From contig JAISBN010000140.1 of NCBI GenBank assembly GCA_031266175.1, positions 1-35,296 of the forward strand: a stretch of 35,296 nucleotides of DNA. Direction: 5' to 3'. A model generated the notes under the pieces. It saw only the letters and a program-made list of their open reading frames with translations, made no database searches and was not told the origin of the DNA. Origin of the DNA: Treponema sp. Lineage in GTDB: Bacteria > Spirochaetota > Spirochaetia > Treponematales > Breznakiellaceae. This document shows, piece by piece, positions 1 through 35,296 of this stretch (positions are counted from its first letter, which is position 1; every line of letters begins with the position of its first letter). The position numbers and the translations under genes are program-made.

Positions 1-1
1 A

Positions 2-133
2 GAAAATGGTGCTGAATATATACTAACAAGAAACACAAAAGATTTTAAAAAGAGTATTGTTAAAGCTATTACGCCGGAAGAACTGTTAGTTATTTTAAGA
101 AATGCCGTTTCGGAAAAAAGTAAAAAGATATAA
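2..133 (+). CDS. PIN-domain protein, C-terminal fragment (5' end outside window)
   Basis: An open frame runs in from the left edge and ends at TAA 131-133, giving 43 residues. It contains TRNTKDF followed by ITPEELL. This is the usual end of PIN-domain (VapC-like) ribonucleases: the last beta strand, the Thr-Arg-Asn segment near the fourth acidic position, and a tail naming the final helix. The catalytic Asp and Glu residues would lie outside the window, so activity cannot be judged. It is AT-rich like the vapBC pair that follows and unlike the rest of the window, which suggests a small toxin-antitoxin cluster. The family call is by motif recognition on a short fragment. Confidence 0.6.
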   Translation, partial: ENGAEYILTRNTKDFKKSIVKAITPEELLVILRNAVSEKSKKI

Positions 134-239
134 ATAGGGTACGGGCTGTACTGCACAAGGACTGTTTACGCTTTCACAACAATTTTAGAAGCTAAAGTGG
201 CTCGGGGTTCCATTTTGCCGAGTCGTCACCAAAAAACTC

Positions 240-269
240 TTGACTTTTGTATATATTGGTGTATATACT
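240..269 (+). promoter_or_regulatory. vapBC promoter with overlapping palindromic operator
   Basis: TTGACT (240-245) and TATACT (264-269) are 18 bases apart. The inverted repeat GTATATA (249-255) / TATATAC (262-268) fills the spacer and enters the -10. VapB-type antitoxins normally bind such palindromes to repress their own operon, so this is the probable autoregulatory operator. An AAGGAG Shine-Dalgarno at 278-283 follows. Confidence 0.65.
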
Positions 270-291
270 CCTATAATAAGGAGATAAACAG

Positions 292-522
292 ATGTTAACG
301 GCAAAAATTTTTAAAAGCGGAAACAGCCAGGCAGTGCGCATTCCCAAAGAATACCAAATTGACGGGGAAGAATTATATATAAATAAAATAGGGAATACGC
401 TTGTTCTTTTCCCCAAAAATGATCCGTGGGAATTATTCAAAAAGAGCCTTGCCGATTTCTCGGATGATTATTTGAAAGAGGGAAGAAATCAACCAAAAAT
501 GCAGAAAAGAAAGCAGGTATAA
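292..522 (+). CDS. vapB: VapB-type antitoxin (AbrB/MazE fold)
   Basis: This 76-residue protein begins with AKIFKSGNSQAVRIPKEY, the swapped-hairpin AbrB/SpoVT DNA-binding motif typical of VapB/VagC antitoxins. Residues 1-45 are the DNA-binding part. The charged C-terminus (about 45-76) would wrap around and inhibit the toxin. AAGGAG lies 8 bases before the ATG. Its stop overlaps the start of vapC by one base (TAATG), the usual translational coupling of these pairs. A palindromic operator in its promoter supports autorepression. Codon usage is AT-rich. The assignment rests on both the motif and the partner gene. Confidence 0.9.
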   Translation: MLTAKIFKSGNSQAVRIPKEYQIDGEELYINKIGNTLVLFPKNDPWELFKKSLADFSDDYLKEGRNQPKMQKRKQV

Positions 523-917
523 TGTATTTATTGGATACCAATATTTGTATATACATTATTAACAAACATCCTTCTAAAATAATAACCAGGCTGGAAAAGT
601 ATAAACCATCGGAAGTTAAAATATCTTCAATAACGGTGGCGGAAATGGAGTATGGGGCATCAAAAAGCGAATACCGGGAGAAAAACAGAAAGGCGCTAAA
701 GAATTTTTTGTCACCCTTTGAGATTATTAATTTTGATTCTACGGATGCGGAAATTTACGGAATAATCAGGGCTGAATTAGAACGAACCGGAAATATCATC
801 GGGCCGTATGACATGCAGCTTGCGGCACAGGCTTTAAGTGCGGGTTATGTATTTGTAACCAATAATATCAGGGAATTCAAAAAAGTAAAAAACTTAAAAC
901 TCGAAAACTGGATATAG
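522..917 (+). CDS. vapC: VapC-type PIN-domain ribonuclease toxin
   Basis: This 131-residue protein has normal VapC length. Metal-binding residues of the PIN fold are visible: Asp5 in LLDTN, Glu41 in VAEMEYGA, and Asp97 in GPYDMQLAA. The fourth position is TNNIREF, with Asn where some homologues have Asp, a common variant. VapC toxins cleave RNA, often tRNA or rRNA, when freed from VapB; the target here is unknown. The gene starts in the TAATG overlap with vapB. The three classic acidic residues are present, so it is probably active. A second PIN-domain gene end lies 290 bases upstream of the pair. Confidence 0.92.
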   Translation: MYLLDTNICIYIINKHPSKIITRLEKYKPSEVKISSITVAEMEYGASKSEYREKNRKALKNFLSPFEIINFDSTDAEIYGIIRAELERTGNIIGPYDMQLAAQALSAGYVFVTNNIREFKKVKNLKLENWI

Positions 918-931
918 ACTTTCTAGTGGCG

Positions 932-970
932 CAAAGCTCCCTTCCCTGGACCCGGGGGGAGGGGGCTTTG
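932..970 (+). terminator. Hairpin downstream of vapC
   Basis: CAAAGCTCCC at 932-941 can pair with GGGGGCTTTG at 961-970 around a GC-rich middle, giving a stable imperfect stem. No T-tract follows, so termination is plausible but not shown. It marks the switch from AT-rich to GC-rich sequence. Confidence 0.35.
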
Positions 971-1050
971 TATTGCGGGGAGGCGAAGGAAACGGCGCGA
1001 CGGCGGACGTTCTTCCGCCGGTTGCCGTCAGGTAGATTTAGGAGGCAGAC

Positions 1051-1281
1051 GTGGCACGCATGACCGAAGAAGAAGCCTGGGCACTGGATGATGAGGTAAC
1101 CCGTAACCCGCCCGATGCAGTGGGCAAGCCGGGCGGTTTTTTTACCGACCGTCGTGACCGCATGGTAATTTTGGATCAATTTTCCGCAGGCTACATTAAG
1201 TCCGCCGCCCGGGCCGAGAACAAGACCCCGGCGGAAATAATCGGCGAACTGGTCCGGGAAAAGATCGCCGCTTCCATATAA
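1051..1281 (+). CDS. Small orphan antitoxin-like protein
   Basis: This is a 76-residue protein with a GTG start. AGGAGG at 1040-1045 lies 5 bases before the GTG but 14 before the alternative ATG at 1060, so GTG is preferred. The N-terminus (MTEEEAWALDDEVTRNPP) and the C-terminal helical part (TPAEIIGELVREKI) resemble small ribbon-helix-helix-like antitoxins common in treponemes. This is recognition of pattern, not a proven family. No toxin gene follows within 100 bases; the next gene is convergent at 1967-1383. It therefore looks like an orphan, placed beside vapBC. Base composition is GC-rich, like the main genome, so it may not share the origin of vapBC. Confidence 0.7.
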   Translation: MARMTEEEAWALDDEVTRNPPDAVGKPGGFFTDRRDRMVILDQFSAGYIKSAARAENKTPAEIIGELVREKIAASI

Positions 1282-1294
1282 CCCTCGGCCTCCT

Positions 1295-1342
1295 ATTTTG
1301 GAACCAAAGTCCGTGTTTTTCCGCGAGGTCCGTGGTTGAATT
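1295..1342. repeat. Dispersed intergenic repeat, copy 3 (CACGGAC family)
   Basis: The part at 1309-1342 (GTCCGTGTTTTTCCG, then GGTCCGTGG) nearly matches 10318-10350. The adjoining TTGGAACCAAAGTCCGTG is the reverse complement of sequence around 4517-4534. It lies between two convergent genes. Confidence 0.7.
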
Positions 1343-1382
1343 CGGAGTCACTGCGGGGGAGCGGCTGCGCGGCTTCGCTTGG

Positions 1383-1967
1383 TTAAAAGGGGATTAAAGC
1401 GGGCAGGGACACGTTCTGCGGGGAGCTTGAAATTCCGGTTAACCTGGCCCGGAAGGCGGCAAGGAGCCGGTCTTCCTCTTCCGCCGGAAGATCCCCGGGG
1501 AGCAGTACAATGACCGTCCAGCTGTTGTCCAGGACAGCCGCGGCGGCGATCCCTTCGGTTTCTGTTTTTTGGCGGACCCCGTCCATGCTGTCCCGGCCGG
1601 TCCAGCCTTCATAGTACAGGAATTCCCTGGTCAGCCAGATCCGCACCGGATTGCCGCTGCCGGGAAGGCGGTATTCGCCGGCAAAAGCCTTAAGGGCATT
1701 TTCCCCGAAACCGGGGATGCCCGCGGTCCAGTAATTGCCCCGCTCCAGAACCAGCCGGCGTTCCTCCGCGGCTGTTTCCGCCGCGGATGCTTCCGCGAAA
1801 TCGCCTTGCCCGCTTTCCCGCGGTTTCGGGGTCAAGGCGCTTATAACCGTGTCAAGCTCCGCCGGTTCCGGGCCGGCGCGGTTTTGCCCGGAACCGGGAT
1901 CGCAGGCGCCCAGCAGGGTCAGCAGTGCCAGCAGGGAAACACTATACGGCAGGGTTTTGCAAATCAT
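1383..1967 (-). CDS. Putative lipoprotein of unknown function
   Basis: This 194-residue protein has a signal peptide ending in a lipobox: LLALLTLLGAC, with Cys22 as the likely lipidated residue. It should be an exported lipoprotein. The region after the Cys (about 23-75) is low-complexity and rich in Ala, Glu and Pro. The C-terminal part (about 76-194) looks globular, with RIWLTREFLYYEGWTGRDSMDGV and SWTVIVLLPGD. I recognise no family. GGGAAG lies just before the ATG. It starts 12 bases after the stop of the leucine-rich-repeat gene, so the two are probably one operon of envelope proteins read from the promoter at 2548-2576. Confidence 0.8.
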   Translation of the reverse strand: MICKTLPYSVSLLALLTLLGACDPGSGQNRAGPEPAELDTVISALTPKPRESGQGDFAEASAAETAAEERRLVLERGNYWTAGIPGFGENALKAFAGEYRLPGSGNPVRIWLTREFLYYEGWTGRDSMDGVRQKTETEGIAAAAVLDNSWTVIVLLPGDLPAEEEDRLLAAFRARLTGISSSPQNVSLPALIPF

Positions 1968-1979
1968 GGTACTTCCCGG

Positions 1980-2540
1980 TTAATCTTTGTAGGTAATGGA
2001 ACACCGGACGCCCATAAAAGGGTGTTCCCCCAGCTTGGTCCTTCGGGACAGGCTGAGTTTTTCAAAGCCGGTACAGCCGGAAAACGCCCTGGAGCCGATG
2101 CTTTTCAGGCTGCCGGGAATATCCAGTTCCCGCAGGCTCCGGCAGTTAAAAAAAGCCCCGTCCCCTATCACCAGCAGGCTGATGGGCATATTGATCTGCT
2201 CCAGCAAAAAACAGTTAAAGAAAGCCCTCCGGCCCAGCTGTACCAGCGTGTTCGGGAGGGATACGGCTTTAAGAAAAGAGCAGCCCGCAAAGGCCCGCTC
2301 GTCAATATACGCTACTCCCATGGGAACGGTGACGGTATAGATAAACGCCCCCGCAAAGGCCCGTTCCCCGACGCGGTCAATGCCCAGCCCGGCGGGGATA
2401 ACCACATTCCGTTCCGTACCCCGGTATTTAACAAGGACCCTGTCCTGAACCACAAAATCATCTTTCGTTCCGGTCTGGGCATACGTTCCGGTCCCGCACA
2501 GAAAAAGGAACAGAACGCACGCCGGGACAAAATTCCGCAT
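1980..2540 (-). CDS. Secreted BspA-type leucine-rich-repeat protein
   Basis: This 186-residue protein has a signal peptide (MRNFVPACVLFLFLCGTGTYAQ). It is followed by about five repeats of the form IGDGAFFNCRSLRELDIPGSLKSIGSRAFSGC, the LRR_5 (BspA/TpLRR) pattern. Such repeats form solenoids used for surface binding and adhesion in Treponema and Tannerella. The frame extends upstream to 2702, but that would overlap the divergent gene. ATG 2540 gives a clean signal peptide and lies 7 bases after a TATAGT -10, which suggests a leaderless start. GAAGG sits only one base before the ATG, too close for a normal Shine-Dalgarno. It is likely cotranscribed with the lipoprotein downstream. Confidence 0.85.
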   Translation of the reverse strand: MRNFVPACVLFLFLCGTGTYAQTGTKDDFVVQDRVLVKYRGTERNVVIPAGLGIDRVGERAFAGAFIYTVTVPMGVAYIDERAFAGCSFLKAVSLPNTLVQLGRRAFFNCFLLEQINMPISLLVIGDGAFFNCRSLRELDIPGSLKSIGSRAFSGCTGFEKLSLSRRTKLGEHPFMGVRCSITYKD

Positions 2541-2547
2541 ACCTTCG

Positions 2548-2576
2548 ACTATACCATAGATAAAGGGCGGAAACAA
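2548..2576 (-). promoter_or_regulatory. Promoter of the LRR gene, leaderless type
   Basis: On the minus strand TTGTTT (2576-2571) and TATAGT (2553-2548) are 17 bases apart. Seven bases separate the -10 from the ATG at 2540. It overlaps the divergent promoter at 2557-2585. Confidence 0.5.
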
Positions 2577-2585
2577 TGATATAGT
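2557..2585 (+). promoter_or_regulatory. Promoter of the 2593 gene, leaderless type
   Basis: TAGATA (2557-2562) and TATAGT (2580-2585) are 17 bases apart. The ATG follows 7 bases later, and no Shine-Dalgarno is present. The -35 matches TTGACA at only 4 of 6 positions. Confidence 0.45.
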
Positions 2586-2592
2586 TCCCTGT

Positions 2593-4485
2593 ATGCCGCA
2601 AAAAACGGATCTGTATACCATATTGTATTCCTTTGCCAGAAAACAAAATTCCCCTGTCATTGAAATGGATGTTTTTATCCCCTTTCTGGAAAAATACGCC
2701 AAACGGATTTGCGAGGAAAAACCTGAATGGACCAGGTGGACGGAGGAAACCGGAACCAGGGTATGGGTGGATCTGAATCACATCGCCGAAGACGGCAGGG
2801 TGACCGTGACCAGCGGCGAAGCGGGAAACAGGGTGTACCTGCGCCACTACTACGCGGAGCAGGTTAAGGAAGCCTACAAAAACGCCGACGAGCTGTCGGG
2901 CAGGCCTTTCCCCGATGAGATGTCTCTTAATCTTGCCATCCCCAAGGAACAGATAAAGCCCCTGGACATATCCGTTGATCTTCCCCGGTTTCTTGGGGAA
3001 CTCCAGCAGGAGCTGGTACCCATCATCAAATTGGTTTTTCCCAATGAGCACGGGGAAGCCCTGGTTCCCGCTCCGATGATTCCCTTTACTCTGCTTGAAT
3101 TTTCCCTTATTAAAATCAGGCATTATCTGCTCCGCCACGGCAACAAGGAATATGTACAGCATAGACTGGCGCCCCAGATGATCGGCAAGGAAGATTACCT
3201 GCGGGAAATTCTGGACCAGATACTGATCCGGCCCGGTGACTGCCTTAACGATTTAAAGGGCGGCAGGGAAGCGGCTTTTTATTTCTGGGCTTTTTTTTGT
3301 AATCTTGTCAGGCAGGACCTGAACCAGAAAAACGAACTGCTGCTGGAGGAACAGGGCGCTCTCCAGGCGGTTTATATTGTTGAAGTATGCGCGGGTTTTT
3401 TTAAAGCCAAAGCAGCCAGGATCAAAGAAATGGAACTGGCCTTTAAAAATTTTGAGCTTGAAATGGAAAAGCCCCCGTATTATTTTTCCCGCGAGGCCAT
3501 TGCCAAATTTAAAGACAACAAGGGGGTTCCCCTGCTGGGGCAGTATTCCCAGGAAGAGCTGGATGCGTACATCAAAAAGCGGACCACCGAACCGGTAACT
3601 CCCAACGAACTGCCGGATTTTGTTTTCCTGCATACCGGCGACGGCACGGCATGGCTGGTAAGGAAAACCAAAATCCTGCACCTTTGCGCCAGACTCTTTG
3701 CCGAAACCCGGCCGGTGATCATCAAATTAATTTCCCGGCGCTGGAAAAAACTGTTAAAGGAATTCCGCCGGGAAGACGCAATGGATGATGACCGGGACTT
3801 TGATCGGCTTATCGCAGCCTGCGTGGCGGAATACGCGCCGGTACTGAACGTCCTGCTGCAGGACCGCAAGCTGTACCTGATCCACGAAGAGCTGCACTCT
3901 TCGGAAAAGGGCCTGCCCGGATCTTTACGGTTTTTTAACCGGGACGAGCTGCTGCCCCTGTGGACGCTGCTTATGATAAAGCGCAAACAGCTTATCGGCG
4001 ATGTCAAACTCCTTATGCCCTTTTGGTATACCCTTCCCGTGATCAGCGGGATCATCGCTTTTTTTATGAACCTGGGAAAGAAAAAGCAAAACCGGCGGGA
4101 AAGCCCGGAAGACAGCGGGGGAAAACCGGCGGATCCCCTGCGGGAACTGCGGAACGCCGCGGCGGAAGCGGAGGCAAAACTCATACCCGGCGGCCATACC
4201 ATGGAAACCTATCTGGAAGAGCTCATCTCCCGCTGGGGAAAGCTGGTTAACAAACAAAGCAAGGATAATCTGGTGGCGGATGTAAATTCCCTGATCCGGG
4301 ACAGGCTGCGGCGTATACTGCGTTCCCGGAAAAATGCCGCCGTCCACCAGGACACGCTGGATAACATAACCAATTCCATTATGGACAGTTCCAGGGGCCT
4401 TTTAAAAATAAGCGATCAGAACGCCCTTTACCTGTACATCAAGTTATATGTGATTAAGCTTTTTACCGGCAAAGTGTCCATGTAA
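2593..4485 (+). CDS. Large protein of unknown function, one possible membrane segment
   Basis: This is a 630-residue protein with no signal peptide. It is mostly helical and charged, and I recognise no catalytic motif. A hydrophobic stretch at about residues 470-495 (LLMPFWYTLPVISGIIAFFMNLGKKK) could be a membrane or amphipathic segment. It is followed by a lysine/arginine-rich, low-complexity linker (about 495-525) and a C-terminal helical domain. It could be a treponeme-specific protein, but that is inference. The start lies 7 bases after a TATAGT -10 without a Shine-Dalgarno. It is transcribed alone; a repeat region follows. The coding frame is long and consistent, so the gene is real even though the function is unknown. 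Confidence 0.85.
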   Translation: MPQKTDLYTILYSFARKQNSPVIEMDVFIPFLEKYAKRICEEKPEWTRWTEETGTRVWVDLNHIAEDGRVTVTSGEAGNRVYLRHYYAEQVKEAYKNADELSGRPFPDEMSLNLAIPKEQIKPLDISVDLPRFLGELQQELVPIIKLVFPNEHGEALVPAPMIPFTLLEFSLIKIRHYLLRHGNKEYVQHRLAPQMIGKEDYLREILDQILIRPGDCLNDLKGGREAAFYFWAFFCNLVRQDLNQKNELLLEEQGALQAVYIVEVCAGFFKAKAARIKEMELAFKNFELEMEKPPYYFSREAIAKFKDNKGVPLLGQYSQEELDAYIKKRTTEPVTPNELPDFVFLHTGDGTAWLVRKTKILHLCARLFAETRPVIIKLISRRWKKLLKEFRREDAMDDDRDFDRLIAACVAEYAPVLNVLLQDRKLYLIHEELHSSEKGLPGSLRFFNRDELLPLWTLLMIKRKQLIGDVKLLMPFWYTLPVISGIIAFFMNLGKKKQNRRESPEDSGGKPADPLRELRNAAAEAEAKLIPGGHTMETYLEELISRWGKLVNKQSKDNLVADVNSLIRDRLRRILRSRKNAAVHQDTLDNITNSIMDSSRGLLKISDQNALYLYIKLYVIKLFTGKVSM

Positions 4486-4514
4486 GCCGGATACAAAAAC
4501 CGCCGGAAACGGAA

Positions 4515-4661
4515 AACACGGACTTTGGTTCCAAATCCCTGCTTTTGTCCTGGTAAAGAATTAACCACAACGAACCTTCGGTTCGACCACACGGAAAAAC
4601 ACGGACCCCTGGTTCCAAATCCCTGGTTTTGTCCGTGTTGGTCCGTGTCTGCCGTGGTTAT
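4515..4661. repeat. Dispersed intergenic repeat, copy 1 (CACGGAC family)
   Basis: A sub-unit is present twice here: 4515-4550 and 4598-4634, both reading AACACGGAC, then GGTTCCAAATCCCTG, then TTTTGTCC. Between them is the hairpin CGAACCTTCGGTTCG (4571-4585), also found at 10260-10274. The end (4631-4661) has GTCCGTGTTGGTCCGTG. It occupies most of the gap between two convergent genes. Confidence 0.75.
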
Positions 4662-4710
4662 TTTTGAATTGCTGCTGTTTCCCGGATTCGGCGGATAGTA
4701 TAGCTCCGGC

Positions 4711-5157
4711 CTAGAAAACCGCCGGCTCCGGAACCGCCGGTCCCAAAACCGCCTCTTCCGCATAGACATTCTGTCCTTCCGCGGCGGTTTCCACCAGCAT
4801 ATCCGGCGTTTCCGGCGCGGTTTCTTTTTTAAAGTCCGGGCGGAATTCCACATGTTCCGCAACGATGGTTACCCTGGAATGGGCTTTGCCGTCGGAACCG
4901 TTCCACCGGTCCTGCTTGAGCCTGCCCACCACCCGGACTCCCCGGCCCTTTCTGCCCAGGCTGCTGCAATTTTCCGCGAGCCGGGCAAAGGTTTCCACGT
5001 CGAAGAAGCCCACTTCCTTTTCCAAACCGGAATCCTGTTTAAAGAAACGATTGGACGCAAGGGTAAAGGTACATACCGGCGTTCCCTTGGGAGTGGAACG
5101 GTACAGCGGATCCCGAACCAGATTGCCTTCGATTAAAATTGAATTGAGGTTATTCAT
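4711..5157 (-). CDS. ssb: Single-stranded DNA-binding protein
   Basis: This 148-residue protein has an OB-fold SSB domain at residues 1-110. The N-terminal strand MNNLNSILIEGNLVRDP, then TPVCTFTLASNRFF and GRGVRVVGRLKQDRW, are hallmark SSB segments. SSB coats single-stranded DNA and recruits repair and replication enzymes. The tail (about 111-148) is short and ends PEPAVF. The acidic DDIPF-type tip known from most SSBs is therefore not standard here, although the terminal Phe is kept. GGAGG lies about 5 bases before the ATG. Most genomes carry the main ssb next to rpsF/rpsR, so this isolated copy may be a second ssb. Confidence 0.9.
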   Translation of the reverse strand: MNNLNSILIEGNLVRDPLYRSTPKGTPVCTFTLASNRFFKQDSGLEKEVGFFDVETFARLAENCSSLGRKGRGVRVVGRLKQDRWNGSDGKAHSRVTIVAEHVEFRPDFKKETAPETPDMLVETAAEGQNVYAEEAVLGPAVPEPAVF

Positions 5158-5286
5158 AATGCCTCCGCGTGATAAAAGTCCGGCGGACCTTAGAGTCCTC
5201 CGTGCCGGACAATCCAGAACAGACTGCCCCTGCGTCTCTCTATATGGCGCGGAGCGTCACGGCGCTTCTCTTGTGAAACAAAAAAA

Positions 5287-5310
5287 GGATTATTTTTCGG
5301 AATAAAAACC
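5287..5310 (-). terminator. Possible terminator of the U32 gene
   Basis: On the minus strand an imperfect hairpin spanning the stop region is followed by a run of seven T (complement of 5280-5286). The stem is weak, so confidence is low. Confidence 0.3.
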
Positions 5311-7470
5311 GTTCTTCCAGTTAAACCGGGAAATCCGCGGCAGGGGCAGCACTTCTTCCGCGGCCTTCATCACCTCTTTGTACAGCTTTTTTTTAAGGGG
5401 GAAGGTTCCGTTAAAAACACCGGCGGAAAAATCCAGGATGAACCGGCGGAAACCCGCTTCCATAAGAAAGGGCCGTTTATCCACTATGGAAAAAGGCTCC
5501 CCGGGAATGACCACGCCGCCGGAATTGTCTTCGCCGCCGTTTATCAGGCTGAAGCTTTCTCCCCGGCTGCCGGTGAACTGCCTGAAACGGTACCGCAGCC
5601 CGCCCCTGATCCTGAACAGCGGCGGCCAGGCAAAGAGGGTAACAAAAACCGGCGGCCGCAGCCGGGGCGGAACGGTTTTTTCCAGATTCTGCCGGTTGAT
5701 TTCCAGCGGAGCGATAAAGGCGGAAGCCCCCAGGGTCCCGGTAAAAGCCAGGGCCCAGGAATTAAAGGTATAGAGCCAAGGTCCGGCAATCAGGGTAAAG
5801 GCCTTGTCTTTGGGAAAAAAGGAAACGTGCCCGGGGTTGTTCAGGATAAAGCGGCGGAATCCGCGTTCCATAAGCTGTCCAAGGGCCTCCCGTAAAAAAG
5901 CTTCTTCGCCCTGGGGAAAATACGGATCCAGCGCCAGGATGATGTCCGGGGCTTTAAAGGGAAGGGTCCTGTCATCCCGCAGGACTGCGGCGGTTTTCCG
6001 GTTAACCGGCAGGATCACCGCCGCGGGCCGGACAGACTGGATAACATAGAGATCCTCCGCCGTCGCTGCCGCCGCGTAGATCCCTTCGGGAAGCGCCTTC
6101 CGCAGTTCCGCCGGAGAGTCCCTGCCGGCGGCGATCGGCGGCCGCGGCGCTTTTTCCCTGCCGGGCTGACGCCTGAAGGAGCCGAGATCCCCGGGAATAA
6201 CCGGCGGATAGCGCCTGGTCATGGCTTTGGTCTGGATCAGGTAAACCGAGTCGCCGGGCTCAAAACCCTCGGGTACGGAAATGCTCAGCCCCCTGCCGTC
6301 ATGTTCCGCCGCCGAGAGCTTGTGGGTAAGGCGGCGGGAATCGTCGGCCCTGTGAAACCGTACCGAATCCCCCGGCGCGGGAGCAGCGCCGGTAAATCCG
6401 CCCGCCTTAACCAGCGCCCGCCGGGCCGCGCCGGAACCCCGTACCGCGGCGATAATTCCCAGGCTGATGCCGGTTCCCCCGTCCTGGTCCGGCCGCAGAA
6501 AGGCGGATGCGGAGGAGCTAAAAAAGAATTCCGTCTTGGGCCGGGCAAAGTCGTTCCGTAAAATACGACCGGCCTCTTCCAGAGCCCGGCGGCGGTCATC
6601 CTCGCCGCCGTCCAGGCTGTCGATAACCCGCCGGTAGGCGGAAACCACGGTTCCCACGTACTCCGCGCTTTTCATCCGTCCCTCGATTTTGAAGGACCCC
6701 ACCCCCGCCTCCGCCAGTTCCGGTATCCGTCCGATAAGGGACAAGTCGCAGGGGCTGAAATAGTACCCGGCGGTTTGAGCGCCGGAAGCGCCGCTGGAAA
6801 CGCCGCCGCCGGGGACGCCGCCCGAACCACCGCCAGGGGCGCCGCCAAGGACGCCGCTTTCCGTCCGGTAAAGACGGCGGCACGCCTGGGTACAAAGACC
6901 CCGGTTGGCGGATTTGCCGCCCAGGTAGCTGGAAAAAAGACACAGCCCCGAAGCGCTCACACAGAGCGCGCCGTGGACAAAGGTTTCCAGTTCCAGATTG
7001 GTTCCCTGGCGGACAGAGCGGATTTCTTCCAGCGAGAGCTCCCGGGCAAGCACCGCCCTGGAGACGCCGTATTTGGAAAGGGCATTGGCCCCCCGGGCGG
7101 AGGCGATGTTCATCTGGGTAGAAGCGTGGAGCTTAAGGCCGGGGAATTCCCGGGCCATCATCAGGATGCCGAAATCCTGGACAATAATACCGTCGGGCCC
7201 CGCGGAAGCCAGGTAGCGCAGCAGCTGGTACATCTGATCCGCTTCCCGCTGTTCAAATACCGTGTTAAGCGTTACATACAGCCTGCGGCCCATGCGGTGA
7301 AGCGAGCGCAAAGCGCCCTCGAACTGGGAATAGGCAAAATTGGCGCTCCGCATCCGGGCGTTAAAAGCCTTAAGCCCCAGATATACCGCGTCGGCGCCTT
7401 CCGCCACCGCGGCGTCCAGGGCTTCCGGGTTCCCGGCGGGGGCTAACAACTCTATTGCGGGCGGTACCAT
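5290..7470 (-). CDS. Peptidase U32 family protein (RlhA/YegQ/PrtC-like)
   Basis: This is a 726-residue protein. The N-terminal half is a clear U32 domain: IELLAPAGNPEALDAAVAEG at the start, then GADAVYLG, LHASTQMN, ELSLEEI, the ETFVHGALCV block, and the Cys-rich segment NRGLCTQACRRLY. SFKIEGRMKSAEYV follows. U32 proteins were once called collagenases; E. coli RlhA hydroxylates 23S rRNA and others modify tRNA or cofactors, so the reaction here is open. A Gly/Ser-rich insert (GGAPGGGSGGVPGGG and onward) splits the domain. I chose ATG 7470 because the LLAPAGN motif follows at once and the start overlaps an upstream ORF stop as TAATG. An in-frame ATG at 7509 has no supporting signal. Confidence 0.9.
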   Translation of the reverse strand: MVPPAIELLAPAGNPEALDAAVAEGADAVYLGLKAFNARMRSANFAYSQFEGALRSLHRMGRRLYVTLNTVFEQREADQMYQLLRYLASAGPDGIIVQDFGILMMAREFPGLKLHASTQMNIASARGANALSKYGVSRAVLARELSLEEIRSVRQGTNLELETFVHGALCVSASGLCLFSSYLGGKSANRGLCTQACRRLYRTESGVLGGAPGGGSGGVPGGGVSSGASGAQTAGYYFSPCDLSLIGRIPELAEAGVGSFKIEGRMKSAEYVGTVVSAYRRVIDSLDGGEDDRRRALEEAGRILRNDFARPKTEFFFSSSASAFLRPDQDGGTGISLGIIAAVRGSGAARRALVKAGGFTGAAPAPGDSVRFHRADDSRRLTHKLSAAEHDGRGLSISVPEGFEPGDSVYLIQTKAMTRRYPPVIPGDLGSFRRQPGREKAPRPPIAAGRDSPAELRKALPEGIYAAAATAEDLYVIQSVRPAAVILPVNRKTAAVLRDDRTLPFKAPDIILALDPYFPQGEEAFLREALGQLMERGFRRFILNNPGHVSFFPKDKAFTLIAGPWLYTFNSWALAFTGTLGASAFIAPLEINRQNLEKTVPPRLRPPVFVTLFAWPPLFRIRGGLRYRFRQFTGSRGESFSLINGGEDNSGGVVIPGEPFSIVDKRPFLMEAGFRRFILDFSAGVFNGTFPLKKKLYKEVMKAAEEVLPLPRISRFNWKNGFYSEK

Positions 7471-7565
7471 TAGCGGCCCCCACGCCGCGCTGCAGGTGCG
7501 GCGGAACATGCTCGATGTCTCGCATGCGGGTTCTTGGCGGGGGCTAATAATTCTATTGGGGGCAT
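7470..7565 (-). CDS. 31-codon upstream ORF repeating the U32 N-terminus
   Basis: ATG 7565 begins MPPIELLAPAKNP, almost the same as the start of the U32 protein (MVPPAIELLAPAGNP), then continues in another frame with HARHRACSAAP and stops at TAA 7472-7470. That stop overlaps the U32 ATG by one base. A TGGACT / TATCTT promoter lies just upstream, 6 bases before this ATG. The duplicated DNA is 7527-7565 against 7426-7470. It may be a leader peptide coupled to U32 translation, a relic of a 5' duplication, or a sequencing artefact. Expression is inferred only. Confidence 0.5.
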   Translation of the reverse strand: MPPIELLAPAKNPHARHRACSAAPAARRGGR

Positions 7566-7571
7566 TTGTTT

Positions 7572-7600
7572 AAGATACCGCAAAAAGGGGGGATAGTCCA
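7572..7600 (-). promoter_or_regulatory. Promoter of the U32 transcription unit
   Basis: On the minus strand TGGACT (7600-7595) and TATCTT (7577-7572) are 17 bases apart. The -10 lies 6 bases before ATG 7565, the start of the upstream ORF, not of the main U32 frame. A small hairpin GCGGG...CCCGC at about 7634-7650 lies further upstream. Confidence 0.5.
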
Positions 7601-7694
7601 CAAGTGGTCTACCCCCGGCGGGATTTAGTTAACGCGGGATTGATACCCGCCCGGACAAATCGCGTACTTCGGGAATATCGGAATAATTAATTTT

Positions 7695-8129
7695 TCATTC
7701 CAATATTACTATAGAAAGGTATTGTACCACACCTCTAAAAACAACAAGCGCCATTTTATGTTGTCCCGATAATTTCCAGGAAAGCGTAAACCCTTCACCG
7801 ATGCTTGCGCCGGTTTCAGGATCTGCCTGATGGACCTGAGAAAAAAACTGGGAACCATCTTGAAGTGTCTGGGAGCTAAAACACATATATTCTATTGGCA
7901 TCGATCCGTCATTGAAATTTATATAAAACGCCATAGCCCCAGTATCAAAAAGAGCCATGTTAAACGATTCAAACCGGCTTAACATATCGGTTAATCTTCC
8001 TTCGCCTGGATCACGGTATAAGAACTGTTCACATTTATTTGACGAAAACGTATTCGTCATTTGCTGCGCCTCAAGGGAAAAAGCGGCAAACAGTATCATT
8101 ACAAACACAAAACATCTTTTGCTTTTCAC
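7695..8129 (-). CDS. Small secreted protein of unknown function
   Basis: This 144-residue protein has an N-terminal signal peptide (KRCFVFVMILFAAFSLEAQQ, cleavage after the AQ region). The start is GTG, with GGAGG 8-9 bases upstream. The mature part is polar with aromatic residues (MAFYINFNDGSMPIEYMCF; FTLSWKLSGQHKMALVVF) and looks like a beta-rich periplasmic or surface domain. No family is recognised. It lies in an AT-richer island with two other small secreted proteins on the same strand, but its signal peptide differs from theirs. Presence in a cluster of exported proteins suggests an envelope or host-interaction role; that is inference. Confidence 0.75.
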   Translation of the reverse strand: MKSKRCFVFVMILFAAFSLEAQQMTNTFSSNKCEQFLYRDPGEGRLTDMLSRFESFNMALFDTGAMAFYINFNDGSMPIEYMCFSSQTLQDGSQFFSQVHQADPETGASIGEGFTLSWKLSGQHKMALVVFRGVVQYLSIVILE

Positions 8130-8210
8130 ATACAGCCTCCATTTATTTGATTCGCAGGCGGGTACATACCCAGGAACCAGCCTTTACCGCTAGTCCTGGT
8201 TGACCCTTCA

Positions 8211-8226
8211 CCCCGATAAAACGGGG
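8211..8226 (-). terminator. Small hairpin between secreted-protein genes
   Basis: CCCCG, a six-base loop (ATAAAA on the plus strand), then CGGGG lies downstream of the gene ending at 8242. A run of seven T precedes it on the minus strand but none follows, so it is not a standard terminator. Confidence 0.35.
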
Positions 8227-8241
8227 CATTATCCAAAAAAA

Positions 8242-8586
8242 TTACAGCCAGGACATAACCACAACAGATATAATAGCGCCTCCCCGTGATTCCTGACTGA
8301 ATTGCCTAACCGCGGACATATTTGGCTGGACATCAACATTATAATAAAGGGTATGTCCATTATTAAACCTTATTTGAAGCTGCAGCATACGGAATTCACT
8401 GCCATCATTCCTGACAAATACAACCTGATCATTGTGCTGAATTGTAACATTAGGCGCCGGATACGGAGTCGGAGCATTAGACGGCTGATATGGATTTGGG
8501 GACCAATTACCTGTCGATTGTGCAAAAACAGCACCCGTGCCAACAATCACGAGCAGCAAAAAAGCCGCTAACAGTTTCTTTTTCAT
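8242..8586 (-). CDS. Small secreted protein, paralogue A
   Basis: This is a 114-residue protein starting MKKKLLAAFLLLVIVGTGAVFAQ, a standard signal peptide with cleavage after AQ. The mature region is about 91 residues: a Pro-rich start (NWSPNPYQPSNAPTPYPAP) followed by a likely beta-sandwich (VTIQHNDQVVFVRNDGSEFRMLQLQIRFNNGHTLYYNVDVQP). The gene at 9039-8734 shares signal peptide, spacing and the pattern RxLxLxIxFxxG...YxVxVQP, so they are paralogues. GAGAGG lies before the ATG. The upstream region (8587-8686) is also shared. Function is unknown; secreted to periplasm or surface. An in-frame extension to 8664 exists but would add an unlikely charged N-terminus. Confidence 0.8.
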   Translation of the reverse strand: MKKKLLAAFLLLVIVGTGAVFAQSTGNWSPNPYQPSNAPTPYPAPNVTIQHNDQVVFVRNDGSEFRMLQLQIRFNNGHTLYYNVDVQPNMSAVRQFSQESRGGAIISVVVMSWL

Positions 8587-8686
8587 AACAAACCTCTCTT
8601 CTTTTTTCCCTTTCCAGGGTCTTCGTTTAATTACCCTACGGTAATTTATATACGCCGTTAACATATACGCCTATCATGCGCGTATC
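8587..8686 (-). promoter_or_regulatory. Duplicated upstream region with inverted repeat, copy A
   Basis: This block closely matches 9040-9150 upstream of the paralogue. It contains the perfect inverted repeat ATTACC (8630-8635) / GGTAAT (8640-8645), then TATATACGCCGTTAAC and ATGCGCGTATC. Conservation of a non-coding palindrome in both copies suggests a shared operator or promoter. Confidence 0.55.
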
Positions 8687-8693
8687 GAACACA

Positions 8694-8725
8694 GATACTA
8701 CCCCGGCAAAAACCGGGGTAGTATC
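8694..8725 (-). terminator. Strong hairpin downstream of paralogue B
   Basis: GATACTACCCCGG (8694-8706) pairs perfectly with CCGGGGTAGTATC (8713-8725) around a 6-base loop. It follows the stop of the 9039-8734 gene and lies in front of the paralogue A promoter block. No U-tract follows on the minus strand. Confidence 0.65.
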
Positions 8726-8733
8726 TAAAGAAT

Positions 8734-9039
8734 TCAGGACCAACCAACAATCGTCACACTTTGAACTTTCTTTGGATGAAAAACTCTTCTTACACTGTCT
8801 CTTCTATTACTTGGCGTAGGCTGAACAGTAACATACCAAGTATCACTTGTCCCATCCTCGAATTTAATCCAAAGATCAAGAGTGCGTGACTCATTACTGG
8901 AATTGCTAATGTATACTTCCCAACTATTAGGGGTTCTAATTGTAATACCAGGTGGAGGTCCCGGGCTCCATTGGGCAAAAACCAAACCTGCGCCAACAAT
9001 CACGAGCAGCAAAAGGGTTACCAACATTCGTTTTTTCAT
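8734..9039 (-). CDS. Small secreted protein, paralogue B
   Basis: This 101-residue protein starts MKKRMLVTLLLLVIVGAGLVFAQ, nearly the same signal peptide as the 8586-8242 gene. The mature 78 residues contain WSPGPPPGITI, then RTLDLWIKFEDGTSDTWYVTVQP and end VTIVGWS. The pattern matches paralogue A (end VVVMSWL), but mature sequence identity is low while the promoter and signal-peptide DNA are highly alike. A beta-sandwich fold is likely. GAGAGG precedes the ATG. No database family is recognised. The pair looks like a recent duplication with fast divergence of the exported domain. Confidence 0.8.
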   Translation of the reverse strand: MKKRMLVTLLLLVIVGAGLVFAQWSPGPPPGITIRTPNSWEVYISNSSNESRTLDLWIKFEDGTSDTWYVTVQPTPSNRRDSVRRVFHPKKVQSVTIVGWS

Positions 9040-9150
9040 ACAAACCTCTCTTCTTTATTTTCCTTCATTCAGGATCTTCGTTTAATTACCATACGGTAAT
9101 TTATATACGCCGTTAACGTATACATCATGTACGCTCCCATGCGCGTATCC
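9040..9150 (-). promoter_or_regulatory. Duplicated upstream region with inverted repeat, copy B
   Basis: This block is homologous to 8587-8686. It has ATTACC (9085-9090) / GGTAAT (9095-9100). The four-base centre differs from copy A by one base, while both arms are conserved, as expected of a binding site or RNA stem. Confidence 0.55.
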
Positions 9151-9248
9151 GCATATCCGTCCCGTTCATTGCTCCATCGGCGCCTCCCTCCTTCTTCTTG
9201 CTTTAGGCCGCTGTAACCACTGCCTGTCCATCAAAAGGCGGACAGGGT

Positions 9249-9273
9249 GGAGTTTTTGCAAAGCAAAAACTCC
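9249..9273 (-). terminator. Second hairpin downstream of the 9967-9302 gene
   Basis: GGAGTTTTTGC (9249-9259) and GCAAAAACTCC (9263-9273) form a perfect 11-base stem with an AAA loop. It follows the stop-spanning hairpin at 9277-9308, giving two hairpins in tandem. Confidence 0.6.
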
Positions 9274-9276
9274 GAT

Positions 9277-9308
9277 CCCATAATCCGCCACGGATGGCGG
9301 ATTATGGG
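9277..9308 (-). terminator. Perfect hairpin that contains the stop codon
   Basis: CCCATAATCCGCCA (9277-9290) and TGGCGGATTATGGG (9295-9308) form a 14-base perfect stem with a 4-base loop. The TAA stop of the minus-strand gene (9304-9302) lies inside the stem. Confidence 0.7.
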
Positions 9309-9967
9309 ACGATAGCCGAGAAAATCTCGCTAAAGTTGCCCTTCTTCATCGCGTTGGTTTCCCAGCGGACGGCGTAGTAAACGCGCTTGCCCCGCTGATC
9401 CTCGTCAAACGTAAGTTCCAGGGGACTTTTCGTTGCGAAAGCCGAGTGGATCAGTTCCGCCAGCTTCGTGGGGGGCGTATCGCTGATAACCCAGACCAGC
9501 TCCATACCGTGCACGTCCCTCGGCTTACCCCAGCGCTTCATGTTCGCCCGGCGAAAGCGGAAACGCAGCACCCGGGGCAGGGGCGTCTGGGCTTCCACTT
9601 CGGGGATGTCCCCGGGTATGGGTACCGGCGTGGGATGGGTGTCGTGGTTGGGGATGTGCATGGCCGTCCTATCCTCGTCCGTTACCGGGGGGAAGCGCAG
9701 ATACTGGTTAACAAAGGCCCGGATAGCCTTTTTGGACGCCCTTTTCGCGTCGTTCTTGGCCTCCTTGTCCACCTGGGTGTAGGGCCCGGACATTTTGGCG
9801 TACGCCGTATACCAGGCCCCGTACACGTCCGCAATGGCGGTGAGCACCGCCTGGGGGATGTGGGTCCATTCCGGCGTACCCCCGGAACATTTCTTGGTAA
9901 CGTACTGGACCATAAACTTAAAAAACTGGTCAAAAACCGGGTCGATCAGAGCAAGATAGTCTCCCAT
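9302..9967 (-). CDS. Conserved-type protein: helical N-terminus plus fibronectin-like C-terminus
   Basis: This is a 221-residue protein without signal peptide. Residues 1-95 are helical (DPVFDQFFKFMVQYVTKK through KKAIRAFVNQYL). A linker of TDEDRTAMHIPNHDTHPTPVPIP follows. The C-terminus (about 128-221) looks like a small beta-sandwich ending RGKRVYYAVRWETNAMKKGNFSEIFSAIVP. Short proteins of this design occur in many gut and host-associated bacteria, without known function as far as I know. GGAGG lies 7 bases before the ATG. The stop codon is inside a perfect hairpin, followed by a second hairpin. It is read alone; upstream is a long repeat-rich gap. Confidence 0.8.
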   Translation of the reverse strand: MGDYLALIDPVFDQFFKFMVQYVTKKCSGGTPEWTHIPQAVLTAIADVYGAWYTAYAKMSGPYTQVDKEAKNDAKRASKKAIRAFVNQYLRFPPVTDEDRTAMHIPNHDTHPTPVPIPGDIPEVEAQTPLPRVLRFRFRRANMKRWGKPRDVHGMELVWVISDTPPTKLAELIHSAFATKSPLELTFDEDQRGKRVYYAVRWETNAMKKGNFSEIFSAIVP

Positions 9968-10073
9968 AGATAAACCTCCATAAATAATGATTAAAAGAGC
10001 TCTTGCGGCGGGTAAAAAAACTTCTGCGGTAAGGAAAAGAACTTACGCGGCGGTAATTCCTAGTAAACCCATC

Positions 10074-10096
10074 GGGGGGGGGGGTGGGGGTGGGGG
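10074..10096 (+). repeat. G-tract (G11-T-G5-T-G5)
   Basis: Eleven G, T, five G, T, five G. It could form a G-quadruplex and is prone to slippage and to sequencing error. It lies 107-129 bases upstream of the 9967 start codon. Confidence 0.85.
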
Positions 10097-10140
10097 TAAT
10101 TCCTTGCTATATAAGGAGTTACGGTGCCGTTAGATGTTAT
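10095..10140. repeat. Dispersed repeat, GTAAYTC family, copy A
   Basis: It matches 22406-22451: GGTAATTCCTTGCTATATAA then GGAGTTACGG and GCCGTTAG. It contains its own stem, TAATTCCTT with AAGGAGTTA. Both copies directly follow a run of G. Confidence 0.7.
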
Positions 10141-10250
10141 ATCCGGGGTAAAGCCGGGCGAAACCTTCGCCGTTACCCCGCTTCCAAAGCCTGCACTTAG
10201 CATAGATTTACGGTACCACAGAGCAGAGAGCTTGTCAATTGCCCAAAAAT

Positions 10251-10381
10251 CAACCACGACGAACCTTCGGTTCGCCCTCGCGGACAGAACGGACTTTTAA
10301 TTTCAAATTTATATTTTGTCCGTGTTTTTCCGTATGGTCCGTGGTAAATTCTTCGTAAGGTCCACACCTGTCCGTGTGGTT
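10251..10381. repeat. Dispersed intergenic repeat, copy 2 (CACGGAC family)
   Basis: It contains CGAACCTTCGGTTCG (10260-10274), as in copy 1, and the GTCCGTGTTTTTCCG...GGTCCGTGG block (10318-10350), as in copy 3. It ends at the azlD stop codon. Confidence 0.75.
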
Positions 10382-10786
10382 AAACCCCGGCGCTGATAAG
10401 GTGTTCAAGCAGCATGTACAGAGCCGTTCCGCAAAATATGCTCACCAGGGCGTTGCGTTTCCAGATATGCAGAACCGCCGTACAGAGCGCGGCGGCGAGG
10501 GGGGCAATTGCGTCAAGCGGCGGGAATCCCGCCGCCTTGACCGGCCCGGCGAGGGAGTTGACGGCAAGAACCGTCATGGCCGCGGGCGGGGCAACTTTTT
10601 CCACAAAGCCAAGGAAAGCCGTTAAGCCCGCGTCCTTTGCCGGGCCGGGATCGTCCGCCGTTCCGTCTGCCCCGGATCCGGCGGAGCCGTTCTTCCGTTT
10701 ATCCCCGAAAAGGATGAACGGAAGAGCCCGGCAAAAAAAGATCACCGCCCCCAAAACGACGGTGTACAGCAGGGCGGTTCCGGCGC

Positions 10787-10793
<7 letters not shown>
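10380..10793 (-). CDS. azlD: Branched-chain amino-acid transport protein AzlD
   Basis: This 137-residue membrane protein has about four hydrophobic helices (LLYTVVLGAVIFFCRALPFILFG; AMTVLAVNSL; PLAAALCTAVLHIWKRNALVSIFCGTALYMLL). CRALPF and the HIWKRNALVSIFCGTALYM end are typical of AzlD. AzlD is the small partner of AzlC in exporters of branched-chain amino acids and their analogues. A charged insert (KRKNGSAGSGADGTADDPGPAKD) makes it longer than the usual 100-110 residues. It overlaps the azlC stop by 7 bases, so it is translated with azlC. Confidence 0.9.
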
Positions 10794-12942
<2,149 letters not shown>

Positions 12943-13000
12943 GAAAAACGGGAATCTCCGGCTGCGCCCGCGAAGCGGGCGGCGGGGTAAAGCCTAAAGA

Positions 13001-13026
13001 TAGACCTAACCCCATTTGGTGGACAC
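13001..13026. mobile_element. Solo terminal-repeat-like sequence related to the IS3 end at 35179
   Basis: TAGACCTAACCCCATTTGGT, then GGACAC, aligns with TGGACTTTACCCCATTCGGT, then AGACAC, at 35179-35204, with few mismatches. No transposase is near. It looks like a scar or decayed end of the same IS family. Confidence 0.5.
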
Positions 13027-13089
13027 AGCGGCGTCCTTGGCAAGAGTCCGCTCACGGTTCGCGGGAGGCCCTTCGGGCGCTGTTTTTTC

Positions 13090-13118
13090 TTTGCAAAGCG
13101 CCAAAAAAACAGTACCAT
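13090..13118 (+). promoter_or_regulatory. Promoter of the CYTH gene, leaderless type
   Basis: TTTGCA (13090-13095) and TACCAT (13113-13118) are 17 bases apart, with the ATG 7 bases after the -10. No Shine-Dalgarno is present. Confidence 0.45.
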
Positions 13119-13125
13119 AGCCCCC

Positions 13126-13815
13126 ATGGGGAAACACACCGAAATAGAACTGAAAGCCCGGGTCCGAGGCTGGCGGGACTGCCGCCGCAGGCTGACGGAA
13201 CTGGCCGGCGGGGGCGTTCCTTTGTTCAAGGACGATGCATACTGGTTCCCCGCCGCGCCGCCGGCGGCCCCGGGCCTGCGGGTCCGGAGGGATCGGCATA
13301 CCGGGGCGGACGGACAAACCGCGGAACATACCCTGGTAACCGGTAAAACAAAAAAACGACGGGACGGTATAGAAATAAACGAGGAACGTGAATGTGAGGT
13401 CAGCGACGGCGCCGTCTTTGAGGAACTCCTGGAAAGGCTGGGGTTGGAAAAGCGGATCAGCAAACGCAAAACAGGCTGGGTCTGGCGGTACGGCGGCATC
13501 AGTGCCGAGCTGGTCCGGGTAAGCGGCAGCGCCGGTTTTAACGGAACCGGCGGCCCGGAAACGCCGGATTCCGCCGGGACAACAAAAGACCTGGGCTGGT
13601 TCCTGGAACTGGAGATCCTGGCCGGTCCCGATGGTCTCGACAAAAGTGACGGCAGCCCCGACAAAGGCGCTGATTGCGTCGGCGAAACCCCCGCGGCGGC
13701 CGGGCGGCGGCTTCTGGATCTGCTGGCAAAAGCCGGCGTCGGCGAAGCGGAAATAGAAAGCCGGTACTATTCGGAGCTGCTTACCGGCGTTACCCGCCGG
13801 GACGGCGTTGTTTAA
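13126..13815 (+). CDS. CYTH-domain protein (class IV cyclase/triphosphatase type)
   Basis: This is a 229-residue protein. Glu6, Glu8 and Lys10 form the ExExK signature of the CYTH tunnel fold (TEIELKAR). Other family blocks follow: KDDAYWF, LRVRRD, TLVTGKTKKR, IEINEERECEV, KRKTGWVWRY, WFLELEIL and ESRYYSELL. CYTH enzymes bind triphosphates and metal; members are adenylate cyclases (CyaB), thiamine triphosphatases or polyphosphatases. The long Cys-Trp pattern does not decide which. Two low-complexity inserts (about 130-145 and 165-185) lengthen it. The stop shares TTAA with the convergent sugar-kinase gene. Confidence 0.85.
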   Translation: MGKHTEIELKARVRGWRDCRRRLTELAGGGVPLFKDDAYWFPAAPPAAPGLRVRRDRHTGADGQTAEHTLVTGKTKKRRDGIEINEERECEVSDGAVFEELLERLGLEKRISKRKTGWVWRYGGISAELVRVSGSAGFNGTGGPETPDSAGTTKDLGWFLELEILAGPDGLDKSDGSPDKGADCVGETPAAAGRRLLDLLAKAGVGEAEIESRYYSELLTGVTRRDGVV

Positions 13816-14759
13816 GACTCCCTGATGACCCCGGGTTTAAGGAATCCGGCGTTCAGGCCGCCGCAGCGTACTCCCCGGGCAACGGCCTCCCCGAAGGGAA
13901 GGCCGTCGTCCAGGGCCGCGGCCAGGCCGGCGGTAAAGGCGTCGCCGGAACCGATGGTATTTACCGGCGGGACCGCATCCACCGGACATTCGGCAAAGCC
14001 GCCGGGGCCCGCCGTATACCACACCGGGCGCTTTCCCCGGGAAAGGACAATGTCCGTGCCGAACCGTTCCGCCATGTCCAGGGCCAGGGCGGTAATCCGC
14101 TCCCGGACCCCCTTTTCGTCCCCGGAGAGTTCGCCCAGTTCCTTGAATTCCGGGGCAAAGGTATCGGCGAATTCAAAGAGGTTCGGTTTAATCACATTGG
14201 GCCTGAAGGGAAGGCTCCGCTTAAGATCCTCCCCCCGGACATCCAGGATGATCCGCCTGTCTTTTTCCCTGGCCCGCCGGGTCATTTCGGGGACCATGGC
14301 CTCCGAATAGCCCCGGGCCTTGGTACCGGAGATGATCACCGTCCCCGCCTCTTCCAGGAGCTTGTCGTAAAGTTCCAGCATCCGTTCTTCCGTACCGGCC
14401 GCGACCGGTTCCCCCTCTTCCACCAGTTCCGTCACGGTCCGGTCCTGTTCTTCCCCTCCGGCAATCAGGGTATAGCAGAAACGGACGGCGCTGCCGCTTT
14501 CCGCCCACCGTATGTCAAGGCCGTCCTTTTCGCAGAGGTCCAGAAAGAGAGGACCCAGGCTGCCCCCCAGCTGGGTCAGGTGGATAACCCTTTTCCCCAG
14601 ATGGGTCAGCACCCGGCTTACGTTGATCCCCTTCCCCGAAGCGTCCAGCCGGTGCCGGGCGGTACGGTTAACCTTGTCGGGGAGGATCTTTGAAAAACAG
14701 AGGGTCTTTTGCAGCGTGGGATTCATGCAGACCGAAAGGAAAGCCGGGTCTTTTTTCAT
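13812..14759 (-). CDS. PfkB-family sugar-phosphate kinase (1-phosphofructokinase type)
   Basis: This is a 315-residue protein. It has the PfkB N-terminal CMNPTLQKTL, the substrate motif ASGKGINVSRVL (about 40-51), and the C-terminal signature NTIGSGDAFTAG with catalytic Asp273. This set fits the 1-phosphofructokinase/tagatose-6-phosphate kinase subgroup, which makes fructose-1,6-bisphosphate or tagatose-1,6-bisphosphate. No PTS or fructose genes are nearby, so the substrate is undecided. GGAG lies before the ATG at 14759; an in-frame ATG at 14783 would overlap the divergent gene's promoter. The gene end overlaps the CYTH stop. Confidence 0.9.
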   Translation of the reverse strand: MKKDPAFLSVCMNPTLQKTLCFSKILPDKVNRTARHRLDASGKGINVSRVLTHLGKRVIHLTQLGGSLGPLFLDLCEKDGLDIRWAESGSAVRFCYTLIAGGEEQDRTVTELVEEGEPVAAGTEERMLELYDKLLEEAGTVIISGTKARGYSEAMVPEMTRRAREKDRRIILDVRGEDLKRSLPFRPNVIKPNLFEFADTFAPEFKELGELSGDEKGVRERITALALDMAERFGTDIVLSRGKRPVWYTAGPGGFAECPVDAVPPVNTIGSGDAFTAGLAAALDDGLPFGEAVARGVRCGGLNAGFLKPGVIRES

Positions 14760-14767
14760 GGCTCCAC

Positions 14768-14795
14768 TGTACAAGAAATGCAACGGTGATACAAT
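14768..14795 (+). promoter_or_regulatory. Promoter of the dCMP deaminase gene, leaderless type
   Basis: TGTACA (14768-14773) and TACAAT (14790-14795) are 16 bases apart, with the ATG 7 bases later. No Shine-Dalgarno is present. Confidence 0.45.
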
Positions 14796-14802
14796 ACGTA
14801 CA

Positions 14803-15300
14803 ATGGAACACCAGGAAACCCTTTACCGCCGTCCCAGCTGGGACGAGTACTTTATGGAAGTCTGCGAGGCAATTTCCAAGCGGGCCACCTGCGGCCGGGG
14901 AAGGTCGGGCTGCGTCATCGCCAAGGATCACCAGATCCTGGTAACCGGCTATGTGGGAGCCCCCGCGGGACTTCCCCACTGCGATGAGGCGGGGCACCAG
15001 CTTAAACAGATGATCCACGAAGACGGCTCCGTAACCACCCACTGCGTCAGAACGGTCCACGCCGAGCAGAACGCAATCTGCCAGGCCGCCAAACGGGGCA
15101 TCGCCATCGAGGGAGCCACCCTGTACTGCCGCATGACCCCCTGCAGAACCTGCGCCATGCTGATCATCAATTGCGGCATTATCCGGGTAGTCTGCCAGCG
15201 GCGCTACCATGACGCCGCCGATTCGGAAGCGATGTTTGTCAGGGCAAAGATCAGGCTTGAATATGTTACCGGTGAAGTACAGGAATACGAAAAACAATAG
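14803..15300 (+). CDS. dCMP deaminase-like cytidine deaminase
   Basis: This 165-residue protein of the CDA superfamily has zinc and catalytic residues His86-Ala-Glu88 (VHAEQNA) and Cys114/Cys117 (TPCRTC). SGCVIAKDHQILVTGYVGAPAGLPHC and the end RRYHDAADSEAM fit the dCMP deaminase/ComEB family. This enzyme makes dUMP from dCMP, the precursor of dTMP. ATG 14803 gives the normal start; ATG 14758 in the same frame would overlap the divergent kinase gene. The -10-like TACAAT 7 bases before the ATG implies a leaderless mRNA. Confidence 0.92.
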   Translation: MEHQETLYRRPSWDEYFMEVCEAISKRATCGRGRSGCVIAKDHQILVTGYVGAPAGLPHCDEAGHQLKQMIHEDGSVTTHCVRTVHAEQNAICQAAKRGIAIEGATLYCRMTPCRTCAMLIINCGIIRVVCQRRYHDAADSEAMFVRAKIRLEYVTGEVQEYEKQ

Positions 15301-15309
15301 TCCGAAAGG

Positions 15310-16317
15310 CTACAGGGTCATCCGGTACTTCAGATAAATTTCTTCCAGGGTTTTGTGGGGGCCCGGAGCGTTCAGGTGCTTGCGGAACAGCGCCGTTTCC
15401 CTCCGGTCAATGTAAAAGTCATAGATAAGCCTGGGGTCCGAACCGTTTATCACGCTGTACGCGGGGGTGTTGCCCAGATAGGAACGGATCTCGGCGGCAT
15501 TGGCAGCGCTGATGCCGAAGCGCTTAAGCCTGGTCCTGACCGAAATCAGTTCTTCAAAAGAAAGGCCGAATAAAAATTCATCCAGCGCCCACTTTGTTTC
15601 CTCGGTGGTGGTCTGGTTTACCAGAAAATCATGCCAGTCCTCTTCCAGGTCTATGGAAAGACGGAACAGTTCGCTGGTTCCGTCCATGGTTCCGAAGCTG
15701 GGGGGCGATTCGTTCCTGGCTTTCCACAGGGCCTCCAGGGAGCTCAGGTGCCGGATCATCGCGGGTTCCGCTCCCGAATCCCAGAGGGAAATCAGTTCGT
15801 CCGCCATGCGGATTTTGATCTCCTCGGGGAAGGAAGGTTCGTCCAGGCATGAAAAATAAACGTCCTCCCCCATAATCGTAAACATGATGGAGTAGATCAC
15901 GGAACGGATCGACGCGTAGAGCGGCAAATCGGGTTTAAGGACCTTACACAGCAGGGAAAAGGTGTGAAACTTGGTTACCAGAAAACTGCGTACAGCCTGG
16001 ATCCGGGCGGGGATGCGAAGCAGGTGGGAGGAAGGGGCAAGTCCTACCAGGGCCTTGATCAGCTGCTGCTCGGTCCGGACATAACCCCGCAGGATCTGGC
16101 TTTCCCTGATGGAAGGATAGAGGGCGATTGTTTTTCCGAACGACCGGAGACAATCAAAGCGCTCCCTGACAATCTTCGATTCCGCGGGATTTTCCACATC
16201 AAGCAGGGCTTCCGCTTCCTGAACCAGGGACGCTTCATGATCCGTTAAGAAAAGCGCCGTCTGGCCGGACGGACACGGAACGCAAATTTCCCCGCCTGAT
16301 GCCGTACCGTATGGCAT
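15310..16317 (-). CDS. Protein of unknown function (335 aa)
   Basis: This is a 335-residue, mostly helical protein without signal peptide or membrane helix. It has stretches such as EEIKIRMADELISLWDSG and EETKWALDEFLFGLSFEELISVRTRLKRFGIS. A Cys pair near the N-terminus (EICVPCPSGQ) is isolated. No family is recognised. It could be a treponeme-specific cytoplasmic protein, but that is not shown. A good promoter (TTGAAT-17-TATCTT) ends 9 bases before the ATG, without a Shine-Dalgarno. It is divergent from the flagellar operon; the two promoters are about 70 bases apart. Confidence 0.8.
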   Translation of the reverse strand: MPYGTASGGEICVPCPSGQTALFLTDHEASLVQEAEALLDVENPAESKIVRERFDCLRSFGKTIALYPSIRESQILRGYVRTEQQLIKALVGLAPSSHLLRIPARIQAVRSFLVTKFHTFSLLCKVLKPDLPLYASIRSVIYSIMFTIMGEDVYFSCLDEPSFPEEIKIRMADELISLWDSGAEPAMIRHLSSLEALWKARNESPPSFGTMDGTSELFRLSIDLEEDWHDFLVNQTTTEETKWALDEFLFGLSFEELISVRTRLKRFGISAANAAEIRSYLGNTPAYSVINGSDPRLIYDFYIDRRETALFRKHLNAPGPHKTLEEIYLKYRMTL

Positions 16318-16326
16318 GATATAACT

Positions 16327-16355
16327 AAGATACCGCGAATTCCCGGAGAATTCAA
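16327..16355 (-). promoter_or_regulatory. Promoter of the 16317-15310 gene
   Basis: On the minus strand TTGAAT (16355-16350) and TATCTT (16332-16327) are 17 bases apart. Nine bases lie between the -10 and the ATG. Confidence 0.5.
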
Positions 16356-16421
16356 GGCGGGCGGGCTTTCGGGCCGGGTTTTGTTGTGAGGTATTACGGC
16401 GGGCTTACTGATTACCGGCCC

Positions 16422-16451
16422 TTGACCGATACTTAAAAGGTAACCCATAGT
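16422..16451 (+). promoter_or_regulatory. Flagellar operon promoter (sigma-70 type)
   Basis: TTGACC (16422-16427) and CATAGT (16446-16451) are 18 bases apart. Here the start codon is 17 bases downstream and has a GGAGGGG Shine-Dalgarno, unlike the leaderless starts. No TAAA-N15-GCCGATAA (sigma-28) box is seen. Confidence 0.5.
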
Positions 16452-16468
16452 AAAAGCGGAGGGGAACC

Positions 16469-17083
16469 ATGCTGGGAAGAATCATCGTATTGCTGGTTTT
16501 AATACTCGTCCTTGCCGGGGGCGGTATCATCTGGTTCGATTACCTGAACGTGATCGACGCCAAAACGGTACTGGCGCCGCTGTACCGTTTTATCGGCCGG
16601 GAGGGCCGTACCCGGGAAGAGCTGGGAAGCGGCGAATACCTTAACCTGGACGCGGAACGGCTGGCGGTACGGCTGGAAGCGGAAGCCCTGCGGGAACTTG
16701 ATATGGACAGGCGGGAAGAGGAACTGGCCGCCATGCAGGGTGAAATTGACCAGAAAGCCCAGGAACTGGAACAGCGCCAGCAGGCCCTGGAAGATACGGA
16801 AAATTCAATCAATGATGCCCTGGCGGAAGCCGATAATCTAAACAGAAATGTCGAAGGCGTTGCCCAAAGGCTGACCAATATGCAGCCGGAGCGGGCGGTA
16901 GCGATTATTACCGCCATGAACGACCAGAACGCCATCGACGTACTCCGGAAGACCGAAGAAATAGCCCAACGGGACGGGACCAGTTCCATAGTCCCCTACT
17001 GGCTGTCCCTGATGGCCGAAAACGGCGAAGGGGCGGCCCGGGCCGCGGAGCTGCAGCGCAAGATGGTGGTGCGGACTCCTTAG
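16469..17083 (+). CDS. flbB: Flagellar collar/motility protein FlbB
   Basis: This 204-residue protein has one N-terminal transmembrane helix (about 4-22, IIVLLVLILVLAGGGIIWF), a long coiled coil (about 65-125, rich in Glu, Gln and Leu), and a C-terminal MgtE-N-like domain with RLTNMQPERAVAIITAMNDQNAIDVL. This architecture and its place directly before fliK match spirochaetal FlbB, which builds the periplasmic collar around the motor. GGAGGGG lies before the ATG. It is the first gene of the operon here, whereas in related genomes it follows fliG/H/I/J genes. Confidence 0.88.
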   Translation: MLGRIIVLLVLILVLAGGGIIWFDYLNVIDAKTVLAPLYRFIGREGRTREELGSGEYLNLDAERLAVRLEAEALRELDMDRREEELAAMQGEIDQKAQELEQRQQALEDTENSINDALAEADNLNRNVEGVAQRLTNMQPERAVAIITAMNDQNAIDVLRKTEEIAQRDGTSSIVPYWLSLMAENGEGAARAAELQRKMVVRTP

Positions 17084-17094
17084 CGGGGAAACGT

Positions 17095-17123
17095 ATTGTT
17101 TAACCCGCCGCGGGTTAAACAAT
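17095..17123 (+). other. Perfect hairpin between flbB and fliK
   Basis: ATTGTTTAACCCG (17095-17107), loop CCG, then CGGGTTAAACAAT (17111-17123) gives a 13-base perfect stem. No T-run follows and the operon continues, so it may attenuate or process the mRNA. Confidence 0.7.
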
Positions 17124-17179
17124 GGGCCGGTCCGGAGTAATTGAGCGTACCTTGAAAGGCGCGCTGCAAAGGAGCGGCG

Positions 17180-18523
17180 ATGTTAGTCGAACCCACTCAC
17201 ATTCAAAACGAAGACCGTCCTGTTTCCGCGGAACAGACCCGGTTTGAAGAATCCCCGGGGGTATTCCGGAAAAGGGGCCGTAAAAATGACGGCCTGGAGG
17301 TTTTTGCCAAACTGCTTGCGGGGCTGGCTGCCAAAAAAGCCGGATCCCCTGCGGGCAGGGAAACCGTTCAAGGCGAAGGTCTTCAAACTAAGGGTATTCA
17401 AAAAAAACAAGCCGGAAAGGAAAGAGCGCGGAACGGAAACCGCGGAATAGCGGGGGCCGAAACCCTGCTGTTCCGCTTCCCCGGACAGAAAACTCCCGGG
17501 GAAGCGGAAGCCGCGGACAAACACGAATTTCCCGGCGGCGAAACCGTTCCCCCCGGTGCGGAGCGGATGCCGACTTCGGATCTCCGGCTCTCCGTTACGA
17601 AGGCGGACGCGGACGTCGGGGAACCGGACGCCCCGGGAGCGGATGCGGCGGTCCCGGTCCTTGAAGAGCCGGCGGCTTTTTTAGCGGCCCTCCGGGGCGG
17701 ATCCCCGGAAAAAATCCGGGATATGCCGGAAACCAACGTTCCCTTCCTGCGCCGGGAGGATCCCGATCCTTCTGTCCAGGGTGAAGTTCAAGGTGAAGTT
17801 CACCCCGCGGTCTTCCGGGCGGAAGACCGGGGAATTCCCGAATCCGCGGAAAACCGCGGGGAAGCCAGGAAAAGCGGCCGCCGGGACCGGCCCGTCCTGG
17901 AGATCCGCGATCTTCGGACCCGGCCTGGAACCGGGGCCGGGGAGGACCGCGCCGGTCCGGGGCCCGGTCCGGTGGAAGACATCCGGGATAGCGCCGGACT
18001 GACGTTGGATCCGCGGCCTTCTTCCGGTGAACCGGGTCTTTCCCCGGACAGTCCCGAAGGGCCGGGGGAAAACTTCGGACAGCTTTTGGCCAGGGAACTG
18101 CGGGGCGATCTTTCCGGCGACATTGTCAAACAGGCCGCGGTGGTGCTCCGGGACGGGGAGGGAACCATCCGTCTTTCCCTGAAACCCGAATCCCTGGGGA
18201 AGGTTAAGATACACCTGGAAATGGCCGAAAACAAGATATCGGGACATATTTTTGTCGAAACCGAAGAAGCGTTACGGGCGTTTGAACAGGAAATTCATAC
18301 CCTGGAACAAAGTTTCAGGGATTCCGGTTTTGAAGCGTCCCTGAGCGCGGCCCTTGATTACCGCAACGGCGGCCGGCGCTGGAAAGAGGAAACGGCGAGC
18401 CCCTTCTTTTCAGAGCGTTTTGCCGCTTCCGCCTATGAAGGGGGAGCGGATCAGGGCATAACGGAAGCATCCGGCGGGTATGGTTCCGGTTTGGAGCTTT
18501 CCGCGGTAAATATGCTTGTATAG
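17180..18523 (+). CDS. fliK: Flagellar hook-length control protein FliK
   Basis: This is a 447-residue protein. Residues 1-300 are low-complexity, rich in Pro, Gly, Arg and Glu, as usual for the ruler part of FliK. The Flg_hook domain at about 314-393 contains IRLSLKPESLGKVKIHLEMAEN, then GHIFVETEEALRAFEQEIHTL. FliK measures hook length and switches the export apparatus to filament proteins. AAGGAG lies before the ATG. Its place between flbB and flgD fits the known spirochaetal order. The variable region includes a short direct repeat in DNA (GGTGAAGTTCA near 17779 and 17791). Confidence 0.9.
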   Translation: MLVEPTHIQNEDRPVSAEQTRFEESPGVFRKRGRKNDGLEVFAKLLAGLAAKKAGSPAGRETVQGEGLQTKGIQKKQAGKERARNGNRGIAGAETLLFRFPGQKTPGEAEAADKHEFPGGETVPPGAERMPTSDLRLSVTKADADVGEPDAPGADAAVPVLEEPAAFLAALRGGSPEKIRDMPETNVPFLRREDPDPSVQGEVQGEVHPAVFRAEDRGIPESAENRGEARKSGRRDRPVLEIRDLRTRPGTGAGEDRAGPGPGPVEDIRDSAGLTLDPRPSSGEPGLSPDSPEGPGENFGQLLARELRGDLSGDIVKQAAVVLRDGEGTIRLSLKPESLGKVKIHLEMAENKISGHIFVETEEALRAFEQEIHTLEQSFRDSGFEASLSAALDYRNGGRRWKEETASPFFSERFAASAYEGGADQGITEASGGYGSGLELSAVNMLV

Positions 18524-18580
18524 TCCGGGCGGGCGGCATGGATAGCGCCGTCTTTGCCCTATATTTTGAAAGGAGAAGTC

Positions 18581-19051
18581 ATGGAAATACAGAAAATGAG
18601 TCCCCAGGAAAAGGCCCTGCTGGACGAACAGGTAAAGATATATAACTGGGAAACCTTTGTCAAAGACAAGGAAAACGGCAGGGTCCCCAAACAGGCTTTA
18701 GGCAAGGAGGATTTCCTCCAGCTCTTGACAAAGCAGCTTGCCTACCAGGATCCGCTGGCCCCCATGGAAGACAAGGAATTTATTGCCCAGATGGCCCAGT
18801 TTTCCAGTCTGGAGCACATGAACACCATGTCCCAGGGAATTACCAAGCTGGGGGGCGATTTTTCCCGGATTGCGAACCTGTTGTCCGGTTCCGAAGCCGT
18901 GTCGGCCCTGGGTAAACCGGTGGAACTTTTTGACGGTGAAACCACCGTTCAGGGCGTGGTCCGGGCCGTCACCAGGGGTGACGATCCCCAGATCCTGGTC
19001 AACGGAACCTATTACCGCTGGGATCAGGTAAAAACCGTTTTTGAGGAATAG
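18581..19051 (+). CDS. flgD: Flagellar hook-capping/scaffold protein FlgD
   Basis: This is a 156-residue protein. ALGKEDFLQLLTKQLAYQDPLAPMEDKEFIAQMAQFSSLEHM is the conserved FlgD N-terminal domain that binds hook subunits during assembly. The protein is short, as in spirochaetes, without the long Tudor/Ig-like C-terminal part seen in enterics. ATG 18581 was chosen because AAGGAG lies 6-7 bases upstream; an in-frame ATG at 18554 lacks one. It sits 57 bases after fliK and 12 bases before flgE. Confidence 0.93.
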   Translation: MEIQKMSPQEKALLDEQVKIYNWETFVKDKENGRVPKQALGKEDFLQLLTKQLAYQDPLAPMEDKEFIAQMAQFSSLEHMNTMSQGITKLGGDFSRIANLLSGSEAVSALGKPVELFDGETTVQGVVRAVTRGDDPQILVNGTYYRWDQVKTVFEE

Positions 19052-19063
19052 GAGGTACCAGGT

Positions 19064-20464
19064 ATGATGCGTTCACTGTATTCGGGAGTTTCGGGTCTTC
19101 AGAATCACCAGACCCGGATGGACGTGGTAGGTAACAATATCGCCAACGTCAATACCTACGGCTTTAAGAAAGGCCGGGTAAATTTTCAGGACATGCTCTA
19201 TCAGCAGCTGGCCGGAGCGGCCCGGCCCACCGAGGATTTAGGGGGCATTAACCCCAAAGAAGTGGGTCTGGGCATGTCGGTGGCTTCGATAGACACCATT
19301 CACCTTCAGGGCTCCCTCCAGTCTACCGGCGTCCAGACCGATCTGGCCATCACGGGTACGGGCTTTTTTATCCTTCAGAGCGGGGACCAGACCTACTATA
19401 CCCGGGACGGCGCGTTCGGCCTGGACAGTCAGGGAACCCTGGTGGATCCGGGGAACGGCATGCGGGTCCAGGGCTGGATGGCCCAGGACATCGACGGCCG
19501 GCAGGTGCTGGACGTTTCCCGGAGCGTCGGGGACATCATCATCCCCGTCGGCGCCAAGGATCCCGCCCGGGCTACCGCCAATGTAAACTTTGCCTGTAAC
19601 CTGGATAAGCGCCTCCCGGAAATTCCCGAAAACCCCACCCCCGGGGATATAACCATGGGAACATGGCGGACCTCTATTGATATCTACGATTCCTTCGGGG
19701 ATACCCATACCCTGCAGGTTGAATTTACCCGGGTACCGGGGACCAACAATACCTGGAACGCCTCGGTAACGGTAGATCCCCAGGGCGATCCTCCCGTCAA
19801 CGCGGCCATAGGCCTGGGGGAGGAAGCTCCCGCGACCGGCGGTCCCAACGTGTTTGTCCTTACCTTCGACAACAACGGACTGCTCCTTTCCGCCGCGGAC
19901 GGCGCGGGCAACGAATCCGGCGGAGCGGGGGAAGTGATCATGAATGTGGCCTACGATGTGGTGTCTTCCACCCCCGGCGAGGACGGCGCTCCGGTCCGGC
20001 AGGAATTTACCCTGAACATGGGAGAGGTCGGGGGCTATACCCGGGCCGTCACCCAGTTTGCCGAAAAAAGCTCCACCAAGGTGAATGAACAGGACGGTTA
20101 CTCCATGGGGTACATGGACAACTTTAAGATAGACCAGAACGGGATCATCACCGGCGTCTTCAGCAACGGTACCAACCGGGTCCTGGGCCAGGTGGCCCTG
20201 GCAAGCTTTGCCAACCAGGGGGGGCTTGAAAAGGCCGGTGAAAATACCTTTGTCCAGTCCACCAATTCGGGGATCGCCAACATAGGTCCCGCCCGGGTCG
20301 CGGGCAAAGGCAATATCCAGGCGGGAACCCTGGAAATGTCCAACATTGACCTGGCGGATCAGTTTGTTGATATGATCGTTACCCAGCGGGGATTCCAGGC
20401 CAATTCCCGGACCATACAGACCGCGGATCAGCTCCTCCAGGAACTGCTCACGCTGAAGAGGTAA
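19064..20464 (+). CDS. flgE: Flagellar hook protein FlgE
   Basis: This is a 466-residue protein. The N-terminal rod/hook domain reads [19 protein letters not shown], then [17 protein letters not shown]. The C-terminus ends [31 protein letters not shown], both hallmarks of FlgE. The hook domain lies between. Lys165 (VGAKDPARA) and Cys178 (VNFACNLD) occupy exactly the positions of the self-catalysed lysinoalanine cross-link known from Treponema denticola FlgE, which makes the spirochaete hook covalent and stiff. AGGAGG lies 8 bases before ATG 19064; a second ATG follows immediately. Confidence 0.97.
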
Positions 20465-20471
20465 GAACCAC

Positions 20472-20529
20472 AAGCGCCCGCGGCTGACAGTCTGAAGGGC
20501 TGACGCCCTCGTCATCGGCCGCGGCGCTT
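20472..20529 (+). other. Long hairpin between flgE and flbD
   Basis: AAGCGCCCGCGGC (20472-20484) pairs with GCCGCGGCGCTT (20518-20529) with one bulged C. An inner AGGGC-TGAC-GCCCT stem lies at 20496-20509. It sits within the operon before flbD, which has a poor Shine-Dalgarno. Confidence 0.65.
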
Positions 20530-20544
20530 AACCGGAAATAACGA

Positions 20545-20742
20545 ATGATACAGGTAACCCGGCTGGACGGAAAACAGTACTTCATCAACCCCCATCAGAT
20601 TGAATCCATCGAGGTTCACCCCGATACAACCCTCCTGATGCTTTCGGGAAAACACGTGATCGTCCGCGAAAAGGTACCGGAACTTATCGGCAGAATTGTG
20701 GAATACCGCAGACAGATTGGCGCCTTTAAGAACGAGGAGTAA
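20545..20742 (+). CDS. flbD: Flagellar protein FlbD (SwrD family)
   Basis: This 65-residue protein begins MIQVTRLDGKQYFINPHQIESIE, then PDTTLLMLSGKHVIVREKV, the complete FlbD/SwrD family pattern. In Bacillus, SwrD raises flagellar torque; in spirochaetes the gene always lies between flgE and motA, as here. The Shine-Dalgarno is weak (CGGAAA) and a stable hairpin lies just upstream, so translation may be tuned relative to its neighbours. It is 8 bases before motA. Confidence 0.92.
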   Translation: MIQVTRLDGKQYFINPHQIESIEVHPDTTLLMLSGKHVIVREKVPELIGRIVEYRRQIGAFKNEE

Positions 20743-20750
20743 AAGAGTTT

Positions 20751-21533
20751 ATGGATTTAGCAACCATAATCGGATTAGCCGGATGTTTAGGCATGATCGG
20801 ACTCGGTATTATTACCGGCGGTTCGGGCCTTTTAACCTTTGTGGATATTCCATCGGTACTTATCGTTGTTCTGGGGTCCTGGTTTGCCCTCTTTACCTTC
20901 AGCAGCATCGGCGGCGCCCTGGGGATCTTCGGCGTCATCGGCCTGACCATGAAGATAACAAGCTACGATGAAAAGGGGATCATTACCAAGCTGATGTCCA
21001 TGTCCGAAAAGGCCCGCCGGGAAGGACTTCTGGCCCTGGAAGAGGAACTGGAAGATCTGGAAGACGAGTTTATGAAAAAGGGCCTGCGCCTGGTGGTGGA
21101 CGGTACGGATGCGGAAATAATCCGCAACCTGATGGAAACCGAGCTTTCCCAGATGCAGGGCCGTCATGCGGACAAGATCAGCGCCATCAACATGTGGGGT
21201 TCCCTGGCTCCCGGTCTGGGGATGCTGGGGACCGTTATCGGCCTTATCGGCATGTTAAAAAACCTGGAGGACAAGAGCGCCCTGGGACCCAACATGGCGG
21301 TGGCCCTGATCACCACCCTGTACGGATCCATGATGGCCAACCTGGTCATGATCCCCGTGGCCGGTAAATTAAAGGCCAAAGACGGGGAGGAATCCAAAGT
21401 CAAGGAAATGCAGATAGAGGGGGTCCTCTCCATTCAGGCCGGGGACAATCCCCGGATCCTGGCCATGAAGCTTCTTTCCTACCTGGAACCCGGCGAGAGG
21501 AAATCCGTGGAAGCCGAAATACTAAAGGAATAG
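20751..21533 (+). CDS. motA: Flagellar motor stator protein MotA
   Basis: This 260-residue protein has four membrane helices: about 5-22, 33-52, and the pair around 155-215. MDLATIIGLAGCLGMIGLGI and the PGLGMLGTVIGLIGMLKNL region are MotA signatures. The cytoplasmic loop (about 65-145) has the charged, FliG-contacting segment. MotA forms the proton channel with MotB. GAGGAG (in flbD's end) serves as ribosome site. The LGPNMAVALITTLYGSMMANLV helix is typical. It is followed by motB after 57 bases. Confidence 0.95.
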   Translation: MDLATIIGLAGCLGMIGLGIITGGSGLLTFVDIPSVLIVVLGSWFALFTFSSIGGALGIFGVIGLTMKITSYDEKGIITKLMSMSEKARREGLLALEEELEDLEDEFMKKGLRLVVDGTDAEIIRNLMETELSQMQGRHADKISAINMWGSLAPGLGMLGTVIGLIGMLKNLEDKSALGPNMAVALITTLYGSMMANLVMIPVAGKLKAKDGEESKVKEMQIEGVLSIQAGDNPRILAMKLLSYLEPGERKSVEAEILKE

Positions 21534-21590
21534 CTTTTTTGTACTTTCCAAAGAGCCGGCGGTTTTTTGTAAGATGTTGGGAGGAGTAGG

Positions 21591-22316
21591 ATGGCGAAGA
21601 AAAAACGCGAAGCCGAGCCGGTAACTAATGAGTGGATTGTAACCTATGGCGATATGGTTACCCTGCTGCTCTGCTTCTTTGTGGCCCTTTTTAATCCGGA
21701 TGAATCGGATCCCAGCCAGCTTCAACAGATGCTCTCCGCCTTTAACGCGATCGGCATGGGTCCTTCCACCGGGGGCCATACCATCGCTCCGGGAAAGAGC
21801 GCGGACCTGGGCAATACGATCATGTCCCTGCCTTCCATGGACCGGGGCCGCAATCTGGGCACCTCCCTGCGCCGGGCCATGAGCCTTTTTGAGCCGGAAG
21901 TCAAATCCAACAAGGTCCGCATTACCCACGATGAACGGGGGGTGGTTATCAGCCTGGCGTCGGACCTGTTCTTTGCCCCCGCCAGCGCGGCCATCAACTA
22001 TGAAGACAGCCGGGACATCTTGTTCCGGCTTGGTTCCATGCTGAACTCCCAGGAACTGTCGGGCCGGCGCTTCCGCATCGAAGGCCACACCGACGGCTCC
22101 GACACGGATCCGGAAATCTGGCCCTCCAACTGGGAATTATCCACCGCCCGGTCCATCGCGGTGCTGCACTACCTTGCCGACATCGGAGTGGACGAAGACC
22201 GTTTCCAGGTCGCGGGTTTTGCCGCCACCATGCCCATCAGCCGGGACGACACCCCCGAAGGCAGGATGAATAACCGCCGGGTGGATATTGTGATCCTGGA
22301 CGAGGGCCATTTGTAA
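21591..22316 (+). CDS. motB: Flagellar motor stator protein MotB
   Basis: This 241-residue protein has one membrane helix. Asp21 in VTYGDMVTLLLCFFVALF is the proton-binding residue (equivalent to E. coli Asp32). The C-terminal OmpA-like domain, which anchors to peptidoglycan, has FRIEGHTDGSDTD and NWELSTARSIAVLHYL, then DTPEGRMNNRRVDIVIL. GGGAGGAG precedes the ATG. The stop codon TAA (22314-22316) lies in the left arm of a perfect 15-base hairpin. No fliL or fliM follows, which is unusual for spirochaetes. Confidence 0.95.
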   Translation: MAKKKREAEPVTNEWIVTYGDMVTLLLCFFVALFNPDESDPSQLQQMLSAFNAIGMGPSTGGHTIAPGKSADLGNTIMSLPSMDRGRNLGTSLRRAMSLFEPEVKSNKVRITHDERGVVISLASDLFFAPASAAINYEDSRDILFRLGSMLNSQELSGRRFRIEGHTDGSDTDPEIWPSNWELSTARSIAVLHYLADIGVDEDRFQVAGFAATMPISRDDTPEGRMNNRRVDIVILDEGHL

Positions 22317-22338
22317 ACGCTGCGCGTTTACAAATGGC
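22306..22338 (+). terminator. Perfect hairpin spanning the motB stop
   Basis: GCCATTTGTAAACGC (22306-22320), loop TGC, then GCGTTTACAAATGGC (22324-22338) makes a 15-base perfect stem. The motB TAA is inside the left arm. CTTGGGGG follows; there is no long T-tract. Confidence 0.65.
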
Positions 22339-22407
22339 TTGGGGGAACTGCGTTTCTCCACGGGCCGGGTGTTGGGTGCTGCGCGTTTACAAAATGGCTT
22401 TGGGGGG
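22319..22407. repeat. Direct repeat of the motB hairpin's right arm
   Basis: GCTGCGCGTTTACAAATGGC (then TTGGGGG) at 22319-22345 recurs as GCTGCGCGTTTACAAAATGG (then CTTTGGGGGG) at 22378-22407. Only the loop and right arm are copied, so the second copy cannot fold with itself. Confidence 0.75.
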
Positions 22408-22451
22408 TAACTCTTTACTACATAAGGAGTTGCGGGGCCGTTAGCTGCAAC
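22406..22451. repeat. Dispersed repeat, GTAAYTC family, copy B
   Basis: It matches 10095-10140. It reads GGTAACTCTTTACTACATAA, then GGAGTTGCGG and GCCGTTAG. Like copy A it follows a G-run. Confidence 0.7.
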
Positions 22452-22515
22452 GGCGCCGGAAACCGGTACTGTCAGTATCCCGCCGGTCCCGCGTTTTTGT
22501 CAATGACCAAATTTC

Positions 22516-23709
22516 CTACCGAATTCCCTGTAAAAAATGCGCCGCCGGTTCCCAGGCCCGCCCGCCGTAGCCCCCGGCCTGGATCCACGCGGAAGGGATG
22601 TCCCTGTCCGCCGCGTACCGGTACACAAAATTATCCCGCTCCAGGCACTGGTCCAGGGTAAGCCGGAGGAGGCCGCTGGAAGGGAGGCCGTCGTGTTCGT
22701 AGGGGTCCGCGCCGTCTACCACCAGCATCAGATCCGGAACGCTCTGCCCGCCGGATTCCGCGGTCGTCGTCAACACCGCTGTCATCCGCTCCAGTTCCCG
22801 GATGCCCTCCGCCAGCCGGGGGGTATACTCCGCTTCTTCCCCCGGGCCGATGCCTATGTCGATGTCCGAAGGAAGCAGCGGCGCCCTGCCGGGTACGGCG
22901 GCGGCCAGGGTTTCGCTGTCCAGGGGCCAGCCCTTTGCCATGTGGATAGACAGGGTCAGGATACAGGGCGCGCCGGAACCGTCCCGCCGCTTGCCCTCGT
23001 CCCGCCGGGGACCGGCAAATTCTCCCCGCTCCCGGGCAAAGCGGATCAGTTCCGCGGTTCCGTCGCCCTTGTGGGCGTCCATGTCGACGATCCAGACAAG
23101 CCGGACGGGTTTCCCCGGATTCGGAGGCTTCCGGCAGCGCGTAACCCTGTCCGCCAGAATTTTTGCCGCCGCCGTGGCCACGTCGTTGATCAGACAAAAT
23201 CCCGCGCCGGCGTCATACCGGGCGTGATGCATACCGCCCCCCAGGTAATAGCAGAACCCCGGGCCTTCCGCCAGGGCAAGGCGGCAGGCCAGGTAGGTTC
23301 CGGCGGTCTGGGCCAGGATAGCGGTAAAAAGCCCGGTCAGGGGTTTTACCGCCCGTTCCGGCTCATACCGGCGGGGACGGCCCTGGGGGTCAAGAAGCTC
23401 ATAGGTATTCAGCAGTTCCCTCTCCAGGGTCTTTCCGCCGGAATCCTCATAGAGGGCCGCAATATAGTCCCCGCCGTGGAGCCGTTCCAGATCCCGGCGG
23501 CTGATTATGTCCCCCTCCCCGTCCAGCAGCGCCAGGGCGTCGGCGATACTAAAAACCGGCCCCGGATAGGGCATGGATTTTCCCCGGGTACCGGGATAAA
23601 AATTCCTGCCAAGAAAATCCAGGGTCTGTTCACCCCGGTCGGGCGAAATGGGAAGCATGATGCCGTAGTCCCGGAAACGCATGGTCAGCGAAGGATCATA
23701 GAGGATCAT
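22516..23709 (-). CDS. Histone-deacetylase-family amidohydrolase
   Basis: This is a 397-residue protein. The arginase/deacetylase fold motifs are present: GGGMHHARYDAGAGFCLIND with the His161-His162 dyad; zinc ligands Asp211 and His213 in VDMDAHKGDG; Asp335 in VDGADPYEHD; and Tyr381 in GGYGG. All catalytic residues of the zinc-dependent deacetylase family can thus be placed. Bacterial members act on acetylated polyamines, acetoin-pathway proteins or other amides; the substrate here is not evident. TATACT lies 7 bases before the ATG (leaderless type). It is divergent from the TSUP permease gene. Confidence 0.9.
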   Translation of the reverse strand: MILYDPSLTMRFRDYGIMLPISPDRGEQTLDFLGRNFYPGTRGKSMPYPGPVFSIADALALLDGEGDIISRRDLERLHGGDYIAALYEDSGGKTLERELLNTYELLDPQGRPRRYEPERAVKPLTGLFTAILAQTAGTYLACRLALAEGPGFCYYLGGGMHHARYDAGAGFCLINDVATAAAKILADRVTRCRKPPNPGKPVRLVWIVDMDAHKGDGTAELIRFARERGEFAGPRRDEGKRRDGSGAPCILTLSIHMAKGWPLDSETLAAAVPGRAPLLPSDIDIGIGPGEEAEYTPRLAEGIRELERMTAVLTTTAESGGQSVPDLMLVVDGADPYEHDGLPSSGLLRLTLDQCLERDNFVYRYAADRDIPSAWIQAGGYGGRAWEPAAHFLQGIR

Positions 23710-23716
23710 GAAACTC

Positions 23717-23722
23717 AGTATA
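23717..23722 (-). promoter_or_regulatory. -10 element of the deacetylase-like gene
   Basis: TATACT (minus strand) lies 7 bases before the ATG. No good -35 is seen at 16-18 bases. Confidence 0.4.
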
Positions 23723-23733
23723 CAAATTTTTGA

Positions 23734-23763
23734 TTGATTATGCCATCTTTTTTGGGATACAGT
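23734..23763 (+). promoter_or_regulatory. Promoter of the TSUP-aroK unit, leaderless type
   Basis: TTGATT (23734-23739) and TACAGT (23758-23763) are 18 bases apart; the ATG is 5 bases later. Confidence 0.5.
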
Positions 23764-23768
23764 GATAT

Positions 23769-24536
23769 ATGAAACTTTTCAGCCTTATTCCCTATACCCT
23801 GGAGCCCCGGCAATGGGCGGCGGTCATTTTCAGCTGTATTTGTTTTGGCATCTCGAAGACGGGACTGAACGGCATTTCTATCGTGGCGGTTCCCCTTTTT
23901 GCCCTGGTCTTCGGGGCCAGGGAATCCACCGGGGTGGTGCTGCCCCTGATCTGCTTTGCGGATCTGTTCGCGGTTATTTACTACCGGCGGCACGCCCAGT
24001 GGAAGTACATCGGCAGGCTGATTCCCTGGGCGCTGGCGGGGTTTGCCCTGGCCCTGGGGGCGGACCATTTTGTCGGTTCCAACAGGGGCTTTAAAATCCT
24101 TATCGGCGTCTGTATTGCCGCCGGGCTGGCGGTGATGGTCTGGAACGAACGGCGGAATACCCGGGGATCGGAACCTCCTTCGGGGTTGTGGTTTTCCGCG
24201 GTTTTCGGCATCATGGGCGGTTTTTCTACCATGATCGGCAACGCCGCGGGCCCCATCATGTCGGTATTCCTGCTGTCCGTACGGCTGCCCAAGGAAAGTT
24301 TTGTCGGGACCGCCGCATGGTTTTTCCTTATCGTCAATTACCTTAAAATCCCTTTGCAGGTTTTTGTGTGGCGCAACATCTCTCTTATGACGCTCCGGTT
24401 TGATCTTTTTATGATCCCCTTTATACTTTTGGGAATTTGGCTGGGGATTCTCTTTGTTAAAAAGGTCAGTAACAGCCAGTACCGTATGGCGGTCTATGTC
24501 CTGACCCTGCTCTCCGCGGCGCTGCTGTTTTTGTAG
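23769..24536 (+). CDS. TSUP/TauE-SafE family membrane permease
   Basis: This 255-residue protein has about eight hydrophobic helices. The family pattern is seen in the first block (FGISKTGLNGISIVAVPLFALVFG ARESTGVVLPL, with charged loops between) and in the second (AVFGIMGGFSTMIGNAAGPIMSVFLLSVRLPKESFVGTAAWFF). Members export or import sulfite, sulfonates or organic sulfur and other anions. The substrate cannot be told. It is followed after 2 bases by aroK, so both are probably cotranscribed, though a metabolic link is not obvious. Confidence 0.88.
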   Translation: MKLFSLIPYTLEPRQWAAVIFSCICFGISKTGLNGISIVAVPLFALVFGARESTGVVLPLICFADLFAVIYYRRHAQWKYIGRLIPWALAGFALALGADHFVGSNRGFKILIGVCIAAGLAVMVWNERRNTRGSEPPSGLWFSAVFGIMGGFSTMIGNAAGPIMSVFLLSVRLPKESFVGTAAWFFLIVNYLKIPLQVFVWRNISLMTLRFDLFMIPFILLGIWLGILFVKKVSNSQYRMAVYVLTLLSAALLFL

Positions 24537-24538
24537 GC

Positions 24539-25093
24539 ATGGCTTTTGTCGTCCTGGTGGGACCAAAACATTCGGGAAAAACCACCGCGGGCCGGGAACT
24601 GGCCCTTCGGCGGGGGCTGCCTTTCTTTGATTTGGACCTGCTGATGGAAGAAAGAACCGGCCGGAGTCCCAGGGCCCTCTACGGGCTGGGGCCCGAACTG
24701 TTCCGCGCGGAAGAGACAAAGGCCCTCGCGGCGCTTCTGGCCGGGAACCCGGTTCCGGGGGTGACGGGGATTTTGGCCGCGGGGGGCGGCATTATCGACA
24801 ATCCCGGCGCCATGGCATTGCTGGCCGGGGGCGGGCATATTACGGTGTATCTGGAGATAAGCGCCGAAACCGCCTGGCGGCGCATAACGGGAAACCGCCG
24901 GGACCCGGAACTTCCCCCCTTCCTCCGGGCGGAAAGTCCGGACGCCTCCAGGCAAAAGCACCGGCTCCTCCATGAAAGGCGTTCCGCGGCTTACAGGGCC
25001 GCGGCGGAAATCATTATCCTTGCGGAGGGTAAAACGCCCGGGGAAACGGCGGATGAACTGGGGGTAAAATTACCGGCGGAAAGGGAATCCTAA
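24539..25093 (+). CDS. aroK: Shikimate kinase
   Basis: This 184-residue protein has the Walker A motif GPKHSGKTT (residues 8-16), Asp31/Asp33 in FFDLDLLMEE (shikimate binding), Arg56 in ELFRAEET, and the AGGGII glycine motif at about 81-86. The end ERRSAAYRAAAEIII matches the kinase lid and last helix. It phosphorylates shikimate at O3 in aromatic amino-acid synthesis; AroA (32024 end) acts on its product. The start lies 2 bases after the permease stop with no Shine-Dalgarno, so translation is probably coupled. Confidence 0.92.
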   Translation: MAFVVLVGPKHSGKTTAGRELALRRGLPFFDLDLLMEERTGRSPRALYGLGPELFRAEETKALAALLAGNPVPGVTGILAAGGGIIDNPGAMALLAGGGHITVYLEISAETAWRRITGNRRDPELPPFLRAESPDASRQKHRLLHERRSAAYRAAAEIIILAEGKTPGETADELGVKLPAERES

Positions 25094-25141
25094 AACTTGA
25101 GCCGGCGGCGTTGAATGCTACCAAAGGGATCAAAAAAAGAC

Positions 25142-25147
25142 TATACT
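25142..25147 (+). promoter_or_regulatory. -10 element of the PAS/GGDEF-like gene
   Basis: TATACT lies 6 bases before ATG 25154. The -35 is poor. This supports 25154 rather than 25115 as start. Confidence 0.4.
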
Positions 25148-25153
25148 ACAAGT

Positions 25154-26029
25154 ATGAACAGGGAAAAGTTTTTTTCTGCGATTTTGCAGAATATCCACGA
25201 CGGTATCATCGTTCTTGACAAGGATCTGTGCATTACCTTTGTCAATGCCGCCGCGCTTAAGATCAGCGGATGGGAAAGCGCCCCCCTGGACAAGACGGTG
25301 TCCCAGGCCTTTACCCTGCTGGAACCGCTCAATTTAACCAACCTGGTCGGCAAAAAACTTCCCGGGAATAACGACCCGCTTATCTTTAAAGACGCCATTT
25401 ATAAATGCGGCGCCCGTACCAGCATTGTGGACGGCTCCATCGCCCGGATACCGGAAGAAGAAAGTACTGAAACCGCCGGTTACGCTATCGTCATCAGGGA
25501 TATCAGCGAGCTTAAAAAACTCAGCGCCACCCTGGATTACCATGTCAGCCACGATTCGCTGACCGGGCTGATTAACCGGGAAGGCTTTATCATGGAGCTG
25601 GAAGATATTCTGGACTCAATAAAGCGGATAGAAGAAAACTGCGGCCTTTTACAAATAGACATCGATAGTTACAACGCCGTTAAGGCGGAAACCGGGGAAG
25701 CGGGGGGCAATGCCCTGCTGACCTGGTTTTCCCAGATACTCCAGGCCAACCTCAAGCACCGGGATATTTCCGGCCGGCTGGGAAGCAGCGTATTTACCAC
25801 CATCCTTTTTGACTGTATCCCGGAGAAAATAGAAAGCGTAACAAAGCGGCTCCATACGTCCGTATCCTGCGGATTCAGCTTTGAAGACAAAACGTTCCCC
25901 GTTACCATTAGTATAGGGATGGTTCCGATCAGCGGGAAAGCCGCCTTTGCCGCGGGGATCCTCTCCGCGGTGGACAACGCCTGCAACACCGCCAAAAAAG
26001 CCGGCGGCGGAACAACCGTTTCCGGTTAA
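25154..26029 (+). CDS. PAS-domain protein with a degenerate GGDEF domain
   Basis: This is a 291-residue protein. A PAS domain at about 5-120 has NIHDGIIVLDKDLCITFVNAAALKISGW, and the linker reads AIVIRDISELKKLSATLDYHVSHDSLTGLINREGF, the normal start of a GGDEF domain. The GG(D/E)EF site itself is replaced by RLGSSVF, and no RxxD inhibitory site is seen, so it should not make c-di-GMP. It may bind a ligand, GTP or a partner instead. It has no membrane helix. ATG 25154 was chosen since it sits right after a -10; its stop shares TTAA with the convergent TPR gene. Confidence 0.85.
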   Translation: MNREKFFSAILQNIHDGIIVLDKDLCITFVNAAALKISGWESAPLDKTVSQAFTLLEPLNLTNLVGKKLPGNNDPLIFKDAIYKCGARTSIVDGSIARIPEEESTETAGYAIVIRDISELKKLSATLDYHVSHDSLTGLINREGFIMELEDILDSIKRIEENCGLLQIDIDSYNAVKAETGEAGGNALLTWFSQILQANLKHRDISGRLGSSVFTTILFDCIPEKIESVTKRLHTSVSCGFSFEDKTFPVTISIGMVPISGKAAFAAGILSAVDNACNTAKKAGGGTTVSG

Positions 26030-29000
26030 ACTTCCGGCGGCGGTTCCGATGGCACAGCGCCCTCAGCGAGTTCCGGCGGTAGCTCTTGCGGTACAGCGCC
26101 ATCCACGGGTTCCGGTGGCGTAGTGCCCTCGGGTTCCGGCGATTCCTGCGGCGTAGCGCTGCCCACGGGTTCCGGCGCTGTAACGCCCTCCGCCGCAACG
26201 CTGTCCGCGGATTCCGGCGGCGGCGCGGAGGGGGCGTTGTCTTCCGCCGGGGGATCTTTTTTTTTCCGTTTCCGTTTTTTCAGGTTCGTTTCGGCCCAAT
26301 CGTACAACAGGGCTTTAAGGCCGTCATCGCTTAACTTAAGGCTTTTACCGCAGTCCGGGCAGGTAAAACGGCCCGATTCGTCCAGGTCATCCCTGCGGCA
26401 GCCCACGCAGTAGGTTTTGCCGCAGCCGGGACAAACGCCAGCGGGCATATCATCGGGAGGCATGGCATACAGCTTGATGGCGGGAACGGGTTCGCCGTTC
26501 CGTTCTACCCGCCATTCCCTGCCGCAGAGGGCGCAGCTGACGGTACGGTACAGGGCTTCTTCCATCCAGCGTTCAAGATCATCCCGGCCTTTGGCGGCGT
26601 CCCCGGAGAGTTCCAGCTGATCCAGATGATCCAGCACCTCCTCCAGTTCATCCCAGCGTCCGCCAAAAGCCTTTGTCCAGCCCAGGCTGATCAGGGACGG
26701 AACATGATCCGGGTCAATTGCAAGGGCCGCCAGGGCGGCCGCTTCGGCCCGCTGGTACTCGCCCTTTTTAACCGCCACGAAGGCAATCAGTTCCAGTATA
26801 TCGGGACTTGCTTCGGGGGAAATATCGCCCCCCGCGGTCAGGACAGTATCGGCTTCACCGTACCGGCCCAGCTCAATCAGGCACGATGCCCTGTTACAGC
26901 GGTACTGGACATTATCCGGGGCGATGATCACCGCCCGGCGGTAATACCCGTCCGCCTCTTCAAAGCGGCGGGCGCGGACCAGCAGATTACCCGCGCAGTT
27001 TGCCATAAGCCCTTCGGGATCTTCCTCCTGTTTTGATTCCAGCACGTTTAAGGCTTCATCAGGGGAACCCGTCAGGTAAAGAGCTACCGCCCGGTTTACC
27101 CGGACCGCGGGTATTTCGCCCAAAATGGCGGAGGCCTTATCCATGCAGCTTTTTGCCTGATCAAGATCCCCCCTGCTTAAAGCCACATGGGCCGCAAAGT
27201 TATGAACCCAGCCGTAGGTTTCCTCTTCTTCTTCCCGGGTAACCTTCAGGGCCGCTTCCAGGTCGGAGAGGAAGCGGGGATCATCCGGGTTCCGGTCGAG
27301 CATAAAACGGTTTTCCGCCAGCCTGAAACGGAAGAGCGGGTAATCCGGCGCGGAGTTTGCCGCCTTTTCGAAGAGGGGCAGGGCTTCCCGCCGACGGCCG
27401 GCGCGGGAAAGGAGCAGTCCCTGTAAAAAATACAGGGCCGGATCGGGAGCGGGGAGTTCCGCGCTTTGTTCCGAAACTTCCGCTTCTTTCCGCAGTTCTT
27501 CCGCCCTGTCCAGTTCTTCCCCCGCGGTTTTCCAGTCCTCAACGCCAAAGGACCATTTGCCGGTCAGGGCCCGGGCTTCCCAGTTTGTTTCTCCCAGAAG
27601 CCGGAATTTAGGTATCAGCAGTCCCAGTTCCTCATAGTGGTTTCCCGCCAGAAAGATCCTGCCCGCTTTAAGATACCGTTCCAGGGCGGCCTGGTTTTGA
27701 TTCAGCAGTTCATAGGAAGCGGCGGCGTTTTTTGCGGCCAGGCCGTTTTTTTCGTCCACCGAACCGGCCCTGTCATAGGTTTCCGCGGCTTTTTGATATT
27801 CCCCGGAATTAAAGTACGCGTGTCCCAGCAGATTGTACAGCGCCGCCGGATCCGCGAACAGCCGGAGGGCTTCCCCTGTTTCACCGTTTGGGCCTTCGGC
27901 ATCCGCGGCCACGGTATGCGCCCATTGAACCAAATCGCCGTACCGCCCCCGGGAATAGAGAAACGCGGCTTTCATGTTCCTGGCCTGCTTAAGGAGTTCT
28001 TCGCCGGTGTCTGTCCGCTCCGGGCCGGCCAGGGCGGCCACGGCTTCAAGGTATTCTTCCGCTTCGTCCCACTGTTCCAGCGCCAGGGCCAGTTTGGCGG
28101 CCAGAAACAGTTCCCTGGGCTTGCGGATATAGGTCTCCGGCGTTTCAATCTGTATGGCCGCCAGAACAACCCCGTCTTCCGCGGTAGCTACTTCGGCGGC
28201 CAGGGCCGCGGCGGCTGTTTCCCGGCCCTCCCAGGCTTTCCGAAGCTGTGCCAGCGCGGCGTTTGCCCGGCCCAGGGCGGTAAAAGTTTCCGCCAGCCGG
28301 ACGCGGTTTTCCGGGAGGGCGGTGTTTTCCAGCGTGTCGTAACGGTTTCCCACTTCGGTAATCCGGGAATCAAGGCGAAAGGAAAGGAGCGAGGCTTCCG
28401 CGGCGAATCTCCGGCTGCCGGCGGGGGCGTCAAATTCCGCCTGCCCGTCGGAACTCCCCTGCCGGGTTTCATAACTGGCCGCGGCAAATCCTATTCTTCC
28501 TTCTGGCAGGGAAGTATCGTTCCAGGCCCCGGCCCACTGTCCGTTAATCAGCAGGAGGATTCTGCTGCCGTAGGTGATCACCTCCAGGTCAAATTCTACA
28601 GGATCGTCCCGTTCTTCCTCTAAAACAGGAAGTCCCGGCGCTTCGGTCCATCCCGCCAGGGCCAGGGGAGTGCTGTTCCGGACCAGATCCAGACGGAAGT
28701 ATCCCCGGTTTGAAACCAGCGCCATGTAATAGGTAAGCTCGTCCACCATGCGGAAAATAAAACCTGCGGCGGCATACCCGCTCCCGCCCTCCAGCCTGAT
28801 CCGCCCCCGCATATTCAGATCCTGATACCGGAACTGCATATCCTCGGTCCAGGCGATACAATTGGTTTTCTTAACCCCCAGACGCAGGGCGTTTTCATAC
28901 AGATAGGCGCGATACAAGTTTTCTGATGTAATAAAAAAGCGGACCAGGGACTGCCTGCCCGGTATATCCTCCCGGGAAAAATCGGCCTGCCACTGTTCTT

Positions 29001-29076
29001 CAACAATATCATCCGGATCGGCTATCCGGTCCCTGGAAGGGCTGCGGCCAAAAAGCCTTTTCAAAAAACCAAACAT
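26026..29076 (-). CDS. Large TPR protein with N-terminal lectin-like and C-terminal zinc-ribbon domains
   Basis: This is a 1016-residue protein. Residues about 60-190 resemble a concanavalin/LamG-type beta-sandwich (GFIFRMVDELTYYMALVSN; LLLINGQWAGAWNDTSLPEGRIGFAAAS). Many tetratricopeptide repeats follow (about 260-880; e.g. ALYNLLGHAYFNSGEYQKAAETYDRAG). A cysteine-rich part (about 890-955) has CALCG, CPGCGKTYCVGC and CPDCG, likely two zinc ribbons. The tail (about 960-1016) is a Pro/Glu/Ala repeat. The protein lacks a signal peptide; it is probably a cytoplasmic scaffold. A frame upstream to 29367 exists but overlaps the divergent gene. TACAGT lies 6 bases before the ATG. Confidence 0.88.
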   Translation of the reverse strand: MFGFLKRLFGRSPSRDRIADPDDIVEEQWQADFSREDIPGRQSLVRFFITSENLYRAYLYENALRLGVKKTNCIAWTEDMQFRYQDLNMRGRIRLEGGSGYAAAGFIFRMVDELTYYMALVSNRGYFRLDLVRNSTPLALAGWTEAPGLPVLEEERDDPVEFDLEVITYGSRILLLINGQWAGAWNDTSLPEGRIGFAAASYETRQGSSDGQAEFDAPAGSRRFAAEASLLSFRLDSRITEVGNRYDTLENTALPENRVRLAETFTALGRANAALAQLRKAWEGRETAAAALAAEVATAEDGVVLAAIQIETPETYIRKPRELFLAAKLALALEQWDEAEEYLEAVAALAGPERTDTGEELLKQARNMKAAFLYSRGRYGDLVQWAHTVAADAEGPNGETGEALRLFADPAALYNLLGHAYFNSGEYQKAAETYDRAGSVDEKNGLAAKNAAASYELLNQNQAALERYLKAGRIFLAGNHYEELGLLIPKFRLLGETNWEARALTGKWSFGVEDWKTAGEELDRAEELRKEAEVSEQSAELPAPDPALYFLQGLLLSRAGRRREALPLFEKAANSAPDYPLFRFRLAENRFMLDRNPDDPRFLSDLEAALKVTREEEEETYGWVHNFAAHVALSRGDLDQAKSCMDKASAILGEIPAVRVNRAVALYLTGSPDEALNVLESKQEEDPEGLMANCAGNLLVRARRFEEADGYYRRAVIIAPDNVQYRCNRASCLIELGRYGEADTVLTAGGDISPEASPDILELIAFVAVKKGEYQRAEAAALAALAIDPDHVPSLISLGWTKAFGGRWDELEEVLDHLDQLELSGDAAKGRDDLERWMEEALYRTVSCALCGREWRVERNGEPVPAIKLYAMPPDDMPAGVCPGCGKTYCVGCRRDDLDESGRFTCPDCGKSLKLSDDGLKALLYDWAETNLKKRKRKKKDPPAEDNAPSAPPPESADSVAAEGVTAPEPVGSATPQESPEPEGTTPPEPVDGAVPQELPPELAEGAVPSEPPPEV

Positions 29077-29082
29077 AATGCT

Positions 29083-29112
29083 ACTGTACCCTAAAAGGAC
29101 GGTACAAGTCGA
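29083..29112 (-). promoter_or_regulatory. Promoter of the TPR gene, leaderless type
   Basis: On the minus strand TCGACT (29112-29107) and TACAGT (29088-29083) are 18 bases apart; the ATG is 6 bases further. ACTGTACC and GGTACAAGT around it form a near inverted repeat shared with the divergent gene. Confidence 0.4.
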
Positions 29113-29119
29113 GGTTGCC

Positions 29120-30481
29120 ATGAACGCGGAAACGGTAAAAATCATGATACAAAAAGCGGGCGCGGCTTTATCCAAAGCCGCCGCGAAACTGCCGGGGGCC
29201 CTAAAAAAACGGTTCCGGTTCAGGCTTCCCGGAAAACTGGGGGCCCTGTTCAGCAAAGCCAGGACCATCTCCATAGACAAGGTACTGTGGATCTGGGCCC
29301 TGGTCATGGTAGGCGGGCTCCTTCTGTTTAAGATTATCAGCGGGAATATTCCCGGCATGGGAACCACTCTGGTCTTTGCCCAGTGGTGGGACGATCAAAT
29401 GGAAAACCCCGTCCTGGAAACCCTGGCCAGGGAATTTGAATCCCAGAATCCCGGCGTTACCGTTAAACTGGAACACATGAACTGGCCCGAAATCAGGGAA
29501 CTGCTGGATACGGAAAAACCGGACGAAAATACCGTTCCGGATATTTTCAGCGTTGATCCGATCCGGGAACCGGAAAGCCGCTCCTATCTGATGCCCTTTG
29601 AAACCGGAAACGGAACGGACGCCGCTTCGAATATGGGCGCGCCGGTTATTTCGTTTATCAATCTTCTTTTCTACAATATTGATCTGCTCCAGGAAGCTGG
29701 CTTTGACAGACCCCCGAAGAATCAAACCGAATTTCTTTCCTACGCCCAGCGGATCAGCCAGACGGGCAGCGGTATTTACGGAGCGGGGCTTGCCCTGGAA
29801 AACGGCGATCCCCACAATGTGCGGCGGTATCTTTTGTCGTGGATATGGGCCGCCGCGGGAAACCACGAAACCATGGAAGACTTTAACTTTAATTCCCGAC
29901 AGGTAATTGCGGTACTGATCTTTCTTAACCAGCTTAAACAGAACATTTACCCCAATCCCTTCAGCCTTACCCGGGGTGAACTGCTTAAGGCCTTTAGCGA
30001 AGGCAAGGTGGGAATGATCATCGGTTCCATCGCCGACGCCGGGGAATTCAAGGCAGCGATGCGGGGTAATTTCGGCATTACCACCATACCGGGGCCCGAA
30101 TCCTATACGCGAAAACCGGTTTTCCCCCTGACCGGATGGTACGTAGGCATTAACCGGAAGACCGAATACCCTGAAGAGGCGCGGAAGTTTGCCGCCTTTC
30201 TTAAGGACCGGGCCGGGACCATTGCCGCCGAAGCATACGCCGTGCCCGGCAACGGCCGGCGTAATCCCGATCTGTCCAGGGCCGATCCCGTTTATGCCAA
30301 GGCCTTTGACATGTACGAAGCGGGAGAAATGGTCCAGGAAAGAGTTTTCGGATCCATGTTAAACATGAACGGTGTTGTCAGGGGTGAGGTGGAGAAGATG
30401 CTTTCCGGCCTGATAAGCCCCGAACAATGCGCCGAGGCCATGCAGCAAAGCTGGGAGACGATTCGGAACAGCGGTTCCTGA
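29120..30481 (+). CDS. Membrane-anchored extracellular solute-binding protein (family 1 type)
   Basis: This is a 453-residue protein. Residues 1-54 are basic and cytoplasmic. A single helix at about 55-73 (VLWIWALVMVGGLLLFKII) is followed by a periplasmic ABC-type sugar-binding domain: TTLVFAQWWDDQMENPVLETLAREFESQNPGV, then VPDIFSVDP, INLLFYNIDLLQEAGF and KVGMIIGSIADAGEF. No lipobox or cleavable signal peptide is seen, unlike most family members. No permease or ATPase gene is adjacent, so it may work with a distant transporter or act as a sensor. GAGG lies 7 bases before the ATG. aroA starts 4 bases after its stop. Confidence 0.88.
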   Translation: MNAETVKIMIQKAGAALSKAAAKLPGALKKRFRFRLPGKLGALFSKARTISIDKVLWIWALVMVGGLLLFKIISGNIPGMGTTLVFAQWWDDQMENPVLETLAREFESQNPGVTVKLEHMNWPEIRELLDTEKPDENTVPDIFSVDPIREPESRSYLMPFETGNGTDAASNMGAPVISFINLLFYNIDLLQEAGFDRPPKNQTEFLSYAQRISQTGSGIYGAGLALENGDPHNVRRYLLSWIWAAAGNHETMEDFNFNSRQVIAVLIFLNQLKQNIYPNPFSLTRGELLKAFSEGKVGMIIGSIADAGEFKAAMRGNFGITTIPGPESYTRKPVFPLTGWYVGINRKTEYPEEARKFAAFLKDRAGTIAAEAYAVPGNGRRNPDLSRADPVYAKAFDMYEAGEMVQERVFGSMLNMNGVVRGEVEKMLSGLISPEQCAEAMQQSWETIRNSGS

Positions 30482-30485
30482 TTCT

Positions 30486-32024
30486 ATGCGCGCCCTTATT
30501 ACGCCCCATGTTTTTTCCGGCACGGTGCAGGTTCCCGCCTCCAAGTCCCATACCATCCGGCGGCTTATCATGGCCGCCCTGACGAAGGGAAGTTCCCGCA
30601 TTGAAGAAGCGCTGGACGCCCTGGACATCCGGTCCTGCGCCGCCGCCTGCCGGGTTCTGGGCGCGGACCTTGCCGAAGACCGGGACAGCGCCGGCAGGCT
30701 GAGGGGCTGGATCGTACAGGGCCGCTCGGGCGCGGGCCGCGCGGACCTTGTCCCGGCGGACAGGGTCAGGGCGGGAAACGCTCCGGCAAGCGGCGCTCCG
30801 CCGGACGCGCCTCCGGCCCTTTGTATCGACGCGGGCAATTCCGGCACCACCCTGTTTTTTGCCCTGGCCGCTGCGGCCCTTGCTTCCGTACCCGTAACCT
30901 TTACCGGCGACGGGCAGATCGCCCGCCGGAGCGCCGGACCTTTGCTGGATGCCCTGGCGGGGCTGGGCGTTTCGGTCAGCTCGAACCGGGGGCCCGGAGG
31001 GGACCGCGGCTATACTCCCATCACGGTCCGGGGCCCCTGGAAGGGGGGCAGGGTCAGCATGCCCTGTCCCACCAGCCAGTACCTGTCGGCCCTGCTGATT
31101 GCCGCGCCCCTGGCACCGGCGGGAACGGTTACCGAAATCCGCATACCCCTGCTGAACGAAAAACCGTACGTGGACATGACCCTGGACTACCTTAAAACCC
31201 AGGGCCTGTCTGCCGGATCGCCCTCCGCCGGGCCCGAAAATCCGGCGGACGAGGCTACAGGTCCGGCGGCCTTCGATGCGGCCGCCGGTGACGCGGCGCT
31301 TGTCATGGCGGCGGATTATTCGTACTTCCGCATTTCCGGCGGCCGTTTCTACACACCCATGAACGGTCTCGTACCGGGAGATTTTTCTTCCGCCGCCTTT
31401 CCCGCCGCGGCGGCGGTAATTTCCGGCGGAACCGTTACCCTGCGGGGACTCGATCCCGCCGATACCCAGGGGGATAAGGCGTTCTTTGAGTACCTGGCCC
31501 GGATGGGCTGTAACGTACAATGGGAAAAAACCGGGGACGGTTGTTCCGGTGACGCCATGAACAGCCCCCGGAGCGTCACCGTTTCCCGGCGGGGTCCGCT
31601 GCGGGGCGGCGTTTTCGACTTAAACGCCGTCCCGGACCTGCTTCCCGTCATGGCGGCCCTGGCCGCCTATGCCGAAGGGGAAACGGCGCTGATCAACGCG
31701 GCCCATGCCCGGATCAAGGAAACGGATCGTATCGCCGTTATGGCCGGGGAACTGGGGAAACTGGGCGTTAGCTGCCAGGAAAGGCCCGACGGCCTGGTAA
31801 TCCGGGGAAAATCCGGGGGAATCTCCGGGCCCGGGGCGCCGGGAAACGCCGTGGTACGGCTTGACGGCCGGGGAGACCACCGCGTTGTGATGGCCCTGGC
31901 CTGCGCCGCCCTCGGGCGTTCCCCGGGAAGTACGGCGGGATTTACCGGAGGAGTGGAAATCGACGGGGCGGAGGCGGCGGATGTAAGCTACCCGGGATTT
32001 CTGGAACTTCTGGGCGCCCGGTAG
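30486..32024 (+). CDS. aroA: 3-phosphoshikimate 1-carboxyvinyltransferase (EPSP synthase)
   Basis: This 512-residue protein carries the family motifs: VQVPASKSHTIRRLIMAAL (phosphoshikimate binding), AGNSGTTLFFALAAA (PEP-binding loop), GDGQIARRSAGPLLDAL, DLNAVPDLLPVMAALAA with the catalytic Asp, RIKETDRIAVM and GDHRVVMALACAALG. It makes EPSP from shikimate-3-phosphate and PEP. It is 70-80 residues longer than usual because of low-complexity inserts at about 70-110 and 238-262. The start follows the solute-binding gene by 4 bases without Shine-Dalgarno, implying coupling. The next promoter (trkA) lies in its end. Confidence 0.95.
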   Translation: MRALITPHVFSGTVQVPASKSHTIRRLIMAALTKGSSRIEEALDALDIRSCAAACRVLGADLAEDRDSAGRLRGWIVQGRSGAGRADLVPADRVRAGNAPASGAPPDAPPALCIDAGNSGTTLFFALAAAALASVPVTFTGDGQIARRSAGPLLDALAGLGVSVSSNRGPGGDRGYTPITVRGPWKGGRVSMPCPTSQYLSALLIAAPLAPAGTVTEIRIPLLNEKPYVDMTLDYLKTQGLSAGSPSAGPENPADEATGPAAFDAAAGDAALVMAADYSYFRISGGRFYTPMNGLVPGDFSSAAFPAAAAVISGGTVTLRGLDPADTQGDKAFFEYLARMGCNVQWEKTGDGCSGDAMNSPRSVTVSRRGPLRGGVFDLNAVPDLLPVMAALAAYAEGETALINAAHARIKETDRIAVMAGELGKLGVSCQERPDGLVIRGKSGGISGPGAPGNAVVRLDGRGDHRVVMALACAALGRSPGSTAGFTGGVEIDGAEAADVSYPGFLELLGAR

Positions 32025-32030
32025 TATAAT
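32002..32030 (+). promoter_or_regulatory. Promoter of trkA-trkH, leaderless type
   Basis: TGGAAC (32002-32007) and the perfect TATAAT (32025-32030) are 17 bases apart, partly inside aroA. The ATG is 7 bases after the -10. Confidence 0.6.
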
Positions 32031-32037
32031 TTACCCT

Positions 32038-33507
32038 ATGCGCATCGTCATTGTCGGAGCGGGACTGGCAGGCACCCAGCTGGCCCGCATCTTAATCGAG
32101 AAAAAGCACGACATTGCAATTATCGAGGCAAACGAGGAACGGGCCCGGCACGTGTCGAACCGGCTTGACTGTATGGTCCTCCAGGACGAGGGCAATTCCA
32201 TCAGCGCCCTGGAAGAAGCGGGGATCGCCCGGGCCGACGCTCTGGTCTGCGTTACCGAATCCGACGAAGTAAACATGATCATCTGCGGCCTGGCGGCGAG
32301 GTATCCCAAACTGCTCAAGATCGCCCGGGTACGGAACGACGAATATGTCCGGCGGAATTTTCAAAACCAGGTAGACGGCGCGTCCATGGGGATCGATTTC
32401 TTTGTCCACCCCGACGTAGAAGCGGCCCGGACAGTGCTGGACGCGGTTGAACACGGCGCCGTCGGCAACATCCTTTCCTTCGCGGACACCCCCTACCAAC
32501 TGGGCGCTATTGACGTGCCCGCGGCGTCGTCCTTTAACGGCCTCCTGCTCAAGGACTTTCATACGGTTTTTGAAGGGGAAAGCCTTATCACCCTGGTGAA
32601 CCGAAAGGGCGAAAGCATCCTGCCCACGGGAACAACCCGGCTGCAGCAGGGAGACCGGATTTACCTTCTGGCCCGGGAAGAAGAATTAAACCGGGGCTTT
32701 ACCCTTGCCGGCGGTCAGGAAAAACCGCTCCGCAAAATCGGCATCGTGGGCGGCGGCCGGCTGGGATCGCTGATTGCCGCCGGGCTCCTGAAAAAAGAAA
32801 ACCGCCGTGAGCCGGACCGGGAACCGGGCAAAACGGATGAAGCGGGGACAGGGGGGAAAAAAACCCGGGGGTTCTTTTCGTTTCTTAAGACCCTGATTTC
32901 CGGGAGCCTTAAAAAGATAGTGATCATCGAGCAGGATTACGGGCTCTGCAAGGAGCTGTCCGCCCGCTTCCCCGAAGCGCTGATCCTGAACGAAGATATT
33001 TCCGACGAAAGCTTTGTCACGGAGGAACGGCTCGACGATTTGGATCTTATTGTTACCGCCACGGAACATCAGGAACTGAATATCATTACCGCGGTGTATC
33101 TAAAGTCCCGGGGGGTTGCCAGGGCCATCGCCATGGTGACCGGTTCGGGCTACACCGCGATAGCCCGGCAGCTGGGGGTTGATGTGATTATCCCCATGAA
33201 GTCCGTGGTGGTGGACTCGATTCTTTCCAAGCTTATGGGCGGGGGGGTAAAGGGCGTACACCGCATCGGGGACGGCGAAGTGGGCACCCTGGAAATCGAC
33301 ATCAGCCCCGGCTGCCCGGCGGAAGGCCGGGCGCTCAAAGATTTCCGCCTGCCCGAAGGAGCGCTGGTCATGCTGGTTAACCGTGAAACCGAACCGGACT
33401 TTATTCCCCGGGGTAATTATGTGTACACCGCGGGACACCGGCTTATCCTGATCGCCAAAAACGGCACGGAAGGGGAACTGGAAAAAATCTTCGGGGCCCC
33501 CAAATGA
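32038..33507 (+). CDS. trkA: Trk potassium-uptake regulatory subunit TrkA
   Basis: This 489-residue protein has two RCK units. Unit 1 begins MRIVIVGAGLAGTQLARIL (NAD-binding GxGxxG), and unit 2 IGIVGGGRLGSLIAAGLL. Each is followed by a TrkA-C part (SLITLVNRKGESILPTGTTRLQQGDRIYLLA; GALVMLVNRETEPDFIPRG). TrkA gates TrkH in response to nucleotides. A basic insert at about 258-295 (KKENRREPDREPGKTDEAG and on) interrupts the second Rossmann domain. Its stop overlaps the trkH start (ATGA), so the two are translated together. No Shine-Dalgarno; leaderless start inferred. Confidence 0.95.
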   Translation: MRIVIVGAGLAGTQLARILIEKKHDIAIIEANEERARHVSNRLDCMVLQDEGNSISALEEAGIARADALVCVTESDEVNMIICGLAARYPKLLKIARVRNDEYVRRNFQNQVDGASMGIDFFVHPDVEAARTVLDAVEHGAVGNILSFADTPYQLGAIDVPAASSFNGLLLKDFHTVFEGESLITLVNRKGESILPTGTTRLQQGDRIYLLAREEELNRGFTLAGGQEKPLRKIGIVGGGRLGSLIAAGLLKKENRREPDREPGKTDEAGTGGKKTRGFFSFLKTLISGSLKKIVIIEQDYGLCKELSARFPEALILNEDISDESFVTEERLDDLDLIVTATEHQELNIITAVYLKSRGVARAIAMVTGSGYTAIARQLGVDVIIPMKSVVVDSILSKLMGGGVKGVHRIGDGEVGTLEIDISPGCPAEGRALKDFRLPEGALVMLVNRETEPDFIPRGNYVYTAGHRLILIAKNGTEGELEKIFGAPK

Positions 33508-34976
33508 AACGGCGGGCCATACTCCGCCTGCTGGTGCTGCTTGTTTCCCTTACCGTCCTGGCCATGGCCCTGCCTCTGGTAATCGCTCTGGCGCTGAAAG
33601 AAGACGCCATGGTAAAGGCCTTTGGCATTACCATGGGGGTGGTTTTTGCCGCGGCCGTGCCGGTCCTGGCCGCCACCCGGAAACAGCCCCTGGGCTTTAC
33701 CGCTTCGGACGGTTTTTTGCTGGTGTTTTTAACCTGGGCGGCGGCCTGCTTTCTGGGGGCGCTCCCCTATTATCTTTCCCGGTATATCCCCCGCATGGCC
33801 GACGCGGTGTACGAAAGCGTGTCGGGGTTTACCACCACCGGGTCGTCGATCATCACCGATCTGGAACTTATGCCCCGGTCGCTGATCTTCTGGCGGGCCG
33901 AGACCCACTGGCTGGGCGGCATGGGCATGGTAGTCCTTACGGTGGCCCTGCTACCGCTTTTGGGGGTCGGCGGTTTCCAGCTGGTCAAGGCGGAGACCAC
34001 CGGGCCCGACAAGGACCGGATTACCCCCAAGATTACCGAAACCGCAAAGCTCCTCTGGCTTATGTACATTATCCTGACGGCGGTGGAAGCGCTGCTCCTG
34101 CGGCTGGCGGGGATGAGCCTCTTTGACGCGGTGATCCACGCTTTTTCCACCATTGCCACCGGGGGCTTTAGTTCCCGGAATGAAAATATCGCCTACTATC
34201 AATCGCCCCTGATCGAATGGATCATCACCGTGTTCATGATCATCGCGGGGTGTAACTTTTCGCTGCTCTACCGGCTTTTCAGGCGAAAGTTCCGGGAGGT
34301 GTATTACAACAGCGAGGCCAGGGCCTATGTACTGATCATCCTGATCGCCGCGGGAATCATCGCCCTTTCGACGGCGGCCGCCGGTAATCCCGGCGGCGGA
34401 ACCGATCCGGCGGCAAGTACCTTGCCGGCGGCAATCCGGTACGGCTTTTTTTACACCGCCACTATTTTAACCACCACGGGCTTTTCCGCCGCCGGCCACA
34501 ACCTCTGGCCCGCCCTGGCCCAGGGGGTGCTTTTTGTGCTGCTGTTTATAGGCGGCTGTTCCGGCTCCACCGCGGGGGGAATCAAGGTGGTGCGGCACGT
34601 GGTACTGGTTAAACAGATGCAAAACGAAATGCGGAAGCTTATCTATCCCCGGGGCGTCTTTTCCATCCGGCTGAACAACAAGGTGGGCCGCAGGGACGTG
34701 ATCTACGGGGTTTCGGGCTTTGTCGTTTTGTATTTTATCACCACCGGTTTATGTTCCCTGGTGCTGGCCGGCGCCGGCCTGGATTTCTATTCCGCCCTGA
34801 ACGCGTCCGCCAGCAGCATAGGGAATGTGGGTCTGGGGCTGGGCCATCTGGAATCGGCCGCGGTGTTCCATGCCTTTCCCGGGTATGTTAAATGGGTTCT
34901 GTCGTTTGTCATGATCGCCGGCAGGCTGGAACTGTGGACGGCGCTGGTGTTTCTTTCCAGGGCTTATTGGCGATAG
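33504..34976 (+). CDS. trkH: Trk potassium-uptake pore subunit TrkH
   Basis: This 490-residue membrane protein has about ten hydrophobic helices. Four selectivity-filter segments are visible: SGFTTTGSSI, STIATGGFSS, TATILTTTGFSAAG and SASSIGNVGLGLG, the pattern of the KtrB/TrkH superfamily. Other TrkH signatures are AETHWLGGMGMVVLTVALLP and GGCSGSTAGGIKVVR. It takes up K+ with TrkA. The stop TAG (34974-34976) lies in a small hairpin, and an identical 20-base copy of that hairpin follows at 34988. Confidence 0.96.
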   Translation: MKRRAILRLLVLLVSLTVLAMALPLVIALALKEDAMVKAFGITMGVVFAAAVPVLAATRKQPLGFTASDGFLLVFLTWAAACFLGALPYYLSRYIPRMADAVYESVSGFTTTGSSIITDLELMPRSLIFWRAETHWLGGMGMVVLTVALLPLLGVGGFQLVKAETTGPDKDRITPKITETAKLLWLMYIILTAVEALLLRLAGMSLFDAVIHAFSTIATGGFSSRNENIAYYQSPLIEWIITVFMIIAGCNFSLLYRLFRRKFREVYYNSEARAYVLIILIAAGIIALSTAAAGNPGGGTDPAASTLPAAIRYGFFYTATILTTTGFSAAGHNLWPALAQGVLFVLLFIGGCSGSTAGGIKVVRHVVLVKQMQNEMRKLIYPRGVFSIRLNNKVGRRDVIYGVSGFVVLYFITTGLCSLVLAGAGLDFYSALNASASSIGNVGLGLGHLESAAVFHAFPGYVKWVLSFVMIAGRLELWTALVFLSRAYWR

Positions 34977-35007
34977 CCAATCAGCCACTTATTGGCGATA
35001 GCCAATC
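34963..35007 (+). repeat. Tandem 20-base hairpin repeat at the trkH stop
   Basis: CTTATTGGCGATAGCCAATC occurs at 34963-34982 and 34988-35007. Each unit folds as ATTGGC-GATA-GCCAAT. The first includes the trkH TAG. Confidence 0.85.
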
Positions 35008-35022
35008 CGTCTTCGGTCCCGA

Positions 35023-35139
35023 GGTCTCAAGACCCTGGCCTGGATTCTTAAGAATCTGATCCGCGGTCTCGAGACTTTGGCCCGTAGGATGAAACTCCGG
35101 TCAGGGGGATTCAGGCTTTAGCCTGAGAGATTCCGACCG
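35023..35139. other. Cluster of short palindromes after trkH
   Basis: GGTCT-CA-AGACC (35023-35034), GATTCTTAAGAATC (35043-35056), GTCTCGAGAC (35066-35075), and TCAGGCT-TT-AGCCTGA (35111-35126) nested in CGGTC...GACCG (35098-35139). No gene is seen here. Confidence 0.65.
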
Positions 35140-35178
35140 AAGGAGAGAAAAAAAGCTTGTATTCCGGAGGGAAAGGGT

Positions 35179-35205
35179 TGGACTTTACCCCATTCGGTAG
35201 ACACC
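35179..35205. mobile_element. Terminal inverted repeat of an IS3-family element (right side continues out of window)
   Basis: TGGACTTTACCCCATTCGGT, then AGACACC, directly follows the transposase stop (reading the minus strand), ends in TG as IS3-family ends do, and matches the solo sequence at 13001-13026. Confidence 0.65.
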
Positions 35206-35206
35206 A

Positions 35207-35296
35207 TTAAGCAACCCGCCCTGAGTTAAACATAGCCGGCGCCACATAGTCAAGCGCCGAATGCAAGCGAAGGCGATTATAATACAGCTCAAGATA
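35207..35296 (-). CDS. IS3-family transposase OrfB, C-terminal fragment
   Basis: The minus-strand frame entering from the right edge encodes YLELYYNRLRLHSALDYVAP, then AMFNSGRVA and TAA. This is the standard end of IS3-group integrases (YxxxYNxxRxHSALGYxxPxxF). The DDE residues would be outside the window. The stop lies 2 bases from the terminal repeat, as usual for these elements. Whether the element is complete cannot be seen. Confidence 0.88.
   Translation of the reverse strand, partial: YLELYYNRLRLHSALDYVAPAMFNSGRVA

Follow-up and report, generated by a model that had tools for sequence, protein, structure and literature searches.

The start of the U32 peptidase gene in the window (the whole 35,296-nt stretch of Treponema sp. 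DNA analysed here) is present twice, and is best explained by insertion of a dispersed hairpin repeat, termed S, right after the GC-rich codons GCCCCCGCC, with duplication of the target. On this reading, to which we assign a probability of about 0.8, the insertion split the U32 start between an upstream target copy (R1), which keeps the promoter, and a gene-side copy (R2), which carries the start of the present-day gene. The odd duplicated start codon would then exemplify how one repeat family remodels gene ends in spirochaetes of the termite gut, as we take the S-bearing relatives to be. The consequences of such insertions vary, from displacement of a promoter and start codon by ~100 nt, through placement at stop codons or non-coding RNA ends, to one in-frame gain of ~45 residues. 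The features concerned are as follows.

5290-7470, minus strand: U32 peptidase family gene (Pfam PF01136, Peptidase_U32, 1.4e-73).
7435-7462, minus strand: R2, gene-side target copy, the first codons of present-day U32 and a direct repeat of R1.
7470-7565, minus strand: mini-ORF of 31 codons, which begins with the putative ancestral U32 start, reads through S and ends in TAATG; translation MPPIELLAPAKNPHARHRACSAAPAARRGGR.
7476-7486, minus strand: right arm of S, GGCG-T-GGGGGC, complementary in sequence to the target arm GCCCCCGCC, G-rich and just 5′ of the U32 ATG.
7479-7540, minus strand: S, dispersed hairpin repeat of 62 nt (covariance model R2, 49.7 bits, E 2.5e-8; DNA similarity to contig C39 of genome G001, E 4e-8).
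7505-7527, minus strand: inner hairpin core of S, GCATGC-GAGACATCGA-GCATGTT (core matched exactly, with 0 chance occurrences expected in the window; stem covarying over 126 copies).
7536-7563, minus strand: R1, upstream (putatively ancestral) target copy, ending in the arm GCCCCCGCC (codons A-P-A); direct repeat of 7435-7462 at a spacing of 101.
7572-7577, minus strand: -10-like hexamer TATCTT, 6 nt 5′ of the upstream ATG and so near-leaderless (TATTAT/TACTAT lies 7-8 nt before the U32 ATG at orthologous loci L006, L007 and L008).
7595-7600, minus strand: -35-like hexamer TGGACT of the putative ancestral U32 promoter (L006, L007 and L008 have TGGAC[GT] equally far from their U32 start).

An earlier sequence-only reading had described a 31-codon ORF that copies the U32 start and ends in TAATG on the U32 ATG, together with about 40 duplicated bases. 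Both are confirmed, the former at 7565-7470 on the minus strand and the latter as a 42-nt direct repeat (7522-7563 versus 7421-7462, spacing 101) in which 35/42 positions (83%) are identical. The best ungapped 36-nt match of the region is 31/36, as against at most 24/36 in shuffles (n = 200); this value is reached nowhere else in the window, making the U32 5′ repeat its strongest short-range repeat. With an identity of only 83% between the two copies, the U32 event is not recent. The TAA of the mini-ORF (7472-7470) and the U32 ATG (7470-7468) have one A in common, and the U32 product begins MVPPAIELLAPAGNP. Position 7470 is the likely U32 start, though the U32 frame is open upstream as far as 7569 and an in-frame ATG at 7509, within S, offers an alternative. 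The same reading had called the differences between the copies mostly silent, a claim that fared less well: the shared core has three substitutions, two of them indeed silent, but a blind test across ten similar loci gave no codon-phase signal (p = 0.64), and we therefore reject silent differences as a sign of coding selection on both copies. Six hand-picked loci gave 12/21 synonymous changes (p about 0.005), a figure that is not relied on.

Comparison with orthologues points to which copy is ancestral. The pattern TGGAC[GT]-17/18-TAnnnT lies 7-8 nt before the U32 ATG in the three closest complete orthologues (G055, G020 and G056; 71-75% identical), which supply three of the four matches in the orthologue strands (274 kb). 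Within the window TGGAC-17/18-TAnnnT-ATG occurs once in the two strands together (70 kb), before R1 and not before the present U32 ATG. A simple sigma-70 consensus scan did not report the U32 promoter, so that the promoter claim rests on conservation. Since the conserved promoter precedes only the upstream copy, the mini-ORF most likely begins, judged from sequence, where U32 once did, behind the old near-leaderless promoter. Among the orthologues whose upstream regions were compared the mini-ORF is absent, and in none of 28 does model R2 detect S ahead of U32; G001 is the only same-genus genome and its U32 contig stops at codon 33, so the empty U32 sites come from other genera. The suggestion that a 5′ duplication had moved the promoter away from the gene thus holds as far as the promoter is concerned; as to cause, an insertion of S with target duplication, in a geometry that recurs elsewhere, takes the place of a plain tandem duplication.

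Three further observations concern this neighbourhood and its counterpart in a relative. At locus L015 (G048) U32 begins MVTSKVELLAPAG after GGCATGGGGGCTGCTTATGGTAACG, which by eye resembles a decayed S insertion at the same site and to which model R2 gives no score. A palindrome, GGGGGTAGACCACTTGTGGACTATCCCCCC followed by TTTTTG (7589-7619, minus strand), shares bases with the -35 element in front of U32 and might serve as an operator or as terminator for the gene upstream. Further upstream, 8242-9039 on the minus strand encodes two neighbouring small secreted proteins of like design, MKKKLLAAFLLLVIVGTGAVFAQ and MKKRMLVTLLLLVIVGAGLVFAQ, with no Pfam match.

The segment between the two copies belongs to a repeat family. 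In a DNA search of G001, the single strong match besides U32 was to contig C39 (window 7480-7540, 81%, E 4e-8), which holds three tandem S copies at the end of a gene that is rhomboid-like by eye. The core GCATGCGA-n6-GAGCATGTT is present in six genomes of family f1, probably Breznakiellaceae, and never in the reversed control. A first covariance model, built from twelve copies, matched 35/119 related genomes, all within that family; as it included the window copy, a second model (model R2) was built from ten S copies of four other genera, with no own-genus sequences. Across a phylum sample of 198 genomes S scores in this genome alone, which holds 6 copies. Both the inner and the outer stem covary over 126 copies, with 131 both-sided changes versus 34 in shuffles, and this signal is lost when the pairing is slid by one to three bases, which establishes S as a palindromic dispersed repeat. 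Tandem S copies stand 102-103 nt apart in many species. At gathering scores Rfam has no match in the window, and 12 S loci have none to the element; literature searches returned nothing relevant on such repeats in Treponema, and as far as could be found the family is previously undescribed.

The arrangement of repeat, S and repeat recurs at unrelated genes, in two cases with empty orthologous sites. A GH1 gene of G003 (L184) carries a 5′ repeat of 43 nt (40/43 identical, spacing 103), such that its first eleven residues, MGFRDDFVWGA, occur twice and the upstream ORF crosses S and the real start, as in U32; at the GH1 locus of G040 the upstream gene is the same and the insertion is absent. At the 3′ end of the pyruvate ferredoxin oxidoreductase gamma (POR) gene the same geometry is seen in G001 and G003 (L179, L183), the site being filled in contig C204 of G001, in G003 and in the closed genome G030, and empty in eight cases (G006, G020, G040, G046, G055, G056, G057 and contig C205 of G001). 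Flanking direct repeats are further found around S in a D5-like gene of G040 (L198), by eye in a beta-lactamase-fold gene of G057 (L294), and as a perfect 35-nt repeat in G048 (L194). Target duplication is thus best documented at GH1 and POR, with their empty sites, and by the perfect repeat at L194, and is absent from most copies. Flanking direct repeats exceed shuffles in 50/99 scanned copies, clustering at 100-103 nt and twice that (100-106 nt overall, including L198 in closed genome G040); among isolated copies (n = 83) they do so in about 20, several at host gene ends, and in about 60 flanking duplication is not detectable.

These results bear on two simpler accounts of the U32 locus. A direct repeat with a short spacer is what would be left had the 5′ end of U32 simply been duplicated locally in tandem, the spacer having merely diverged with no repeat element involved. 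Such a duplication would, however, have copied the spacer too, and the sequence 5′ of R1 is unlike it; moreover the spacer is a covarying family member, found by the independent model R2, and the spacing recurs at unrelated genes of other genera, so that we regard this account as improbable. A history in two steps, insertion of S and then local duplication, is conceivable as an alternative. That the metagenome assembly fused alleles of the U32 5′ end from two strains is a concern raised by the contig being part of a MAG, by the break in the same-genus contig nearby and by the many S copies near contig ends. Against this, the segment between the copies belongs to a repeat family, and geometry and spacing are repeated in the closed, single-contig, S-bearing genomes G040 (4,059,867 bp) and G030 (3,855,671 bp), which renders an assembly artefact highly improbable.

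Other placements of S were noted along the way. Contigs C204 and C205 of G001 carry POR gamma copies that are 98% identical within one MAG, only C204 having S; the pair represents either a strain mixture or a recent duplication. At L182 a copy lies within a DegT/DnrJ-like aminotransferase gene and adds about 45 residues in frame. Copies at L189, L196 and L200 adjoin 5S rRNA and SRP RNA genes, and S so also targets the ends of non-coding RNAs. In four species (L177, L188, L192, L197) copies adjoin a common conserved non-coding stretch, CCCTGCCCTTGAGGCATGTCGGAAATATAGTGATTTGGGAGGGGAACTATAGG, which has no Rfam match and is perhaps an undescribed small RNA.

For U32 we propose the following course of events, in which we infer the direction of change, that the mini-ORF is transcribed and translated, and that U32 is reached by termination-reinitiation. 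S (about 62 nt) would have inserted right after GCCCCCGCC near the U32 5′ end, with duplication of about 28-35 nt of target and a gain of ~101 nt. R1 would have kept both the near-leaderless promoter and the start codon of the original gene; transcription would hence still begin there, and translation from R1 would enter S out of frame and stop after 31 codons. R2 would now bear the U32 start, displaced about 95 nt further downstream, leaving the old promoter to generate a leader of about 95 nt ahead of the new ATG, and U32 would be translated by termination-reinitiation at TAATG, which is plausible given that the mini-ORF has a leaderless-type start and overlaps the U32 ATG in TAATG. The G-rich right arm just 5′ of the ATG is paired in the predicted fold, and direct ribosome loading there may accordingly be poor. 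Since GGCCGCTAATGGTACCGCCC resembles by eye the corresponding segment of other S copies (e.g. GGCCCAGTAATGGTCACGGCACCC in L231), the new ATG and the residues MVPPA may themselves derive from the element.

Compatible with insertion of S is the further idea that this coupling has been selected, i.e. that the mini-ORF is kept because its translation opens the hairpin and brings ribosomes to the U32 ATG. The TAATG overlap, the paired right arm GGCGTGGGGGC just 5′ of the ATG and a near-leaderless ancestral start, on which ribosomes would load at R1 first, speak for it; yet the G-run could recruit ribosomes by itself, the in-frame ATG at 7509 provides another start, and a TAATG-like sequence in the equivalent segment of other S copies means that the overlap may be chance. 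On balance selected coupling is possible, at somewhat less than even odds. The sequence-only reading had also offered a functional leader peptide, the mini-ORF acting as a regulatory peptide or attenuator that controls U32. It does have a promoter motif, a start codon and a stop overlapping the next start, but it lacks a counterpart in the inspected U32 orthologues, its 3′ two thirds are S read in an arbitrary frame, and the same geometry at GH1 yields a different peptide. In addition, leader RNA spanning the repeat region shows no stability beyond that of shuffles (z -0.4); a longer leader that takes in the palindrome upstream does fold better than shuffled sequence (z -3.2). A leader peptide function is therefore unsupported and extremely unlikely, the mini-ORF being better seen as a by-product of insertion geometry.

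Two features stand out in these data: the duplication, unusually long and specific to each locus, that accompanies copying of a ~60-nt element with flank-matching arms, and the possibility that near-leaderless genes survive such insertions via termination-reinitiation. The GC-rich target arm is already present in empty relatives (GAAGCCCGCC at POR, GGGGCGCC at GH1, GCCCCCGCC at U32). Over 95 copies the arm that follows GGCGT complements flanking sequence at its own locus more closely than flanks assigned by permutation (mean run 1.93 versus 1.48; 0/2000 permutations reach the observed mean), an effect that is modest in most copies. S may tentatively represent a new class of mobile hairpin, moved by an enzyme, in which a GGCGT-N5 right arm pairs with host N5-CGCC for target choice and 25-43 nt of the gene end are copied at integration, such that genes keep their start or stop; we consider this a doubtful proposition for the present.

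Among known systems, REP/BIME elements with their RAYT transposases are similar in that S hairpins are dispersed at gene ends and sometimes form tandem arrays. They differ in that this genome has no Y1_Tnp genes and that the distribution of such genes does not follow that of S: G024 and G028, with no S match, have 27 and 52 copies, and the S-bearing G000, G003, G006 and G013 have zero. On this mismatched distribution a Y1 transposase (TnpA_REP) was rejected as mobiliser. Integron attC arrays, known from oral treponemes, are likewise tandem hairpin sites, but no attC core sites were recognised. No full integron integrase occurs in any S-bearing genome among the 45 searched, and the integrase, too, was rejected as mobiliser; G023, without S, is the only family f1 genome with an integron integrase over the cut-off. 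With bacterial MITEs S has in common that it is short, non-coding, dispersed and structured, with target direct repeats around some copies. Target duplications are usually a few bases, as opposed to about 25-43 nt around S. The outer stem of S, CCGCC/GGCG-T-GG, forms a short inverted repeat, but terminal inverted repeats of known transposons were not found, nor, short of a systematic search, was an autonomous partner. Rickettsia palindromic elements (RPE) are short dispersed palindromes, about 100-150 bp long, situated within or next to protein-coding genes and in some cases in frame (PMC10969869). S, too, is palindromic, dispersed and located in or at genes, with one clear in-frame case (L182, in the DegT-like gene); the spacings at U32 (101) and GH1 (103) do not preserve the frame, and many copies are found at the 3′ ends of genes. 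Compared by description, RPE differ in belonging to another phylum, and S in being a conserved 62 nt with long, locus-specific duplicated flanks. RPE and other MITE-like repeats are nevertheless the nearest described kinds.
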